Source: Ostreibacterium oceani | GTDB lineage: Bacteria > Pseudomonadota > Gammaproteobacteria > Cardiobacteriales > Ostreibacteriaceae | Length of the DNA stretch: 64,000 bases | Reading direction: 5' to 3' | Assembly: GCF_009362845.1 (NCBI RefSeq) | Contig: NZ_WHNW01000005.1 | Coordinates: 1 to 64,000 of the forward strand | Shown here: one piece after another, positions 1 to 64,000 of the stretch | Layout: the number at the start of each line of letters is the position of its first letter | How positions within the stretch are numbered: the first letter of the stretch is position 1 | Notes under the pieces: generated by a model | The model's input: the letters and a program-made list of their open reading frames with translations, nothing else | Database searches by the model: none | What the model was told of the DNA's origin: nothing | Translations under genes and position numbers: made by a program

Positions 1-85
1 AATCGGTTACTCGCCATTGTCTGGTTTGATAAAGACGCCAAATCTCTTGGCGATCAAGCGGTGTTAAGCGTATTCGTTTGTGCAT
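1..85 (-). CDS. IS481-like transposase, N-terminus only (partial)
   Basis: Only the first 28 codons are in the window, starting MHKRIRLTPLDRQEIWRLYQ. This resembles the N-terminal helix-turn-helix region of IS481-type transposases, which start MHK(N)xRLTP and are followed by a DDE integrase core. The catalytic part lies outside the window. The family would bind the element's inverted ends and catalyse cut-and-paste or copy-out transposition. The start at 85 is the natural one because the IS terminus is only about 37 bases upstream. The family assignment is by motif memory and is tentative, but a mobile-element origin is well supported by the broken mnmG next door. Confidence 0.6.
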   Translation of the reverse strand, partial: MHKRIRLTPLDRQEIWRLYQTRQWRVTD

Positions 86-90
86 GTTCA

Positions 91-119
91 TTACAGTATT
101 CTCTCAAAAAATACTGTAA
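91..119. repeat. 10-bp inverted repeat at the IS end
   Basis: TTACAGTATT at 91-100 is the exact reverse complement of AATACTGTAA at 110-119, with a 9-base spacer. It sits between the IS terminus and the transposase start. It could be a transposase binding site or a hairpin that limits read-through into the transposase mRNA. Confidence 0.75.
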
Positions 120-122
120 ACA

Positions 123-1091
123 ACCCGAAGAAATCTTACACCTAACGGCATCTCAACGAGCTTGCCATTTGAAACCCAAATTGCCTATGTCCGCAGTATG
201 CAAGGGCTAGAAAATGCCGTGATTACCCGCCCAGGCTATGCGATAGAATATGATTTTTTTGATCCGCAAGGACTCACGCACAGCCTAGAGACCAAAGCCA
301 TTGAAGGGCTATTTTTTGCAGGACAAATCAATGGCACAACAGGCTACGAAGAAGCCGCCGCCCAAGGATTGTTAGCTGGTGTTAATGCGGTATTAAAAGC
401 TGGTGACAAGCCGGCGTGGACCATCACACGAGACCAAGGTTATATCGGAGTTATGGTTGATGATTTGATTACGCAAGGCACCAAAGAGCCATACCGCATG
501 TTTACTAGCCGTGCGGAATATCGGTTGTCGTTGCGTGAGGATAATGCCGATCAACGCTTAACTGAGATGGGTCATGGTCTGGGTTTGGTTGGCGAAGCAC
601 GGTACCAAGCATTTTGCGAAAAAATGACCATTTTGGAAAAGCAAAAAGCCGAACTCAAAGCGCTGTGGATACAGCCTGATAACCTAACTGACGAGGCAAC
701 CATCACGCTGAGCCGCGAGGCAAATGCCTATGAATTACTAAAACGTCCTGAAATGCCATACAGCGAGTTAGAGAAACTGCCAGGTGTGACGGCAGATCTT
801 GATCAAGTGATTAAAACGCAGCTAGAAATCGAAGTGAAATACGAAGGCTATCTCAAGCGTCAACAAACAGAAATTGACAAGCAGCGGCGCTACGTGGATA
901 AAAAAATCCCCCCACAATTTGATTACACAACAGTCAAAGGGTTGTCCGCAGAAGTGGTTGAAAAATTAACCAAAATTCGCCCAGAAACCATCGGGCAAGC
1001 GCTACGCATTTCGGGCGTAACCCCTGCGGCGATTTCGTTGATTTTGGTTTATTTAAAAAAACAACAGTTGGTCGGTGTGCCAGTTGTTTAG
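123..1091 (+). pseudogene. mnmG: tRNA uridine-5-carboxymethylaminomethyl synthesis enzyme MnmG, 5'-truncated by an IS
   Basis: MnmG (GidA) works with MnmE to install carboxymethylaminomethyl on U34 of tRNAs, using FAD and methylenetetrahydrofolate. The frame from about 141 reads [13 protein letters not shown], then the conserved [19 protein letters not shown] motif, the [17 protein letters not shown] block and a C-terminal helical MnmE-binding domain that ends normally. This is roughly the last half of a protein that is usually about 630 residues. In-frame sequence upstream of 141 does not match well, and a GAA GAA ATC stretch at about 128-136 looks like the preceding family residues in another frame. 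An in-frame stop lies at 117-119. The first half must be left of the IS or lost. A TTG at 162 could start a fragment but is not a native start. Confidence 0.8.
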
Positions 1092-1227
1092 TGTGCAATA
1101 GAGTTTGTAACGGTGTTTGCAATAAGCCAATGTGTAATAAAGCGATTTGATGCCGATTTAGTGCCGATTTAGTCTGCGCCTTTTTCTGTCAGATATGTTG
1201 GTTTGATTTTAGCGGATAGCGAATAAT

Positions 1228-1253
1228 AAAAAGCGCTTGTTGATGCGCTTTTT
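1228..1253 (+). terminator. Intrinsic terminator after mnmG
   Basis: AAAAAGCGC (1228-1236) and GCGCTTTTT (1245-1253) form a perfect 9-bp stem with an 8-base loop and a T-run in the right arm. The A/T symmetry means it can also work leftward. It overlaps the first codons of the longest antiporter reading frame, which argues for a later antiporter start. Confidence 0.75.
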
Positions 1254-1329
1254 ATGGCATAATAATGCGTCATTATTTTCGTCATTGAATATTCTCTTTC
1301 TTACCTTGCTTATTGGTGAACTGGCTGTT

Positions 1330-2613
1330 ATGCAAATCCCTCAGTTAATTGCGATTCTCTTGGTTGCCACAGCGTTACTCTCGGTGATTAACGAAAAATT
1401 CATCAAAATGCCGCTTAGTATTGGCGTGATGGTTATCACAATGGTGGCCTCTCTGCTTATTTTGTTGGCAGGTTATTGGGACTGGTTTCATGCCGATCAT
1501 TTTGTCCATCAACTCGTTAAGCGGATTGATTTTTCCGAGACACTGATGCATGGCATGCTAAGTAGTATGCTCTTTGCGGGTGCATTACACACGAATTTGA
1601 CCAAATTATGGCAGCAAAAATGGGCGATATTTTTCTTGGCAATTTTTGGTACCTTTATCTCAACGGCATTAGTTGGTTATGGTATTTATTATCTATTTAA
1701 TGGGCTGGGGCTAGTCGAGTTACCGCTACTTTATTGCTTGTTATTTGGTGCGTTGATTTCTCCAACTGATCCGATTGCGGTGCTCGCGATTATGCGTCGT
1801 GTCGGCGCGCCAGCTGATTTAGAGATATTGATTTCGGGTGAATCATTGTTTAATGATGGGGTTGGTGTTGTGCTGTTTGCCGTTATTGGTGCCATGATTT
1901 TAGGTGAGTCACAAACCCCAGTGATAACAGGTGCCGTTTTATTTGCAGAAGAAATGGTCGGTGGTATTTTATTCGGCTTGCTGTTGGGGTGGGTAGGTAA
2001 TTGGCTGCTAGAACAAGTGTATGATTACCACATGGATGCGTTGATAACGCTTGCTGTATCATTTGGTGGTTACCAGATGGCATTGGTGCTTGGCGTGTCG
2101 GGGTTGATTGCCGTGGTTGTGGCTGGGTTGATGGCAGGGCAATACATGCGTAAATATTATCCAGCGGATGAGTTGGGGCGAACGCCATTGGATATTTTTT
2201 GGAAGATTATCGATGAACTGCTCAATGCTATTTTATTCGTGTTAATTGGTTTAGAGCTGATGTCGTTTGCGACGATTTCTGTGCCGGTATTGGCGATGAG
2301 TGTCGTTATTTTGGTGGTATTAGTCGCGCGCTGGGTAAGTGTTTTGATTCCGATTGGCTTCTTAAAGCTATGTCGGCACCCATTTCCAAGGCATGTCATG
2401 GGGTTTATGACCTGGGGTGGCTTAAGGGGTGGTTTACCCATCGCGTTGGTGCTGTCACTGCCACAAAGCGAAGCGCGTGAAACCATGATTTTGCTAACGT
2501 ACGCGGTAGTCGCATTTTCAATTATAATTCAGGGGCTTTCAATTAGCCCACTGATGCGTTTTTGGATGAGAAATGAGAAGCTACCAGCTATATCGCCGTC
2601 AACGCGAGACTAG
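1330..2613 (+). CDS. Sodium:proton antiporter, CPA1 family
   Basis: Inner-membrane monovalent cation/proton antiporter that exchanges cytoplasmic Na+ (or K+) for protons, for pH and sodium homeostasis. From the ATG at 1330 the protein is 427 residues and strongly hydrophobic, with about 12 membrane segments. Visible family motifs are SPTDPIAVLAI (about 145-155), GESLFNDGVGVVLF (about 168-181, with the conserved ND pair) and MTWGGLRGGLPIALVLSLP near 375. The frame stays open upstream to a TTG at 1237, but that region lies on a terminator hairpin. Family members normally start near MQIPQLIAILL, so 1330 with GGTGA upstream is preferred. It is monocistronic. Ion preference cannot be told from sequence. 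Confidence 0.85.
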   Translation: MQIPQLIAILLVATALLSVINEKFIKMPLSIGVMVITMVASLLILLAGYWDWFHADHFVHQLVKRIDFSETLMHGMLSSMLFAGALHTNLTKLWQQKWAIFFLAIFGTFISTALVGYGIYYLFNGLGLVELPLLYCLLFGALISPTDPIAVLAIMRRVGAPADLEILISGESLFNDGVGVVLFAVIGAMILGESQTPVITGAVLFAEEMVGGILFGLLLGWVGNWLLEQVYDYHMDALITLAVSFGGYQMALVLGVSGLIAVVVAGLMAGQYMRKYYPADELGRTPLDIFWKIIDELLNAILFVLIGLELMSFATISVPVLAMSVVILVVLVARWVSVLIPIGFLKLCRHPFPRHVMGFMTWGGLRGGLPIALVLSLPQSEARETMILLTYAVVAFSIIIQGLSISPLMRFWMRNEKLPAISPSTRD

Positions 2614-2860
2614 TCAGCGCCTCTAGCGTGTCCAAAATCCCTACAGCGCCTAGAATACCTATCCTCCTCCTCGTTATTGCTTATCAGTGTTAATCAGTGG
2701 AAGACGTTTGTCAGTAACATTGGCGCTGGCTAGGATTGGCTAGGTCTGGCGTTATTGGTGAAAAGTCCAAAAAAATGAAGCCGAATCTGGGGCGAATCTG
2801 GGGCGAAGGTGCTTATTTGTTTCTGATTTTTAAATTGGCTGCTTGATGGATGGTTTTAGA
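2614..2860. other. Intergenic stretch with small tandem duplications
   Basis: No gene is visible. It holds two short tandem duplications: a 10-bp unit TGGCTAGG.. at 2727-2746 and a perfect 11-bp unit CGAATCTGGGG at 2782-2803. No T-tailed hairpin for the antiporter gene is evident. Confidence 0.6.
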
Positions 2861-2889
2861 TTGACAAGGTTATCCGTGCGTTTTATGAT
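2861..2889 (+). promoter_or_regulatory. Strong sigma-70 promoter for the beta-propeller gene
   Basis: TTGACA at 2861-2866 and TATGAT at 2884-2889 are separated by exactly 17 bases. The -35 is a perfect consensus and the -10 has one mismatch. An AAGGAG ribosome site follows at 2908-2913 before the ATG at 2924. Confidence 0.75.
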
Positions 2890-2923
2890 GACTGTGAATT
2901 AATTAACAAGGAGTAAGCAAACC

Positions 2924-5113
2924 ATGTATCGTTCTGACTGTCAAAATCAGCATATTATGCATCAATTTGCAGGGGTGTTTTCAAGCCGCGCTAAGCCGTT
3001 GGTAAAAACCATCTGCTTGTTATCCGGGCTATCTTGTGCGTTGGTGGGTTATGCACAAGAAGTCACGCGAGTCAGTGTCAATAGCGCAGGCGAAGAAGCA
3101 AACCGGGGGGGTTTTTACTCTAGGCCTACGATTTCAGCCGATGGTCGCTACGTGGCGTTTGAATCAGAGGCAGATAATCTGGTGGCGGGTGATACGTATG
3201 GCATATGGGATGTATTTGTGCACGACCGTGAGACGGGCGAGACCACCCGTGTCAGTGTGAGTAGCGCAGGCGAGCAGGCGAACGACGAGTCTGAATCGCC
3301 TGCGATTTCAGCCGATGGTCGCTATGTGGCGTTTGAATCAGAGGCAAATAATCTGGTGGCGGGTGATACGAATGGTGCCAGCGATATTTTTGTGCACGAC
3401 CGTGAGACGGGCGAGACAACCCGTGTGAGTGTGAATAGCGAAGGCGCTGAGGCGAGCAGCTCTTCTGGTTTGCCAGCGATTTCAGCCGATGGTCGGTACG
3501 TGGCGTTTGACTCAAGGGCAGATAACTTGGTGGCGGGTGATACGAATGATGCAAGGGATGTGTTTGTGCGCGACCGTGAGACGGGCGAGACCACCCGTGT
3601 CAGTGTCAGTAGCGCAGGTGCGCAGGCGAACAGCGTGTCTGATTCGCCAGCGATTTCAGCCGATGGTCGGTACGTGACATTTGCATCGTATGCAGATAAC
3701 CTGGTGGCGGGTGATACGAATAACGACTGGGATGTATTTGTTCACGACCGCGAGACAGGCGAGACAACCCGTGTCAGTGTCAATAGCGCAGGCGTGCAGG
3801 CGAACAACGACTATTCTTCGTACCCTACGATTTCAGCCGATGGTCGTTACGTGGCGTTTTCATCGGATGCAGACAACCTGGTGGCGGGTGATACGAATAA
3901 CGACTATGATATTTTTGTTCACGACCGCGAGACAGGAGAAATCAAACGAATTCCAATTTCCATAGCTCCATATGATTCTGTATCGTTATCATTATCTGCC
4001 GATGGGCGATATATTGCTTACTCATCTGAAATTGAGTGCCTTTTTTCGCCATGCCCTGATGTTGGTTATGGGGTTTATATTTATGACCAAAAGACGGAGC
4101 AAACCGAAGTCATTGTTAATTTAGTCGAAGATAATAATATTTATTTTATAGGTAGTGGATTCCCTAGTTTATCAGCCGATGGTCAAACGGTGGCATTTGG
4201 TTCGAGTAATACTAACTTGGTGCCTAATGACACCAATCAAGCGTTCGATATTTTTGTGGCAGAGTTAGGCGAGACCATACCCAACATCAGCGGTACGTGG
4301 TATGACCGCAACCAGAGTGGTTTAGGGTTTAACATGATTCAAACAGCGAACGACCAGTTGGTGGCGTATTTTTATGGCTATGAAAATGCTGATGGCAACA
4401 CTAACGGCAACACTACTGGCGATGCGCTGTGGTTATTGACGGACGCTTTGGCCGTATCGCAAATTGAACAGGGCAAAACCTACACCCTGCCTGTCTATAC
4501 GGGTTTTGCGGGCAATGGCGGTCGCTTTGATAGCGCCCCGACTACGGACAGAAGCGGCTTGACCGAATGGGGCAACGTCGAGCTTACCTTTACTGGCTGC
4601 GGTACCGCGACGGCAACCTTGATTGGTGATAATGGTACCAAGTCATTTGATATGATTAAGCTAGCCAATGTCAAAGGCGCTGAATGCGGTGATGCAGTTA
4701 CTAATAATCCGTTTTTCAATATCAGCGGCACGTGGTACGACACGACTGAAAACGGTCTTGGGTTTAATGTCATTAATACAACGAACAATCAGTTGCTGGC
4801 GTATTTTTATGGCTATAAAAGTGGTGCAAATGGTGATACGCATTGGTTGTTATCAGACGCCTTGCCAGTTGATACAGTAGTGCCTGGTCAGACTTATACG
4901 ATACCCGTTTATACGGGCTATGCAGGTAACGGCGGTACATTTACAAACGCACCGACAGATGGCAATAGTGGTATTCGAGATTGGGGTACACTGCAAATCA
5001 GGTTTGATAACTGCAATAGCGGTAGTGCGACCCTGTCAGGCGAAGATGGAACCAAGTCATTTAACCTAGTGAAATTAGCTAACCTGAAAGGCGCAGCTTG
5101 TAGTAGTAATTGA
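2924..5113 (+). CDS. Secreted beta-propeller (PD40/TolB-like) protein with two C-terminal surface modules
   Basis: 729 residues. An N-terminal signal region (hydrophobic about 29-45, ending YAQE) predicts export. Residues about 46-445 hold seven repeats of about 58 residues. Each has a core like SADGRYVAFES..NLVAGDTN and DIFVHDRETGET, typical of PD40/WD40-like blades, so seven copies fit one seven-bladed propeller. Blades 1-5 are nearly identical and blades 6-7 are diverged. Two copies of a further module follow (about 447-590 and 600-727). Each begins NISGTWYD..GLGFN and contains AYFYGY, a WLL motif, a paired-Cys-like late segment and KSF(D/N)(M/L)(I/V)KLAN. The same module, diverged, ends the nucleotidase at 6850. 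Role unknown. Binding or adhesion at the surface is an inference. It starts at ATG with a strong AAGGAG site and a consensus promoter. Confidence 0.8.
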   Translation: MYRSDCQNQHIMHQFAGVFSSRAKPLVKTICLLSGLSCALVGYAQEVTRVSVNSAGEEANRGGFYSRPTISADGRYVAFESEADNLVAGDTYGIWDVFVHDRETGETTRVSVSSAGEQANDESESPAISADGRYVAFESEANNLVAGDTNGASDIFVHDRETGETTRVSVNSEGAEASSSSGLPAISADGRYVAFDSRADNLVAGDTNDARDVFVRDRETGETTRVSVSSAGAQANSVSDSPAISADGRYVTFASYADNLVAGDTNNDWDVFVHDRETGETTRVSVNSAGVQANNDYSSYPTISADGRYVAFSSDADNLVAGDTNNDYDIFVHDRETGEIKRIPISIAPYDSVSLSLSADGRYIAYSSEIECLFSPCPDVGYGVYIYDQKTEQTEVIVNLVEDNNIYFIGSGFPSLSADGQTVAFGSSNTNLVPNDTNQAFDIFVAELGETIPNISGTWYDRNQSGLGFNMIQTANDQLVAYFYGYENADGNTNGNTTGDALWLLTDALAVSQIEQGKTYTLPVYTGFAGNGGRFDSAPTTDRSGLTEWGNVELTFTGCGTATATLIGDNGTKSFDMIKLANVKGAECGDAVTNNPFFNISGTWYDTTENGLGFNVINTTNNQLLAYFYGYKSGANGDTHWLLSDALPVDTVVPGQTYTIPVYTGYAGNGGTFTNAPTDGNSGIRDWGTLQIRFDNCNSGSATLSGEDGTKSFNLVKLANLKGAACSSN
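3066..3940 (+). repeat. Five direct repeats of about 174 bp encoding propeller blades
   Basis: Within the propeller gene the segment from GTCAGTGTCAATAGCGCAGG to GACCGCGAGACAGG recurs five times at a period of about 174 bp (58 codons), with long identical stretches at the DNA level. Such similarity points to recent duplication or gene conversion among blades, so copy number could vary between strains. Short-read assemblies may collapse it. Confidence 0.8.
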
Positions 5114-5177
5114 CGATTAGCAGATAGCTCGTTGATAGTGGATTGATCGGATTGCGACACTATCACAGGAGACGTTT

Positions 5178-5657
5178 ATGCTAAAAATCGAAAAAATAAC
5201 CTACCTAAAGGTAGGTTATTTTTTATTACCCACCGCTGTTTTTCTATATGATTTCATCTATGTGACGGATGAGTTTCGTTTCGTTTTTGCGGCGCTTATA
5301 TCCATTTTCTTAGCGTTACCATTGGGGTTTATAGCAGCAAAAGGAATTGAAGATTATTTCTATGACTTAAAAACGCTAGAAACAATGCTAGAAAACCTAT
5401 CTTTTGGTCACGATATGGCACAAACTATAGCCGAACCTATAATAGGGTTTGTTTTTGTGAGTATTATTATGTGTATTGGCTATGTTCAGTGGTTTATTAT
5501 TGTCCCTAAGCTATGGAGGGCTATTTTTAGGCTGCGATTCTGGCCGTTTAATGTGATAAACCATGAATCCATTCTCGTCAGAATCGGCGCTGTTATATTC
5601 GTGTATATAACTAGTTTTGTTAGTTTTTATATTGCGGTAGCAATTTTTTATTGGTGA
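5178..5657 (+). CDS. Small integral membrane protein of unknown function
   Basis: 159 residues with about four hydrophobic segments (roughly 10-30, 35-55, 92-112 and 135-157), so an inner-membrane protein. I recognise no family. The ATG at 5178 is preceded by AGGAGA at a good distance, in favour of a real gene. The start region is unusual. Codons 5-16 lie on a perfect 15-bp inverted repeat with a T-run that has the form of an intrinsic terminator. Expression could be attenuated there, or the gene could be cotranscribed from the propeller gene 64 bases upstream and mostly stopped. Function unknown. Confidence 0.6.
   Translation: MLKIEKITYLKVGYFLLPTAVFLYDFIYVTDEFRFVFAALISIFLALPLGFIAAKGIEDYFYDLKTLETMLENLSFGHDMAQTIAEPIIGFVFVSIIMCIGYVQWFIIVPKLWRAIFRLRFWPFNVINHESILVRIGAVIFVYITSFVSFYIAVAIFYW
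5191..5224 (+). terminator. Terminator-like perfect hairpin inside the start of a gene
   Basis: AAAAAATAACCTACC (5191-5205) and GGTAGGTTATTTTTT (5210-5224) are exact reverse complements with a TAAA loop and T-run. By shape this is a bidirectional intrinsic terminator, but it lies 14 bases after the ATG of the 159-residue membrane protein. It may end the upstream propeller transcript. Confidence 0.7.
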
Positions 5658-5752
5658 TTTTTCGACAGGCGACTCTTGCGCTAGGTTAAAATAAGATACA
5701 ACAATACAAGCAATAACTGGGTAAAATCTGAACAAATGATTGGTGCGGATTA

Positions 5753-5780
5753 AATAGTTGTTTGCTAATAGTTGTTTGCT
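5753..5780. repeat. 14-bp perfect tandem duplication
   Basis: AATAGTTGTTTGCT occurs twice back to back (5753-5766 and 5767-5780) between the small membrane gene and yaaA. It is one of many short tandem duplications in the window. Confidence 0.8.
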
Positions 5781-5799
5781 AATTGGCGTGATGGGTTGT

Positions 5800-6576
5800 T
5801 TAACCCATACTATCACGGTGAAATACCACGGTATTGTCTGTTGAGTCATCCGCGACAAAATAGTAACCATCAACGGCGAATTTCTTTAAGTCGCGGTAAT
5901 CGGTTAGGCGCTGCTCGATAATCCATCTTGCCATGAGTCCGCGTGCTTTTTTGGCATAAAAACTGATGATTTTGTATTGTCCATTTTTCTCGTCTTTAAA
6001 CACCGGTGTGATGACTTTAGCCGCCAAAAGGCGAGTGTTGATGGCGCTAAAATATTCATTGGAGGCGAGATTAATCAACACGGGGTGTTTTTCGTCATGC
6101 AATTGTGCGTTAATCGCCTCGGTGATGGTGTCACCCCAAAAACCATACAAGTCTTTGGCGGTGTTTGTCTGGAATTTTGTGCCCATTTCTAGGCGATAAG
6201 GTTGCATCAAGTCCAGCGGCCGAAGTAGCCCGTAAAGCCCAGATAAAATGCCTAAATGCGCGTTAGCCCACTGCAAGTCGTGGTCGCTAAGGCTATTCGC
6301 GTCCAGCCCCGTATAGACGTCGCCTTTAAACGCTAAAATGGCTTGTTTGGCATTATCTAGAGAAAATGGGGTTTGCCAGTCTTGGAAGCGCTCAAAATTA
6401 AGTAGCCCTAATTTGTCACTAATTTTCATTAATGCCGAAATATCCTCTGGGGACAATTTTTTCGCCGTATCAATGAGGGTTTGCGCGTGCGTCAAAAACT
6501 GAGGTTGCGTCGCTGTTTTTGTCTGTGGCGGAGTGTCAAAGTCCAATGTTTTGGCAGGAGAAATAACGAGATACAT
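5800..6576 (-). CDS. yaaA: Peroxide stress protein YaaA (DUF328)
   Basis: 258 residues, the usual length of YaaA. E. coli YaaA is induced by OxyR and lowers intracellular free iron and DNA damage during peroxide stress. It belongs to a DNA-binding fold family. The signature start [17 protein letters not shown] is present, along with [21 protein letters not shown] near 125 and the C-terminal [13 protein letters not shown] segment. The frame is open 16 codons further upstream, but the ATG at 6576 follows TTGAGGA and matches the family N-terminus. It is monocistronic on the minus strand. Its stop overlaps a 7-bp palindrome (ATGGGTT/AACCCAT, 5791-5808) that has no T-run. Confidence 0.93.
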
Positions 6577-6849
6577 AAAATCCTCAATAGTTATGGATGA
6601 CAGTGGTCTGTATTTGAATAACACAATTATACGCTAATTTTAGGTCGATGTGACACTTGTGTCGTTTTAGCGGTCGAAAGCGTTGAGTGATGGATATGGT
6701 CGATAAGTAGTCGGAAGGGCAGTCGGGAAATAGTTGGGATACTGTCACAAAACGGTCATTTTTTGTTAATCAAACTGCAATAATAAATCGTTACGATGCC
6801 CCATGTCAGCAATAGGTATAACGTTTACATATATTTTAGGAGATTGGTT

Positions 6850-9366
6850 TTGAAAAAGTTACTACCCATCATATTACTTGGCTGTGTGAGTTGGCAGGCC
6901 AGCGCGGATTTTACGCTAAACATTTCACACATTAATGACCACCATTCACACCTTAATCCAGAGGATATTGATTTGATGCTGCCTTCGGGTGAAGTGGAAG
7001 TCGAGCTGGGCGGTTTTCCGCGTGTCACTGCGCAAATCAACGCCCAAGCAGCGCGCAGTGAGCACCATGTTAAAATTCACGCAGGCGACGCCATAACTGG
7101 GGATTTATTCTATACCTTGTTTAAGGGTGAGGCTGACGCGGCACTGATGAATACCGTTTGTTTTGATGTATTTACAGTCGGTAACCATGAGTTTGACGCG
7201 GGCGATGCGGGGCTAAAGACGTTTTTGGATTATCTGCTTGATGGTAGTTGCGATACGACAGTATTGGGGTCGAATGTCAGTCCTGAAGTCGGTGTCTCAC
7301 CGCTAGCGCCTAACGCGGTTGATGACTATTTAAAGCGCACAGCGATTAAATCGTTTGGCGATCAACAAGTCGGATTTATCGGGATTGATATCGCCAATAA
7401 AACCAAACAATCGTCTAGCCCAGACGAGACAACGGTGTTTGCTGACGAATTGGAGACGGCACAAACGTATATTAATGAATTAGTGGCGATGGGTATCAAT
7501 CAAATCGTCTTGGTGACGCATTATCAATATCAAAATGATATCGCACTGGCGGCGCAATTATCGCACGTTGATGCCATCATAGGCGGGGATTCGCATTCGT
7601 TGTTGGGTGAGCAATTTGCCGAGGTTGGGCTTAATCCACAGGGTGCTTACCCGACGCGTGTCACTAACGCGGATGGTGATTTGGTTTGTATCGTGCAAGC
7701 ATGGCAATATGCGGCAGTGGTTGGCGAGTTGGCGTTAAACTTTGATGATGCAGGGGCATTGACTTCGTGTGAGGGAACGCCACATTTGTTGCTGGGTGAT
7801 ACTTTTGTCCGCGATGATGAAACACTTACGGGTGACGCGCTGGCAACGGTACAGGCCGAACTGGCTGCAATCTCTGGTCTAACGATGGTGACACCAGATG
7901 CGAATGCTGAAATGGTGCTGGCTGATTATGCCGCGCAGGCCGAGGAATTAGAAACCACAGTGATTGGTAACATTGCTGAGAACTTGTGTTTGGAGCGTAT
8001 TCCTGGGCAAGGGCGCAGTAGTTTGTGTGATGTCTCGGAGACGGCTGAGCGTGGCTCAGATATTACGATGGTGGTTGCCGAAGCATTCCGAGAAATGAGC
8101 GTACTATCGGATGTAACTATCCAAAATGCAGGCGGTGTGCGAATTGATATCCCTGCGGGTGAATTAACCATCGGTGATGCCTACCGATTATTGCCATTTG
8201 CGAATACGATTGTTAATCTCGATATGACAGGCGCAGAAATTAAACAAACCCTAGAGGAAGCCATCGACGTTGCGCTTTATGTGGATGGCGGTTCAAGTGG
8301 TGCGTATCCTTATGCCGCAGGATTGCGATTTGATGTGGCGGCAGGTCGTGCCTTTGGTGAGCGCATTCAAAACCTCGAAGTCAAGGTCAAGGGCAGTGAT
8401 AGTTGGGCGTCAATCGACCCGAGTGAATTTTATCTGGTCGCAACCAATAGCTTTATCGCATCAGGCGGTGATGGCTACGACACGATGAAGCGCGTGTTTA
8501 ATGACCCACTGCGTGCAGAAGACACGTTCTTAGATTATGCGCAAGCCTTTGTCGACTATGTGGAGGCACGGGGCACGGTCGGTAAATTGCCAACTGAGGA
8601 TTATAGCACCCGTCGTTATTGTGCAACATATGACTGTGGTGGCATCAGTGATTTGTGGTGGGATGAAGACAAAGGTGGTTATGGTGTGTCAATCAAACGC
8701 TTAGACAACCGCGTTGTGGTGCGCATTTATGGCTACGATGCTGAGGGTCAGCCTTACTGGAGTACATTAGAAGGTATTCCTGTAACCGACGAGAGTGACG
8801 CAGGATTTACCGCAGGCGGTGATGTCTATACCTATCGTTATGATGGCCAAGCCATTGGCGGGCAGTGGAGTCGTGACAATGTGACACCAACAATTATTGG
8901 CTCAGGGTCATTGGTTTACGATAAATCAGCCGATACCGTGGCGCTGTCTGTGCGCACTAGCGAGGGGGATTATGATTTAGACCTAACTCGATTTAATGGC
9001 AATGATCGCCAAGCAGGAGACGGCGTCTATTGGGCGCCTGATAAGAGTGGCCAAGGGCTTTATGTGTCTAATCGAGCGTCTCGTGTGTTTGTCCAGTGGT
9101 TCGTTTATGACGAAAACGGACAGTCTGCATGGTACACCATTGAGCCGTCGGCAGACGATGAAAATCAGTATGTCGTTTACAGTCCAAGCTACAGCGGCGG
9201 CAATCCAATGCAGGCATTTGACCCAGCCAATGTTGTGCGAAAAGCCGTCGGCACAGCGAGTCTGACGCAAAACAACGGGCGCAGCTATACCTTGTCAGTG
9301 ACATTGACAGCAGGACCAAATGCAGGACAAATGGAGGTATTTAACCTAACGGCGTTTGATTACTGA
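6850..9366 (+). CDS. Secreted 5'-nucleotidase (UshA/NadN-like) with two C-terminal surface modules
   Basis: 838 residues from the TTG at 6850, which follows AGGAGA and opens a classic signal peptide (KKLLPIILLGCVSWQASA). The metallophosphatase domain shows HINDHHSH (near 28), GDAITGD (near 80) and GNHEFDAG (near 110), the metal ligands of the family. The nucleotidase C-terminal domain follows with NAGGVRIDIPAGELTIGD near 430 and an ASGGDGYD substrate-loop motif near 536. It should hydrolyse extracellular or periplasmic nucleotides (AMP, UDP-sugars or NAD) to feed nucleoside uptake. UshA itself is about 550 residues. The extra 280 or so hold two WWDEDKGGYGVS- and VYWAPDKSGQGLYV-type modules like those of the propeller protein at 2924. 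Substrate not determinable. Confidence 0.88.
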   Translation: MKKLLPIILLGCVSWQASADFTLNISHINDHHSHLNPEDIDLMLPSGEVEVELGGFPRVTAQINAQAARSEHHVKIHAGDAITGDLFYTLFKGEADAALMNTVCFDVFTVGNHEFDAGDAGLKTFLDYLLDGSCDTTVLGSNVSPEVGVSPLAPNAVDDYLKRTAIKSFGDQQVGFIGIDIANKTKQSSSPDETTVFADELETAQTYINELVAMGINQIVLVTHYQYQNDIALAAQLSHVDAIIGGDSHSLLGEQFAEVGLNPQGAYPTRVTNADGDLVCIVQAWQYAAVVGELALNFDDAGALTSCEGTPHLLLGDTFVRDDETLTGDALATVQAELAAISGLTMVTPDANAEMVLADYAAQAEELETTVIGNIAENLCLERIPGQGRSSLCDVSETAERGSDITMVVAEAFREMSVLSDVTIQNAGGVRIDIPAGELTIGDAYRLLPFANTIVNLDMTGAEIKQTLEEAIDVALYVDGGSSGAYPYAAGLRFDVAAGRAFGERIQNLEVKVKGSDSWASIDPSEFYLVATNSFIASGGDGYDTMKRVFNDPLRAEDTFLDYAQAFVDYVEARGTVGKLPTEDYSTRRYCATYDCGGISDLWWDEDKGGYGVSIKRLDNRVVVRIYGYDAEGQPYWSTLEGIPVTDESDAGFTAGGDVYTYRYDGQAIGGQWSRDNVTPTIIGSGSLVYDKSADTVALSVRTSEGDYDLDLTRFNGNDRQAGDGVYWAPDKSGQGLYVSNRASRVFVQWFVYDENGQSAWYTIEPSADDENQYVVYSPSYSGGNPMQAFDPANVVRKAVGTASLTQNNGRSYTLSVTLTAGPNAGQMEVFNLTAFDY

Positions 9367-9390
9367 TTGAAATTAATTGCTAAGACGACG

Positions 9391-9421
9391 AAAGCCCTGC
9401 GATGTTGCAGGGCTTTTTTTG
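9391..9421 (+). terminator. Intrinsic terminator after the nucleotidase gene
   Basis: AAAGCCCTGC (9391-9400) pairs perfectly with GCAGGGCTTT (9407-9416) across a 6-base loop, followed by a run of T. Confidence 0.9.
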
Positions 9422-9553
9422 TTTGCAAAATCGAAATTGGATTGTCGTTGATTGTTATTTATCGATTGTTATTTTGTTTGGGATGGCTAAAATAGCCCTT
9501 TAATTGATATAATCGATAGTCTGTCTTAAGGTGGTTGCTTAGTTGGTTGTCCT

Positions 9554-9595
9554 TGTTGGTTAGCCCCTGTTGGTTAGCCCCTGTTGGTTAGCCCC
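9554..9595. repeat. Three tandem copies of a 14-bp unit upstream of aroA
   Basis: TGTTGGTTAGCCCC is repeated three times without mismatch. It lies between a TATAAT at 9508-9513 (possible -10 of aroA) and the aroA start, so it would be in the 5' leader. The unit is not a multiple of three, fitting a non-coding stretch. Confidence 0.85.
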
Positions 9596-9649
9596 GTTAG
9601 TTAGGTGACTGTCTTGATGAAATCTAGAAGAATAAAAAACGGAGTGACA

Positions 9650-11002
9650 ATGAGCAGTTGGCAAACCAATCCATCGCAACAAATTTCGGGCGACATCCGT
9701 GTGCCAGGGGATAAGTCTATTTCGCACCGCAGTATTATGCTGGGGGCACTGGCGAAAGGGGTAACCGAAATTCGCGGTTTTTTGTCTGGCGATGATTGTG
9801 TCGCCACTCGACAAGCTTTTGAAGCCATGGGAGTTAATATTACCGACCAAGATGACGTGATTTGTATCGAAGGCGTCGGAATAAATGGGTTGCAAGCCCC
9901 TGCAAAACCCATCGATGTCGGTAATTCGGGGACAGGAATGCGATTGTTGGCCGGTGTTTTGGCGGGGCAGTCGTTTGCTAGTACGTTAGTCGGTGATGCG
10001 TCGTTGATGCAACGCCCGATGAAGCGTGTTGCCGAGCCACTCAAGCAAATGGGCGCGAATGTCTCGGTAAATGCCGCAGGGTGCGCGCCAATTGCGATTG
10101 CCCCGAGTTCTGGCTTGCATGGCGTGACTTATCATCAATCGGTCGCCTCCGCACAAGTCAAGTCCGCATTACTATTGGCGGGGATTTACGCCGAGGGTGA
10201 AACAATTGTTCATGAGCCTGGTGTGAGTCGAGATCACACTGAACGAATGTTGAGAAGCTTTGGCTACCCAGTTGAGACGATTGTGACAGGCGAATCTCGC
10301 ACCACCAAACTACAAGGCGGTGGTGTGTTAAATGCCACGCAAATTACCATACCTGGTGATATTTCGAGTGCTGCTTTTTTTATGGTGGTAGCGGCTATTG
10401 CGCCAGCGGGTAGTGTGTTGACTATTCGCGGTGTCGGGGTGAATCCGACACGCACAGGGATTATTGATATATTACAACAGATGGGTGCGGATTTGACGTT
10501 GGAAAATCAGCGTAAAGTCGGTGATGAGCCCATTGCTGATGTGGTGGTGCGCGCTTCAACGCTTAAAGGCATTACCGTGCCGCGCGAGTTAGTACCGCTT
10601 GCTATTGATGAGTTCCCGGTGATTTTTGTTGCCGCTGCTTGTGCAACAGGCACCTTTATATTACGTGATGCCAAAGAGCTACGAGTCAAAGAAAGCGACC
10701 GAATTGCTGCCATGGCAACGGGATTGGCGGCGCTAGGTGTTAAGTGCGAGGTGCTTGAGGACGGCATGGTTATTCATGGTAATTCAGATAATCCATTTCC
10801 TAATGCAGCGACAATTGATAGTCTGACCGATCACCGCATTGCGATGGCGTTTGCGGTGGCGGGGACGCGTGCTTGTCAGGCAATTACCATATTACAATGC
10901 GCGCATGTGGCGACATCGTTTCCAAACTTTCGTGCATTGGCGGCAGCGGTTGGGATGTCCGTCGAGGAAACAAACGATTTAGCAGGCACGTCGGATGGAT
11001 AA
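9650..11002 (+). CDS. aroA: 3-phosphoshikimate 1-carboxyvinyltransferase (EPSP synthase)
   Basis: Sixth step of the shikimate pathway: shikimate-3-phosphate plus PEP gives EPSP and phosphate, in the cytoplasm. 450 residues from the ATG at 9650, which has GGAG five bases upstream. The frame stays open to 9605 but without a better site. Motifs: GDKSISHRSIMLGALAKG (about 19-36), NSGTGMRLLAGVLAGQ (about 92-107), LRVKESDRIAAMATGL (about 342-357) and DHRIAMAFAVAG near 395. The last 8 bases overlap cmk, so the two are translationally coupled, the usual gammaproteobacterial aroA-cmk-rpsA order. Confidence 0.97.
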   Translation: MSSWQTNPSQQISGDIRVPGDKSISHRSIMLGALAKGVTEIRGFLSGDDCVATRQAFEAMGVNITDQDDVICIEGVGINGLQAPAKPIDVGNSGTGMRLLAGVLAGQSFASTLVGDASLMQRPMKRVAEPLKQMGANVSVNAAGCAPIAIAPSSGLHGVTYHQSVASAQVKSALLLAGIYAEGETIVHEPGVSRDHTERMLRSFGYPVETIVTGESRTTKLQGGGVLNATQITIPGDISSAAFFMVVAAIAPAGSVLTIRGVGVNPTRTGIIDILQQMGADLTLENQRKVGDEPIADVVVRASTLKGITVPRELVPLAIDEFPVIFVAAACATGTFILRDAKELRVKESDRIAAMATGLAALGVKCEVLEDGMVIHGNSDNPFPNAATIDSLTDHRIAMAFAVAGTRACQAITILQCAHVATSFPNFRALAAAVGMSVEETNDLAGTSDG

Positions 11003-11675
11003 CGCCGTGCCGATTGCGAAAATCATCACGATTGACGGCCCAAGCGCTGTCGGTAAAGGCACGATGGCAAAACGATTGGCAAGCGAGCTCGGGTATCACT
11101 TGTTAGACAGTGGTGCGTTGTACCGATTGGTCGCAGTCAATGCGTTGCAGCAACGACTAGACCCAAATATCGCCAGTGACGCAGAAAAGGCGGTGCAAAA
11201 CTTGCACGTAGAATTTGATGACGACAAAGTGTACTTAAATGGAACGGATGTTACGACAAAAATCCGCGAAGAAAACGTATCAAAAGCCGCATCTCAGATT
11301 GCAGTGCACGCGTCTGTTCGCCGTGCTTTGTTTGCTTTTATGCAGGCGTTTGTCAAGCTGCCGGGTATTGTCGCAGATGGGCGCGACATGGGTACGGTGG
11401 TTTTTCCGCACGCTGATGTGAAGCTGTTTTTGACGGCTGTGACAGCAGTGCGTGCAGAAAGACGATATAAACAGTTGAGCAAACATGCAAAAAATGTTAC
11501 CCTAGACGCCGTTTTTTCCGAGTTAGTAGATCGGGATGCGCGTGACAGCACTCGCGATGAGGCGCCGCTTATACCAGCAGAGGATGCGGTGGTGATTGAT
11601 ACCAGTGTTGACACAGAAGCGCAGGTGTATGAAAAAATCATGCAAACTGTGCGATTAGGGGGCATTTTGCCATAA
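10995..11675 (+). CDS. cmk: Cytidylate kinase
   Basis: Phosphorylates CMP and dCMP with ATP in the cytoplasm, recycling nucleotides for nucleic acid and phospholipid synthesis. 226 residues, normal length. The P-loop ITIDGPSAVGKGTMAKRLA is at about 11-29. The NMP-binding region has LLDSGALYRL, and the DGRDMGTVVFPHADVKLFL block lies near 127-145. The LID region has RDARDSTRDEAPL. The ATG lies inside the end of aroA, so it depends on aroA translation. rpsA follows 30 bases later. Confidence 0.97.
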   Translation: MDNAVPIAKIITIDGPSAVGKGTMAKRLASELGYHLLDSGALYRLVAVNALQQRLDPNIASDAEKAVQNLHVEFDDDKVYLNGTDVTTKIREENVSKAASQIAVHASVRRALFAFMQAFVKLPGIVADGRDMGTVVFPHADVKLFLTAVTAVRAERRYKQLSKHAKNVTLDAVFSELVDRDARDSTRDEAPLIPAEDAVVIDTSVDTEAQVYEKIMQTVRLGGILP

Positions 11676-11705
11676 ACAATGACAACAAATTGAGAAAATA
11701 ATTTT

Positions 11706-13376
11706 ATGACTGAAAGTTTTGCGGACCTCTTTGAAAAAAGTTTGGATTCCATCGAATTAGAAGTAGGGACAATCGTTACAGCGACGGTTGCAGACATTGG
11801 CAAAGATTTTGTCGTCGTCAATGCAGGGTTGAAATCCGAGGGGTTTATTCCTGTGTCGGAATTTGCCAACGCAGATGGCGAAATGACGCTAAATGTTGGG
11901 GATGAAGTTGAAGTCGCGCTAGAAGCGGTAGAGAATGGCTTTGGCGAAACACGACTGTCGTTTGAAAAAGCGAAGCGACTCAAAGCATGGAAACGACTAG
12001 AAGGTATTTTAGCCGACGAAGTGACTGTGACAGGTCAAATTACTGGTAGCGTCAAAGGTGGATTTACGGTAGATTTGGGCGATATTCGCGCGTTTTTACC
12101 TGGCTCGTTGGTCGATGTACGCCCTGTTAAAGATCCTTCTTACCTAAAAGATAAAGACCTAGAGTTTAAAGTTATTAAGCTTGATGAAAAACGCAATAAT
12201 GTTGTTGTTTCTCGTCGCGCAGTCGTCGAATCAGAGTACAAAGCAGAGCGTGAGCAATTGCTAACCAACTTAAAAGAAGGCGATGTGATCAAAGGGGTTG
12301 TTAAGAATTTGACCGATTACGGTGCATTCCTTGATTTAGGTGGGGTTGATGGCCTATTGCACATTACTGACATGTCATGGAAGCGGATTAAATACCCATC
12401 AGAAGTGGTCAACATTGGTGATGAAATTGATGTTAAAGTACTGCGTTTTGAAAAAGACCGTGATCGTGTTTCATTAGGTTTAAAACAACTGGGCGAAGAT
12501 CCTTGGGAAGACATCTCACGTCGTTACCAAGTGGGCACTAGACACTTTGGTAAAGTCTCTAATGTCGCTGACTACGGTTGTTTTATTGAGCTTGAAGACG
12601 GTGTTGAAGGTTTGGTACACGTCTCTGAAATGGATTGGACCAATAAAAACGTTAACCCGCGTAAGTTTGTTTCACTAGGTCAAGAAACTGAAGTGATGAT
12701 TTTAGAAATTGACGAAGAGCGTCGTCGTATTTCACTGGGCATGAAGCAATGCCAATCAAACCCATGGACAGACTTTGCGACTAAGTATCAAAAAGGCGAT
12801 ACGGTCAAGGGTGCGATTAAATCTATCACCGATTTTGGTGTGTTTATTGGCCTAGAAGGCGATATAGACGGTTTAATTCACTTGTCTGATTTGTCATGGA
12901 ATAAAACAGGCGAAGAGGCCGTTCGTGATTACAGCAAAGGACAAGAAATCGAAGCCATTATTTTGGCGGTGGATTCTGAGCGTGAGCGTATTTCTTTGGG
13001 CATTAAGCAATTGGATAAAGACCCATTCTCAACGTTCTTAGGTGATAATGGTCGTGGTGCGATTGTGACAGGGAAAGTGAGTGAAGTAACGCCTCAGGCG
13101 GCAACGGTTTTATTGGCAGACGATGTGGTGGGTGAGTTACGTGCAAGCGAATTCTCTCAAGAGCAGGTTGACGATTTAACGACTAAGTTAAGCGTTGGCG
13201 ATGAGGTGGAAGCCAAAATCACCAATATTGATCGCAAAACCAAGCAAGTGTCATTATCGATTCGTGCCAAAGATCAAGCCGAAGAAAAAGCCACAATCAA
13301 AGACTTTATGCGTTCTGAAACGAGTACCTCTGGTACCAGTTTGGGCGACATATTTAAAGAGCTAAAAGACGATTAA
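11706..13376 (+). CDS. rpsA: 30S ribosomal protein S1
   Basis: 556 residues, the standard size of the six-domain S1 of proteobacteria. It captures mRNA leaders on the 30S subunit. Six S1 (OB-fold) repeats are visible. Repeats 3-6 have the RNA-binding pattern, for example [40 protein letters not shown] and [20 protein letters not shown], each followed by an ERxRISLG(I/M)KQ segment. It starts [13 protein letters not shown], the family start, at the ATG at 11706. It lies 30 bases after cmk and upstream of ihfB, as in E. coli. A structured hairpin region follows the stop. Confidence 0.98.
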
Positions 13377-13387
13377 TCGTCGCTTGA

Positions 13388-13448
13388 TTCATTGCAGGGG
13401 AGTGTGCAGACACCGTTAGCGAGGTAAGCGCCCTCCCTTTGCAATGAA
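13388..13448 (+). other. Structured inverted repeat between rpsA and ihfB
   Basis: TTCATTGCA.GGGGAG (13388-13402) pairs with CTCCCTTTGCAATGAA (13433-13448) apart from a small bulge, enclosing an inner GTGT/ACAC hairpin (13402-13413). No T-run follows on the plus strand, so it is not a standard terminator. It could stabilise the rpsA mRNA end or be a processing site. Confidence 0.55.
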
Positions 13449-13525
13449 AAAAGTACTAAGTTTAGTTTGATAATAATTCGATTGTGCGAGATAATATCAA
13501 GACAATCATAACTAGGTGATAAATA

Positions 13526-13831
13526 ATGACAAAACTAGAGTTAATTGAAAATTTAACGATTCGATTTGATCATTGGAAAAATAAAGACGTCAAGGAAGCG
13601 GTATATACCACGTTTGAGGAGATTTGCCATACCTTAGAGTCAGGAAATCGTGTTGAAATTCGTGGGTTTGGTAGTTTTTCTCTGCATCATCGCGATGCAC
13701 GTATTGGTCGTAACCCGAAAACGGGAGAGAAAGTACAAGTCGAGGCCAAAGCGATTCCTTACTTCAGAGCCGGTAAAGAAATGCGAGAGCGTATCAATGA
13801 CTCGTATGGCAATACTGCGATAAAAAAATAA
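13526..13831 (+). CDS. ihfB: Integration host factor subunit beta
   Basis: 101 residues. IHF is a heterodimer with IHF-alpha that bends DNA sharply at specific sites in recombination, replication and sigma-54 promoter activation. The sigma-54 activator PilR is encoded in this window. Family features: MTKLELIENL start, EIRGFGSFSLHHRDARIGRNP (the beta-arm region ending RNPKTGEKV near 60-70) and AIPYFRAGKEMRERIN near the C-terminus. The start ATG at 13526 has AGGTGA upstream. It is downstream of rpsA as usual. Its own intrinsic terminator follows within 10 bases. Confidence 0.97.
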   Translation: MTKLELIENLTIRFDHWKNKDVKEAVYTTFEEICHTLESGNRVEIRGFGSFSLHHRDARIGRNPKTGEKVQVEAKAIPYFRAGKEMRERINDSYGNTAIKK

Positions 13832-13839
13832 GGACCAAC

Positions 13840-13870
13840 TAAAAAAACCAGCCACGCGCTGGTTTTTTTA
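13840..13870 (+). terminator. Intrinsic terminator after ihfB
   Basis: TAAAAAAACCAGC (13840-13852) and GCTGGTTTTTTTA (13858-13870) form a perfect 13-bp stem with a 5-base loop and T-run. Confidence 0.93.
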
Positions 13871-13937
13871 GTTATTAATCGGTCTGCATGAGTAGGGTCT
13901 TTATGGATGGGGGTCTGCATGGATGGTTTTTTGATTG

Positions 13938-14615
13938 ATGAAAAATCAGACAGTCATTTGGCGCGTTAAAGCGTATCTTTTGAGCCACACTAGCTATTTA
14001 TTGCTATCGAGTTTGTTGGTTATCGGTATCGTTATTTTGCGCGGCGATTGGCCACAAAAGCAATCGATATCACCGCAAAGCGACAATCAGCCAAACTCGG
14101 CGTCTCATTTGGCCGCTGGTATGCCAGCAGAGCGGCTAGGTAATGGGCAGTTAAGCAATGAGCAGTTAGATAATGGATTACCACGGCAGCAATGGATGGT
14201 TTGCTATCACCCAGTAGTGTTAGATGGCGATTCGCTTCGTCTCGATTGTGCGGGGCAGGTTATCGAGATACGCATCATGGACATTGATGCCCCAGAATTA
14301 GCGCAATCGCCCTGGGGGGGGCTGGCAAAGTCTGCACTGGTTGACTTGCTCGCACCCCGCGTTGACGTGAAAATTATCGGCCTAGATGCCTACCAACGCC
14401 ATTTGGGCAAGATTAAAGTAAATAACCAAGATGTCGGGCTAGGTATTGTTAAATTGGGTATGGCCACGGTGTATCCCCGCTATCAGCCGCCACCTGAGTA
14501 TATTGTGACAATGCGCCAAGCAAAGCAACAGGCTGTGGGTATCTGGCAGACGGCGGGGTTGCACCAAGATCCACAGCGATTTCGTCGGTTAAGTGATGAT
14601 GGTACTCGGCGCTAA
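13938..14615 (+). CDS. Membrane-anchored staphylococcal-nuclease-like (SNase) protein
   Basis: 225 residues. One N-terminal membrane segment (about 15-35) is followed by a low-complexity linker and a thermonuclease-like domain (about 90-215). The domain shows LDGDSLRL, then RIMDIDAPE, carrying the catalytic-type Arg, Asp and Glu of SNase, and YQRHLGKIKVN with the second Arg. This fold cleaves DNA or RNA in a calcium-dependent way, probably on the periplasmic side here. The start is uncertain: a TTG sits directly before the ATG at 13938 and only a weak purine-rich site is upstream. The linker is encoded by three 15-bp repeats (14139-14180) giving GNGQLSNEQLDNG. Monocistronic. Exact function unknown. 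Confidence 0.82.
   Translation: MKNQTVIWRVKAYLLSHTSYLLLSSLLVIGIVILRGDWPQKQSISPQSDNQPNSASHLAAGMPAERLGNGQLSNEQLDNGLPRQQWMVCYHPVVLDGDSLRLDCAGQVIEIRIMDIDAPELAQSPWGGLAKSALVDLLAPRVDVKIIGLDAYQRHLGKIKVNNQDVGLGIVKLGMATVYPRYQPPPEYIVTMRQAKQQAVGIWQTAGLHQDPQRFRRLSDDGTRR
14139..14180 (+). repeat. 15-bp in-frame tandem repeat in the nuclease linker
   Basis: GGTAATGGGCAGTTA, AGCAATGAGCAGTTA and a partial third unit follow one another, encoding GNGQL, SNEQL and DNGL. They sit in the linker between membrane anchor and nuclease domain, where length change is harmless. Confidence 0.7.
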
Positions 14616-14801
14616 AGGTAGTCGGTTATAAGGAATCGGTAGGCTAAATAGGGCAGCAGACAGAGAATAAATCTTGGTAATTGATAGCAACTAAACGGCT
14701 TTTGAGCTAGAATAGCATTAATTTCTGTTACGAAATTCAAAAAATTAGACAATTAATGAGACCAGTTAATTATTCGTCAACGCAATAACGGTAATTCCTA
14801 T

Positions 14802-15407
14802 ATGATTGCAAGCTTACAAGGGGTATTGCGGTATAAAAAACCGCCCCATTTAATTATTGAATGCGCAGGCGTTGGCTACGACGTAGAGGCAACGATGACT
14901 GTTTTTTCCCAGTTGCCTGAGGTCGGTGGAGACGTGTTGATTTATACGCATTTATCCATTCGTGATGATGCGCATGTGTTGTTTGGTTTTGCCAATTTAG
15001 CTGAGCGCGATGCGTTCCGTTTACTGATTAAGGTTAATGGTGTTGGGCCTAAGATGGCGATTGTCATTTTGTCGGGGATGAAAGTTGATGAGTTGGCCGT
15101 CGTTATTGCCAATCATGATATTAATATGCTGGTGAGCTTGCCTGGTATCGGTAAAAAAACTGCTGAACGTTTGTTAATTGAGCTCAAGGATAAGTTCCCA
15201 GTTATGTCGCCACAGGGAGCGGCGGTAAATACGAACAACCCAATGGCTGCCAATGATCGACAGATCAAAACAGAAGCAGCCGAGGCATTGGTTGCATTGG
15301 GCTACAAAATGAGCGAGGCCGACAAAATGGTGGATCAATACTACGAATCAGGTATGACTAGCGAAGTCGTCATTCGTGGGGCGTTACAAACCAGAATGAA
15401 GCGGTAA
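14802..15407 (+). CDS. ruvA: Holliday junction branch migration protein RuvA
   Basis: 201 residues. RuvA tetramers bind four-way junctions and load the RuvB motor. Domain I (OB fold) starts MIASLQGVLRYKKPPHLIIE. Domain II has the helix-hairpin-helix pair VNGVGPKMAIVILSG and LPGIGKKTAERLLIELKDK. A linker rich in Asn/Ala leads to domain III (about 150-201), which binds RuvB. It lies 18 bases upstream of ruvB, so the two are an operon. ruvC is not next to them in this window. Confidence 0.97.
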   Translation: MIASLQGVLRYKKPPHLIIECAGVGYDVEATMTVFSQLPEVGGDVLIYTHLSIRDDAHVLFGFANLAERDAFRLLIKVNGVGPKMAIVILSGMKVDELAVVIANHDINMLVSLPGIGKKTAERLLIELKDKFPVMSPQGAAVNTNNPMAANDRQIKTEAAEALVALGYKMSEADKMVDQYYESGMTSEVVIRGALQTRMKR

Positions 15408-15425
15408 CCAAAGGATAATATCACC

Positions 15426-16433
15426 ATGATTGAATCAGATAGACTGGTAAGCGCCGAGGTTGAGGGGAATTCTCGCGTGGAACAAGACATTGACCGCGCC
15501 ATTCGTCCCAAACAGCTCACCGAGTACATCGGCCAAGTCCCTATTCGCGAGCAAATGAGTATCTTTATTCAAGCGGCACGTAATCGCCAAGAGCCGCTAG
15601 ATCACACGTTATTATTTGGTCCGCCAGGATTGGGCAAAACGACCTTAGCGAATATTATTGCGGTGGAGATGGGGGTAAATTTGCGAACGACGTCTGGCCC
15701 TGTGCTGGATAAAGCGGGTGATTTAGCCGCCATTTTGACTAACTTAGAAGCGCATGACGTGCTTTTTATCGATGAAATTCATCGGCTAAGCGCCGTGGTC
15801 GAAGAAATATTATACCCTGCAATGGAGGACTATAAAATTGACATCGTTATTGGTGAAGGGCCTGCTGCACGCTCTATCCAACTCGAATTGCCACCATTTA
15901 CGCTGGTGGGTGCAACCACCCGTGCAGGATTATTGACATCACCGTTGCGCGATCGGTTTGGTATTGTGCAGCGCTTAGAATTTTACTCGCCCGATGAGCT
16001 GCAAAAAATCGTGATGCGCTCTGCACGCTTGTTGGGCGTTGAATGCCATGAGCTCGCCGCGTTAGAAATTGGACAGCGGGCACGAGGCACACCGCGAATC
16101 GCCAATCGCTTGTTGCGCCGTATTCGTGATATTAGTGAGGTTAAATCGCACGGCAAAATCTCAATCGATATTACCCGCCAAGCATTGGGTATGCTGCATG
16201 TAGACAATGCGGGTTTTGATCATTTAGACCGCCGCTTGTTAGGCGACATTATCGATAAATTTGCAGGCGGCCCCGTTGGTCTAGATACGATGGCTGCGGC
16301 AATCGGCGAGGAAAGAGGGACAATTGAGGACGTCCTAGAGCCATACCTTATTCAGCAAGGTTATTTAATGCGTACACCCAAAGGGCGCGTTGCAACGCAA
16401 AAAGCGTATACTCATTTAGGGATAGAGAAATAG
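15426..16433 (+). CDS. ruvB: Holliday junction helicase motor RuvB
   Basis: 335 residues, the normal length. RuvB is the hexameric AAA+ motor that drives branch migration with RuvA, in recombination and fork repair. Motifs: [15 protein letters not shown] near the start, Walker [12 protein letters not shown] (about 63-73), Walker [10 protein letters not shown] (about 115-123), sensor [18 protein letters not shown] with the arginine finger, and a C-terminal winged helix ending in [22 protein letters not shown] precedes the ATG. Cotranscribed with ruvA. No clear terminator after it. Confidence 0.98.
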
Positions 16434-16639
16434 TATGCTTTCTATTTTATTGTTTGGTATAAAAGAATAAAATCCTACCCCCGAGTCGCTAATCAGATGA
16501 AATGGCAGGGTGATTTTGCCGAGCAACTTTGTCAGGTGATTTTGTCAGATTTTTTAGTCAGATATTGCGCTGGTTAATATAGCGTTTGACATAGCGATAA
16601 TAAGAATTATACTGAGTCTTTTCTCGGGGTGTTGTAGTC

Positions 16640-17185
16640 GTGAATAAATTAGCCGTGAATAAATTAGGTGTAAGCCGATTTCGTATATTCTTTTCTTCAT
16701 TCGTCGTTTTGCCGTTACTATCCAAACGGCTTACCTTGATCGCCTTGATTGTCATTTTTTCAGGGTTTGGTTTTTCTAGCATGGCTTGGGCGCAGGCAAA
16801 TTGGTTCGGTGATTTTTCCTATAAAGCGCAGTCAAAAGCCGATATTGCCGTCGCACTACAGCTTGAAATTATAAATAATAATCGTCAGTGGATTTTACTT
16901 AACCAAAAAGACCCTGCGATTATGCTGCAACAGCCGCTATCGAATAATGTAGTGCGGATGTATCAATACTTATTGCGTGAAGATGCGCTTGCCAACAGCC
17001 AGCTCTATCGCAATGACTTCGCCGCCTATTATTGCAAAGTGTATCGTGGTTATCTGCAAGTAACGGCAGCGATTGATACACAATTATTTGTTTATGTAGG
17101 CAATCGGCGCAAAGATCAGCAGCTACTAACACAAATTGAACGACAGTTTACGCGCATCAACGAACGTTATGCCTGCCAAGCGTAA
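16640..17185 (+). CDS. Exported protein of unknown function
   Basis: 181 residues from a GTG at 16640. A long hydrophobic segment at about 33-52 ends in SMAWAQA, so it looks like a late-positioned signal peptide and the mature protein (about 125 residues) should be periplasmic. The true start may be further in. The first codons contain a 15-bp duplication (GTGAATAAATTA twice). The mature part is helical, polar and rich in Gln, Tyr and Asn, with two Cys (near 130 and 179). I recognise no family. It faces the M61 peptidase gene convergently, 15 bases away. Confidence 0.6.
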   Translation: MNKLAVNKLGVSRFRIFFSSFVVLPLLSKRLTLIALIVIFSGFGFSSMAWAQANWFGDFSYKAQSKADIAVALQLEIINNNRQWILLNQKDPAIMLQQPLSNNVVRMYQYLLREDALANSQLYRNDFAAYYCKVYRGYLQVTAAIDTQLFVYVGNRRKDQQLLTQIERQFTRINERYACQA

Positions 17186-17200
17186 CAGGGTTGAGTCGCG

Positions 17201-19024
17201 TTAAACGGTTGTTTCTAACCATGCTTGGCCCAGTGCGGTTTGTTGAGTGGCTTTTAGGGTCACTTGGGTTGCTGCGGGTGGCGCTAATATTACGTGTTTT
17301 TCAAATAGACGGCCGCGACGGTTGAGCGTTAGTTGGATACTTTCACCCGGTTGATTGGTGAATAACACGGCTGTTGTATCGAGACTGGCAATGTGTTGGT
17401 GATTAATGGCGATAATTTCATCGTCAACCGATACGCCGACTTGGGCGGCGTGGCTTAGACTATCAAGGAAAGTGATGTCGATATTATGACGTGAATTTTT
17501 ACTAATACGAAAGCCTGGTTCGCTGGTGTGTACTTGATTTTTCGTTTTGGCTGGGCTTAATTCATAATCGATGCCAAAATTGGTTAAGATGTCTGCAAGC
17601 GGTAAGTCCTGAGTGCCATGGATGCCTGTGTTAAAAAGCCGCTCTAGGTCAGTGTGTTTATCCGCCGAGACAAGCTGTTTGCAACCAGCCAGCGCGTCCA
17701 TCTCGTCAATACCGCGGTTGTCTTGGCCATAATGCTGCCATAACCAGCGCATTAAGTCATCAAGACTCGCCTGATTTTGTGTGTGTAGCCTGAGCCACAA
17801 ATCAAGGTATAGGGCAAAAATAGCCCCTTTGCTGTAGTAACTCACCATATGGTTTCGTGAGTTGTTGTCGGCTTGATAGAGCTTTGTCCATGCATCGAAG
17901 CTGGATTCCGCAAGGCTTTGTAAATGACGACCTGGTGTTGCGAGAACCCGTGATAGATTGCTGGCTTGGCGGTCAAGGAAGGTTGCCTCGTCAATGATGT
18001 TGGCACGTCTTAGGAAGACTTCATCGTAATAGGAGGTAAACCCCTCAAACAGCCAAAGCATTTCGCTGTGCTGGGGTTGGTATAAGTCATAATGCAGGTA
18101 ATCGGTTGGGCGTAGGCGTTTGATATTCCATAAGTGAAAATATTCGTGCGAACACAGACCCAAAAAATCAATCGTTGGTTTATCCAGTGGTGCGTCTTGA
18201 CGTAATATCATCTCAGGGGATGCCATGAGTGCAGTTGAATGCAAGTGTTCTAAGCCGCCATAGAGGTTGGGCTCAATGTAGGTCATAAAATGATAGTCGT
18301 TTGTCAGCGGTGTGCCGTTAAAAAGCTGTATTTGGGCTTGGCAAATGGCGGCAATCGATGCGCTGATTCTTGTGATATCGTAGTCAGGCAATAATTGCCC
18401 AGTAAACACCACGTGATGCGGAATTTGTGCCACAGACACTGTTTGTTGCATGGTGTGTTGGGCTGACTCGATAGGGCTGTCAATCAGTAAGTCGTGGTTT
18501 TCTGCGTAGTAGGTTTTGCTGGTTGTGTCAGCGGCTACATGCTGGTTGGATGAGCCTAATGAGTTGGGTGAGTTAGGGATAAGGTGTGGAATAAGTTGTG
18601 TAAAACATGGCCACGGTCCAGGCGGGGTGACGGTGATAGTTCGCGGTTGGTTTGATAGATGGATAATGTCTAGGCAAACACAGCATGGATTGAGGAAAAG
18701 CCGTTGGTCATCTAGGTAGGCGCCACGCACGGATAGATCGTAGGCATAGATTTGGTAGGTAATCGTCAGCGGCTGATTGCCGCTATGAATTTGCCACGTA
18801 TCGCCATCTGTTTTTTGCCAAGAAAGCGGATGGTTATCGGTGTCATAAGCGGCAAATGCTTGGACATGACGCGCATAATCACGAATTTTATAGCTGCCAG
18901 GAATCCATTTGGGCATTTTGGCAATGACATCGTGGTCGGATTGCGCTATGGTGATTTGCACGTCAATTAGGTGTGCGCCTGTGTTTTTGGCTGCGATATC
19001 ATAGTGTAAGGTTGGCTTTTTCAT
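17201..19024 (-). CDS. M61 family aminopeptidase with C-terminal PDZ domain
   Basis: 607 residues. M61 (glycyl aminopeptidase-like) enzymes are zinc metallopeptidases with an N-terminal beta-sandwich, a thermolysin-like catalytic domain and a PDZ domain. The beta domain spans about 1-170. The zinc motif HEYFHLWNIKRLRP is at about 291-304, with a following LWLFEGFTSYYDE that supplies the third ligand Glu. The PDZ region has FRISKNSRH, GVSVDDEIIAIN and LTLNRRGR at about 500-575. No signal peptide is obvious, so it is probably cytoplasmic. The ATG at 19024 has GGAG eight bases upstream. It lies downstream of pyrE in the same direction, separated by a 12-bp tandem repeat. Substrate unknown. Confidence 0.9.
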   Translation of the reverse strand: MKKPTLHYDIAAKNTGAHLIDVQITIAQSDHDVIAKMPKWIPGSYKIRDYARHVQAFAAYDTDNHPLSWQKTDGDTWQIHSGNQPLTITYQIYAYDLSVRGAYLDDQRLFLNPCCVCLDIIHLSNQPRTITVTPPGPWPCFTQLIPHLIPNSPNSLGSSNQHVAADTTSKTYYAENHDLLIDSPIESAQHTMQQTVSVAQIPHHVVFTGQLLPDYDITRISASIAAICQAQIQLFNGTPLTNDYHFMTYIEPNLYGGLEHLHSTALMASPEMILRQDAPLDKPTIDFLGLCSHEYFHLWNIKRLRPTDYLHYDLYQPQHSEMLWLFEGFTSYYDEVFLRRANIIDEATFLDRQASNLSRVLATPGRHLQSLAESSFDAWTKLYQADNNSRNHMVSYYSKGAIFALYLDLWLRLHTQNQASLDDLMRWLWQHYGQDNRGIDEMDALAGCKQLVSADKHTDLERLFNTGIHGTQDLPLADILTNFGIDYELSPAKTKNQVHTSEPGFRISKNSRHNIDITFLDSLSHAAQVGVSVDDEIIAINHQHIASLDTTAVLFTNQPGESIQLTLNRRGRLFEKHVILAPPAATQVTLKATQQTALGQAWLETTV

Positions 19025-19041
19025 GTTGTTAGCTCCGTGTC

Positions 19042-19089
19042 CGTACTATTTGCCGCACTGCTCGCTGTACTACTTGTCGTACTATTTTC
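19042..19089. repeat. Four degenerate 12-bp tandem units between pyrE and the M61 gene
   Basis: CGTACTATTTGC, CGCACTGCTCGC, TGTACTACTTGT and CGTACTATTTTC run head to tail across exactly 48 bases, keeping a 12-bp period with substitutions. This suggests an older duplication than the perfect repeats elsewhere. Confidence 0.7.
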
Positions 19090-19095
19090 CTGGTA

Positions 19096-19767
19096 TCATT
19101 TAATCCCATACTGCTGGCGATATGCGGTTAGTTCGGGTAGGTAATTTTGCGAGTGAGCGTCTTGGTTAGCAAAGGCAATTAGGTCATCCAGCGTAATAAT
19201 TGCATGCGTGTTGATATGATATTGTGTGGCAATCATTTGAATGGCGGATTGTGTTTGGTTTGGTGCAACCTCTTGGCGGTCAAGCGCCACTAATACGTCG
19301 CTGATATCACCTTCGCTATCGGCGAGTAATGCCATGGTTTCTTTGATGGCTGTGCCTGCGGTGATGACATCATCAACGACGAGGACTTTGCCACGAATGG
19401 GGCTGCCAACGATTGAGCCGCCTTCGCCGTGGTCTTTGGCTTCTTTGCGGTTGAATGCCCAAGGGATGTCTTGTCCTGTTTTTTGCGATAAAATAATCGC
19501 GATAGCGGTTGCCAGTGGAATGCCTTTGTACGCGGGGCCAAAGATAACATCGAACGTGATAGGGCTTTCTAGGATTTTATCGGCATAGCATTCGGCTAAA
19601 TGCCACAGTGATTTACCTGTGGCGAACTGCCCTGCATTAAAGAAATAAGGGCTGATGCGCCCTGATTTTAGCGTAAACTCGCCAAAGCTAAGGGCATTGA
19701 CTTGTTGTGCGAGTTCGATGAATTTTAATTGATAGGTGTTGAGTGCCATTGTGGTCGCCATTGTCAT
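19096..19767 (-). CDS. pyrE: Orotate phosphoribosyltransferase
   Basis: Fifth step of UMP synthesis: orotate plus PRPP gives orotidine 5'-phosphate. 223 residues (217 if the start is the ATG at 19749, MALNTYQLKFIEL, which fits the family better). Motifs: FGEFTLKSGRISPYFFNAG near 34-52, FGPAYKGIPLA near 80, FNRKEAKDHGEGG in the flexible catalytic loop and the PRPP signature VLVVDDVITAGTA near 134-146. Three in-frame ATG codons crowd the start, so the exact one is unsure. The promoter region is shared divergently with exonuclease III. Confidence 0.96.
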   Translation of the reverse strand: MTMATTMALNTYQLKFIELAQQVNALSFGEFTLKSGRISPYFFNAGQFATGKSLWHLAECYADKILESPITFDVIFGPAYKGIPLATAIAIILSQKTGQDIPWAFNRKEAKDHGEGGSIVGSPIRGKVLVVDDVITAGTAIKETMALLADSEGDISDVLVALDRQEVAPNQTQSAIQMIATQYHINTHAIITLDDLIAFANQDAHSQNYLPELTAYRQQYGIK

Positions 19768-19928
19768 CTCGGTTGTTGTTGAAATTGCCTACAAATTGCC
19801 TACAAATTGTTGGTTATTATGCCACAGAATGACATTTTTTGGCGTGTTGCTTCAGTCAACACGGAAAAAAAACGGTGGACACCTGAATTGTCATAGGGTT
19901 ATGCGCCAAATTGCTTTACAATAGGCAC

Positions 19929-20702
19929 ATGAAAGTTGTATCGATTAATACCAATGGCATACGCGCTGCCGCACGCAAGGGTTTTTTTTCGTGGTTGCGT
20001 GCAGAAGACCCTGACGTTGTCTGCATCCAAGAAACCAAAGCGCAGGTCGATCAGTTAACCGATGATTGTTTTTGGCCCCAAGGGTATCATTGTGTTTATC
20101 ATGATGCGGTTAAAAAAGGCTATTCGGGCGTGGCGATATACGCCAAAGTCAAGCCTCAGCAAGTCACACAAGGCATTGGCTGGCCAGATATTGACGCCGA
20201 AGGGCGCTATTTGGAATTTACCTTTCAAAACGCCAGCATCATTTCGCTTTATATGCACTCGGGCTCTTCGGGGGACGCGCGACAACTAATCAAAGAAGAC
20301 TTCATGGCGCGATTTTACGCGTATCTAATGGCACGAAAGACCGTGGATGTCCCAATAATTCTGTGCGGCGACATTAATATAGTTCATACAGAAAAAGATA
20401 TTAAAAATGCCAAAGGTAATCAAAAAAATTCAGGCTTTTTGCCCCATGAACGCGCTTGGATTGATCGACTGTTTCGTGAAGGATTTTGCGATGCCTTTCG
20501 ATTGGTCGATGACCGCGCTGAACAATATACTTGGTGGTCAAATCGCGGTCAAGCGTGGGCGAAAAATGTCGGCTGGCGCATTGATTATCAAATCATCAGT
20601 GCGTGCTTGGCGCCCACGGTGAAATCGGCGATGATTTACAAAGACGAACGTTTTTCTGATCATGCACCACTGGTGATGACGTATGACTTTGCATTAACCT
20701 AG
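19929..20702 (+). CDS. xthA: Exodeoxyribonuclease III (AP endonuclease)
   Basis: 257 residues. The enzyme cuts DNA 5' to abasic sites and has 3'-5' exonuclease activity in base-excision repair. Family motifs: MKVVSINTNGIRAAARKGFF at the start, VVCIQETKAQ (metal ligand Glu, about 34-43), GDINIVHTEKDIKN near 145, WWSNRGQAWAKNVGWRIDYQ near 204-223 and SDHAPLVMTYDF at the end with the catalytic Asp-His. The frame opens earlier at 19911 but the ATG at 19929 fits the conserved N-terminus. Divergent from pyrE. Confidence 0.95.
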   Translation: MKVVSINTNGIRAAARKGFFSWLRAEDPDVVCIQETKAQVDQLTDDCFWPQGYHCVYHDAVKKGYSGVAIYAKVKPQQVTQGIGWPDIDAEGRYLEFTFQNASIISLYMHSGSSGDARQLIKEDFMARFYAYLMARKTVDVPIILCGDINIVHTEKDIKNAKGNQKNSGFLPHERAWIDRLFREGFCDAFRLVDDRAEQYTWWSNRGQAWAKNVGWRIDYQIISACLAPTVKSAMIYKDERFSDHAPLVMTYDFALT

Positions 20703-20740
20703 TTGATTCAGGTACAATAAATAATAATTGGCGCCAAATA

Positions 20741-20789
20741 GCGAATTAAAGTGCGAATTAAAGTGCGAATTAAAGCGCAAATTTAAAGT
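20741..20789. repeat. Four tandem copies of a 12-bp unit
   Basis: GCGAATTAAAGT at 20741-20752 and 20753-20764, GCGAATTAAAGC at 20765-20776 and a diverged fourth copy. It lies upstream of the 117-residue membrane protein gene, where it may affect the leader. Confidence 0.85.
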
Positions 20790-20843
20790 GAGAGATAAAA
20801 TCTGCAAAAATAACCGTAAAATGAATAAAATTGGATAATAAAA

Positions 20844-21197
20844 ATGGACGATAAGCAAAAAACATCTGATGAAACGATTGATACAACAGGGTTAGACGAG
20901 GCCACGGTTGATGTGTTGCCCCTTTCGGTGCGCGAGCATTTGATGCGGGGTAACCAAGCCCTCGCGGTCACGACATTACAAGCAGAAAAAGGTCTGACAC
21001 AGGCGCAAGCAGAGCAAGAAATAGAAGATTATAAAGCATCACTTCGTCAGCGCAAATTGGAATTAGATATCCAAATAATGAATGCTGAGAATCGGCGTGA
21101 TTCCAGTGCGACCGTTCGTAAAATCGTGACTTGGGCAGGCTATCTGATTATTTTGCTACTCACGTTGTTTGCGTTAAATATGATAATAAAAATGTAG
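20844..21197 (+). CDS. Small tail-anchored membrane protein of unknown function
   Basis: 117 residues. Residues about 30-72 read VREHLMRGNQALAVTTLQAEKGLTQAQAEQEIEDYKASLR. This resembles the helical pattern of the L7/L12 C-terminal-like motif found in small bacterial proteins, where a G-N-x-x-x-A segment is followed by a-b-helices. A charged amphipathic stretch and one C-terminal membrane segment (about 93-115) follow. The stop codon TAG is directly followed by the GTG of RNase R with no gap, so the two are cotranscribed. No function can be assigned. Confidence 0.7.
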   Translation: MDDKQKTSDETIDTTGLDEATVDVLPLSVREHLMRGNQALAVTTLQAEKGLTQAQAEQEIEDYKASLRQRKLELDIQIMNAENRRDSSATVRKIVTWAGYLIILLLTLFALNMIIKM

Positions 21198-23636
21198 GTG
21201 AATAAACGAATGAGTAGAAATTGGCAAAAGCAGGACCCTGAGTTCTCAAATGAAGAAAAAAAATATCCGCATCCTGTGCCAAGCCGTGCGTTTATTATTA
21301 CAACGATTCAGCAATCGGCTGTGTCGTTGGATTTTGCAGCGTTGGTCAAGCATTACGCGCTTAACCGTCATGAAAAAGAGACGCTAAGACACCGTATCAA
21401 AGCCATGCTGCGTGATGGCCAAGTCGCCATGAACGGCAAAGAAGAACTGCGTATCCCCAAAGCACGCCCCAAATTAATCGGTAAAGTGTATGCACACGTT
21501 GAGGGCTATGGTTTTTTTATCCCTGAGGATAAGAGTCTAACCGATGGCCAAGATTTATATTTGTCGCCGTTTCAAATGAAACAAGCCATGCACGGTGATG
21601 TGGTTGAGGCCGAGATGCTGACCTCAGGCGGGCGTAGCAACAAAAAAGAAGGGCGCATTATTCGCGTGGTTACCCATGCCAACACGCTGATTATTGGTAA
21701 GCTCATTAATGATTATGGTATCAAGGTAGTTAAGCCAGAGAATCGCCGTATTCACCATAAAATTCAGGTGACTAATTTGTCTGAATTTGCAGTCAAGGAA
21801 AACGAAATTGTCGCGGTGACCATTAGCCAGTATCCGAATAAAAATAATCCCATTGTCGGACAAATCAGCAAAGTATTTGGTGATCATATGGATGCGGGTA
21901 TCGAAATAGATGTCGCGATTGCCAATCACCAATTGCCGCATGAATGGCCCGATGCCGTTGTCAATCAAACCATTGCCATACCTGATGAAATCAAAGAATA
22001 CGATTGCCTTAATCGGGTTGATTTGCGGCATTTGCCGTTGGTCACAATCGATGGAGTGACGGCGCGAGATTTTGATGATGCGGTGTATGCCAAAAAAACC
22101 CAGACAGGATACGTCTTGTACGTCGCGATTGCGGATGTTGCGCATTATGTCAGCAAAGATAGCCCGCTAGACCAAGAGGCGAAAAATCGTGCCACGTCGG
22201 TTTATTTCCCTAACCGCGTGATACCCATGCTGCCCGAAAAGTTATCCAATGGATTGTGTTCGCTGAATCCGAATGTGGATAGGCTGTGCATGGTCTGTGA
22301 GATGCTGATTGATAACCAGGGCGAGATTAAACGCAGCAAGTTTTACGAAGCCGTCATGCACTCCAAAGCGAGACTGACCTACGAAGCCGTTGAGGAAGTC
22401 CTCTTTATGGATAATTTGGTGCTAGGGGATGAGTATCAGCATGTCATCCCGCATTTGCAGGATTTAAAATCTTTGTATGAAATACTCAGAGCGCAACGCA
22501 ATGAGCGCGGTGCGATTGGTTTTGAGACCACCGAGCCTGAATTTGAATTCGACAGTGCAGGCAAAATCGATCGTATTAGTGCGCGCGACAGCTTGAAATC
22601 GCATCAATTGATTGAGGAATTCATGGTGCGTGCCAATGTTTGTGCGGCTAACTTTTTGTTAAAGCAACGTGGTAAGCATCGACCGCTGGCGCTATTTAGA
22701 AATCACCTAGGGCCTAGCGAAGAAAAATTGACGCAATTAATCAGTATGTTGGCCAAAGAAGGCATGACGCTGACGCTAAAAGGTGAGGCGGGAAATACGG
22801 GCGATGCGGGCAATGCGGAAAAAATCCTCGCTGCTGTTTCACCCAAAACGCTTGCTGCGGTCGTTGAAAAGGCCAAAAGCCACGAGAATTTTGAGGCGAT
22901 ACAGCTGATGATTTTACGGGCAATGTTCCAAGCGGTGTACGAGGCCGAAAATCACGGGCATTTTGGTTTAGCCCTAACCGCCTACGCACACTTTACTTCG
23001 CCGATTCGGCGTTATCCCGATTTGCTGGTACACCGTGCGATCAAACACGCACTACGCTACAAAAATGAATTGTACGTGTATTCGTTTGAGCAAATGCAGC
23101 AACTAGGTGAGCACTGCTCGACTTGCGAACGGCGCGCTGACGACGCAACCCGTGATGTGATTGACTTTTTGAAGTGTGATTACATGATGGATAAAATAGA
23201 TCAATGCTTTAGTGCGACGATTTCGGGCGTGACGTCGTTTGGCTTATTCGCTACGTTAGACGAGCAATTTGTCGATGGATTAATTCATATTAGTTCGCTG
23301 GCGGGTGATTATTTTGTCTATGATGGCGACCGTCAATTACTGATGGGCGAACGCAGCCGCAAGGTGTATAAAATTGGGGATCAAGTCGAGATTCGTGTCA
23401 GCGACGTATCGACAGAAAAACGCCAAATTGATTTCGTCTTAACGGACACGTATTTGCCGTTTGGTGGCAAAGCACAGGATAATGCCAAGCAGCCAGCGAA
23501 AAAATCACAGGCAGCGAAAAAATCAAAACAATCAACTAAGCAATCGACTAAAAAAGGCGAGCCCAAACCCAGCAAGCAAAATCCGCAGGAAAAAACAGGC
23601 AAAAAACGCACGCGCAATAAGCGTAACAAGGGATAA
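21198..23636 (+). CDS. rnr: Ribonuclease R
   Basis: 812 residues, 3'-5' exoribonuclease that degrades structured RNA (mRNA decay, rRNA and tmRNA quality control). The N-terminal winged helix and cold-shock domains hold GKVYAHVEGYGFFIPE. The RNB catalytic domain carries TIDGVTARDFDDAVYA with the metal-binding Asp cluster (about 285-300). TAYAHFTSPIRRYPDLLVHR is near 600. An S1 domain (ISGVTSFGLFATLDEQFVDGL) lies near 675. The tail of about 55 residues is very Lys-rich, as in E. coli. The GTG start at 21198 abuts the upstream stop codon and an ATG follows four codons later. Confidence 0.95.
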   Translation: MNKRMSRNWQKQDPEFSNEEKKYPHPVPSRAFIITTIQQSAVSLDFAALVKHYALNRHEKETLRHRIKAMLRDGQVAMNGKEELRIPKARPKLIGKVYAHVEGYGFFIPEDKSLTDGQDLYLSPFQMKQAMHGDVVEAEMLTSGGRSNKKEGRIIRVVTHANTLIIGKLINDYGIKVVKPENRRIHHKIQVTNLSEFAVKENEIVAVTISQYPNKNNPIVGQISKVFGDHMDAGIEIDVAIANHQLPHEWPDAVVNQTIAIPDEIKEYDCLNRVDLRHLPLVTIDGVTARDFDDAVYAKKTQTGYVLYVAIADVAHYVSKDSPLDQEAKNRATSVYFPNRVIPMLPEKLSNGLCSLNPNVDRLCMVCEMLIDNQGEIKRSKFYEAVMHSKARLTYEAVEEVLFMDNLVLGDEYQHVIPHLQDLKSLYEILRAQRNERGAIGFETTEPEFEFDSAGKIDRISARDSLKSHQLIEEFMVRANVCAANFLLKQRGKHRPLALFRNHLGPSEEKLTQLISMLAKEGMTLTLKGEAGNTGDAGNAEKILAAVSPKTLAAVVEKAKSHENFEAIQLMILRAMFQAVYEAENHGHFGLALTAYAHFTSPIRRYPDLLVHRAIKHALRYKNELYVYSFEQMQQLGEHCSTCERRADDATRDVIDFLKCDYMMDKIDQCFSATISGVTSFGLFATLDEQFVDGLIHISSLAGDYFVYDGDRQLLMGERSRKVYKIGDQVEIRVSDVSTEKRQIDFVLTDTYLPFGGKAQDNAKQPAKKSQAAKKSKQSTKQSTKKGEPKPSKQNPQEKTGKKRTRNKRNKG

Positions 23637-23804
23637 GTCTGAGATAGATGATAGGCTAAATGCGCTTTGTTGTAAGCGGCTGTTTTGTTGGCAGAGAAAA
23701 GGGAAAAAACTAGCCTTTGTAAAGCAATGAGTGGCGATACGGTAGTGAAAATGTGGTGGTTCAGATACTGAGATGGACCACCGATAAGTCGTTACTTGCG
23801 GTTG

Positions 23805-24284
23805 TTACTCGCGGTATTTGGCTGATGTGATGAATTCATCAAACGATTCACACCAAACAATAACAGTATTAAAATGAGCGGGCTCAATATCTGCAGGAAT
23901 GTCTACGACGAAATTTTTGAATGTTTTGACATCACCTACCCGAACCATACTGGTCTTTAGGCGGTTGAATTCTTTTTCGGTTTCAATAAATTGAGGAGAG
24001 AGATAAAGCTTGTAGTCTGGACCAGGCGCAAGACTACCTATGAAAGTAATGGATTCGGCGCCAATTGTCACTGTACCTTCCCCCCAATGAAAAGCATCAC
24101 TATCTTTCAAATCTTTATGGAAAATCGCCGTGTACTTGGCTTGTGATGAGATAGTTTGAATTGCTAATTCGCTAGGCGCTGGTGGTGCGGTCAGAATAGG
24201 TAGCGTGTAGATGCCAAGCCCAAAACCTAATATACCCACGATGCAATGGGTTACTATGAGTGCTGCAATGGTGCGTGTTTTCAT
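23805..24284 (-). CDS. Membrane-anchored DM13 domain protein
   Basis: 159 residues with an N-terminal membrane anchor (about 7-28) and one DM13-like domain (about 45-157). Recognisable pieces are HWGEGTVTIGAESITFIG, PGPDYKLYLSP and VIVWCESFDEFITSAKY, with the conserved Cys near the end. DM13 domains are proposed to take part in electron transfer or redox reactions at a surface and occur as single-domain bacterial proteins. The localisation is most likely periplasmic. It is 94 bases downstream of gamma-glutamyltranspeptidase, same strand. Whether the two cooperate is unknown. Confidence 0.8.
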   Translation of the reverse strand: MKTRTIAALIVTHCIVGILGFGLGIYTLPILTAPPAPSELAIQTISSQAKYTAIFHKDLKDSDAFHWGEGTVTIGAESITFIGSLAPGPDYKLYLSPQFIETEKEFNRLKTSMVRVGDVKTFKNFVVDIPADIEPAHFNTVIVWCESFDEFITSAKYRE

Positions 24285-24378
24285 GGTGGTATGTCTGTGG
24301 TTATTTGAGCGGTAATAACCATGAGGGGCAATGCTTGGAATGTTTGCCCCTCATGGTTTGTATGGTACTGATGGCGGC

Positions 24379-26100
24379 TTAGTAGCCCGCAGTGGATGCG
24401 CCGGCTCTGCGTGGGTCAGAGGCGCCAAATAGAATACCATCGACTTTCATAATCGATTGGGTGCTACCCATAGCAGATTTGACCTTGACATCGTGGCCTT
24501 TGGCTTGCAAGAGGCTTACGGTGTCTTTATTGAGGGTTTTTTCAACCCGCAGCTCATCGGGCAGCCATTGGTGGTGGATGCGCGAGGCGTTAGTGGCTTC
24601 TGCGATATTCATTTGGTGGTCGATGACATTCATGATGACCTGTAACGTAGTGGTGATAATGCGGCTACCGCCTGGGCTGCCCGTGGCTAAAAATGGTTTG
24701 CCATCTTTTAAAACGAGGGTTGGGCTCATCGACGACAACGGACGTTTTTTGCCCGCAACGGCATTAGCGTCGCCGCCAATCAGTCCGTAGCCGTTAGGTG
24801 TGCCTGGTTTGGCAGAGAAGTCATCCATTTCATTGTTGAGTAAAATTCCCGTGCCATCAGCGACCAATCCTGTACCATAAGAAAAGTTAATGGTATAGGT
24901 GTTAGCAACGGCGTTGCCGTACTGATCCATCACCGAATAGTGGGTGGTTTCATTGCTTTCAAACGGGATGGGGTTGTTGGGTTTGATTTCTGCTGCTGGG
25001 CGTGCTGTATCGCCAATAGATTCAATGAGCGATTTGGCGTAGGCCTTGCTAGTGAGACCTTTGATGGGTACTTTGACAAAATCAGGATCGCCCAAATATT
25101 CAGAGCGATCCGCATAGGCGAGTTTCATCGTTTCGGCCATCAGGTGAAGGGTGTTAGCCGTATTGTGTCCCATTTCGGCGATGGGGTAGTTCTCTAGCAT
25201 ATTGAGTATCTGCACGATATGCGTACCACCTGAAGAAGGTGGTGGCATAGAGACAATTTCATAGCCACGGTATTGCCCTGTGATGGGTTCGCGAAATACG
25301 GCTTCGTAATTCGCAAAGTCCTCAACGGCCATCATGCCACCTGCGTCATTGACCGCTTTGCTAATGCGCTCGGCAGTCTCGCCGGTATAAAATCCAGCGC
25401 GCCCTGATTCGGCAATGCGTTTTAATGAGCGGGCTAAGTCTGGTTGTTTGAGTTTTTCGCCAATTTGATAATAATCATCGCCTTTGTAAAAGATAGCTTT
25501 GGTGCTATCCCACTGCTTGAGGCGGTCTTCTAAGTTAATCAGGGAGTTGTATAAATCAGGGGTCATGACGATGCCGTTTTCAGCTAGATCAATCGCGGGT
25601 GCGATCACCTCGCTTAGTGGCATGGTGCCATAAGTCTCTAACGCTTTGATCATGCCTGCAACGGTACCAGGGACACCAACTGCGAGACCGTGAAAGCGTG
25701 ATTTTTTTTGATCTGGTTCGCCTTGTTCATCTAAAAACATATCACGAGACGCTTTTTGGGGTGCCATTTCGCGGTAGTCTAGTGTGGTGGTTTTGTTGGA
25801 TTTGGCATCGTGAATGACCATAAATCCGCCGCCACCGAGGTTGCCAGCTCTGGGTAGGGTAACCGACAGAGCAAAGCCAATGGCGACACTGGCATCAACT
25901 GCATTCCCGCCTTTTTTTAGAATGTCTAGGCCAATTTGGGTGGCAACGGCCTCTTGTGTCGAGACCATGCCTTGGGTGGCAATGACAGGGTGGTGTATGG
26001 CATCGCTTTCATAAATGGCGGTGGGTGATTGTTTGGCAAGGATTGGGCCGGTAATTATAACCAGTACAAGCGCTTTTAATTTTAATTTTAATTTTTTCAT
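24379..26100 (-). CDS. ggt: Gamma-glutamyltranspeptidase (periplasmic)
   Basis: 573 residues, exported (signal peptide to about residue 22). It self-cleaves into large and small subunits and hydrolyses or transfers the gamma-glutamyl group of glutathione in the periplasm. The cleavage and nucleophile site is the Thr at 385 in ESNETTHYSVMDQYGNA. Other motifs: GGNAVDASVAIGFALSV, GNLGGGGFMVIHD, MPPPSSGGTHIVQILNML, NNEMDDFSA and SPGGSRIITTTLQVIMN. It ends GASDPRRAGASTAGY as the family does. The ATG at 26100 is preceded by an AAGG-type site. It points away from the arginine kinase gene. Confidence 0.96.
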   Translation of the reverse strand: MKKLKLKLKALVLVIITGPILAKQSPTAIYESDAIHHPVIATQGMVSTQEAVATQIGLDILKKGGNAVDASVAIGFALSVTLPRAGNLGGGGFMVIHDAKSNKTTTLDYREMAPQKASRDMFLDEQGEPDQKKSRFHGLAVGVPGTVAGMIKALETYGTMPLSEVIAPAIDLAENGIVMTPDLYNSLINLEDRLKQWDSTKAIFYKGDDYYQIGEKLKQPDLARSLKRIAESGRAGFYTGETAERISKAVNDAGGMMAVEDFANYEAVFREPITGQYRGYEIVSMPPPSSGGTHIVQILNMLENYPIAEMGHNTANTLHLMAETMKLAYADRSEYLGDPDFVKVPIKGLTSKAYAKSLIESIGDTARPAAEIKPNNPIPFESNETTHYSVMDQYGNAVANTYTINFSYGTGLVADGTGILLNNEMDDFSAKPGTPNGYGLIGGDANAVAGKKRPLSSMSPTLVLKDGKPFLATGSPGGSRIITTTLQVIMNVIDHQMNIAEATNASRIHHQWLPDELRVEKTLNKDTVSLLQAKGHDVKVKSAMGSTQSIMKVDGILFGASDPRRAGASTAGY

Positions 26101-26189
26101 TTGGTTACCTTGATTGGTTGGTGAGTAAATGACTGACTGCTAGATTATAAGTTAAAGTTATTTTAAATAACAGCTTTTTTGATGTAATA

Positions 26190-26212
26190 TGTGTTTATTT
26201 TTGCGGTATAAT
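26190..26212 (+). promoter_or_regulatory. Probable promoter (-10 TATAAT) of the arginine kinase gene
   Basis: TATAAT at 26207-26212 sits in the block TATTTTTGCGGTATAATYGA, which recurs at 37739-37759 before lpxA. The -35 is not clear. The repetition of an 18-base block before two unrelated genes supports a promoter. Confidence 0.5.
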
Positions 26213-26252
26213 CGAGGGCTGAAAATAATCACTACATACGATAACAGATGCA

Positions 26253-27362
26253 ATGCAGACACCTTTTCCACAGAGACCCGTAGTACAGACAGATTTAGCA
26301 CAGACAGATTTAGCGAATACGCCTTTGTCGGCATTGGCGCGTAGCCAATCTTTGGTTGCAAATTACTTAACGCATGCGGTCTATCTGGCGTTAAAAGACA
26401 AAGTTACGCCGTCTGGTAGTACGTTGCAACAAGCCATTCAAAGCAATGTCGATAATCCTGATAGTGCGATCGGTTTTTATGCGATGGATGCGGCGAGTTA
26501 CCAAATCTTTGCGCCATTATTAAACCCGATTATCAAGGCTTATCATGGCAATATACCAGATAGGCAATCTGGTTTAATTATGCCGTTGGATGACGCAAAA
26601 AAAAGCGCTTGGCGTTTTGAAGCAGGGGCTGAATCATTGATTGTCTCAACCCGAATTCGAACAGCAAGAAACTTGGCAGATTTTGCGTTTGGTGGGATGT
26701 TAATGCCCAAAGACCGCCAAGCCGTGCAAAGCCAGATCGTGGATGCACTCGCGACGTTACCAGCTGCGCTACAAGGTCAATATGAAACGATTCAAGCGAT
26801 GGATGAGCAAAGGCAGTCGGCGCTGATTGCTTCCCACTATCTGTTTAAACAAGGCGACCGCTTTTTGGCTTCGGCGGGGCTTAATAATGATTGGCCAAAT
26901 AATCGCGGTATTTTTTTGGCAGCGGATAAGCGGTTTTTGGTTTGGGTGAACGAGGAAGATCATCTGCGTATTATTTCGATGCAAAAAGGGCACGATATTA
27001 GTAGTGTTTACGAACGCTTGGTGATGGCTTTTGATTGCCTTCAACAGCATTTAAACTTTGCCGAAGACCCACGGCTGGGTGTGTTGGCAAGCTGTCCGAC
27101 CAATATTGGCACAGGCATTCGAGCCAGTGTTCATATTCGGCTGCCGCATTTGGCGCAACAAGGCGAGCGACTCAAAGCGCTAGCTAACCGCTATCATTTG
27201 CAAGTGCGCGGACAAGCTGGCGAGCACAGCGATAATGCAGGCAACCCCATCGTTGATTTATCCAATCGGCGGCGTTTGGGGCTGTCAGCATTGGATTGTA
27301 TTAATGATTTGGTGCTAGGGGTTAATGCGATTATCCGCGAGGAGAAACGCTTGTCGCGTTGA
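26253..27362 (+). CDS. Arginine kinase (phosphagen kinase)
   Basis: 369 residues. ATP:guanido phosphotransferase that should make phospho-L-arginine as an energy buffer. The N-terminal domain has GSTLQQAIQSNVDNPDSAIG and FAPLLNPIIKAYHG. The catalytic domain has STRIRTARNL, NEEDHLRIISMQKG (about 230-243, catalytic Glu), CPTNIGTGIRASVH (about 287-300, active-site Cys) and QVRGQAGEH (second catalytic Glu). The whole reads like an animal arginine kinase of about 357 residues. It differs in lacking the second Arg of the usual RGTRGEH loop (Ala here). Bacterial members are rare and are usually explained by horizontal transfer. The ATG at 26253 is a weak start. Monocistronic. Confidence 0.93.
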   Translation: MQTPFPQRPVVQTDLAQTDLANTPLSALARSQSLVANYLTHAVYLALKDKVTPSGSTLQQAIQSNVDNPDSAIGFYAMDAASYQIFAPLLNPIIKAYHGNIPDRQSGLIMPLDDAKKSAWRFEAGAESLIVSTRIRTARNLADFAFGGMLMPKDRQAVQSQIVDALATLPAALQGQYETIQAMDEQRQSALIASHYLFKQGDRFLASAGLNNDWPNNRGIFLAADKRFLVWVNEEDHLRIISMQKGHDISSVYERLVMAFDCLQQHLNFAEDPRLGVLASCPTNIGTGIRASVHIRLPHLAQQGERLKALANRYHLQVRGQAGEHSDNAGNPIVDLSNRRRLGLSALDCINDLVLGVNAIIREEKRLSR

Positions 27363-27444
27363 GCAATCTGGCGCAATCTATCTGACTCAATCTCTAACGC
27401 CTTTAATTTTTAAGTGGTGACGGTGTTAGGATGGGTTGTCGGTG

Positions 27445-28410
27445 TTAGGGCAGCTGGTGGTTTAGCCCCGTGTCTAGGTAGATTTGCCGCATTTGTTTTG
27501 TCAGTGCGCCAGGTTTACCATCGCCGATGATGGTCTCATCGATTTGAATCACAGGGATGACTAGCATGGTCGCCGAGGTAACAAATGCTTCATCAGCGGA
27601 TTTAGCTTCATCTAAACTAAAGTCACGTTCTTCTAGTGTGAGTCCGTGGGTGGTCGCCATTGTCAGAATCGCGCGGCGTGTAATGCCGTTGAGTATTTGT
27701 GCGTTAGGGGCCTTGGTGATGAGGCGGTTGCCTTTGATGATAAAGGCATTGTTGGCGCTACCTTCGGTGACCAAACCGGCTTCAATAAACCAGGCATCAT
27801 CAAAGCCATTATCAACGGCAGCCTGTTTAGCTAGCACCGCGCCTAATAACCCCGTGCTTTTGATGTTGCGTTTTGCCCAACGAATTTCAGGAAAAGCCAT
27901 CACGCGAATGCCCAAATCGGCTAATGGGTTTTCCAGCAGATTTTTCGGCTGCGGAATAATGACTACATTAGGCTGAATGGTCTTTGATGGTAAAAAGTCG
28001 CGGTCAGCATCTTGGCCGCGCGTTACCTGTAGATAAATCGCCCCATGAACGAGTTGGTTTTTTTCAATAATGGCCCGCTGAATAGCCATTAATTCGTCTT
28101 GGGGCATTGGCATGGGGATGCCGACTTCGTTTAAAGAATAGGCCAGCCTCGTTAAGTGCCCTTGGCTGTCGATGAGGGCTTTATGTAGTACCAGGTTGAC
28201 TTCATAAACACTATCGGCGAATAAAAAACCGCGATCAAAAATCGAGATGTTGGCATTGGATTCGCTAACAAATTGACCATTGACGTAGCAGATGCGCTCA
28301 GCGGCATTGCTAGTTGTGCCGTTAGCCTTATCGTTAGCGGTATCGTTAGCGGTATAGTTGGGGATATCGTTGACGGTATCGTTAAGGGTGTCATTTCTAC
28401 TATTAGCCAT
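27445..28410 (-). CDS. D-amino-acid aminotransferase (class IV PLP enzyme) with a repetitive N-terminal extension
   Basis: 321 residues. The core from about residue 40 (ERICYVNGQFV) is a fold-type IV PLP transaminase like D-alanine aminotransferase, which makes D-Glu or D-Ala for the cell wall. It has SIFDRGFLFADSVYE, the PLP Lys in RNIKSTGLLGAVLAK (about 185-199) and GLVTEGSANNAFI. Branched-chain aminotransferase or aminodeoxychorismate lyase are less likely. The first 38 residues are Asn/Asp/Thr-rich and encoded by six 12-bp repeats. They do not match the family. Its start overlaps the end of the TRAP permease dctM by 8 bases, so it is the last gene of that operon. Confidence 0.87.
   Translation of the reverse strand: MANSRNDTLNDTVNDIPNYTANDTANDKANGTTSNAAERICYVNGQFVSESNANISIFDRGFLFADSVYEVNLVLHKALIDSQGHLTRLAYSLNEVGIPMPMPQDELMAIQRAIIEKNQLVHGAIYLQVTRGQDADRDFLPSKTIQPNVVIIPQPKNLLENPLADLGIRVMAFPEIRWAKRNIKSTGLLGAVLAKQAAVDNGFDDAWFIEAGLVTEGSANNAFIIKGNRLITKAPNAQILNGITRRAILTMATTHGLTLEERDFSLDEAKSADEAFVTSATMLVIPVIQIDETIIGDGKPGALTKQMRQIYLDTGLNHQLP
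28321..28392 (-). repeat. Six 12-bp tandem units coding the aminotransferase N-terminal extension
   Basis: Units such as GTTAGCGGTATC (plus-strand view) repeat at an exact 12-bp period from 28321 to 28392, coding NDT- and NDTAN-like tetrapeptides on the minus strand. The frame is kept because 12 is divisible by three. Confidence 0.85.
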
Positions 28411-29785
28411 AAATAATACCGGGTAGCCAAGTTGCTAAGGCAGGGAATAGCGCCAAAATTAATAGCATGAAAACTTGAATGATGATAAAAGGTATAACGC
28501 CTCTATAAATAGCGGTGGTTTTAATCTCAGGCGGCGCAACGCCTCGTAAATAAAATAAAGCAAACCCAAATGGCGGTGTTAGAAAGCTGGTTTGTAAATT
28601 AATCGCCATCATGACGCCCAGCCAAATGGGGTCAAATCCTAGCATCAATAAAATCGGGCCAACAATCGGGACAACCACAAAGACAATCTCGATAAAATCT
28701 AAAATAAATCCCAGTAAAAACATAATCAGCATCACAACCAATAGCGCACCCCATTTGCCCCCAGGCAGGCTATGTAGCCAGCTTTCGACTAATTTATCAC
28801 CACCTAAGCCGACAAAAATGAGCGAAAAAATAGTCGCACCGATTAAGATGAAATAAACCATTGCAGTCACCTCGGCAGTCGAGCGCACAATGGCGGTGAG
28901 ATTTTTGCGGGTGAATTCACGCTTGAGTATGGCCATCAAGATCGCACCAATCGCACCGACTGAGGCAGCCTCTGTTGGTGTGGCGAAACCTGTGAGGATA
29001 GAGCCTAAAACCGCAATAATGAGAATGAGTGGGAAACAAACGGCAATAATAACGCGTTTCAGAAATTGATTAGCTCGTGCATCGGCGATTTCCTGTGCAG
29101 GGATTGGCGGCGCACTGTCTGGTTTTAAGAATGCAGTGACTAGAATATAGGCAATATAAAGTAGTGGCAATACCAACCCAGGTAACATCGCCCCCGCAAA
29201 TAAATCGCCGACAGACACGGTATCAGGAGACCAGTTGCCCATCGCAAGTTGGGCTTTTTGGTAGGCGTTAGAGATGACGTCGCCTAATAAGATCAGCACA
29301 ATCGACGGTGGAATGACCTGTCCTAAAGTGCCTGAGGCACATATTGTTCCTGTGGCTAGCGCTGGGCTGTACTGGTAGCGTAGCATCGTGGGTAATGTCA
29401 ATAAACCCATCGCGACAACCGTCGCACCAACGATGCCTGTTGATGCAGCTAGAATGGTCCCTACAATGACCACCGAAATGGCCAATCCACCGCGCAGACG
29501 ACCAAAAAGCATGCCCATCGTGATGAGCAAATCCTCGGCGATTTTTGATTTCTCAAGTACGACGCCCATAAAAACAAACAGCGGCACAGCGACAAGAATA
29601 GGGTTGTTCATAATGCCAAAAATCCGAGAGGGTATTGCATGCAAGATGCTTACATCAAACGCACCAAACAAGTGTGCTGCGCCAGCAAATAGCAGCGAAA
29701 CCCCCGCAAGGGTAATGGCAACTGGATACCCCATCATTAGGAATAAACAGATGACAACAAACATGATAATGGCTAAATATTCCAT
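28403..29785 (-). CDS. TRAP transporter large permease (DctM family)
   Basis: 460 residues and about 12 membrane segments. It is the ion-coupled large subunit of a tripartite ATP-independent periplasmic transporter. Family features: MEYLAIIMFVVICLFLMMGY start, IPSRIFGIMNNPILVAVPLFVF, GIVGATVVAMGLL, GTICASGTLGQVIPPSIVLIL (near 152-172) and LQTSFLTPPFGFALFYLRG near 395. The substrate is set by a periplasmic binding protein, which is not encoded nearby. Its start overlaps the stop of the small permease gene by one base, and its end overlaps the aminotransferase. An amino or keto acid is an inference from that coupling only. Confidence 0.93.
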   Translation of the reverse strand: MEYLAIIMFVVICLFLMMGYPVAITLAGVSLLFAGAAHLFGAFDVSILHAIPSRIFGIMNNPILVAVPLFVFMGVVLEKSKIAEDLLITMGMLFGRLRGGLAISVVIVGTILAASTGIVGATVVAMGLLTLPTMLRYQYSPALATGTICASGTLGQVIPPSIVLILLGDVISNAYQKAQLAMGNWSPDTVSVGDLFAGAMLPGLVLPLLYIAYILVTAFLKPDSAPPIPAQEIADARANQFLKRVIIAVCFPLILIIAVLGSILTGFATPTEAASVGAIGAILMAILKREFTRKNLTAIVRSTAEVTAMVYFILIGATIFSLIFVGLGGDKLVESWLHSLPGGKWGALLVVMLIMFLLGFILDFIEIVFVVVPIVGPILLMLGFDPIWLGVMMAINLQTSFLTPPFGFALFYLRGVAPPEIKTTAIYRGVIPFIIIQVFMLLILALFPALATWLPGIIYG

Positions 29786-30324
29786 TAATTGGTCTCCTTG
29801 GCCGCTGGGCTAGTGTGTGTGTCGATATTGGGGCTGGGTTGTCCTGTTTTGATTTGTTTTATTTTATGAAAGACAAGCGAAATGCCCTGTAGAATCAGCA
29901 AAACGGCGACGACAATAATGAGTGATTTGACCAGATAAAGCGCGGGCAGGCCACCGACCTCGCCTGATGATTCTTTTAGGCGCCACGAGGAAGCGACATA
30001 TTGCCATGAATAATAGATAATAAAGGCGCAAAACGGCAACAATAACGCGAGTGTGCCAAATAAATCAACGATACCTTTTTGGGTGTTGTTTAGCCGTGTG
30101 TAAAGGACATCAACACGAACATGTTTATCTGCATAGAGCAAAAGCGGCGCGCTTAGTAAGAAAACCAGTGCATTCATAATTAAAACTGCTTCGTTTAATT
30201 GGATTGAGTAAGCGTTTAGAAAATACCGCGAAATCACATTGTAAAATGTGGCAAGTACCATGAAAAAAGTTAACCAAGCAACCCCATAGCCTATCCACTT
30301 GCTCAATTGATCAATTATCTTCAT
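29785..30324 (-). CDS. TRAP transporter small permease (DctQ family)
   Basis: 179 residues with four membrane segments (about 12-35, 45-65, 85-107 and 125-150). DctQ subunits pair with DctM. It has VISRYFLNAYSIQLNEAVLI near 29-48 and HVRVDVLYTRLN near 68-79, the usual family pattern, and a polar Thr/Pro tail. First gene of the leftward operon with dctM and the aminotransferase. There is no DctP-type binding protein gene upstream. The ATG at 30324 is preceded by a weak AGG-like site. Confidence 0.9.
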   Translation of the reverse strand: MKIIDQLSKWIGYGVAWLTFFMVLATFYNVISRYFLNAYSIQLNEAVLIMNALVFLLSAPLLLYADKHVRVDVLYTRLNNTQKGIVDLFGTLALLLPFCAFIIYYSWQYVASSWRLKESSGEVGGLPALYLVKSLIIVVAVLLILQGISLVFHKIKQIKTGQPSPNIDTHTSPAAKETN

Positions 30325-30420
30325 GTCAGGTTTATCCTCTCAGTTGTCAGATACGAGCGCCTAGCGTCTTGTTACCGCTAGCCTTGTCACCGCTGATTTA
30401 GATTATAACAACAAACACAA

Positions 30421-30777
30421 TTATAACAATAAAATCGTTATCCAGGTAATAACCGCCATGATAAGGGTCACTGAAACAGCGGCAGAGCCAGCGTCTTTGG
30501 CTTTGCCAAAATCGGGATGCTGTTCGTCAAAGCGATCTACGACGGATTCTATGGCAGAATTAAATAGCTCAGCAAGCAAAATTAATCCAAGGCTAGTGAC
30601 GAGTAGCAGCCACTCTATTGCTGATGCTGCTATCACAAATGACAGTGGTAAAAGCACGGCGATTGCCGCGCATTCCTGACGAAAAGCGGCTTCGCCTTTA
30701 AAGGTATTGATAAACCCTTGTTTCGAGTAGCGGCATGCGTGAATTAAACGAGATAAACCTTGGCGTTTGGGTTTCAT
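30421..30777 (-). CDS. dgkA: Diacylglycerol kinase
   Basis: 118 residues, a three-helix inner-membrane kinase that turns diacylglycerol (from membrane-derived glycan synthesis) back into phosphatidate with ATP. Visible: GFINTFKGEAAFRQE (about 21-35, catalytic Glu region), LLAELFNSAIESVVDR (about 72-90, metal and substrate residues), KDAGSAAV near 92-99 and a C-terminal helix. It overlaps the stop of gpsA by one base, so the two are cotranscribed. Both act on phospholipid precursors. Confidence 0.95.
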   Translation of the reverse strand: MKPKRQGLSRLIHACRYSKQGFINTFKGEAAFRQECAAIAVLLPLSFVIAASAIEWLLLVTSLGLILLAELFNSAIESVVDRFDEQHPDFGKAKDAGSAAVSVTLIMAVITWITILLL

Positions 30778-31775
30778 TATTCGGTTTCTGGTTTCGGGTA
30801 ATGCGAAAGTAGGGCTTGTTTGGCGGCCTCAATAGACAGCGTACCACGAATTAATTGTTCGATTAGATTGGTGATTGGGGCGCGAACGTGGTGTCGATGG
30901 GCGTATTGTGTGGCTTCAATGGCGGTGTGGACACCTTCTACGGTTTGTCCGATTTCTGCACAGGCAGACTGTGTGTCGTAACCTTGCCCCAGTAATAGCC
31001 CAAATCGGCGATTACGAGATAAATCATCGGTGCAGGTCAGCAATAGATCGCCCAAACCTGATAAGCCCATCAGGGTCTCGTTGCGTGCACCCGAGGCGGC
31101 GCCTAAACGAGCAATCTCGTGTAAACCCCGGGTAATAATGGCTGCACGCGTGTTGGCGCCAAACCCCAAGCCATCAGAAATACCAGCAGCAATGGCGATG
31201 ACGTTTTTCAGTGAGCCACCAATTTGTGCGCCGATGACATCGTCTGTGGTGTATGTGCGCATCTGCTCATTGTGTAAAAAGTTGGCGAAATCATTGGCAA
31301 ACGCCAACGTGCTTCCCGCGACCGTTATTGCGGTCGGTAATCCAGCGGCGACTTCTTTAGCAAAGCTAGGGCCAGCAATAATAGCAAACGGTGTGTCAGG
31401 AAATTGCGTTGTAAAGGTGTGGCTTAGCAAGTCGTTTGTTTGTTTATCGAAGCCTTTGATAGCCCAACCAATTGCTTGGCGGCAAACATAAGGTTGTATG
31501 CGCGCTAACGTCTCTGCAAAAGCGTGGCTAGGTACAACCAATAGAATCATGTCACAATCATAAATAACCGCAATATCGTCAGTAGGATGGACGTTATCTG
31601 GTAAGGGAGTTGACGGCAAATGTTGGTTGTTGACTCGTGCTTGTTGTAGTGCTTTGATATGCGCGGCATTATGTCCCCATAAAAAGACCGTGCTGTGTTC
31701 GTCAGCGCGTGCACAGTTAAGTGCGAGTGCGGTGCCCCAACTGCCTGCGCCTAAAACAGCGATTTTTTGTGCCAT
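30777..31775 (-). CDS. gpsA: Glycerol-3-phosphate dehydrogenase [NAD(P)+]
   Basis: 332 residues. It reduces dihydroxyacetone phosphate to sn-glycerol 3-phosphate, the first step of phospholipid synthesis. N-terminal Rossmann motif AVLGAGSWGTALALNCA (about 5-21). Catalytic-domain motifs: AIKGFD near 107-112, IAGPSFAKEVAAGLPTA (about 131-147), GGSLKNVIAIAAGISDGLG (about 186-204) and ETLMGLSGLGDLLLTCT (about 234-250). The usual gammaproteobacterial neighbour secB lies just upstream on the same strand, 91 bases away. Confidence 0.97.
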   Translation of the reverse strand: MAQKIAVLGAGSWGTALALNCARADEHSTVFLWGHNAAHIKALQQARVNNQHLPSTPLPDNVHPTDDIAVIYDCDMILLVVPSHAFAETLARIQPYVCRQAIGWAIKGFDKQTNDLLSHTFTTQFPDTPFAIIAGPSFAKEVAAGLPTAITVAGSTLAFANDFANFLHNEQMRTYTTDDVIGAQIGGSLKNVIAIAAGISDGLGFGANTRAAIITRGLHEIARLGAASGARNETLMGLSGLGDLLLTCTDDLSRNRRFGLLLGQGYDTQSACAEIGQTVEGVHTAIEATQYAHRHHVRAPITNLIEQLIRGTLSIEAAKQALLSHYPKPETE

Positions 31776-31866
31776 GCTATTTAACTAGAAAATGGTTACT
31801 GTGCCGCGCATTGTTTTTATGCATACAATTCATACGAGTAATGTTGGTGGCTCAGGTTGGTTTAGC

Positions 31867-32376
31867 TTAGTGCGTGGTTGGTTTGTCGTCTGCCTGAGGC
31901 GTGCTTTCTGAGGCAGCAGTGTCAGAGGCGTCAGTTTTGTTTGCTTCAGCTTGCTGTTGCAGATGCTGTTGGTAAAGCGCGTTAAAATCTAACGGGTTTA
32001 GCAGCATGGCAGGGAAACCAGCTTTTTGTGATAAGGCGGAAATCGTTTCACGGGCGTATGGGAACAATATATTGGGGATAGCGGCGCCTAAAATATGACC
32101 GCGTTGTGCGCTGTCAAAACCTTTGACGGTGAAAAGGCCGGCTTGCATGACCTCGATGACATAAGCGACTTTGTCTTCGATTTTGGCGGTGACAGTGAGC
32201 GTTAGTGTCACTTCGTATAAGCCGTTTTCTTCGGAGACACACGTGGACTGGTTGCCAAGGTTGAGGTTGATCTCTGGCTGCCAATTTTGTTGGTGGATGG
32301 CGGGGGTGTTGGGTGATTCAGAAGAGATGTCTTTTGTGTATATTTTGTTGATTTCAAATGCTCTTTCTTCGGACAT
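31867..32376 (-). CDS. secB: Protein-export chaperone SecB
   Basis: 169 residues. SecB tetramers keep preproteins unfolded and hand them to SecA. The family core is present: FEINKIYTKDISSESPNTP (about 7-25), LTLTVTAKIEDKVAYVIEV, QAGLFTVKGF and LFPYARETISALSQKAGFP (about 110-128). The tail after residue 140 is a longer than usual Gln/Ala/Asp-rich stretch. It is transcribed towards gpsA. A perfect bidirectional terminator separates it from the FlgO-like gene. Confidence 0.97.
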   Translation of the reverse strand: MSEERAFEINKIYTKDISSESPNTPAIHQQNWQPEINLNLGNQSTCVSEENGLYEVTLTLTVTAKIEDKVAYVIEVMQAGLFTVKGFDSAQRGHILGAAIPNILFPYARETISALSQKAGFPAMLLNPLDFNALYQQHLQQQAEANKTDASDTAASESTPQADDKPTTH

Positions 32377-32462
32377 AGTGCGAGTTCCTTATGTGGTTAG
32401 TTAGGTCAATAAAATAGCGAGCTAAGATTGTAACAAATTCTCGTGCTAAAAGGGGAGTTGTA

Positions 32463-32498
32463 TGCAAAAAAGCCACAAAATATTGTGGCTTTTTTGCA
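32463..32498 (-). terminator. Bidirectional intrinsic terminator
   Basis: TGCAAAAAAGCCACAA (32463-32478) and TTGTGGCTTTTTTGCA (32483-32498) are exact reverse complements with an AATA loop and A/T runs on both sides. It ends the FlgO-like transcript, which lies upstream on the minus strand. Confidence 0.9.
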
Positions 32499-32550
32499 GG
32501 TTTCAATAGGCATTGCTGCTTTATTTGCTCATCGGTGAGCGAATTGCAGT

Positions 32551-33111
32551 CTATCGTGTTTTTTGTCGTGCCATTTTGCGTACATCAGGCCCCATGGGTA
32601 AATCGAAATCATAGCTCGCTAAAATACGATTATCTTCTGGACGGATTAACCGCGTGCTGACATAAACATGGTCACGACCAACGGCATAGGTACCCACAAG
32701 GACTGCGCCTGCAGCGTGTTCTTTGGATATTTTTTGAATGTCACGAGACAGCATGTACTCGCCGCTTTTTTCTCTGACTTTGACATCGTGCCGTGTTCTT
32801 AAATCAACAACAGGGAAGCCAAACTGGGCAAAGCGGTTGCCAATTTGCTCAGAGACCATCAGACCCAGTGCTGAGCTAGAGTTTAAGTCAGTAATGTCTG
32901 CCACGCTAGTAATTAAAATGGCTTTTAGGTCATTTTGCAAATAGGTGGCCTGTGACATAAGCCCTTCACCTGCTTTGTGAGAAGTGCCTATGATATCTGG
33001 ATCCTTAACATTGCTATAAGTTCCTTTGCTTGCATTTTCATTGAAAATATCAGGCGTTGTGCATCCAGCCATCATGGCGGCTGAAATGGCGATTAGTAGG
33101 TATTTTTTCAT
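32551..33111 (-). CDS. FlgO-like outer-membrane lipoprotein
   Basis: 186 residues from the ATG at 33111, which has GGGAG eight bases upstream. The frame is open five codons further but lacks a better site. MKKYLLIAISAAMMAGCTTPD is a lipoprotein signal with lipobox AGC, so it is lipid-anchored. The mature part matches the FlgO domain: ITSVADITDLNSSSALGLMV, GNRFAQFGFPVVDLRTR, EYMLSRDIQKISKEH, AGAVLVGTYA and VYVSTRLIRPEDNRILASYD. FlgO of Vibrio is needed for flagellar stability, but members occur without flagella, and no flagellar gene is in this window. Monocistronic. Confidence 0.85.
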   Translation of the reverse strand: MKKYLLIAISAAMMAGCTTPDIFNENASKGTYSNVKDPDIIGTSHKAGEGLMSQATYLQNDLKAILITSVADITDLNSSSALGLMVSEQIGNRFAQFGFPVVDLRTRHDVKVREKSGEYMLSRDIQKISKEHAAGAVLVGTYAVGRDHVYVSTRLIRPEDNRILASYDFDLPMGPDVRKMARQKTR

Positions 33112-33389
33112 CCTTTGTGCTCCCAAATGTAGAAATACACGGCTCCTATGCGAAACGATAGACGATGTATTCTTTGTTATTAAACCATAAAATTATTTAT
33201 TAATCTCGCATAAGATACCACAACTTAAAATGAAGCGAAACCCTCTTGATGGCTTTGAACGTGAAAAAATAAAATTTATTTCATCAAATTGTTGCAAATG
33301 GGTCAGACTAGGCTAACCCGTTGGTCTGTCGGTGATTCGCTGTTTTTAGGGCGAAAATAACTACAAATTGGGGTTGATTTGCATGGGGT
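33112..33389. other. Intergenic region between the FlgO-like gene and nrdJ
   Basis: No gene seen. It is divergent promoter space, AT-rich from 33175 to 33290. CAGAC (33305-33309) can pair with GTCTG (33325-33329) across GGCTAACCCGTT. I looked for a cobalamin riboswitch, expected before B12-related genes, and saw no B12-box. Confidence 0.5.
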
Positions 33390-33405
33390 GCACAATGTAT
33401 AGTGT
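33390..33405. promoter_or_regulatory. NrdR box upstream of nrdJ
   Basis: GCACAATGTATAGTGT matches the NrdR consensus ACACWATATATWGTGT at 14 of 16 positions. It lies 90 bases before the nrdJ start. NrdR represses ribonucleotide reductase genes when dATP is high. A second, weak match (11 of 16) is at 33446-33461. The usual close tandem spacing is not met. Confidence 0.65.
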
Positions 33406-33495
33406 ATCTCGTGTTTTTGCTTTGGCTGGTTAGTCGAGCAAATCAACACAAGATAATGCACCCTATTTTGATAACTAATTTAAAGGAGACCCGCG

Positions 33496-35661
33496 ATGGA
33501 TTTGGTCGAACTCGCTGAAAAAACGACAACAAACGTCACTGATATAAAACTACAGCCAGCTTCCCTGGATATTTGGGAAAAAAAATACCAACTAAAAACC
33601 AAAGATGGTCAACCCGTTGATGAAGATATAGAAGCGACCTATGCGCGCATTTCAGCAGCGCTTGCCGCAGTCGAAGAGACCAAGCCAAAACAAAAAAAGT
33701 GGCAAAAAGCGTTTCATTGGGCGCTACAGAATGGTGCCATTCCTGCAGGACGCATTGTTTCAAATGCTGGGGCGTTACAACACAAGCCAGCGACATCGAC
33801 AATCAATTGCACGGTTTCGGGTACGATAGTTGATTCGATGGATGATATTCTAGGTAAAGTGCATGAATCTGGGCTGACACTAAAGGCAGGTTGCGGGATT
33901 GGTTATGAATTTTCGACTTTGCGCCCACGCGGTGCTTATGTGGCAGGTGCGGGTGCCTATACGTCAGGCCCTTTGTCGTTTATGGATGTTTATGACAAGA
34001 TGTGTTTTACGGTGTCTTCAGCGGGTGGGCGGCGTGGTGCGCAAATGGCTACTTTTGACGTTTCTCACCCTGATGTGTTGGACTTTATTCGTGCCAAACG
34101 CGAAGATGGGCGTCTACGCCAGTTTAACTTGTCGCTACTGATTACCGCAGACTTTGTTGAAGCGGTAAAAAATGATGCCGATTGGCACTTAGTCTTTCCT
34201 GTTCGAGAGCAGGAGTTACGCGAAGATCAAGCGACACTAGAGGACTTGATCGCAGATAAGCAAATTATTTGGCGCGATTTTCCTGATAAAACAGGCAAGA
34301 TACTCAACGACCAAGAGCAAGTGGCGTGCCGCATTTACAAAACCTTGCCAGCACGTCGTATTTGGGATGCCATTATGGCCTCTACGTATGATTATGCGGA
34401 GCCTGGGTTTGTCTTGATTGATAAAGTTAACGAGATGAATAATAACTGGTTTTGTGAAACGATTCGCGCAACCAACCCCTGTGGTGAGCAGCCATTGCCG
34501 CCGTATGGTGCCTGTCTGTTGGGGTCGGTTAATCTGACCAAATTTGTACGCAATCCGTTTACCGATGAGGCCGTATTTGATTGGGATAGCTACAACGAAG
34601 TTGTCTCTATCTTTACGCGCATGCTAGACAATGTCGTAGAAATTAATGGCCTGCCGTTACCCGAACAGCGCCAAGAAATTGCGCGCAAACGTCGCCATGG
34701 TATGGGCTTTTTGGGGTTGGGTTCGACGATGACCATGTTAGGCATTGCTTATGGCTCACCGCGTGCTATTGAGTTTACTGAAAAAGTGGCTTGTGAAATG
34801 TCACTAACGGGCTGGAAAGCCTCGCTAGAATTGGCCAAAGAAAAAGGCCCTGCACCAATTATGAATGAAATGTTTACCCTAACTCCGCATATGCTGCGTT
34901 TGCGCCCTGAGTTAGTTGATGCTGGTTATCAAGTCGGTGATCAGTTGCCTGGTCGTGTCTTGCACGCAAAATATAGCCGCTACATGCAACAGATTGCGAG
35001 TATTGATGCCGACTTAGTGAATGAGTTAGCCGAGTACGGCGGGCGATTTACACACCATAGCTCGATTGCACCGACCGGGACGATTTCGTTATCACTGGCG
35101 AATAATGCATCGAATGGGATTGAACCGAGCTTTTCGCATCATTACTCAAGAAACGTTATTCGCGAAGGTAAAAAGTCCAAAGAAAAAGTTGAGGTATTCT
35201 CTTATGAATTATTAGCTTATCGCGAGCTAATTAACCCCAAAGCCATGCCATTTTCTACTGAGCCAGATGAGCAACTGCCTGATTACTTTGTCTCTGCTGA
35301 CGATATTACGCCCAAGCAACACGTGGATATCCAAGCGGCAGCCCAAAAATGGATTGATTCATCTATATCTAAAACAGCGAATGTACCTACGGATTTTGAT
35401 TACGAAGACTTCAAAGACATTTATCTGTATGCCTATGAGCAGGGGCTCAAAGGGTGTACGACCTTTAGGTTTAACCCGGCCGCTTTTTCTGGTGTGTTGG
35501 TCAAGGAAAAAGATCTAGAAAGTACGACCTATCAATTTACGCTAGAGGATGGCTCGCAAGTTGAGGTTAAAGGCAATGAACAAATTGAATACGATGGCGA
35601 GATACACAGCGCCGCTAACTTGTTTGATGCACTAAAAGAAGGCTATTACGGTAAATTTTAA
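33496..35661 (+). CDS. nrdJ: Adenosylcobalamin-dependent ribonucleotide reductase, catalytic part (NrdJa)
   Basis: 721 residues, class II RNR large part that makes deoxyribonucleotides in an oxygen-independent, B12-dependent way. The active-site motif NPCGEQPLPPYGACLLGSVN (about 323-342) is present, as are STINCTVSGTIVDSMDDIL, GLTLKAGCGIGYEFSTLRP and APTGTISLSLANNASNGIEP. The C-terminus GLKGCTTFRFNPAAFSGV is usual for a split enzyme. Full-length NrdJ has a TSCPD-like tail, which here is on the next gene, as in Pseudomonas nrdJa/nrdJb. GGAG precedes the ATG. An NrdR box lies upstream. Confidence 0.93.
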   Translation: MDLVELAEKTTTNVTDIKLQPASLDIWEKKYQLKTKDGQPVDEDIEATYARISAALAAVEETKPKQKKWQKAFHWALQNGAIPAGRIVSNAGALQHKPATSTINCTVSGTIVDSMDDILGKVHESGLTLKAGCGIGYEFSTLRPRGAYVAGAGAYTSGPLSFMDVYDKMCFTVSSAGGRRGAQMATFDVSHPDVLDFIRAKREDGRLRQFNLSLLITADFVEAVKNDADWHLVFPVREQELREDQATLEDLIADKQIIWRDFPDKTGKILNDQEQVACRIYKTLPARRIWDAIMASTYDYAEPGFVLIDKVNEMNNNWFCETIRATNPCGEQPLPPYGACLLGSVNLTKFVRNPFTDEAVFDWDSYNEVVSIFTRMLDNVVEINGLPLPEQRQEIARKRRHGMGFLGLGSTMTMLGIAYGSPRAIEFTEKVACEMSLTGWKASLELAKEKGPAPIMNEMFTLTPHMLRLRPELVDAGYQVGDQLPGRVLHAKYSRYMQQIASIDADLVNELAEYGGRFTHHSSIAPTGTISLSLANNASNGIEPSFSHHYSRNVIREGKKSKEKVEVFSYELLAYRELINPKAMPFSTEPDEQLPDYFVSADDITPKQHVDIQAAAQKWIDSSISKTANVPTDFDYEDFKDIYLYAYEQGLKGCTTFRFNPAAFSGVLVKEKDLESTTYQFTLEDGSQVEVKGNEQIEYDGEIHSAANLFDALKEGYYGKF

Positions 35662-35674
35662 TTAGGATTGACAG

Positions 35675-36454
35675 ATGATAAAGATTGATAAAAAAATAAC
35701 AGGTTACGCAATTAAAAAAGCCGATGAGCCAGCCGATGCATCAGCCGATGTATTAGCCGGGGTATCAGCTGATACAAAGGCGACAACCATCGGTAAACAG
35801 GGTGAAGCAGGCGGGCAGCCAGCTGCGTCTGGACCAATTGAAATGCACGAATCGATTAATCGCCCCGAAAAATTATTCGGCTCAACATACAAAGTGAAAA
35901 CACCACTGTCGGAGCATGCGCTCTATGTGACCATTAATGATTACTTACTCAACGAGGGGACGGAGTATGAACAGCGTCGCCCTTACGAGATGTTCATTAA
36001 CTCAAAAAACATGGAGCACTTTCAGTGGATTGTGGCGTTGACACGGGTAATTTCTGCCGTCTTTAGAAAAGGCGGTGATAGCACGTTTTTGGTCGAAGAA
36101 CTCAAGTCGGTATTTGATCCACAGGGCGGCTACTTTAAATCTGGCGGGCGTTATATGCCGTCGATTATAGCCGAATTAGGCGATGTGATTGAGTCGCATA
36201 TGAAATCCATTGGCATGATTCGGGATGAGCAAGACCAGCATCAGCAACGCTTGATTTTTGAAAAGCAGCAACAGTTGGCAGCAAAAGAAAAAGAAAAACA
36301 ACAGCAAGGTATGGCCGCGTCAGCGACAGAGACAGCCAATACATCGGGTTATCCAGCCAGTGCCGTGTTATGCAAAAAATGCTTTGCCAAAGCAGTCGTT
36401 GTGATGGATGGTTGCGCGACATGCTTATCCTGTGGAGACAGTAAGTGTGGCTGA
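35675..36454 (+). CDS. Adenosylcobalamin-dependent ribonucleotide reductase, C-terminal subunit (NrdJb-like)
   Basis: 259 residues. The core RPEKLFGSTYKVKTPLSEHALYVTINDY (about 66-93) and LFGSTYKV..GGDSTFLVEELKSVFDP belong to the NrdJ C-terminal/TSCPD-type region. The last 30 residues hold CKKCFAKAVVVMDGCATCLSCGDSKCG, seven Cys in CxxC-like pairs, suggesting a redox or zinc tail that would re-reduce the catalytic Cys. Residues 16-40 are an Ala/Asp-rich insert coded by 12-bp repeats. It starts 13 bases after nrdJa and is certainly cotranscribed. The split arrangement is known in Pseudomonas. Confidence 0.88.
   Translation: MIKIDKKITGYAIKKADEPADASADVLAGVSADTKATTIGKQGEAGGQPAASGPIEMHESINRPEKLFGSTYKVKTPLSEHALYVTINDYLLNEGTEYEQRRPYEMFINSKNMEHFQWIVALTRVISAVFRKGGDSTFLVEELKSVFDPQGGYFKSGGRYMPSIIAELGDVIESHMKSIGMIRDEQDQHQQRLIFEKQQQLAAKEKEKQQQGMAASATETANTSGYPASAVLCKKCFAKAVVVMDGCATCLSCGDSKCG
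35720..35779 (+). repeat. Five 12-bp in-frame tandem units in the nrdJb N-terminus
   Basis: GCCGATGAGCCA, GCCGATGCATCA, GCCGATGTATTA, GCCGGGGTATCA and GCTGATACAAAG follow at an exact 12-bp period and encode ADEP, ADAS, ADVL, AGVS and ADTK. The later units are diverged. Confidence 0.85.
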
Positions 36455-36470
36455 TTGGTGTGTTAGCTAG

Positions 36471-36510
36471 CGTTAGTTCGGTTTAGTTTACGTTAGTTCA
36501 CGTTAGTTAG
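36471..36510. repeat. Four 10-bp tandem units
   Basis: CGTTAGTTCG, GTTTAGTTTA, CGTTAGTTCA and CGTTAGTTAG at an exact 10-bp period between nrdJb and the MetF-like gene. The unit is not a multiple of three, as expected outside genes. Confidence 0.75.
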
Positions 36511-36609
36511 CGTGAAAACGTCATGTTGCTTGCTGGTTTGACGTAATTAGAAAAACAGCGGCCAAGCAATCACGCTATGATGGGCTTTTTACTAACCGAT
36601 GAAATCACT

Positions 36610-37503
36610 ATGAATACAAAACAAATCGTTCAAGACTTTTTTGCTGACTTTACCTTAGAAACCACGCCAGGGGCGGCAAAGAAAATCGACGACTATGGGC
36701 AGTATATTCGCCAAGGCGAAAAGGTCTATGTTACTTTTTTGCCTGGCTCGGATTTTGCTGATACCGTCGCTGTTTCTAAGCGCCTCAAAGCCGAAGGATT
36801 GGAGCCTATCCCGCATATTGCGGCGCGTTCGACACCGAATCGCCAGTTTTTGGAGACAGGCATTAAACAATGTGTGGAAGAGGCAGGCGTCGAGCGCTTT
36901 TTGGTGATTGGTGGCGCGGTTGACAAACCCGTTGGCGAGTTTGACTGCACGGCACAAATTTTGGAAACGGGTCTGTTTGATAAGTACGGTATTAAATCGG
37001 TTGGCTTAGCAGGTCACCCAGAGGGTAGTCCTGATATAACCGACGAAGGCATTCGCGAAGCACTACGCTTTAAAAATGCGTTTGCCGAGCGCACCGATGC
37101 AGACCTTTATTTGGTGACACAATTCTGCTTTGAAGCTGCGCCCATTATTGCCTGGGATAAAGCGCTGCAAGCCGAAGGTAACCGATTACCAATCCACATT
37201 GGCCTGCCAGGGTTGGCAACGTTGAAATCATTGATTGGTCACTCCAAAGCCTGTGGTGTCGGTGCTTCGATGAAATTTTTGACTAAGCAAGCAAAAAACG
37301 TATCTAAACTCTTGTTGGTTAATGCACCTGATGAGCTCACCATTGATTTGGCAACGTACAAAGCCACAGACCCGAATTGCGGTATCGCAGGACTACATAT
37401 TTATCCGTTGGGTGGTTTGCCAAAGACGGCTAATTGGTCTTATGCGGTACGCGATGGGCGCTTTAATTTACATAGCGATGGTAGGGGTTTTGATATTGTA
37501 TAG
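36610..37503 (+). CDS. MetF-like methylenetetrahydrofolate reductase family protein
   Basis: 297 residues from the ATG at 36610. An earlier ATG at 36577 is also open and the exact start is unsure. The family folds as a FAD-binding TIM barrel that reduces 5,10-methylene-THF to 5-methyl-THF. Visible are the SKRLKAEGLEPIPHIAAR motif (about 57-74), FLVIGGAVDKPVGEF near 98-112, the GLAGHPEGSPDI motif (about 135-146), LVTQFCFEA (about 168-176) and IHIGLPGLATLKSLI. The order and His-Pro-Glu-Gly motif fit MetF, but the N-terminus differs from E. coli MetF. It could be a specialised paralogue for another folate step. Followed by its own terminator. Confidence 0.82.
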   Translation: MNTKQIVQDFFADFTLETTPGAAKKIDDYGQYIRQGEKVYVTFLPGSDFADTVAVSKRLKAEGLEPIPHIAARSTPNRQFLETGIKQCVEEAGVERFLVIGGAVDKPVGEFDCTAQILETGLFDKYGIKSVGLAGHPEGSPDITDEGIREALRFKNAFAERTDADLYLVTQFCFEAAPIIAWDKALQAEGNRLPIHIGLPGLATLKSLIGHSKACGVGASMKFLTKQAKNVSKLLLVNAPDELTIDLATYKATDPNCGIAGLHIYPLGGLPKTANWSYAVRDGRFNLHSDGRGFDIV

Positions 37504-37577
37504 CTATGTCTCCCAGTTTAGTTAAGCTGTCTCAACTCAGTCGCTGACTCAAGCGGTTGAAGTTGTTTTTAAAAATG

Positions 37578-37607
37578 AAAGGTCATCTTAGGATGGCCTT
37601 TGTTTTT
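37578..37607 (+). terminator. Intrinsic terminator after the MetF-like gene
   Basis: AAAGGTCATC (37578-37587) pairs with GATGGCCTTT (37592-37601) with one T-G wobble, a TTAG loop and a following TGTTTTT. Confidence 0.8.
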
Positions 37608-37630
37608 GCATTTTTCGTTGTTTAAGTGGG

Positions 37631-37670
37631 ATTACGAGGAAATTACTGGAATTACGAGGAAATTACTGGG
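37631..37670. repeat. 20-bp tandem duplication with partial third copy
   Basis: ATTACGAGGAAATTACTGGR is present twice (19 of 20 identical), then ATTA of a third copy. It lies in the 322-base gap between the MetF-like gene and lpxA, which holds no gene. Confidence 0.85.
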
Positions 37671-37738
37671 ATTATAAATGGTATTACAGCATGATGGGTT
37701 ATCCTCGGGTTTCATTTGTTGTTGGTGGCACAAAAAAT

Positions 37739-37756
37739 CTATTTTTGCGGTATAAT
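37739..37756 (+). promoter_or_regulatory. Probable promoter of the lpxA operon
   Basis: TATAAT at 37751-37756 lies in the same TATTTTTGCGGTATAATTGA block as at 26195-26215. The distance to the lpxA start is about 70 bases. The -35 is weak. Confidence 0.55.
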
Positions 37757-37825
37757 TGATGCCAGTAGTTACCGCTTTTTTTATCTGTGCTCGTCTCTAT
37801 TGAGTCGTTGCCGAGGAGTATTTAA

Positions 37826-38599
37826 GTGATTCATTCAACAGCAGTTATTGACCCAAGCGCGCGGATAGATGAAAATGTCAGCATTGGTCCTTATAGCATT
37901 ATCGGCGCTAACGTGGAAATTGGCGCAGGGACTTGGATTGGGCCGCATGTCGTGATTCAGGGGCCAACCAAAATTGGGCGCAATAACAAAATCTACCAAT
38001 TCAGCTCACTAGGCGAAGTGCCGCAGGATAAAAAATTTAACGAAACCGATGAAACATGGTTAGAAATTGGCGATGGCAATGTGATTCGTGAATTCTGTAC
38101 CTTTAATCGTGGTACGGCTCAAGATGCAGGGAAAACGGTCGTGGGCAATGATAACTGGATCATGGCCTATGTGCATTTAGCCCATGATTGCGTGATCAAG
38201 GACCATACCATCTTTGCAAATGGTGCCTCGTTGGCGGGGCATGTTACTATCGGCAATTATGTGGTGATGGGTGGGTTTGCTTTGGTTTATCAGTTTGTGA
38301 CGGTGGGGGATTATGCCATTTGTGGATTTTCTTCTGGCGTGAAACACGACGTTCCTCCTTATTCGATGGTTGATGGTATGCCCGCTAAGGCGGTGACGAT
38401 TAATATAGAAGGGTTGCGTCGGAATTATTTTTCCAAAGAGGAAATCCAAAGTATTAGAGAGGCGTTTAGGCTACTCTACAAATCGGGGCTGACACTAGAC
38501 GAGGCCAAACAGGAGTTGCTCGGGCTGGCCAAAACTGCGCCAGTCATTAATTTGCTGAACGAATTTTTTCCCGTGATGAAGCGGGGTTTGATTCGTTAA
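37826..38599 (+). CDS. lpxA: UDP-N-acetylglucosamine O-acyltransferase
   Basis: 257 residues. First enzyme of lipid A synthesis: transfers a 3-hydroxyacyl chain from ACP to UDP-GlcNAc. A left-handed beta-helix of hexapeptide repeats starts at IHSTAVIDPSARIDENVSIG. The catalytic His sits in YVHLAHDCVIKDHTIFAN (about 115-132). It starts at a GTG at 37826 with GAGGAG nearby, and overlaps lpxB by one base. It heads the operon lpxA-lpxB-rnhB-dnaE. fabZ and lpxD, often upstream, are absent here. Confidence 0.96.
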   Translation: MIHSTAVIDPSARIDENVSIGPYSIIGANVEIGAGTWIGPHVVIQGPTKIGRNNKIYQFSSLGEVPQDKKFNETDETWLEIGDGNVIREFCTFNRGTAQDAGKTVVGNDNWIMAYVHLAHDCVIKDHTIFANGASLAGHVTIGNYVVMGGFALVYQFVTVGDYAICGFSSGVKHDVPPYSMVDGMPAKAVTINIEGLRRNYFSKEEIQSIREAFRLLYKSGLTLDEAKQELLGLAKTAPVINLLNEFFPVMKRGLIR

Positions 38600-39747
38600 T
38601 GCATATTGCTTTATTAGCAGGCGAAGCATCAGGAGACCAGCTTGGTGCTGAGTTGATTAAAGCGCTGAGAAAACGCAATCCTTGCATTCGGTTTGATGGG
38701 GTTGGTGGCGAAAAAATGCAAGCACAGGGGTTTAATTCGCTTATTCCGATGGAGGAGTTTTCGGTCATGGGTATCAGCGAGGTTTTATGGCGATTACCAA
38801 AACTACTGCGATACCGAAATCAGCTGATTGAGCAATACCAGAGCAGCTTACCCAATGCTTTTATTGGGATTGACTCGCCTGACTTTAATTTACGGCTGGC
38901 GGGGCGTTTGCGCGAAATTGGTATTTATACCGCGCAGTATGTCAGCCCCTCTGTTTGGGCGTGGCGCGAAAATCGGATTGAGACGATCAAGCGTTCCTGC
39001 GATTTAATGTTAACCTTGTTTGAGTTTGAAAAACAATTTTATGATAAGCATCAAATGCCTGCGGTTTATTGCGGGCATCCGTTGGTTGACTTGATTCCCG
39101 CTGAGCTGAACCCCGCCAAAGCCAAAGCACGCCTACAACATGAGCCTGGGCGCCCCTATTTAGCCGTATTACCTGGCAGCCGTCAAAGCGAAGTAAGAAA
39201 AATGCTACCCGTTTTCATTCAAACGGCACGCTATTTGCAGAAAAAATTACCCAATCTTGTGTTGCAAGTGCCTGTGGTAAATCAAGAAATTCGGGCGCTG
39301 GCGACAAAGCTGTTTGCGCAACAAGGCAGCGGATTGACGTTTGAGCTGATTGACGGTGATGCCAAGCAGGTTATGCTTGCTTGTGACAGTGTCTTATTGG
39401 CATCAGGCACGGCAACGTTAGAAGCGATGCTATTGCAAAAACCCATGGTTGTTGCTTACAAAGTCAGCCGAGTAACGGCGACAATTGCTAAACGCTTGGT
39501 TAACGTCACACACTTTTCATTGCCGAATTTACTCGCAGACCACCCCGTTGTGCCTGAGTTTATTCAGGATGCGATTAACCCCCACGAAATGGCGCATGAG
39601 CTCTATCAACAAATCACAGATGCGTCGCACCGCAATGCGTTGGTGGCGAGACTGGTGCAAATTCGCCGCAAAGTCCGCGGCCATGCAGCAGAAAATGCAG
39701 CCAAAGCCGTCTATCAAGACATGATGCGCAAGGAGCTAATGGGATGA
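38599..39747 (+). CDS. lpxB: Lipid-A-disaccharide synthase
   Basis: 382 residues. It joins UDP-diacylglucosamine and lipid X to give the lipid A disaccharide, peripheral inner membrane, glycosyltransferase family 19. Motifs: LLAGEASGDQLGAEL (about 5-19), VMGISEVLWRLP near 56-67, QYVSPSVWAWRENRIETIK (about 113-131), YCGHPLVDLIP near 155-165, LPGSRQSEVRKMLPVF near 190-205 and LASGTATLEAML (about 270-281). ATG overlaps the lpxA stop by one base, and its stop overlaps rnhB by four bases. Confidence 0.97.
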   Translation: MHIALLAGEASGDQLGAELIKALRKRNPCIRFDGVGGEKMQAQGFNSLIPMEEFSVMGISEVLWRLPKLLRYRNQLIEQYQSSLPNAFIGIDSPDFNLRLAGRLREIGIYTAQYVSPSVWAWRENRIETIKRSCDLMLTLFEFEKQFYDKHQMPAVYCGHPLVDLIPAELNPAKAKARLQHEPGRPYLAVLPGSRQSEVRKMLPVFIQTARYLQKKLPNLVLQVPVVNQEIRALATKLFAQQGSGLTFELIDGDAKQVMLACDSVLLASGTATLEAMLLQKPMVVAYKVSRVTATIAKRLVNVTHFSLPNLLADHPVVPEFIQDAINPHEMAHELYQQITDASHRNALVARLVQIRRKVRGHAAENAAKAVYQDMMRKELMG

Positions 39748-40298
39748 GGCTGGCAGGGGTTGACGAAGCGGGGCGAGGTGCTTTGGTCGGCAGTGTGTAT
39801 GCCGCTGCAGTGGTGCTGCCTGAACAATACGACCGGCGACAAACGATTGACTCTAAAAAAATGACAGAAGCCAAGCGATTTGCTGCTGCCGACTATATTA
39901 AATCAATCGCGGTTGATTTTGCGGTAGCAACGGCAACCGCCGCAGAGATTGATGCACTAAATATTCATCACGCGACTTTATTGGCCATGCAGCGGGCGGT
40001 TTTGCAGCTAACGGGTCAGATAGATGCGGTTTGGGTTGATGGGAAATTTAGCCCTGAATTACCCCAGCCAACAACTGCGATTATCGGGGGTGACGGGCTG
40101 CACGATTGCATTGCTGCCGCGTCGATTTTGGCAAAAACGGCGCGGGATGCTGAGATGAAAGCACTGGATGAAACGTATCCACAATACGGATTTGCGAAGC
40201 ACAAAGGCTATGCTACTGCTGCGCATCGAGAGGCATTAGCGCATTATGGCGCGCTGCCGATGCATCGACGTTCTTACAAAACCGTTCGAGACTTATGA
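39744..40298 (+). CDS. rnhB: Ribonuclease HII
   Basis: 184 residues. It cuts the RNA strand of RNA/DNA hybrids and starts ribonucleotide excision repair. The catalytic acidic set is visible: GVDEAGRGALVGSVYAA (about 4-20, first Asp-Glu), VWVDGKFSPEL near 96-106, GGDGLHDCIAAASILAKTARD (about 113-133) and HKGYATAAHREAL near 154-166. It starts MRLAGVDEAGRG at an ATG overlapping the lpxB stop, so it is coupled to it. Confidence 0.95.
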   Translation: MRLAGVDEAGRGALVGSVYAAAVVLPEQYDRRQTIDSKKMTEAKRFAAADYIKSIAVDFAVATATAAEIDALNIHHATLLAMQRAVLQLTGQIDAVWVDGKFSPELPQPTTAIIGGDGLHDCIAAASILAKTARDAEMKALDETYPQYGFAKHKGYATAAHREALAHYGALPMHRRSYKTVRDL

Positions 40299-40311
40299 TG
40301 AATGAAGTGAT

Positions 40312-43300
40312 ATGAGTGAAGTGATGATGAGTGCAGTGAATCCACTAGACAATCAACGTGAATTAAATAACGCAACGAATAACGCGAATAACGCGAATAA
40401 CGAAATAACCGTACCTTTTGCGCATTTGCGTGTGCATTCTGAATTTTCATTATCAGATGGCATGCTACGCATCAAGTCATTAGCAAAACACGCGAAAGAC
40501 GCAGGCTATGATAGCATCGCGCTAACAGATATTAATAATATCTATGGCTTGATAAAATTCTATAAAAGCGCGCTTGCGGTTGGTATAAAGCCCATTTTAG
40601 GGGCTGAAGTTTATGTGCGTAGTCAAGTTGGGGTACACAAACTGGTATTGCTATGCCAGAATAACCAAGGTTACACCCATCTTTGTGAAATTATCTCTGC
40701 CGCCTATTTAAGTAGCCAGTCAAACCAAGTGATAGCGGTTGAGGAATCGGTTTTGCGCGAACATGCAGCCGGTCTGATTGCGCTATCGGCAGCGCATGAA
40801 GGCTTGTTTGGCCAGCATTTGCTGGATGGTCGTTATGCAGAAGCAGAGCAGGTGGCGCGCGATTATCAAACGCTATTTGAGCATCAATTTTATATCGAAG
40901 TCCAGCGCTTAGCCAAACCTCAAGAGTCGACTTATCTGGCTCGAGCTTTGACGCTAGCAGACAAGCTAGGTATTCCAGCCGTGGCGACAAATCATGCCTG
41001 TTTCTTGGCTGAAAAAGACTTTTATGCGCATGAGGCACGGGTGTGTATTAATCGAGGCGATATACTCAACGATGACAATCGCGTCAAAGCCTACAGCGAG
41101 CAACAATACCTCAAGTCGTCAACAGAAATGGCGGCGGTTTGGGAAGATTACCCAGAATTACTCACCAACGCTCACCGTATTGCGCAAAAATGCAACGTAA
41201 CCCTAACCTTAGGTGAGAGCTATTTACCCGCGTTTGCAAACGAATTGGGGCTTAGCGAAGCCGATTACCTCGTCAAAGTGGCCCAACAAGGGTTAACCGA
41301 GCGGTTACAGCAACAATTTGTTGATGCAGATACCATTGCGGCTAAACGAAGTCCATACGACCAGCGTCTCGCATTCGAATTAGATGTGATTAACCAAATG
41401 GGCTTTCCTGGTTATTTTTTAATTGTTGCAGACTTTATCCAGTGGTCCAAAGAAAACCAAATTCCAGTAGGCCCTGGTCGCGGCTCAGGTGCAGGGTCGT
41501 TAGTGGCTTATGCGCTCAAAATTACGGATTTAGATCCGCTTGCTTATGATTTGTTATTCGAGCGATTTTTAAACCCTGAACGGGTGTCTATGCCAGATTT
41601 TGATATTGATTTTTGCATGGAAAAGCGTGATTTGGTCATTGACTACGTCGCGCAGAAATACGGTCGCGATAAAGTCTCACAGATTGCAACGCATGGCACA
41701 ATGGCTGCCAAAGCGGTTGTCCGTGATGTCGGACGTGTTTTGGGTTATGGCTATGGCTTTGTTGATAGTATTGCCAAATTAATTCCATTTGAAATTGGCA
41801 TGACGCTGACCAAAGCACTCGACGTTGAACCCGAGCTGAAAAAACGCTATGACGACGAAGAAGAAGTCCAAACACTCTTAACGCTGGCCTTATCACTAGA
41901 AGGGCTCGCGCGAAATGTGGGCAAACATGCGGGTGGTGTGGTCATTGCGCCGTCAAAATTAACAGATTTCTCTGCGCTTTATTGTGAGCCTGATGGCAAA
42001 AGTATCATTGTGCAATATGACAAAGACGACATTGAAGCCGCTGGGTTGGTTAAATTTGACTTTTTAGGGCTACGCACGCTGACTATCATTGATTGGGCAC
42101 TAAAAAATATTAATGACAAGCGCCAATCAATGGGAGAATCAATCGTTGAGATAAGTAAAATCCCACTAGATGACGACAAAACCTATACCTTGCTCAAGGC
42201 ATGTCACACCACGGCGGTTTTTCAGCTCGAATCATCGGGCATGAAAGATTTGTTAAAGCGGCTACAGCCCGATCGATTTGATGACATTATTGCGTTGGTT
42301 GCCTTGTTTAGACCAGGGCCATTGCAGTCAGGGATGGTGGATGACTTTATCAATGTAAAACACGGCCGCGCGGATGCTAACTATCCGTTGGCAGAATTAA
42401 AGCCGATTTTGGCGCCGACTTATGGTGTGATTTTATACCAAGAGCAAGTCATGCAAATTGCCCAAGTATTGGCATCTTATACGCTGGGTGAGGCCGATAT
42501 GTTACGCCGCGCGATGGGTAAGAAAAAGCCCGAAGAAATGGCAAAACAAGGTGCGTTGTTTATTGATGGTGCGGTAAAAAACGGACATGACCAAGCAACA
42601 GCAAAATACATTTTTGATTTGATGGAAAAATTCGCAGGTTATGGGTTTAACAAGTCGCACTCGGCAGCGTATGCACTATTAGCCTACCAGACGGCTTGGC
42701 TAAAAACCCATTATCCACAGGCATTTATGGCGGCGGTTTTGTCTGCCGACATGGATAATACGGATAAAATTGTTACGTTAATCGAGGAATGCCGACAAAT
42801 GGGGCTGACGCTCAGACCGCCTTCGCTTAATGAGTCTGCTTATCAGTTTACGGTCAATGCCCAAAACGAAATTGTCTATGGGCTAGGGGCAATCAAAGGC
42901 GCGGGTGAAGCGGCGCTAAAAACCATACTAGAGACACGGCAAACGCATGGTGCTTTTGCCTCAGTCACGGATTTCTTTTTATCCATTGACTTGGCCAAGC
43001 TGAATAAACGCGTGTTAGAGGCGTTAATTAAAGCGGGCGTGTTTGATTTATTAACCGCGAATAGACGATTTTTGTTAAAAAATTTGGATGCCTATCTAAA
43101 ACTGGCAGAACAAACGGCAAAAAACAAAAAAACAGGACAAAACGACTTGTTTGGCATGATGGGGCTTGATTCTGTTGCTACTGCGGGCGCAGGTAGTGCA
43201 ACCCCTGCGCCTGTTATTGAAACACAGCCATGCGATGAATGGTCAGCGCACGATAAACTTAGCCATGAAAAATCCGCATTGGGGCTTTATTTGACTGGGC

Positions 43301-43956
43301 ATCCGATTGAATCATATCTCAGTGAACTCCGCGAAATCACTCAGCAGTCGTTAGCGCAGTGGCTATCGCGAATGGAAAACGAAGCATCGCCCCAATCAGG
43401 GCATAAAAGACCCCGTGGGCAACCCGTTATTCTCGCAGGATTGCTAACGGGCATTCGAGTGCGTCAAGGTCAGCGCGGAAAAATGGCATTTGCGACGATT
43501 GATGATCGCAGTGCGCGAACCGAGATTCGATTTTTTTCCGATAATTACGATAAAAACCGTGACAAATTAGCCGACGATTCGATTATTGTGGTGGTTGGCA
43601 AAGCGGTTTACGATGACTTTGCAGGCGCTTGGCGCGTGAATGGCGAGACAGTTTATGCGCTAGAGGAATTACGTGAGCAGTTTGTCACCGATGTTCAAAT
43701 TCAATGTGACCCAACGACAGCAATGCCCGAATTGCTAGAGGCGATTAAAACGCATCAATCAGCGGCAGGTGCGCAGGTGTTTTTGGCGATTCAGACAGCG
43801 CATGTCATGGGTAAATTGCAGCTGCCCAAAACGACTAGCTTGCCGTTATCGCCTGAATGCTATCAAGCGTTAACCCGTATTGTCGGCAAAGAAAACATGA
43901 AAATGCGTTATCAATTGGATGCACTTACCGCGCCTGATGAGTCGGTAAGTAAGTAG
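40312..43956 (+). CDS. dnaE: DNA polymerase III subunit alpha
   Basis: 1214 residues, replicative polymerase, about 55 longer than E. coli DnaE (1160). PHP domain starts HLRVHSEFSLSDGM (about 37-50). The palm has PVGPGRGSGAGSLVAYAL (about 385-402) and PDFDIDFCMEKR (about 427-438) with two catalytic Asp. KFDFLGLRTLT and YGFNKSHSAAYALLAYQTAW lie further down, with an OB domain near 1040-1130. The N-terminus before residue 35 has Asn/Ala repeats from 9- and 12-bp duplications (40372-40407). It lies 13 bases after rnhB in the conserved operon, and the start at 40312 is not certain. Confidence 0.97.
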   Translation: MSEVMMSAVNPLDNQRELNNATNNANNANNEITVPFAHLRVHSEFSLSDGMLRIKSLAKHAKDAGYDSIALTDINNIYGLIKFYKSALAVGIKPILGAEVYVRSQVGVHKLVLLCQNNQGYTHLCEIISAAYLSSQSNQVIAVEESVLREHAAGLIALSAAHEGLFGQHLLDGRYAEAEQVARDYQTLFEHQFYIEVQRLAKPQESTYLARALTLADKLGIPAVATNHACFLAEKDFYAHEARVCINRGDILNDDNRVKAYSEQQYLKSSTEMAAVWEDYPELLTNAHRIAQKCNVTLTLGESYLPAFANELGLSEADYLVKVAQQGLTERLQQQFVDADTIAAKRSPYDQRLAFELDVINQMGFPGYFLIVADFIQWSKENQIPVGPGRGSGAGSLVAYALKITDLDPLAYDLLFERFLNPERVSMPDFDIDFCMEKRDLVIDYVAQKYGRDKVSQIATHGTMAAKAVVRDVGRVLGYGYGFVDSIAKLIPFEIGMTLTKALDVEPELKKRYDDEEEVQTLLTLALSLEGLARNVGKHAGGVVIAPSKLTDFSALYCEPDGKSIIVQYDKDDIEAAGLVKFDFLGLRTLTIIDWALKNINDKRQSMGESIVEISKIPLDDDKTYTLLKACHTTAVFQLESSGMKDLLKRLQPDRFDDIIALVALFRPGPLQSGMVDDFINVKHGRADANYPLAELKPILAPTYGVILYQEQVMQIAQVLASYTLGEADMLRRAMGKKKPEEMAKQGALFIDGAVKNGHDQATAKYIFDLMEKFAGYGFNKSHSAAYALLAYQTAWLKTHYPQAFMAAVLSADMDNTDKIVTLIEECRQMGLTLRPPSLNESAYQFTVNAQNEIVYGLGAIKGAGEAALKTILETRQTHGAFASVTDFFLSIDLAKLNKRVLEALIKAGVFDLLTANRRFLLKNLDAYLKLAEQTAKNKKTGQNDLFGMMGLDSVATAGAGSATPAPVIETQPCDEWSAHDKLSHEKSALGLYLTGHPIESYLSELREITQQSLAQWLSRMENEASPQSGHKRPRGQPVILAGLLTGIRVRQGQRGKMAFATIDDRSARTEIRFFSDNYDKNRDKLADDSIIVVVGKAVYDDFAGAWRVNGETVYALEELREQFVTDVQIQCDPTTAMPELLEAIKTHQSAAGAQVFLAIQTAHVMGKLQLPKTTSLPLSPECYQALTRIVGKENMKMRYQLDALTAPDESVSK
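40372..40407 (+). repeat. In-frame Asn-rich repeat at the dnaE start
   Basis: AATAACGCAACG, AATAACGCG, AATAACGCG and AATAACGAA run head to tail (9- and 12-bp units) and give NNATNNANNANNE, ahead of the conserved PHP domain. Confidence 0.75.
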
Positions 43957-43994
43957 TCACACCACAGCTCCGTTGTAGCCCCGTTGCAGCGCCA

Positions 43995-44687
43995 TCAAAT
44001 AGTGGCAAATAAGTGAGGCTGTGTCTTCATATACTGCCGCGCGTCTCGCCAATCAGGCATAAAGCGCGTCATTAAGCCGTAAAAACGGGCATTATGACCA
44101 CGTTCCAGCAAGTGGGTCATCTCATGCACCACCGTTTGTTCAATGCAGGGAATTGGGTAGGCAATCAGTGCCAAATTAATCCAAATACGCTGTGCGGCGA
44201 TGTTGCATGTGCCCCAACGGGTTTTCATGTGCTTAATCCGTGCTTCGTTTACACGCACGCCCATTATGGGCTCGTAGTGTGCAATCATCGGTTCGATAAT
44301 ATCCTGTAATTGTTTGCGATAAAATCGAAGTAGGGCGTTTTGTCTATGGGTAGTATTGGTCGCTTTGTCTACGCTGGGGCATTGAACGAATAGCTGTTGG
44401 GTTTGCTGGCAATAATGGGTTGTGTGCTTTGCATGAAAATCCAGTGAGACAGGTTGCCCCAAAAACATCACCTGCTCGCCGTGGTTGTACTGCGGTTTAT
44501 TCGGTCGATGCTGCTGGGTTAGCTGTTGTCGCTTGACGTCAACCCAATGCGCTTTTTGCCGCAGTATCGCGGCAATTTCGGCATCTGGCATGTTGGTGGG
44601 TGCAGAGACTTGCAGGCAGCCATCGGCATCAAGACGCAGATAGACGTGTTTGATGGCTTTTTTGGTAATGATGGTGTCTGTTCGCAT
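43995..44687 (-). CDS. YgjP-type zinc metallopeptidase family protein (DUF45)
   Basis: 230 residues. The domain carries MKTRWGTCNIAAQRIWINL (about 152-170), then VVHEMTHLLERGHNARFYGLM (about 188-207) with the HExxH zinc motif and third His, the YgjP/DUF45 pattern. E. coli YgjP has reported nucleotide pyrophosphatase activity and the family is grouped with metal-dependent hydrolases. The N-terminal part has a VYLRLDADGCLQVSAP pattern. No signal peptide. It faces dnaE convergently, 38 bases apart. Cellular role unknown. Confidence 0.9.
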   Translation of the reverse strand: MRTDTIITKKAIKHVYLRLDADGCLQVSAPTNMPDAEIAAILRQKAHWVDVKRQQLTQQHRPNKPQYNHGEQVMFLGQPVSLDFHAKHTTHYCQQTQQLFVQCPSVDKATNTTHRQNALLRFYRKQLQDIIEPMIAHYEPIMGVRVNEARIKHMKTRWGTCNIAAQRIWINLALIAYPIPCIEQTVVHEMTHLLERGHNARFYGLMTRFMPDWRDARQYMKTQPHLFATI

Positions 44688-44982
44688 GGGTTGAAAGCTT
44701 AGTCAGTTGAATGAAATTTGGTGGTCTTGCCAAGTGTTTATTTGCTGATCACGGTTGCTAATCGTGGATTTACTTAGGCGATTTTTAAGCAGGCAATTTT
44801 ACACTGAGCGTCAGTATAAAGTCAATGAGTGGTATGGGTCGAGGCGGCATGGGGCGAGGCATAGGTGCGTTATAGATGCAATATAGACTTGTTTGAGTAG
44901 GACGTGTGCTACTGGCAAGGTCATGCCGTGAAGGTCAATGCTACGAAACGAAATGAGGTAAAATTCACGTTACGAAGATTCA
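44688..44982. other. Divergent intergenic region before rsmE
   Basis: No gene visible. It contains an imperfect 15-bp tandem duplication (GGTATGGGTCGAGGC then GGCATGGGGCGAGGC, 44831-44860). Confidence 0.5.
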
Positions 44983-45011
44983 TTGGCAGCGCACGGGCTT
45001 TGCAGTATAAT
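44983..45011 (+). promoter_or_regulatory. Sigma-70 promoter of rsmE-pilS
   Basis: TTGGCA at 44983-44988 and TATAAT at 45006-45011 are separated by 17 bases. This lies on the longest reading frame's nominal start, so translation should begin after it, at the ATG at 45040. Confidence 0.75.
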
Positions 45012-45039
45012 GACGGTTTGTTTGGTTTGGATTGATCGC

Positions 45040-45864
45040 ATGAAACGGCTTTATATCGACAGTGAGTTGTCCTTGAATCATGCAGCCGTGTTATCCGAAG
45101 CCGCGTATCATTATCTGTTTCGGGTCAACCGTATTGCGCCAGAGGCAACTATTGTGGCGTTTAATGGCGATGGCTACGATTATACGTGTCAGCTACAATT
45201 GACGGGGAAACGTCACGCACAGATAACGCCAGTGCGTGTGGAGAAAAACACCCGCGAGTCGCCATTGCATACGGTGTTGATCCAAGGTATATCAAAAGGC
45301 GAGCGCATGGATTATGTCATGCAAAAAGCAGTCGAGTTGGGGGTGAATGAAATTTACCCCGTCCTCACGGCAAGAGCGGTGGTCAAGCTAGACCAAACCC
45401 GCTTGGCGAAAAAAAACCAACATTGGCACGGTGTCGCTATCGGCGCCTGTGAGCAAAGCGGACGCGCTGTGTTACCTGAGATACATCCTGTTATGCCCTT
45501 GCAAACGGTGCTGGCCGCGCTTGCTACGCCACCAATAACCGCGCCACCAACAACCGCGCTAACCGCACAATCATCAGCCGAGCAATCATCAGCCGAGCAA
45601 GCACCCTTATCTGACTGCATTAAGTTGGTATTGCATCCCACGGCAAACGAAGCCGTGCTATCCTCGTTAGCAGAGGGCGCGGCCAAAACCTGCTGTATAT
45701 TGATTGGTCCAGAGGGCGGGTTAACCGATGCCGAGGTATCAATGGCCAGCGCAAGTGGGTTTGTCGCTTGCCAATTAGGGCATCGTATTTTACGAACTGA
45801 AACAGCAGCCGTCAGTGCGCTCACCGCGGCACAAATTTTGTGGGGAGATTTTCGTGTTTTTTAA
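45040..45864 (+). CDS. rsmE: 16S rRNA m3U1498 methyltransferase RsmE
   Basis: 274 residues from the ATG at 45040 (MKRLYIDSEL, the family start). It methylates N3 of U1498 in 16S rRNA using SAM, SPOUT fold with a knot. Motifs: VLIQGISKGERMDYVMQKAVELGV (GISKGERMD and AVELGV, about 83-104), ILIGPEGGLTDAEVSMA near 220-236 and LGHRILRTETAAVSAL near 246-261. E. coli RsmE is 243. The extra is an Ala/Thr/Pro/Ser insert near 166-186 coded by 15-bp duplications. Its last 11 bases overlap the start of pilS. Confidence 0.94.
   Translation: MKRLYIDSELSLNHAAVLSEAAYHYLFRVNRIAPEATIVAFNGDGYDYTCQLQLTGKRHAQITPVRVEKNTRESPLHTVLIQGISKGERMDYVMQKAVELGVNEIYPVLTARAVVKLDQTRLAKKNQHWHGVAIGACEQSGRAVLPEIHPVMPLQTVLAALATPPITAPPTTALTAQSSAEQSSAEQAPLSDCIKLVLHPTANEAVLSSLAEGAAKTCCILIGPEGGLTDAEVSMASASGFVACQLGHRILRTETAAVSALTAAQILWGDFRVF
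45568..45597 (+). repeat. 15-bp in-frame tandem duplication inside rsmE
   Basis: CAATCATCAGCCGAG is present twice exactly, encoding QSSAE twice. An older CGCCACCAAYAACCG-type duplication lies just before (45530-45560). Both lie in a loop insert relative to the family. Confidence 0.85.
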
Positions 45865-47596
45865 TCGTTCAAAAGATGATCCATTAGTCGAGGGTATGGA
45901 GCAATTCCCCACTTTGTTGATGGAGCCTTGGCGCGTCAATGAGTTAATCGAAGAAGAAGCCGTCATCCAGCGCCGTCGCCTCTTTCGTGCTATTGCTTGG
46001 ACGCGCATGGGTGTCGCGCTGTTGGCCTTGATTGTCTTCTTTTTTTATGGCCACCTTGATAGCGTCGTTACGGTGGTTTTATTGTGTTATATCATTTTTA
46101 TTTTTGCGTTGATGCTGCGCGGTAGCCAACACCCTGATGGCATTAATCGGTATAGCTTTTTAATGGCGATTTTCGATTTGTCGTTACTGAGTTATTTTAT
46201 TGTGATTAATGATAGCAAAGCGGAAATTGGTTTTTTGTTTTTGAGTGTGCTGTTGAGTGCGATGTTGATGCCGTTTGGTCGTTTGTTAATTATCGTGACA
46301 TTGGCGGCATTGTCGATTGCCATTGGCAGTATGAAAAGCGTGATTAATCAGTTTTATTGGCCATTTTCTGCACAAAACTGGTGGGATATTTTGCAGACAC
46401 AATCGCATCTGTTTTTGCCCAGCGAAAATTTACAAGCCATCCTGGCGATGGTGGTTGGGATTTTTGTGACGGCGGTGGTTGCGAATCGTTTGGCGAGTTG
46501 GTCGTTTCGTAACGAGGTTAAAGCACAGTTTCGTTATAAACAAGTACGCCATGTGTTGTCGTTTAACCGTTCAATTATCGAACACTTAAAGTCTGGTGTA
46601 CTGGTCTTGACCGCGGATGCGAAGATTATTAGCATTAATCAGCGCGCTATTGAGTTGTTGAACCTCAGCAGCACGCAGGCGATTATTCACTTGCGTGATT
46701 TATCAATTGACTTAGCAAGGCGCTATCAGCATTGGCTGAGTAGTGGTATCGAAGCCCCGATGCCGTATCGACACAATGAAGGCGCACAAGAGGTATCGGT
46801 GTCCTTTTCGGGGTTTGGCCAAGCCGAGCAGCGTTCGGTGGTTATGATGAATCTAGAGAGCGTCAATGAATCGTTGCAACAGGCCCAAGAGGCGAAACTA
46901 CAATCCTTAGGCCGCTTGACTGCAGGTGTTGCGCATGAAATTCGTAATCCATTGTCTTCAATTAGTTCTGCAGCGCAACTGCTGGGTGAGACGGCAGAAA
47001 ACCCACAGCAAAAAAAGCTGACCAACATGATTGTGACAAACGTCAAACGAACCAATCAAATTATCAGTGATATTTTGGGGTTATTCAAAGAGACCCAATC
47101 ACGCCGCGAATTATTGTCGGTTAATGAGACCTTGACACAATTTTGTCAGGATTTTTCACTCGCCAACAGTGAACGACGATTTGAGATTTATGTCACGGGT
47201 GAGAAAGATTTATCGTTGTATTTTATGTTTGATGCGGGGCAGTTTGACCAAGTGCTGTGGAATTTGGCGCAAAATGCGTTGAAATATGCTGGCGTAGATA
47301 ATCTAATTATTACGTTGCAGTATCAATTGGCACCGTCACGGAAAAATATCTATATTGATGTGATTGATAATGGCAAAGGCATTCCTGCCGAAAAAATCCC
47401 GCATATCTTTGAGCCGTTTTACACGGGTGGCACGAGCGGGTCGGGTTTGGGGCTTTATTTGGTTCGTGAGCTTTGTAGCGCGAATAATGCGAATATTGTC
47501 TTTATGCCTTTTGAAGGTGATGATGCCTTTGGTGCGCGTTTTCGCATTGTAACGCAGACGTTTTTTTCTAAAAACACAAAGCCCAAAGCAGGCTAA
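45854..47596 (+). CDS. pilS: PilS-like sensor histidine kinase
   Basis: 580 residues from a GTG at 45854 with GGGGAG seven bases before it. The frame is open 13 codons earlier but without a site. Six membrane segments (about 47-205) resemble PilS, which senses pilin levels in the membrane. Then a PAS-type segment (about 220-330), phospho-acceptor GVAHEIRNPLSSISSAA (about 357-373) and HATPase motifs NLAQNALKYAG, DNGKGIPAEKIPHIFEPFYT and GSGLGLYLVREL near the end. Paired with the sigma-54 regulator 126 bases downstream. In related bacteria PilS/PilR controls pilA and type IV pili. No pilin gene is in the window. Confidence 0.88.
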   Translation: MFFNRSKDDPLVEGMEQFPTLLMEPWRVNELIEEEAVIQRRRLFRAIAWTRMGVALLALIVFFFYGHLDSVVTVVLLCYIIFIFALMLRGSQHPDGINRYSFLMAIFDLSLLSYFIVINDSKAEIGFLFLSVLLSAMLMPFGRLLIIVTLAALSIAIGSMKSVINQFYWPFSAQNWWDILQTQSHLFLPSENLQAILAMVVGIFVTAVVANRLASWSFRNEVKAQFRYKQVRHVLSFNRSIIEHLKSGVLVLTADAKIISINQRAIELLNLSSTQAIIHLRDLSIDLARRYQHWLSSGIEAPMPYRHNEGAQEVSVSFSGFGQAEQRSVVMMNLESVNESLQQAQEAKLQSLGRLTAGVAHEIRNPLSSISSAAQLLGETAENPQQKKLTNMIVTNVKRTNQIISDILGLFKETQSRRELLSVNETLTQFCQDFSLANSERRFEIYVTGEKDLSLYFMFDAGQFDQVLWNLAQNALKYAGVDNLIITLQYQLAPSRKNIYIDVIDNGKGIPAEKIPHIFEPFYTGGTSGSGLGLYLVRELCSANNANIVFMPFEGDDAFGARFRIVTQTFFSKNTKPKAG

Positions 47597-47641
47597 AATG
47601 CCGTATAATGGCTATGATTGAGCGTCGTGATTAAAATTCGT

Positions 47642-47669
47642 GATTAAGATAAAGCGATTAAGATAAAGC
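47642..47669. repeat. 14-bp perfect tandem duplication between pilS and pilR
   Basis: GATTAAGATAAAGC twice exactly, with a related CGTGATTAA pair just before. It lies in the leader of pilR. A TATAAT at 47604-47609 could be a -10 for a separate pilR promoter. Confidence 0.8.
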
Positions 47670-47722
47670 GATTAGTAAGTAAACTAAGTCTGCATGTAAT
47701 GCACCCAAATTGTTAGGAAGCC

Positions 47723-49357
47723 ATGAGCAAAAAAACGGCAACAGCACTCATCGTCGATGATGAACAAGACATTCGTGAAGTAATCGAAATGGCCTTTATG
47801 GGCATTGGCATTGACGCGGTGTTAGCACCGACGTTAAAAGAAGGCATTCGTTTGCTGAAAAAACACGAACAAATTGATTTTTGTATCACTGATATGCGAT
47901 TGCCTGATGGGGATGGGTTGGATTTAGTCAAATATATTCAGCGCCATTTTCCGCAATTGCCAGTCTGTGTGATTACTGCGCATGGTAATGTTGAGTTAGC
48001 GGTCAAAGCATTAAAACTCGGTGCGTTTGATTTTGTGAACAAGCCGTTTGACCTTGACCAGCTGCGCTCGATGGCCAAATCGGCAATGACCTTAGTTGAT
48101 ACAAAAGATGCACACAATAGCGACGATGGTATCGCCGCCAACACCAACGATGCAGGTCAGTCGCCGCGTCACGCAAGTGCGGTTAATATTATCGGCGACT
48201 CTGCTGTTATGAAAAAATTGGACGCGGTGATTAAAAAACTGGCGCGTTCACAAGCGCCTGTGTTTATCTATGGCGAATCCGGCACAGGAAAGGAATTGGT
48301 TGCGCGCAGTATCCATGCGCAATCGGCGCGGCGCAACGGTCCATTTGTCCCGGTTAATTGCGGTGCTATCCCTGAGAATTTGGTCGAAAGTGAATTTTTT
48401 GGCTATAAAAAAGGTGCATTTACTGGCGCAGATAAGGATTATCCTGGGTTATTTGTGTCGGCCAATGGCGGTACGATATTTTTGGATGAAGTGGCAGATT
48501 TGCCCTTATCGATGCAGGTCAAACTGCTACGCGCAATCCAAGAAAAAGCCATACGCCCGATAGGGGGCAACCGCGAGCTAGCGATTGATGTGCGAATTCT
48601 ATCGGCAACGCATAAAAACCTCGAAAAAATGGTGGAATCCCATGAATTTAGAGAAGACTTATACTACCGACTCAATGTAATATCGCTAGGTATTCCACCG
48701 CTGAGACGGCGTAATGGCGATATTGCCCTGCTGGCTGAATTCATTATTAAAAAAATGACCCAATCGTTAGGGAGTGATACGATTGTTTTATCGGATTGTG
48801 CGATTGACAAACTAATGGCGTATGATTTTCCGGGTAATGTGCGCGAGTTAGAAAATATCCTTGAGCGCGCCGCCACGTTTTGCGAACATCAAACCATTAC
48901 CGAGGCAGACATTCATTTAACCAGCCAAATGATCGAAGGCGAAGATAGCCTGAGTATTGATTTGAACGCAGCAATGGATACTGATTCACCTGTGGTGCCA
49001 GAGACTAAAGGGCAGCAGGCGAATCAAGCGCGGGTTTCCTCACAAACTGATCCGCAAAAACATCCACAGGCACAAAATGCAGGGCAGCAAAATGGCGCAC
49101 AAACAAGTGTAAAAACAAATATGCAAACTCATCTGCAAACTCATCTACAAACGACAGAAAGCCCTCGCGATGATACCCATACCATCGATGTTGACGCGTT
49201 GCCCAATGATTTAGATGCCTATCTTGAATCAATCGAGAAAAAAGCCATCCTTTCAGCATTAAAAGCAACCGATTACAATAAAACCAAAGCGGCAGAAAAA
49301 CTGGGGATTAGCTTTCGCGCATTTCGCTATAAATTACAGAAATATGACATTAAATAA
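47723..49357 (+). CDS. pilR: PilR-like sigma-54-dependent response regulator
   Basis: 544 residues. Receiver domain: IVDDEQDIRE, CITDMRLPDGDGLD (phosphorylated Asp near 55) and a Lys near 105. AAA+ domain: GESGTGKELVARSIH (about 184-198, Walker A), GAFTGADKDYPG (about 232, sigma-54 contact loop), TIFLDEVADLPLS (Walker B) and FREDLYYRLNVI. C-terminal Fis-type helix-turn-helix: KATDYNKTKAAEKLGISFRAF. The linker (about 425-480) is Gln/Thr/Asn-rich with 12-bp duplications. Should activate sigma-54 promoters with IHF bending; a known target is pilA. Follows pilS. Paralogues such as NtrC cannot be excluded, but the neighbouring six-TM kinase favours PilR. Confidence 0.88.
   Translation: MSKKTATALIVDDEQDIREVIEMAFMGIGIDAVLAPTLKEGIRLLKKHEQIDFCITDMRLPDGDGLDLVKYIQRHFPQLPVCVITAHGNVELAVKALKLGAFDFVNKPFDLDQLRSMAKSAMTLVDTKDAHNSDDGIAANTNDAGQSPRHASAVNIIGDSAVMKKLDAVIKKLARSQAPVFIYGESGTGKELVARSIHAQSARRNGPFVPVNCGAIPENLVESEFFGYKKGAFTGADKDYPGLFVSANGGTIFLDEVADLPLSMQVKLLRAIQEKAIRPIGGNRELAIDVRILSATHKNLEKMVESHEFREDLYYRLNVISLGIPPLRRRNGDIALLAEFIIKKMTQSLGSDTIVLSDCAIDKLMAYDFPGNVRELENILERAATFCEHQTITEADIHLTSQMIEGEDSLSIDLNAAMDTDSPVVPETKGQQANQARVSSQTDPQKHPQAQNAGQQNGAQTSVKTNMQTHLQTHLQTTESPRDDTHTIDVDALPNDLDAYLESIEKKAILSALKATDYNKTKAAEKLGISFRAFRYKLQKYDIK
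49121..49156 (+). repeat. 12-bp in-frame repeats in the pilR linker
   Basis: ATGCAAACTCAT, CTGCAAACTCAT and CTACAAACGACA follow at 12-bp period, encoding MQTH, LQTH and LQTT in the low-complexity linker between ATPase and DNA-binding domain. Confidence 0.75.
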
Positions 49358-49402
49358 GTTGATTTCCCCTACTTTACAATACATCCGTTCGCGGTGCGCT
49401 GA

Positions 49403-49439
49403 CGCAAAAAACACGTTCGTCGCAAAAAAACACGCTCGT
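49403..49439. repeat. 18/19-bp tandem duplication upstream of murB
   Basis: CGCAAAAAACACGTTCGT is followed by CGCAAAAAAACACGCTCGT and then CGCAAA. The duplication lies directly before the murB start at 49463. Confidence 0.75.
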
Positions 49440-49462
49440 CGCAAAGGCATGCACCCACTAAT

Positions 49463-50536
49463 ATGCGCTCACTGACCACAATGCAAACGCCGGTTCAGGC
49501 AGACAACATTATTTACTTAACGTCGCACCAGCAATTGACGGCCTTAGTCGAACAGCTATCACCGCCTTTTGTTGTCTTAGGTGAGGGGTCGAATGTCGTT
49601 TTTGTCGGAGATTATTCTGGTACCGTGGTTGTTAATCAGCTACCTGGTGTAACGATTATCGATGATAACGAATCAACGGTAACGGTGCTTGCTGGTGCGG
49701 GTGAAAATTGGCATCATTTTGTTTGTCAGATGGCGGCGGCTGGTTATCACGGGCTGGAAAATCTAGCATTAATTCCGGGTACCGTGGGGGCGGCACCAGT
49801 GCAAAATATCGGGGCTTATGGTGTTGAGGTCTGTGAATTCATCGACTGGGTGGATGCTTTTGACTGGGTTGAGAAAAAATGGGTTAAGCTGTCTGCTGAT
49901 GCCTGTCAGTTCGGCTATCGTGATAGCCTTTTTAAGCAAACAGCTCAACCAGACCGCTATCTGATTACCGCCGTTGCTTTTACCCTAAAAAAAACGTTTG
50001 AACCGGTGTTGACTTATCGTGAAGTGAATGCATGGTTTGCCGAGCAACCACCACAAGACGGAAACGCATTATTGTCTGCCATTGTCAGCATCCGCCAAGC
50101 CAAACTGCCTGACTATCGCTGTACACCAAACGCAGGTAGCTTTTTTAAAAATCCTGTCATTAGTGGTGCGCAGTATCGATTATTACAGGCAAATTACCCA
50201 CAAATACCGGGCTTTTTGCAGCCAATCACTCACGCTATGCCAGAAAATTCTGGGACTGATAATAGCGAACCGAACGTCAAAATCCCTGCCGCGTGGTTAA
50301 TCGAGCAGATAGGCTTTAAGGGCATGGTTAAAGAAACGGGTGCGGGTGTTTATGAAAAACATGCCCTGATTTTGGTCAATACTGGGCAGGCGACGGGCAA
50401 AGCGATTTATGATTTGGCCCAAGAAATTAGGCAAAGCGTTGCCAAAACGTTTACAATAAATTTGCTACCCGAAGTGCGATTTATTGGTGATTTTGGGGGC
50501 GAGTTTGAGGGCGAGTTTGGGCGTAATGTCGGGTGA
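49463..50536 (+). CDS. murB: UDP-N-acetylenolpyruvoylglucosamine reductase
   Basis: 357 residues. FAD enzyme that reduces the enolpyruvyl ether to UDP-MurNAc, a committed step of peptidoglycan synthesis. Motifs: PFVVLGEGSNVVF near 34-46, LENLALIPGTVGAAPVQNIGAYG (about 98-120), FGYRDSLFK near 155-163, PNAGSFFKNPVI (about 222-233, catalytic Ser) and LPEVRFIGD near the end with the catalytic Glu. It has the type I MurB extra loop. The last residues (GGEFEGEFGRNVG) come from a 12-bp duplication after the usual end. It starts at an ATG without a strong Shine-Dalgarno site. Confidence 0.95.
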   Translation: MRSLTTMQTPVQADNIIYLTSHQQLTALVEQLSPPFVVLGEGSNVVFVGDYSGTVVVNQLPGVTIIDDNESTVTVLAGAGENWHHFVCQMAAAGYHGLENLALIPGTVGAAPVQNIGAYGVEVCEFIDWVDAFDWVEKKWVKLSADACQFGYRDSLFKQTAQPDRYLITAVAFTLKKTFEPVLTYREVNAWFAEQPPQDGNALLSAIVSIRQAKLPDYRCTPNAGSFFKNPVISGAQYRLLQANYPQIPGFLQPITHAMPENSGTDNSEPNVKIPAAWLIEQIGFKGMVKETGAGVYEKHALILVNTGQATGKAIYDLAQEIRQSVAKTFTINLLPEVRFIGDFGGEFEGEFGRNVG

Positions 50537-50632
50537 GTTGAGCGTAAATTCAGCACAGAATAACTAGTGGGGAGCAATGAATAGACAAAGCAAAATCAAA
50601 TGGTCACGTAAAGAAATAAGGGGTAATAGCTA

Positions 50633-51307
50633 ATGATGCATGACGTTTCTGCGGTTATTTTTGACATGGATGGGGTTATTTTTGACTCCGAGCAAGTCTA
50701 TTACGATGCTTTTTTTATCGTGGCTAAAGAGCACGGACTCATGGCGACAGACGCCATGGTCAGAGAATTTGCGGGCAAGTCAAAATCAGGATGCCAGTTG
50801 ATTTTACAAAACTTATTAGACAATGATTTGGAAAAAACACAGCAGTTTTGGCAAGATTGGGGGCGCGCTCGTGATGCCTTATTACATGACAACGGCATGC
50901 CATTTAAGTCTGGTTTTGTCGAGCTACTGCAATCGATTACTGCCACAAACCGCGATGTAGCGATTGTGACATCGGCTGAGCGTGCGGATTTAGAGGATAA
51001 CTTTCGTCGGACGAATACCACGTTGCTTGATACTTTCAAACATATCGTCACGATTGAAGCGGTAAAGCAGCCCAAGCCCCACCCAGAACCCTATGACAAA
51101 GCCATGCGTTATTTAGGTTATGCCCCTGAAAATTGCGTGGTGATTGAGGACTCAATTCCTGGGGTTAGTGCGGCGTTAGCCGCCAACGCTCAGACCATCA
51201 TGATTAATGATTATATGCAACCTGAGCCATCGCTCAGGGCGAGGTTGCTTCATTATGCAACGCATCACCAAGACATTTTGCAGTTTATGCAAACCAACGG
51301 CTTGTAA
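50633..51307 (+). CDS. HAD superfamily hydrolase (beta-phosphoglucomutase/phosphatase-like)
   Basis: 224 residues. The HAD motifs are clear: FDMDGVIFDSEQVYYDAF (nucleophile Asp, motif I, near 12), VTSAERADLEDNFRR (motif II region), KPHPEPYDKAMRYLG (motif III Lys) and VVIEDSIPGVSAALAA (motif IV). The helical cap after motif I is of the phosphoglycolate phosphatase or beta-phosphoglucomutase type. Substrate unknown. Probable RBS AAGGGG lies upstream. It ends 12 bases before ubiE and is probably cotranscribed with it. Confidence 0.9.
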   Translation: MMHDVSAVIFDMDGVIFDSEQVYYDAFFIVAKEHGLMATDAMVREFAGKSKSGCQLILQNLLDNDLEKTQQFWQDWGRARDALLHDNGMPFKSGFVELLQSITATNRDVAIVTSAERADLEDNFRRTNTTLLDTFKHIVTIEAVKQPKPHPEPYDKAMRYLGYAPENCVVIEDSIPGVSAALAANAQTIMINDYMQPEPSLRARLLHYATHHQDILQFMQTNGL

Positions 51308-51319
51308 CGGAGAAAAACC

Positions 51320-52063
51320 ATGACAGATAAAACCCATTTTGGCTATGAATATGTGGATAAAAAAGAAAAAGCCGCCAAAGTGTCCGCAGTATTTGACTCG
51401 GTAGCGAGTAACTATGATGTAATGAATGATGTGATGTCATTAGGTGTGCACCGATTTTGGAAGCATTTTAGTGTGATGCTAGCCGATGTTAGACAGGATA
51501 TGGTGGTATTGGACTTGGCTTCGGGGACTTGTGATTTGGCGATTCAAATGGGCAAAAAATTAGCCGGTACAGGTCGTCTAGTGGCATCGGATATTAATCC
51601 CAATATGCTTGCAAAGGGTAGAGATCGCATGGTTGATAAGGGGTTAATCGAAAACATTGAGTTTGTCGAAGCCAACGCCGAGCAATTGCCGTTTGCCGAT
51701 AATACGTTTGATTTGGTGACGATGGCCTTTGGACTGCGCAATGTCACCGACAAAGATCAAGCCCTGCGTGAGATTTTTCGGGTACTAAAACCCGGTGGGA
51801 AATGTCTGGTGCTAGAGTTTTCTAAACCCAGCCATGCACCGCTCGAAACCCTGTACGATTTTTATTCATTTAATGTGTTGCCTAAGCTGGGTAAATGGAT
51901 TGCCAAAGACGAAGCCAGTTATCGGTATTTGGCCGAATCGATTCGAATGCACCCTGACCAAGCGACATTGCAAGCCATGTTTGACCAAGCAGGCTTTTCG
52001 ATGACGAAGTACCAAAACCTCACGGGCGGTATTGTCGCTATTCACCAAGGCATTAAAATTTAA
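51320..52063 (+). CDS. ubiE: Ubiquinone/menaquinone biosynthesis C-methyltransferase
   Basis: 247 residues. SAM-dependent methyltransferase that makes the C-methyl of ubiquinone and, where present, menaquinone. Visible: FGYEYVDKKEKAAKVSAVFD near the start, SVASNYDVMNDVMSLGVHRFWK (about 27-48), LDLASGTCDLAIQMG near 62-76 (SAM motif I), FDLVTMAFGLRNVTDK near 128-143 and LKPGGKCLVLEFSKPSH. First of ubiE-ubiJ-ubiB, where all three serve ubiquinone synthesis. Confidence 0.97.
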   Translation: MTDKTHFGYEYVDKKEKAAKVSAVFDSVASNYDVMNDVMSLGVHRFWKHFSVMLADVRQDMVVLDLASGTCDLAIQMGKKLAGTGRLVASDINPNMLAKGRDRMVDKGLIENIEFVEANAEQLPFADNTFDLVTMAFGLRNVTDKDQALREIFRVLKPGGKCLVLEFSKPSHAPLETLYDFYSFNVLPKLGKWIAKDEASYRYLAESIRMHPDQATLQAMFDQAGFSMTKYQNLTGGIVAIHQGIKI

Positions 52064-52066
52064 CGG

Positions 52067-52966
52067 ATGATGGCGTATTCGATCGTGGGTTCTCAATGTT
52101 TTGCGAGTCTGCTCAATATCGCATTGAGCCGCCATCAGCGCGAGTGCTGTGTAAAATCGAGTGACGGCAATTCCCGCGACGGTAATCCCTGCGACGACAA
52201 TCCCCGCGATGGCAACCCTAGCCATCGCAATGGCAACCCTAGCCATCGCAATGGCAATCCTAGCCATCGCAATGGCGCTATAGATTTGTCACCGCTAGAA
52301 TCCTTGTCAATTACGTTGGCGATTGATGAGCTACCTGCATCAATTGCGGTACGGTTTGTCAATGGTCGGGCAACCGCGATGTTAACAGATACGGCCACAG
52401 CAACAGATATGACAACAGATACGAGAACCAGCGCTGAGGCAACAGATGTGGCGTTTTCAGGCAGTTTGTCAGCGATGGTTGCGTTACTGACGGGCGAGGT
52501 TGGTTTGGCTGATTCTGAGGTTTATATTACGGGGAAAATTGGCAGCGCCCAGCGTTTTCAAGCGGTTTTTTCGGCGTTAGCGGTTGATTGGCGTGATTTT
52601 TTTACACGCCGTTTGCCTGAGACGATTTCAACGTTAGTTCCAGGCCTTATCCCTGATTTGATACCTGAGGCTATGCGTGATTCAATGCGAGATTCAATGC
52701 GTGATTCAATACGCGGCGAAGGTGCTAAAACCCACAAAGCTGCATTACAAAAAAGTCTGCATGCGTTTACCAGTGGCGCTCAGCTAGTCGATGCAGGCGC
52801 GACACAGTTAACACAATCTTTGCATGAATACGTAACCCAAGACAAAGCATGGGTGGTGCCCCGCGCGGAATTTCAAGCACTCAGCGGGTTAGTCGATACG
52901 CTGGACAGTCGATTAACCCAGCTGTTAAAGCAAATCGAATTAAATCAAACCAAGTCAGGAGAATAA
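52067..52966 (+). CDS. ubiJ: Ubiquinone biosynthesis accessory factor UbiJ with expanded repeat insertion
   Basis: 299 residues, about 100 longer than usual UbiJ (near 200). UbiJ (SCP2 domain) binds quinone intermediates in the Ubi complex with UbiK. The N-terminal core (FASLLNIALSRHQRE) and middle segment LSITLAIDELPASIAVRFVNG are family-like. The C-terminus is helical (LTQSLHEYVTQDKAW near 245-260). Three features are odd: an insert from 15- and 21-bp tandem repeats (52163-52273) encoding DGNPR- and GNPSHRN-type units, a 12-bp repeat giving MRDS three times (52673-52711), and a Thr/Ala-rich stretch. It lies between ubiE and ubiB, which fixes the identity. Confidence 0.82.
   Translation: MMAYSIVGSQCFASLLNIALSRHQRECCVKSSDGNSRDGNPCDDNPRDGNPSHRNGNPSHRNGNPSHRNGAIDLSPLESLSITLAIDELPASIAVRFVNGRATAMLTDTATATDMTTDTRTSAEATDVAFSGSLSAMVALLTGEVGLADSEVYITGKIGSAQRFQAVFSALAVDWRDFFTRRLPETISTLVPGLIPDLIPEAMRDSMRDSMRDSIRGEGAKTHKAALQKSLHAFTSGAQLVDAGATQLTQSLHEYVTQDKAWVVPRAEFQALSGLVDTLDSRLTQLLKQIELNQTKSGE
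52163..52273 (+). repeat. In-frame tandem repeats inside ubiJ (3 x 15 bp then 3 x 21 bp)
   Basis: Three 15-bp units starting GACGGCAATTCCCGC (52163-52207) are followed by GAT and three 21-bp units GGCAAYCCTAGCCATCGCAAT (52211-52273), with at most one difference among the latter. They encode DGNSR, DGNPC, DDNPR and three GNPSHRN units. Near-perfect identity suggests a recent origin. Confidence 0.9.
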
Positions 52967-52969
52967 CCG

Positions 52970-54592
52970 GTGATTCAAAACGTTGCGCGTTTTTTTAAGG
53001 TGTGGCATACCTTAGCCAAGTACCGAATTGATGCGCTGATTCCAAAAACGAGTCGGCATGGTATGATTAAGCTCTTAGTCTTTATGATGCCTGTTGCTTG
53101 GTTTCGCCAGCCGTCGGAGTCACGCGCGGTACGTGTGCGTTTGTCGCTAGAGTCATTGGGGCCGATTTATGTCAAATTTGGACAGGCGTTATCGACACGC
53201 CCTGACTTATTGCCCCCTGATATTGCTGCCGAATTGGCAAAGTTACAGGATGATGTTGCGCCTTTCTCCAAAGAGTTAGCGATTGAAATTATAGAGAAAA
53301 GCTTAAAAACGCCTGTCGGTGAAGCATTTGCTTCGTTTAGTGACGAGGTGCTTGCATCAGCATCGATTGCACAAGTCCACACCGCGACACTGCACAGCGG
53401 CGAATCGGTGGTTGTTAAAGTGGTGCGGCCACAGATTGAACGCACCATTCGCAATGATTTGTGGCTGATGTATCGCTTTGCCAATGTCTTGCAACGATTG
53501 TCCAAAAATATTCGGCGGCTGCATTTGCCCGAGGTGGTTAGCGAGTTTGATAAAACCATTATGGGCGAATTGGATTTGATGCAAGAGGCAGCCAATGCCA
53601 GTACGCTAAAACACAATTTCAAAGATTCAGATTTGCTTTATGTGCCAGAAATTTATTGGGATTATTGTGGTAAAAACGTACTGGTGATGGAGCGTGTATT
53701 TGCCGTCTCTATTGGCGATATGAAAACGCTGCGTGAAAAACGCGTGAATCTGAAAGAACTCGCTGCGCGTGGCGTGACTATATTTTTCACGCAAGTCTTT
53801 TACCATCAATATTTTCATGCAGATATGCACCCTGGCAATATTTTTGTTGACATCAGCGACCCCGAAAAACCCAAATACGTCGCCATTGATTTTGGTATTA
53901 TGGGTAGTCTGAATGATCAGGATCAATACTACTTGGCGGAAAATTTTCTGGCCTTTTTTAACCGTGATTATCGCCGTGTTGCCAAGCTGCATATCGACTC
54001 AGGTTGGGTGCCTGCCAATGTTTCAGTGACTGATTTTGAAGCCGCTATTCGCAAAGCCAGCGAACCCATCTTTGGCAAACCGCTCAAAGACATTTCCTTT
54101 GCTCAATTTCTGCTGACACTATTTCAAACGGCTCGCCGTTTTGAGATGGAGGTGCAGCCTCAGCTGGTATTGTTGCAAAAAACCTTTTTTAATATCGAGG
54201 GGTTAGGGCGTGTGTTGTATCCTGATTTGGATTTGTGGGAGACGGGTAAGCCCATTTTGGAAAAATGGATGAAAGACCGATTTGGCCTGCGTGCGATACT
54301 TAAACAAATGCGTACGCATTCAGGTGAATATACCGAGGCGCTCACTCAATTGCCTTTGTTGATTAACCAGCAATTACAGCAAACACAACAGCAACAGCAA
54401 CAACAGGAGCGCCGTCAACGTGCACAGTGGCGGCGAAGTCTTATCGTTGCGGCTAGTGTTGTGTTTAGTGCCTCGGCTTGGTTGATTTTTCAGCCGAGTT
54501 TGTGGGCAGAACCCTATTCACGGTATTTTTTGGGTGGTGTGATTGTTTTGATGGTATGGCAATTGCGTCGTGGGCTAAAAAGTGAGGCATAA
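52970..54592 (+). CDS. ubiB: Ubiquinone biosynthesis regulatory protein kinase UbiB
   Basis: 540 residues, ABC1/ADCK family atypical kinase-like ATPase needed for ubiquinone synthesis. Motifs: VKFGQALSTRPDLLPPDIA (about 63-82, the KxGQ helix), a nucleotide loop ASIAQVHTATL near 128-138 with Ala-rich P-loop, VVVKVVRPQIERTIRND and FFTQVFYHQYFHADMHPGNIF (about 264-284) plus AIDFGIMGSL. Two C-terminal membrane segments (about 487-535) anchor it. A Gln-rich segment near 465-478 precedes them. GTG start, 3 bases after ubiJ. Confidence 0.96.
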   Translation: MIQNVARFFKVWHTLAKYRIDALIPKTSRHGMIKLLVFMMPVAWFRQPSESRAVRVRLSLESLGPIYVKFGQALSTRPDLLPPDIAAELAKLQDDVAPFSKELAIEIIEKSLKTPVGEAFASFSDEVLASASIAQVHTATLHSGESVVVKVVRPQIERTIRNDLWLMYRFANVLQRLSKNIRRLHLPEVVSEFDKTIMGELDLMQEAANASTLKHNFKDSDLLYVPEIYWDYCGKNVLVMERVFAVSIGDMKTLREKRVNLKELAARGVTIFFTQVFYHQYFHADMHPGNIFVDISDPEKPKYVAIDFGIMGSLNDQDQYYLAENFLAFFNRDYRRVAKLHIDSGWVPANVSVTDFEAAIRKASEPIFGKPLKDISFAQFLLTLFQTARRFEMEVQPQLVLLQKTFFNIEGLGRVLYPDLDLWETGKPILEKWMKDRFGLRAILKQMRTHSGEYTEALTQLPLLINQQLQQTQQQQQQQERRQRAQWRRSLIVAASVVFSASAWLIFQPSLWAEPYSRYFLGGVIVLMVWQLRRGLKSEA

Positions 54593-54607
54593 GGCGCTCA
54601 AGACAGG

Positions 54608-54934
54608 GTGTTGAGCGATAGGGCGCAGATTCAAAATCGAAGCAAGTCGTTTAAAGCCAACGCTGTACAGCTTGCGCTGTTACACAACCTATTGGCAATC
54701 GATGCAGACACAGCAAAGCAGCGCGTCTTATTTATTGGCGATTCGCATAATGACGCGGTTATGTTTAATTATTTTGATTTATCGGTGGGTGTGGCGAATG
54801 TGATGGATTGTATCGAGACCCTGGCGCACCGACCTAAATACATCACGCAACAAACCGAAAGACAGGGTTTTGTTGAACTGGCTGAGTGGTTATTGGATAA
54901 TCAATCAGATGAAGAAAAACATCATTTAATTTAA
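54608..54934 (+). pseudogene. HAD phosphatase remnant, N-terminus missing
   Basis: 108 codons from a TTG. RVLFIGDSHNDAVMFNYF and LSVGVANV look like the C-terminal motif IV region of HAD phosphatases (GDxxND motif), followed by HRPKYITQQTERQGFVELAEWLL, typical of the C-terminus of Cof-type HAD enzymes. The Asp nucleophile part is absent and upstream DNA is ubiB, so it is a truncated remnant. Expression, if any, would give an inactive fragment. Confidence 0.75.
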
Positions 54935-54965
54935 TGAGTACTCAAAATATATTGGAGAGATTTGT

Positions 54966-55853
54966 ATGAAACTGGAAAAAGCATACGCAGAAGATATCAA
55001 ATCTTACATTACTGCTTATGAGGCTGATCAACAATTTAAAATAGGTAAGATAAAGTCAAAGTTTAACTTTAAATGCCCCGGTAACGACTGTCTTGCTCCC
55101 GTCACATGCGCTAACTTAGATCGTCCAGATCGTCTAAGAAAACGAGAGCCTTATTATAAAGTTGTCGGTGAGCACAGTGCTGAATGTGATTTAGCTAAAG
55201 ATATCAATATCCAAAGTCATGCTGCAAGCATGTGCCAAGATATCTATGGTGAGAGCGACCCGTATTATAAAGGCATCCGTCGTCTAGACCTACAACTTCC
55301 AAGCACTAAACGACTAGCACGTGATGACAATAATGATCAGACGATGAATGCAACGGAAACGTCAAGACATACACATGAAACTGAATCAGGCAAGCGTAAA
55401 AATCAGCCCAGAATTCGACTGTCATCATTAATTGATACATACTTAAACGAAGAGTTCTTTGAATTACAATTACCAGCCATAGGCGTCATAAATAGTCGTG
55501 ATTTATTTTTTGAAATCAATGGTCAGGACATAGGGGGGCTTGAAGATTATTTTCGAATTTTTTATGGCAAAGCATGGTTTAATAAGAAAGAAAAAGGCTA
55601 CTCTGTCGTGTTTGACAAAACACTTACACACGGAGAAACCACCCAAAGACCTTCAACCTATATACCCATCAGTGTTATTGAGTCTTCTCCTTTTAAGCAT
55701 TTCAATTTAAGTACGATGGAAAAAATAGCTGATAACAGACCTAAAGATGTTTTTGTACTTTCAGAAACAGGTCCTCGTGTTAAAAATGGCTACATCAATC
55801 TGTGGTGCGAAGGCATTATGTACATTGATTATCGATTGATAAAACCTCGGTAA
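54966..55853 (+). CDS. Protein of unknown function with N-terminal Cys/His cluster
   Basis: 295 residues with a good GGAGAG site before the ATG at 54966. The N-terminal part holds Cys37, Cys42 and Cys48 in FKCPGNDCLAPVTC, then His70 and Cys74 in GEHSAECDL, arranged like a zinc-binding fold. The rest is mixed alpha/beta with aromatic-rich stretches (SRDLFFEINGQDIGGLEDYF, NLWCEGIMYIDYRLIK). Residues 105-140 are a charged, low-complexity linker. It has no signal peptide or membrane segment. I recognise no family. It stands alone among gene remnants, and its base composition is more AT-rich than the ubi genes, so acquisition is plausible. Nucleic-acid binding would be a guess. Confidence 0.65.
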   Translation: MKLEKAYAEDIKSYITAYEADQQFKIGKIKSKFNFKCPGNDCLAPVTCANLDRPDRLRKREPYYKVVGEHSAECDLAKDINIQSHAASMCQDIYGESDPYYKGIRRLDLQLPSTKRLARDDNNDQTMNATETSRHTHETESGKRKNQPRIRLSSLIDTYLNEEFFELQLPAIGVINSRDLFFEINGQDIGGLEDYFRIFYGKAWFNKKEKGYSVVFDKTLTHGETTQRPSTYIPISVIESSPFKHFNLSTMEKIADNRPKDVFVLSETGPRVKNGYINLWCEGIMYIDYRLIKPR

Positions 55854-55915
55854 ATGAATCCACAAATAACCGATAGCATTAGCCCCCTGCCAACAACTCC
55901 CTCGGAAACTCACTC

Positions 55916-57143
55916 ATGACAACCACCCGCTCTATGGATATGGCTGCTTCGTTTATCGAGTTTTTCGGGTGATTATTTATATCAAATGGCGATTATTTGG
56001 ATGGCGTGGACATTATCGGATTCAGTATGGTTTACGGGGAGCGTCGCGGCGGCGTATCGCCTGCCATTTTGGTGTTTTGGGTTGTTTGCTGGCATAGTCG
56101 CGGATCGGTTCAATCGCCAATCGATTGTGATTCGCGCCAATACGATGCGTTGGTTGTTGTCGCTGTGTATTTTATCCTCTATGCGAGCGATTTGATGACG
56201 CCGTTGCTGCTGTTAGGGTTGGTGTTTTTTATTTCGGTGGCGTGGTCGTTTGAAAATCCCGCGTTTTCCGCGCTCATTCCGCAACTGACCGACGCCTCAT
56301 CCATTGGCACAATCAATCATCTGATCGACAACACGAAGCGCATTGCAGGTGTCGTGATGCCGTTGCTGTCCATCTGGCTGGCATCGCATAGCGACACAGG
56401 CGATTATTTTTTGATTATTGCCGCGTGCTATTTGCTGGCAACCGTTTGTGCGTCACGGTTTACGCCCATCATCCCATTTCAGCCGAACACGGCTAGCGTA
56501 TCACTGCTTTCGCGGTTTAAAACCATGTTTCGCCTGTTTTTACATTATCCGCTGATTATGATCGCCGTGTTTTGCTTTGCGTTTTAATTTAGCGTACGGC
56601 GCGGGCGTGGTGTTAGTGCCGATTATCATTGATCAACACTACCATTTGGGGTTGGATGGTTTTAGCCTGTTTATGGCAGCCCAAGGTTGCGGCGCATTAG
56701 TCGCTAATCTATTACTCCGCAGGGCGATGCTACCCAGCCAGACGCAACTCAGTCCAACGAAATTCAGTCGAGCGCATCAACAGGTTTACCATGCACCTTT
56801 TTATGGGTTTATCATCGTCGCAATCGGCTTAATCGCCGTTGCACTTTGGCACAGCCTGCCAATGCTGATTGTGTTTGGTTTTGTGGGTGGCTGCGGATTG
56901 CCACTGATGGATATTTACATGCCCAGCTTGATTCATAGCGTCGGCAACGCGCAACATCACGGCAGATTGTTTGCCATTTGGCGGTTTTTTGCGGATTTTG
57001 GCATGGTGATGGGATTTGCGCTCAGCGGACTGCTCACATCCTTTGCCACAGCACCGACTGCTTTAACACTGATTGCCGTGCTGACGATCCCAGCCTCGCT
57101 TTACGGATTGTATCGATTTAACCGCAGCCATAAACATATGTAA
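55916..57143 (+). pseudogene. MFS transporter, frameshifted
   Basis: An MFS efflux-type protein can be read only by changing frame several times. ATG at 55916 gives MTTTRS, then another frame gives WIWLLRLSSFSGDYLYQMA (about 55935-55990) up to a stop in MRWLLSLCILSSMRAI. A second frame starts at about 56170 (YASDLMTPLLLLGLVF) and runs to AVFCFAF, stop near 56585. A third shift at about 56575 leads to FNLAYGAGVVLVPIII and continues to 57143. Together they give about 400 residues with 12 membrane segments, the normal MFS layout. At least three frameshifts make it a pseudogene unless the sequence is wrong. Substrate unknown. Confidence 0.8.
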
Positions 57144-57160
57144 AAAAATTTGTTCTATCC

Positions 57161-57772
57161 CTACTTGCTGGCAGTGGCTAAACCAACACCAAAGCACATA
57201 AATGTGCCACCGCTGAATCGACTGATGATACGCCCGCCTTTTTCAGAAGCTAACCACCCTCGTGCAGACCTAGCCAGTAATGAATAAACTAGATGAATGC
57301 ATACGACAAGTGAGCTATACGTCACGACCAAAATGATGAATTGAGTTGTAAAACCTTCGGTGAAATCTATGAATTGCGGAAATACGGACATAAAAAAGAA
57401 GACGGCTTTAGGATTGGTCAGCTGGAGCGTTAGCCCCTCTAAAAATTGAAGTTTTCTGTTTTTATAGGTTGCATTGTTTAAGTCCACGCTGATTGCAGGA
57501 GAGCGCCAAAGTTTAATGCCTAAATAGATTAAATACGCAGCGCCAACAAACTTCATAATCGTAAAGGCTAGCGATGATGTCATAAGTAGGATTCCTAGGC
57601 TTGTGGCAGATACACCTGCCACTATAAAAGTACCAAACGCAATGCCAAGAATCCCGCCTATTGCCCCTTTTGTGCCGTAGCGAATAGTATTGGTCAATGT
57701 TAAAACAACACCAGGACCTGGGCTTAACACCGTGATAACCGCTATTAATAAAAACAATAAATAATTTTCCAT
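57161..57772 (-). CDS. LysE/RhtB family amino-acid exporter
   Basis: 203 residues with six membrane segments. The family exports amino acids or derivatives. It starts MENYLLFLLIAVITVLSPGPG, with the SPGPG motif near 17-21, and has TKGAIGGILGIAFGTFI near 34-50, LRSPA-type basic loop and GLTLQLTNPKAVFFFMSVFPQF (about 114-135), the usual family signature. Substrate is unknown. It faces the MFS pseudogene convergently. Confidence 0.93.
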   Translation of the reverse strand: MENYLLFLLIAVITVLSPGPGVVLTLTNTIRYGTKGAIGGILGIAFGTFIVAGVSATSLGILLMTSSLAFTIMKFVGAAYLIYLGIKLWRSPAISVDLNNATYKNRKLQFLEGLTLQLTNPKAVFFFMSVFPQFIDFTEGFTTQFIILVVTYSSLVVCIHLVYSLLARSARGWLASEKGGRIISRFSGGTFMCFGVGLATASK

Positions 57773-57811
57773 ATTATCCTCTTAGGACATAACCGTTAAT
57801 TTTTTGCTCGC

Positions 57812-57837
57812 CACACTTAGGGCAGCATCGCAATGCC
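57812..57837 (-). repeat. 26-bp direct repeat, left copy (3' end of a GST gene)
   Basis: CACACTTAGGGCAGCATCGC.. at 57812-57837 matches 58678-58703 in 25 of 26 bases. The right copy spans the last six codons and stop of the GST gene. On the minus strand this copy also reads GIAMLP then stop. The two copies are direct repeats that bracket the GGCT gene. Confidence 0.85.
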
Positions 57838-57979
57838 ATTGCTAATAACAGCGTCTGCTGTAAGTATTCCTGCTAGGGTCGACTACCTATGAACGACACC
57901 ATTCATTGAAATAACGGTACGCTCTGGACAGCCGCTTTTCTGACGGCACAATCGGCAAAGCAGTGCGACTACATCTGTT

Positions 57980-58350
57980 TGTTAGGCGGCTGTGTTGAGC
58001 GCATAAACATAGGCTTCAATAACTTCACCGCTTTCAATTTTGACTTGTACTCGTTGTCGCTGATAACCAGTGCCCTCGAATTCATCAAGCATCGACCAAT
58101 GTTTTGATAGCTGATCCGATGAAAAAACAAAACCCTCTACTCCTTCCCCTTCGTCTGATGGGACAATGCCAGGAAAACCTTGCGCCGAACCCCAGCCTTC
58201 GTCCAGCAGCTTCCCTTTTAGAATCGCTCTATCCCAATGACCTGGTATGTCCTCTAAAACATGATGATTCGGCCTTCCTGGCGCGAGCGTACCGTAAACA
58301 AACAATCGTTCCATTTTTCCTATACCTCCTAATTTTGATGCCGCCTAACA
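57980..58350. other. Cassette-like unit around the GGCT gene, bounded by inverted core sites
   Basis: TGTTAGGCGGC (57980-57990) and GCCGCCTAACA (58340-58350) are exact inverted repeats, and each contains an integron-type core (GTTAGGC on the minus strand before the gene, GCCTAAC after it). The GGCT stop codon falls inside the downstream one, as in many gene cassettes. No complete attC fold or integrase gene was found in the window. Confidence 0.45.
57982..58314 (-). CDS. Gamma-glutamylcyclotransferase-like protein (GGCT/AIG2 family)
   Basis: 110 residues. GGCT-like folds release 5-oxoproline from gamma-glutamyl amines or dipeptides. It starts MERLFVYGTLAPGRPNH, whose VYGTL motif is the family's substrate pocket. 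VEGFVFSSDQLSKHWSMLDEFEG carries the catalytic Glu-like position near the end. The protein is short but complete. Small AIG2-like GGCT proteins are common in integron cassettes. This copy sits between inverted core-like repeats, and its stop codon is inside one. AGGAGG lies 16 bases before the ATG. Substrate not certain. Confidence 0.88.
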   Translation of the reverse strand: MERLFVYGTLAPGRPNHHVLEDIPGHWDRAILKGKLLDEGWGSAQGFPGIVPSDEGEGVEGFVFSSDQLSKHWSMLDEFEGTGYQRQRVQVKIESGEVIEAYVYALNTAA

Positions 58351-58636
58351 GTTTATTCGCAGCATTCCGTAAATATCATGCTATTGAGCCACAGCTTAAT
58401 CACTTAGCACGCGCCGTCTATCTGGTTCATTTTTTGTTCGTTTTATGCCTCATTGAGCACCTTAGAACCCTTGCCACTTCAGCTACGCTTTATTTAAAAT
58501 AAGCATACAACACAATCCATTAATCCACCAATATCTTATTCACTTAAGTTCTGGCATAACGACTTCCTTTATACCATTGGCAGTCTGACGAATCGAAGAG
58601 AGCATAATAAATGCACGACCCTATCCACCAATAAAA
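58351..58636. other. Non-coding stretch between GGCT and GST terminator
   Basis: No supported gene. A rightward open frame here (58104-58502) lacks a ribosome site and mostly overlaps GGCT. The stretch may be cassette-linked or old gene remnant; nothing is recognisable. Confidence 0.45.
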
Positions 58637-58659
58637 AAGCCCTAGCAAAGCTAGGGCTT
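58637..58659 (-). terminator. Intrinsic terminator after the GST gene
   Basis: AAGCCCTAGC (58637-58646), loop AAA, GCTAGGGCTT (58650-58659) form a perfect 10-bp stem, and the A-run to its left is a T-run on the minus strand. Confidence 0.85.
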
Positions 58660-58677
58660 AAAAAGTCAGTCACACAT

Positions 58678-58703
58678 CACACTTACGGCAGCATCGCAAT
58701 GCC
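58678..58703 (-). repeat. 26-bp direct repeat, right copy (GST gene 3' end)
   Basis: Same sequence as 57812-57837 but for one base. It includes the GST stop codon (58683-58685) and the codons for GIAMLP. The 866-bp offset brackets the GGCT cassette-like unit. Confidence 0.85.
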
Positions 58704-59285
58704 GCTGTTTTTCATTTTATGAACCGATGGATGGGCACAAATGTCTTGCCACCAACGCGCTAAGGCAGGGAAGTCATTATAGGCATCGGTGCGATATTTA
58801 CGATGCACCCATTCGGTGGCAAAGACGGCGTGAAAATCCCCCACCGTTGGCGCATCATTAATCAAAAACCGATGGTCTTTGAGTTTATGCGAGAGCAGTT
58901 CAAACCATTGCGTGGCGCGTTCGGGTTTATCCGCCAATTTGCCACTGAGCGCATCGCTAAAAATATCGTTGATATCCAGCACGGTTTGCTGGCAATCGAA
59001 TTGCTCGGCTTCGGTTTGCCCCGCCAGTCCAAAGGTTTGTCCCAAGATTTGTAAAATCGCGGGCGTTTGTCCGATGGTCATGCCGTTCGGCAAGGTGATG
59101 GCGGGATAACGAAAATGGGCAAATAACGCTTCGCCTTCGCCCGTCGGTGCATCTTTGGGTTCGCGGATGGTGTAATCGGCACCTGCTTCGTCTAGGGTCA
59201 GGACGACGCCAATCGCCCGCCCCCAAAACTGCTGACACGCCGTCCAATAATATAATGTATAAGCTGATTGATCTGTGTTCGTCAT
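58683..59285 (-). CDS. Glutathione S-transferase family protein
   Basis: 200 residues. Members conjugate or bind glutathione in detoxification. The N-terminal thioredoxin-like half shows YTLYYWTACQQFWGRAIGVVL and the PAITLPNGMTIGQTPAIL motif (Pro and TIGQT-type Gln/Ser glutathione-binding loop) near 58-75. The helical C-terminal half has NDAPTVGDFHAVFATEWV near 143-160, the usual N-capping motif. The motif is diverged, so glutathione use is inferred. It starts with GAGG eight bases ahead, inside a 12-bp duplication of the RBS region. A terminator and a direct repeat lie at its end. Confidence 0.82.
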   Translation of the reverse strand: MTNTDQSAYTLYYWTACQQFWGRAIGVVLTLDEAGADYTIREPKDAPTGEGEALFAHFRYPAITLPNGMTIGQTPAILQILGQTFGLAGQTEAEQFDCQQTVLDINDIFSDALSGKLADKPERATQWFELLSHKLKDHRFLINDAPTVGDFHAVFATEWVHRKYRTDAYNDFPALARWWQDICAHPSVHKMKNSGIAMLP

Positions 59286-59286
59286 C

Positions 59287-59310
59287 GTAAAAACCTCAGT
59301 AAAAACCTCT
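59287..59310. repeat. 12-bp tandem duplication containing the GST ribosome site
   Basis: GTAAAAACCTCA (59287-59298) and GTAAAAACCTCT (59299-59310) repeat. On the minus strand each carries GAGGTTTTTAC, so two GAGG sites lie in tandem before the GST start, and the duplication reaches the stop of the NTF2-like gene. Confidence 0.75.
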
Positions 59311-60184
59311 AAAATCCAAACATGGTGTTATCATTGGCTAAGCCTTCGGTGGGGATGGCTTGAATCACGTCCCAATGTTCGGCAATTTTACCATTTTCAA
59401 AGCGTACTAAATCATAAAAAATTGAATGCACGCCCAAGTGCTGACCTTCGGCAATCGAGAGCACATAGTTACCTTCACCAACCACAATATGTTGCTTTTC
59501 AAATACCCATCTTGGTTTCACTTTACCGCTCATTTGTGCGGCAAAAAAGCCCTCGATGCCATCGGCAGCGTCAGGATTGTGTTGCTTATAATCAGGGTGA
59601 AAATAGGTTTGTAAGGCTGCGCCAGCTTCTTCAAGTGTACCGTTAATGAAAATATCAAAGGCTTGTTTGAGCTTGGATTTATTGGCTTCGGTTTGATCCA
59701 AATCGGTAATCGCAGTAATACCATCGGTTAAGCGACGACCCGAAGCATTCGGCTCGCTTTCGCATTGCATCGCATCCCAATGACCTGCCAACCTGCCGTC
59801 GGTGTTGACGCTAAAGAAATCAAACGCCACCATTTCGTTACAACCATGCCCAAAAGCTTCGGCATTGTGCCACTGGTTTAAGGCAACGGTATATTCACCG
59901 TCTTCGAGCAATAGCACCGTGCTGACTTGAATATTTTGCGCTTCAATCACAGGGAATAAATTCAATAACCCTTCCGCTTTGTCGGCAATAAAGGGGTTAT
60001 GCTGCTCGTAATCAGGATGTAATATTGCTTCGGCAGCAGCGGCATCACGGCTATTAATCGCGTTCATTAAGGTTTCAACCGACGCCTTTCCGTTGCGCGA
60101 CGAGGTTTCATGTGTGGCGTGTTGATTGCTGCTGCACGCTGCCAATAGCCCCGATAACAGCATTAATACGATGGATTTTTTCAT
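59309..60184 (-). CDS. Lipoprotein with two NTF2/SnoaL-like domains
   Basis: 291 residues from the ATG at 60184 (GGGAGG upstream). MKKSIVLMLLSGLLAACSS is a lipoprotein signal with lipobox. Then two similar halves of about 125 residues each show a SnoaL/NTF2-like pattern: YEQHNPFIADKAEGLLNLFP and GHWDAMQCE in the first, YKQHNPDAADGIEGFFAAQ and EHWDVIQAIP in the second. This fold makes small binding pockets for polar or polyketide ligands. Role unknown. It may be cotranscribed with GST on the minus strand. The two halves imply an internal duplication. Confidence 0.8.
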   Translation of the reverse strand: MKKSIVLMLLSGLLAACSSNQHATHETSSRNGKASVETLMNAINSRDAAAAEAILHPDYEQHNPFIADKAEGLLNLFPVIEAQNIQVSTVLLLEDGEYTVALNQWHNAEAFGHGCNEMVAFDFFSVNTDGRLAGHWDAMQCESEPNASGRRLTDGITAITDLDQTEANKSKLKQAFDIFINGTLEEAGAALQTYFHPDYKQHNPDAADGIEGFFAAQMSGKVKPRWVFEKQHIVVGEGNYVLSIAEGQHLGVHSIFYDLVRFENGKIAEHWDVIQAIPTEGLANDNTMFGF

Positions 60185-60310
60185 GGTGCACCTCCCGATG
60201 CGATGATAAGTTATCAAGCGTCAACGCAAACACGCTTCGGCGCATGATTGCCCCGAAGCGGTTTCGTTAGCCATTGATAATCAATGCGTTGACGCTATTT
60301 GATGCTGGCG

Positions 60311-60479
60311 TTAGCCTGCAAAAACGGTTTGCAGATGTTGATCAAGACGTTTGAAATCATTGGCAATATCGCCGTTTTTCATCACATCAAAACAGGCGAA
60401 AGTCGGCAGCGGCTTGGTTTAACTCACCTTTGGCAAAGGGATATTCTTGGTGAGCATTGATAATTAAGGCTTTCTTCAT
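60311..60479 (-). pseudogene. mdaB: NAD(P)H:quinone oxidoreductase MdaB remnant with internal deletion
   Basis: On the minus strand, ATG at 60479 opens MKKALIINAHQEYPFAKGELNQAA, the start of MdaB-like flavin oxidoreductases. After 25 codons the frame changes and the DNA reads LPTFACFDVMKNGDIANDFKRLDQHL up to a stop at 60311. That is the family's C-terminus (in E. coli MdaB, LPTFIANDVIKMPD). The middle, about 130 codons, is deleted and the join is out of frame. RBS GAGG precedes it. It lies between the NTF2-like gene and an SDR gene on the same strand and once belonged to that cluster. Confidence 0.8.
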
Positions 60480-60518
60480 CTTTTTTCCTCGTTTGATTTG
60501 TTATGCAATACAGGACGA

Positions 60519-61388
60519 TTAAACGTCCTTACCGCCTAACACGTCTTCCAATTGCATTTCTGCCAGTACGCGGTCTTGAATCGGTTGCTTGGCAGCGTTC
60601 ATTTCATCCACGCCCCATGTGATACCGACGACGGTGCGCGTTGGGCGTTTGCCAGCAGGCATCGCGGCAAGTTTTAAGTACGTATCGACGACTAATTGTG
60701 GGTCAGGCGCTTCTTCGCTTTCTAGGAACTGTCCGAAATGCTCGGTTAACGCAGCTGGCACGTTTGCCAATTCGCCGTAACTGGCTAATACATCGCTACG
60801 CGCAGGCGTTTCGCCACCACCTAACAATCCTGAGCGGAACGGCCCCGGCTGCACAATCGCAACATCAATGCCCAATGGCGCGACTTCGTAGCGTAAGCCT
60901 TGCACATAGCCTTCAAGCGCGTGCTTGGTCGCGCTGTAAGTCGAGAAAAAGGGCGGCGAGATTTGCCCAACTAATGACGACGTATTAACAATCAAGCCTG
61001 ATTTCGCTGCGCGCATCGCTGGCAATACCGCTTGCATGGTACGAATCGCGCCAAAGTAGTTGATTTCCATTTGCGCTCTGGCTTGATCCATGCTGAACGC
61101 TTCGGTGATGCCAATGTACATGACCCCAGCGTTGTTGATTAAAATATCAATGCTGCCTGCTTTGGCAAGTATTCCAGCGACTGCCGTTTTAACCGATTCG
61201 TCATTGGTGACATCCATATCCACAACATGGATGTGGTCCGAATGTGCGGCGAGTTCTGCTTTAACAGCGGCATTTTTGCCGTCTGGTTGACGCATGGTGG
61301 CAAATACTTGGTAGCCTTGGTCAGCAAAATCTTTCGCGGATGTTTGCCCAAATCCACTGCTGCTGCCTGTAATAATCACGTTTTTCAT
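60519..61388 (-). CDS. Short-chain dehydrogenase/reductase (SDR)
   Basis: 289 residues from the ATG at 61388 (GAGGAAC upstream). Classical NAD(P)-dependent SDR: VIITGSSSGFGQTSAKDF (about 4-21, TGxxxGxG), NNAGVMYIGITEAF near 90-103, NTSSLVGQISPPF and the catalytic YSATKHALEGYVQGL (about 158-172). The extra C-terminus (about 190-289) is a substrate loop of the atypical SDR5-like subgroup. Substrate unknown. It is divergent from an HxlR-type regulator over a short intergenic region with repeated TTGCAAGT sites, so it is probably controlled by that regulator. The mdaB remnant is downstream. Confidence 0.93.
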   Translation of the reverse strand: MKNVIITGSSSGFGQTSAKDFADQGYQVFATMRQPDGKNAAVKAELAAHSDHIHVVDMDVTNDESVKTAVAGILAKAGSIDILINNAGVMYIGITEAFSMDQARAQMEINYFGAIRTMQAVLPAMRAAKSGLIVNTSSLVGQISPPFFSTYSATKHALEGYVQGLRYEVAPLGIDVAIVQPGPFRSGLLGGGETPARSDVLASYGELANVPAALTEHFGQFLESEEAPDPQLVVDTYLKLAAMPAGKRPTRTVVGITWGVDEMNAAKQPIQDRVLAEMQLEDVLGGKDV

Positions 61389-61430
61389 CAAATGTTCCTC
61401 TGTTAAGAATGGGGGGGGTTAATTTTCTTG

Positions 61431-61520
61431 CTTGCATATTGCAAGTGATAATACTAGCATATTACTTTTAATTTGCAAGTAATTTGCATTGTACATGATT
61501 GCTTTTGTTTTGCAAGTGAT
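61431..61520. promoter_or_regulatory. Three TTGCAAGT sites, likely HxlR operators
   Basis: TTGCAAGT occurs at 61439-61446, 61473-61480 and 61510-61517, within the 173-base divergent gap between the SDR gene and the HxlR-like gene. The first lies in the palindrome CTTGCATATTGCAAG (61431-61445). The spacing is about 34-37 bases. This looks like binding sites of a dimeric repressor. Confidence 0.6.
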
Positions 61521-61561
61521 TTATCATAGGCACTCTATATTTCACTTTTTGAGCGCATTCC

Positions 61562-61993
61562 ATGCACAACACAGTACCCTTTCGGTGCGATTGCCCCATT
61601 ACCTCGGCACTAGATATTATCGGTGATCGCTGGATGTTGATTATTGTTAAACAAATGCTGGTCGAGGGAAAACAAACCTTTAAAGAATTTACACAAAGCG
61701 ATGAAGCCATCGCCACCAATATTTTATCGACCAAATTAAAATGCCTTGAAGCGCTCGAAGTCATCACCAAAACACAAATGCCGGGCAATAAAAAAACCAA
61801 TATCTATCGCTTAACCGAAAAAGGACTCGCACTAGCCCCCCTCATCATCGAACTCGCCATCTGGAGCGACGCGTATGTCCGCCCCATGCACGCCGACATG
61901 CAAAAACCCAAAGAACTCACCCTAATACATCAAGACAAAGCCGGCTTTATTGACGCCTTAGTGCAGCGCTATAAAGCACAGTCGCCATTATAG
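61562..61993 (+). CDS. HxlR-family winged-helix transcriptional regulator
   Basis: 143 residues. MHNTVPFRCDCPITSALDIIG carries a Cys pair (Cys9, Cys11), then GDRWMLIIVKQMLVEGKQTF (about 23-42) is the winged-helix HxlR domain. FKEFTQSDEAIATNILSTKLK and NIYRLTEKGLALAPLIIEL follow. Many HxlR regulators sense electrophiles or oxidants through an N-terminal Cys and control an adjacent oxidoreductase. Its neighbour is a divergent SDR plus a dead quinone reductase (mdaB), which fits. The ATG at 61562 has a weak upstream site. Confidence 0.93.
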   Translation: MHNTVPFRCDCPITSALDIIGDRWMLIIVKQMLVEGKQTFKEFTQSDEAIATNILSTKLKCLEALEVITKTQMPGNKKTNIYRLTEKGLALAPLIIELAIWSDAYVRPMHADMQKPKELTLIHQDKAGFIDALVQRYKAQSPL

Positions 61994-62319
61994 GCGCAAA
62001 GAGCGAATTGATATAAAAGGCAACAAAGCGACAAATCAATACGCATATATCACGATAAAAAGTGGCTTTTCCATTAAAACGAACAACAAAAAATCTAATA
62101 ATAAGTTGATTTGCATCAAGGTTTAAGGTTATAGTTCATGATTAATAAACTGCTGTTGAATATGAAATCAGGACATACCATGTTATTGTTATTTATCCGA
62201 CAGCTCACGAGAAAATGATTGATAATGCAGATTATTTTAATATTTAATTGCCTGTCTTCTATAAAGGGATATAAGGCAAAGTGTTCGTTATCCTACTGTT
62301 AGGCTACAAGGAATAAATA
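61994..62319. other. AT-rich intergenic region before the OLD gene
   Basis: No gene seen in 326 bases, and no tandem repeat or terminator hairpin stands out. It is AT-rich and may hold promoter DNA for the OLD gene. Its composition differs from the core genes, which is consistent with an acquired region. Confidence 0.5.
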
Positions 62320-64000
62320 GTGAAAATTGAAAGTATATGGGTCAAAAACTGGCGTTCATTAAAAGAACAAAAGCTAGAAGCACAAGATCTGATGGTTATC
62401 ATTGGCCAGAATAACCACGGGAAATCGAACCTTTTGTCTTCTGTCTTGTTCTTCTTTGGTGAGATAAAGCAACAAGATCTGGATTTTCATCATGGTTCTT
62501 CAGAACTATTTGTGGAAATTGAGTTTGGTGATCTTGATGAATCAGACAAAACTACTTTCAAGAAGTATTTAACCTCTGAAGAAAAAATAGTTGTAAGAAA
62601 AACTGCCTTTCTAGGCGGTAGTTTTGAATACCGAGGGTACATAGAAAACCCATCGGATGCCTGGCTTCAAGAAGCAAATGCTTCTGCTTATACTAAAAGA
62701 GAGCTTGCTTCCAGTCTTCCATTCCATCCTTATATCCCCGATTCTGGTCGAATTACCAAACAAAACATCATTGATGCCCAAAACGAATATATCCAAAATA
62801 ACAGGGAAGCTATTCAATTCGCTTTTGAGCTTGAGACGACAAACTTTCTTGGTTTGCAAAGTGTCGCAAAGGGAATATTTGGTGAGGTTTACTTTATACC
62901 AGCTGTAAAAGAAGCCTCGGATGATTTTTCTTCTAAAGATTCTAGTGTTTTCGGAAAAATGTATGCTGATGTTGTAGCTTTAATGTCTGAGCACAATAAC
63001 GACTGGAAGGAAACAAAGGAAAAACTCGGGAAACTATTTTCCACCCTGAATAAAAAAGATCATGAAGGCAATGACAATAATGATAGACCTCAGCAATTAA
63101 CTGACTTTGAGAAAGAGTTAACAGATGAACTTGTTGCATGGGGTGCCAAAGTAGATATTGAAGTAAGCGCCCCTGATATTGAAAATGTATTTAAAGCAAA
63201 TACGCAGGTTTGGATTGATGACGGTGTTAGAACTGATATAAAAAGAAAAGGGCACGGTTTACAGCGTGCTCTGACAGTTGCGCTAATACAAGTTGTTGCT
63301 AAGAAGGCTCTTGCTGAGGCAAAGTCAGCGGAAGAGCGAGGAAATAGAAAATCATCAAATTCTAGATACTTCATATTCGAAGAGCCTGAACTTTATTTGC
63401 ATCCTCAAGCACAAAGGTCGTTATTCGACTCATTCGTGGCTTTGTCTGAGTCAGGGAGTCAAGTTATTCTATGTACTCACTCAAGCGGTTTAATTGATGT
63501 TGAGCGTTATAAGTCTATTTACATAGCAACAAAGGATGATGAGTTAAACGGAACTAAGGTTAAACAATGCACCGAAGACTTATTTGAAGGTGATTCGAAG
63601 AAAGATTTTAATCTTTCCTACTGGATCAATCCTGATCGTGGGGAATTGTTTTTTGCAAGTAAAGTTGTTTTGCTAGAGGGCGCTACAGAAAAAACTGTAT
63701 TTCCTCTGTTGGCGAAAAAGCTCGGTGTTTTCAGGTACGAATATACGTTAATTGATTGTGGCTCAAAATACAATATCCCTCTTTACGTTAAGCTGATGAA
63801 TAAATTTTCTATCCCATATGTGGCTGTTTATGACCGAGATCATCAAGCTCACAAAGGGGACGATGCAATTGCGTCAGCAGATCGAATAACACAAAAAATT
63901 GTTGATGAGATTGATAACCACATAGGTTCTTCAGTGGTCTTAGAAAACGATATAGAGGAAGAGCTAGGCTTACCAAATGGGGGCAGTAGCAAACCTTATA
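62320..64000 (+). CDS. OLD-family ATPase/TOPRIM nuclease (3' end outside window)
   Basis: Open from a GTG at 62320 (AAGGA seven bases ahead) to the window end, about 560 codons without a stop. Walker A IIGQNNHGKSNLL (about 28-40), ABC-type signature KGHGLQRAL near 310-318, Walker B EEPELYLHPQAQR (about 352-364), H-loop CTHSSGL near 385 and a TOPRIM domain starting with VVLLEGATEKTVFPLL (about 449-464) and the Asp pair in VYDRDHQ near 502. This is the ATPase plus TOPRIM nuclease of the OLD family, known from P2 Old and from defence systems such as Gabija (GajA with a UvrD-like GajB). Whether a partner gene exists lies beyond the window. Confidence 0.93.
   Translation, partial: MKIESIWVKNWRSLKEQKLEAQDLMVIIGQNNHGKSNLLSSVLFFFGEIKQQDLDFHHGSSELFVEIEFGDLDESDKTTFKKYLTSEEKIVVRKTAFLGGSFEYRGYIENPSDAWLQEANASAYTKRELASSLPFHPYIPDSGRITKQNIIDAQNEYIQNNREAIQFAFELETTNFLGLQSVAKGIFGEVYFIPAVKEASDDFSSKDSSVFGKMYADVVALMSEHNNDWKETKEKLGKLFSTLNKKDHEGNDNNDRPQQLTDFEKELTDELVAWGAKVDIEVSAPDIENVFKANTQVWIDDGVRTDIKRKGHGLQRALTVALIQVVAKKALAEAKSAEERGNRKSSNSRYFIFEEPELYLHPQAQRSLFDSFVALSESGSQVILCTHSSGLIDVERYKSIYIATKDDELNGTKVKQCTEDLFEGDSKKDFNLSYWINPDRGELFFASKVVLLEGATEKTVFPLLAKKLGVFRYEYTLIDCGSKYNIPLYVKLMNKFSIPYVAVYDRDHQAHKGDDAIASADRITQKIVDEIDNHIGSSVVLENDIEEELGLPNGGSSKPY

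Follow-up and report, generated by a model that had tools for sequence, protein, structure and literature searches.

A class 1-type OLD nuclease gene as cargo of a single-gene integron cassette, a candidate stand-alone phage defence

Introduction

Class 1 OLD proteins act without partners: according to work cited in PMC13261556 and PMC12904381, the Old protein of phage P2 answers inhibition of RecBCD and cleaves tRNA, and the OLD protein of V. cholerae is a phage defence that nicks DNA. Other solitary OLD proteins are reported to have Toprim-independent or non-defence roles, among them YbjD (PMC13261556) and Cran1 (PMC12796447). Solitary class 1 OLD genes as a group are rare and poorly understood (PMC13261556). 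The T. scotoductus protein, whose residues have been mapped (PMC7049728), served as our reference.

Integrons are established as stores of phage-defence cassettes (PMC12409362, PMC12444791), and PMC12409362 describes such cassettes from the chromosomal integrons that marine bacteria carry. Each half of the present case is thus known, the class 1 OLD proteins on one hand and phage-defence cassettes in integrons on the other; for their combination we found no open report. Our search covered the open literature on OLD and integrons, the founding integron-defence papers being outside its scope, and returned no OLD cassette. Here we describe a locus where the two meet. We consider it likely that a complete class 1-type OLD gene is carried as a single-gene integron cassette and that its product acts alone against phages, the defence part being what we infer from comparison with known systems.

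Results

The DNA analysed here, which we call the window, comprises positions 1-64000 of a contig of 111,007 bases (G000:C5) in a 2.18-Mb draft genome. At its right edge, a gene opens with a GTG at 62320 on the forward strand, closely preceded by AAGGA, which resembles a ribosome-binding site. The reading frame runs past the window edge (62320..64000 within it) and is complete and intact on the contig, where it stops at 64089 and encodes 589 amino acids. A preliminary description of the locus had recognized an OLD-family nuclease with intact ATPase and TOPRIM motifs, and Pfam, PADLOC, PDB matches and residues invariant in 26 homologues all bear this out. The Pfam domains AAA_15 (5.9e-39) and OLD-like_TOPRIM (9.8e-16) both exceed the cut-off, and among all PADLOC defence models "Old" comes top at 244 bits, with AriA at 142 and GajA at 134. 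The best PDB sequence match is T. scotoductus OLD (6p74).

Invariant ATPase residues across the 26 homologues comprise a Walker A motif GQNNxGKSN with K35, a Walker B motif FIFEEPE with E354 and E355, H361, and H387 within THSS; the H-loop His is present. In the TOPRIM domain, E453, D505, D507, D544, E546 and K558 are likewise invariant. The metal-A residues E453, D505 and D507 align with E377, D431 and D433 of the T. scotoductus protein, and E457, D544 and E546 align with its D381, S478 and E480 (the metal-B set), position 457 being either E or D across homologues. R487 of T. scotoductus OLD aligns with N553, and the invariant K558 lies five residues further on. In the PDB-match alignments, 136 residues follow the first catalytic Glu, compared to ~151 in T. 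scotoductus OLD and ~199 in GajA, and the C-terminal helical domain of class 2 is absent. A structure model built from the 26 homologues (mean pLDDT 82.6) retrieved 6p74 first in a fold search of the PDB (E 6.7e-23), followed by GajA and Eco8 OLD, with global TM-scores of only ~0.5, which probably reflect a different orientation of the domains. By its sequence, the gene at 62320 encodes a complete class 1-type OLD protein, with a predicted ABC-type ATPase joined to a TOPRIM nuclease.

Comparison at the DNA level delimits a unit around this gene. Blastn of the OLD region matched Paraferrimonas haliotis at 95%, an uncultured Marinomonas at 90% and Shewanella waksmanii at 94%, the last over the 3' part only, at a contig end. 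Nucleotide identity around the reading frame spans only ~-22 to ~+66 in the Marinomonas (L024) and Gilvimarinus (L025) copies, with nothing outside; it starts at -14 in Paraferrimonas (L028), and Shewanella (L048) has the same right end as L024 and L025. With the Paraferrimonas, Marinomonas and Shewanella copies, identity ends at most a few bases from the core sites. On the left, it begins with L024 and L025 at a GTTAGGC core (62298..62304, forward strand), cut as G|TTAGGC to start the cassette at 62299, and with L028, whose own left junction is not a clean core site, it begins eight bases inside. The same GTTAGGC is, in L024, the 3' core of a complete attC. The right end reads GCCTAAC...GCGTTATGC; this part and the GTTAGGC of the left edge are the R'' and R' core sites of integron cassettes. 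The whole unit, G|TTAGGC...G|TTATGC on the forward strand, measures 1,851 bp, from 62299 to contig position 64149 (62299..64000 in the window), and has the same boundaries in five genera, within different and unrelated flanks (L002, L024, L025, L027, L028, L048). On this sequence evidence the OLD gene is the cargo of a single-gene integron cassette, for which IntI excision and integration are predicted, a nature that the preliminary description had not foreseen.

The attC of the cassette occupies 72 bp at contig 64084-64155. Its layout, with R''/R' pairing, a stem TTGCT(G)CACT(C)GG and two extrahelical bases, is that of an attC. The folding energy of this site alone is unremarkable (z -1.0), and the case for it therefore rests on covariation, position and homology. 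We aligned 14 sites from OLD cassettes and their neighbours, in which standard pairs fill 83% of cells, compared to 64% in shuffles and 31-39% in slid controls. Cells changed on both sides number 50, whereas shuffling yields 19.3 and sliding 4-16. A covariance model made from these 14 sites scores the window attC at 84 bits and recovers four attCs absent from model building (12252 and 14391 in L025, 6726 in L028 and 5506 in L029). As a positive control, a class 1 integron from Salmonella was scanned, and the model recovers its attCs of estX and aadA2. To this estX attC, that of the window is closely similar, with 93.8% identity over 65 bp.

An attC follows OLD at the same place in Marinomonas, Gilvimarinus, Marinospirillum (L027), Paraferrimonas and Shewanella. 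The Gilvimarinus cassette sits within an array of six attCs, and four attCs precede OLD in a Desulfobacteraceae MAG (L029). Divergent intI genes lie upstream of OLD in L024, L027, L028 and L029; we observed that all four are truncated or split. Matches to intI above the curated cut-off occur at other places in the genomes of Gilvimarinus and Shewanella, as well as in two genomes of Ignavibacteriota whose OLDs are more distant. The near-identical copies indicate that the OLD cassette has passed between unrelated marine bacteria. In the tree, the window OLD groups with the Marinomonas and Paraferrimonas copies (support 100/100), and this trio nests in a ten-member clade (100/99) in which Thermodesulfobacteriota and Chlorobiota are also represented. 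Cassette labels on the tree require two to four changes, such that one gain with losses and several gains are both possible.

In the host's own class the gene has little company. At 1e-60 none of the 368 other genomes of the class has an OLD match, and a comparison with 56 genomes from the order or class gave weak OLD-like hits only, the best of them covering part of the protein at 32% identity. By these searches the window OLD is rare and sporadic and is not a housekeeping gene, which disposes of the concern that a housekeeping-like OLD might be present in all relatives. No plasmid-borne copies were found above 60% protein identity. We also considered a phage origin and rejected it, as a search of IMG/VR gave no relative and phage matches were remote only. 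Among phages, we noted that Vibrio phage vB_Vipa71 (MT193890, H41), of 10.3 kb, has a remote OLD-like endonuclease gene (1395-3161) that is large for the size of the phage.

The region to the right of 64000, it had been suggested, might hold the rest of a defence system. It holds instead the end of OLD, the attC, a kinase-like cassette and ordinary chromosomal genes. Downstream of OLD are a 164-aa AAA_33 P-loop protein, a PRK09272-type membrane protein and a SpoIIAA-like protein, followed by aceF, aceE, tRNA-Ser and an mraZ-mraW-ftsL-ftsI-murE cluster, the housekeeping names being read from translations. Extension of the sequence to the right in search of a UvrD-like helicase, a reverse transcriptase or another partner yielded none: over the 17 kb right of the gene, neither Pfam nor PADLOC detects a helicase, a reverse transcriptase or AriB. 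No GajB helicase was found downstream and no retron ncRNA beside OLD, the sole Rfam match right of the gene being one tRNA. For all that the protein belongs to the OLD family, there is next to no probability that it has Gabija, retron or PARIS-type partners there, an idea that the contig sequence to the right refutes. Nor is there a shared neighbour gene among the proteobacterial OLD cassette copies, or one common to the window copy and any of the 27 relatives fetched. The cassette nature of OLD explains why no partner stands to its right. Membership in Gabija or among the retron OLDs (class 3) was rejected, with no GajB helicase and no adjacent reverse transcriptase or ncRNA.

The same flanks bear on the size of the acquired DNA. 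The OLD cassette has 38.8% GC and the next cassette 40.7%, compared to 46% on either side. The AT-rich composition noted earlier is therefore real, but the accessory zone shrinks to an insert of ~3 kb, because the flanking genes, SDR/HxlR on the left and aceF/aceE on the right, are ordinary chromosomal ones. Further to the left, we noted a probable pseudogene of an MFS-type transporter (55986-57143), whose reading frame is split into overlapping segments that lie in different frames. Between ubiE and ubiB, where ubiJ would stand, is a protein with in-frame GNPSHRN-type short tandem repeats (52067-52966), and after ubiB a 108-aa piece (54608-54934) resembles the C-terminal part of a HAD phosphatase and is perhaps a gene remnant.

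The second cassette carries the AAA_33 gene (contig 64176-64670, 164 aa, same strand as OLD) and ends in a truncated attC, of which only the 5' half is present (contig ~64666-64710). The gene starts 26 bp into this cassette and 86 bp after the OLD stop. This spacing and the shared strand would suit a two-gene defence system of OLD and the kinase-like protein. However, an attC lies between the two genes, AAA_33 neighbours OLD in none of the 27 relatives, and its own relatives occur elsewhere without OLD, some with attCs of their own. One of them (L057), 76% identical, has attCs on both sides, which argues that AAA_33 is a cassette gene too. A joint system is very unlikely, and AAA_33 was rejected as a partner of OLD, since it belongs to a separate cassette and each gene occurs independently elsewhere.

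In the present host, the draft genome (36 contigs, 100% complete by estimate) has no integron integrase, with XerC/D-like matches far below the cut-off only, and no complete integron of intI with attI. It has no complete attC other than that of the OLD cassette, and one truncated one. CALINs have at least two attCs without intI; here there is one complete attC and one truncated attC. With no integrase and no other complete attC, the pair of cassettes looks stranded. Its left junction does not resemble an attC; an eroded attI or a non-classical insertion at an attG site (Loot 2024, cited in PMC12901181) could account for it. A search of the left flank against plasmids for an attI or a mobile-integron promoter region gave no match. 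The 3' end of the HxlR gene (61920..61979, forward strand) is repeated at contig 64843-64900, beyond both cassettes, with 92% identity over 60 bp. This bracketing repeat, also seen as a 47-nt repeat at 96%, may be a scar, left either by an HxlR paralogue since lost or by the insertion itself.

A promoter scan upstream of OLD did no better than chance, so the gene may be silent in this host. One could therefore picture both cassettes as dead relics, stranded, unexpressed and drifting here, whatever the protein does elsewhere. The missing integrase, the single complete attC beside a truncated one and the lack of a promoter signal above chance fit this picture, but the reading frame is intact, every conserved residue is present and the sequence is ~95% identical to other intact copies. 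Intactness, kept residues and identity instead suggest recent arrival or continued selection, and we hold the relic to be rather unlikely.

Discussion

Our preferred reading is that of a class 1-type OLD which travels as a one-gene cassette and defends by itself. IntI-type recombination would have brought the cassette in, at an attI since lost or at a non-classical attG site, and any present expression would depend on a nearby host promoter. The ATPase may sense a phage-caused state, such as RecBCD inhibition in the case of P2 Old. The TOPRIM domain would then cut nucleic acid, either tRNA, as reported for P2 Old, or DNA by nicking, as reported for V. cholerae OLD, and the outcome would be blocked phage growth or abortive infection.

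An anti-phage function is what we infer for the window OLD by analogy, and the gene stands as the defence candidate it was first taken for, a plausible one in acquired AT-rich DNA. Neighbours of individual non-cassette relatives back this role indirectly: L033 adjoins an operon for type I R-M, L043 a DNA methylase and L044 a pAgo-like gene, L032 has a SIR2 gene nearby, and in two Pasteurellaceae (L035, L036) OLD lies within type I-C cas genes. The cassette could also be real and its role another, with OLD serving as a DNA-repair or cell-cycle factor or as selfish, addictive cargo that stabilizes the array. There are precedents, as the archaeal OLD Cran1 is reported to have a cell-cycle function and apparently no antiviral one (PMC12796447), and a YbjD knockout is without a phage phenotype (PMC13261556). 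Against such roles speak the sporadic distribution and transfer between phyla, the repeated adjacency of relatives to R-M or CRISPR genes, and the anti-phage activity of the closest characterized class 1 proteins, P2 Old and V. cholerae OLD. We judge a non-defence role unlikely.

Some relatives have neighbourhoods of further interest. In the Pasteurellaceae Aggregatibacter and Glaesserella (L035 1331-4945, L036 7339-11235), the type I-C cas operon has OLD inside it, flanked by cas4 and cas1, and the Glaesserella copy has an early frame break. At seven Bacteroidota loci (L039, L041, L042, L044, L045, L046, L049), a KTSC-domain protein of ~70 aa (PF13619) is encoded directly upstream of OLD. The domain is named after the C-terminus of lysyl-tRNA synthetase. 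From the end of the KTSC gene to the start of OLD there are 0-230 bp, and in two of the seven loci another small gene intervenes; a two-gene KTSC-OLD unit in Bacteroidota is possible. Three of these Bacteroidota (L039, L042, L044) also have in common a 343-aa gene that starts 0-10 bp after the OLD stop, one copy of which has a weak PDDEXK match below the cut-off.

It is tempting to speculate that this branch of class 1 OLDs spread chiefly by integrons. A partner-free, single-gene defence would stay within the size limit of cassettes. Bounded by its attC, it could have moved as a unit between Gammaproteobacteria and Thermodesulfobacteriota, and it might settle in integron-free genomes by attG-type insertion. 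We put this forward tentatively, at somewhat less than an even chance. With the OLD cassette, there is a concrete means by which solitary class 1 OLD genes spread, and the candidate defence genes carried by integrons now include a large ATP-dependent nuclease. The cassette can also be put to the test, since close copies exist in cultured Paraferrimonas, Gilvimarinus, Marinospirillum and Shewanella.

Among known systems, the window OLD shares with the class 1 proteins (T. scotoductus 6p74, phage P2 Old, V. cholerae OLD and E. coli YbjD) the N-terminal ABC-type ATPase, the C-terminal TOPRIM domain with metal-A and metal-B acidic residues, the lack of a helicase or reverse transcriptase partner and the lack of a long C-terminal helical region. 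Unlike them, it rides an integron cassette with an attC, and it aligns with P2 Old over half its length at only ~30% identity. Gabija (GajA), retron Eco8 OLD and PARIS AriA have the same ATPase-TOPRIM or ATPase core, but each of these systems works with a partner gene, and none lies beside the window OLD. With the estX cassette of class 1 integrons, only the attC is held in common, and the gene differs. Phage-defence cassettes of integrons (Darracq 2025, Kieffer 2025, Getz 2025; as described in PMC12409362) resemble the present one in carrying single-gene, defence-type cargo between att sites. The OLD cassette differs from these in its large product for a cassette (589 aa), in a host without an integron and in a function that is predicted.
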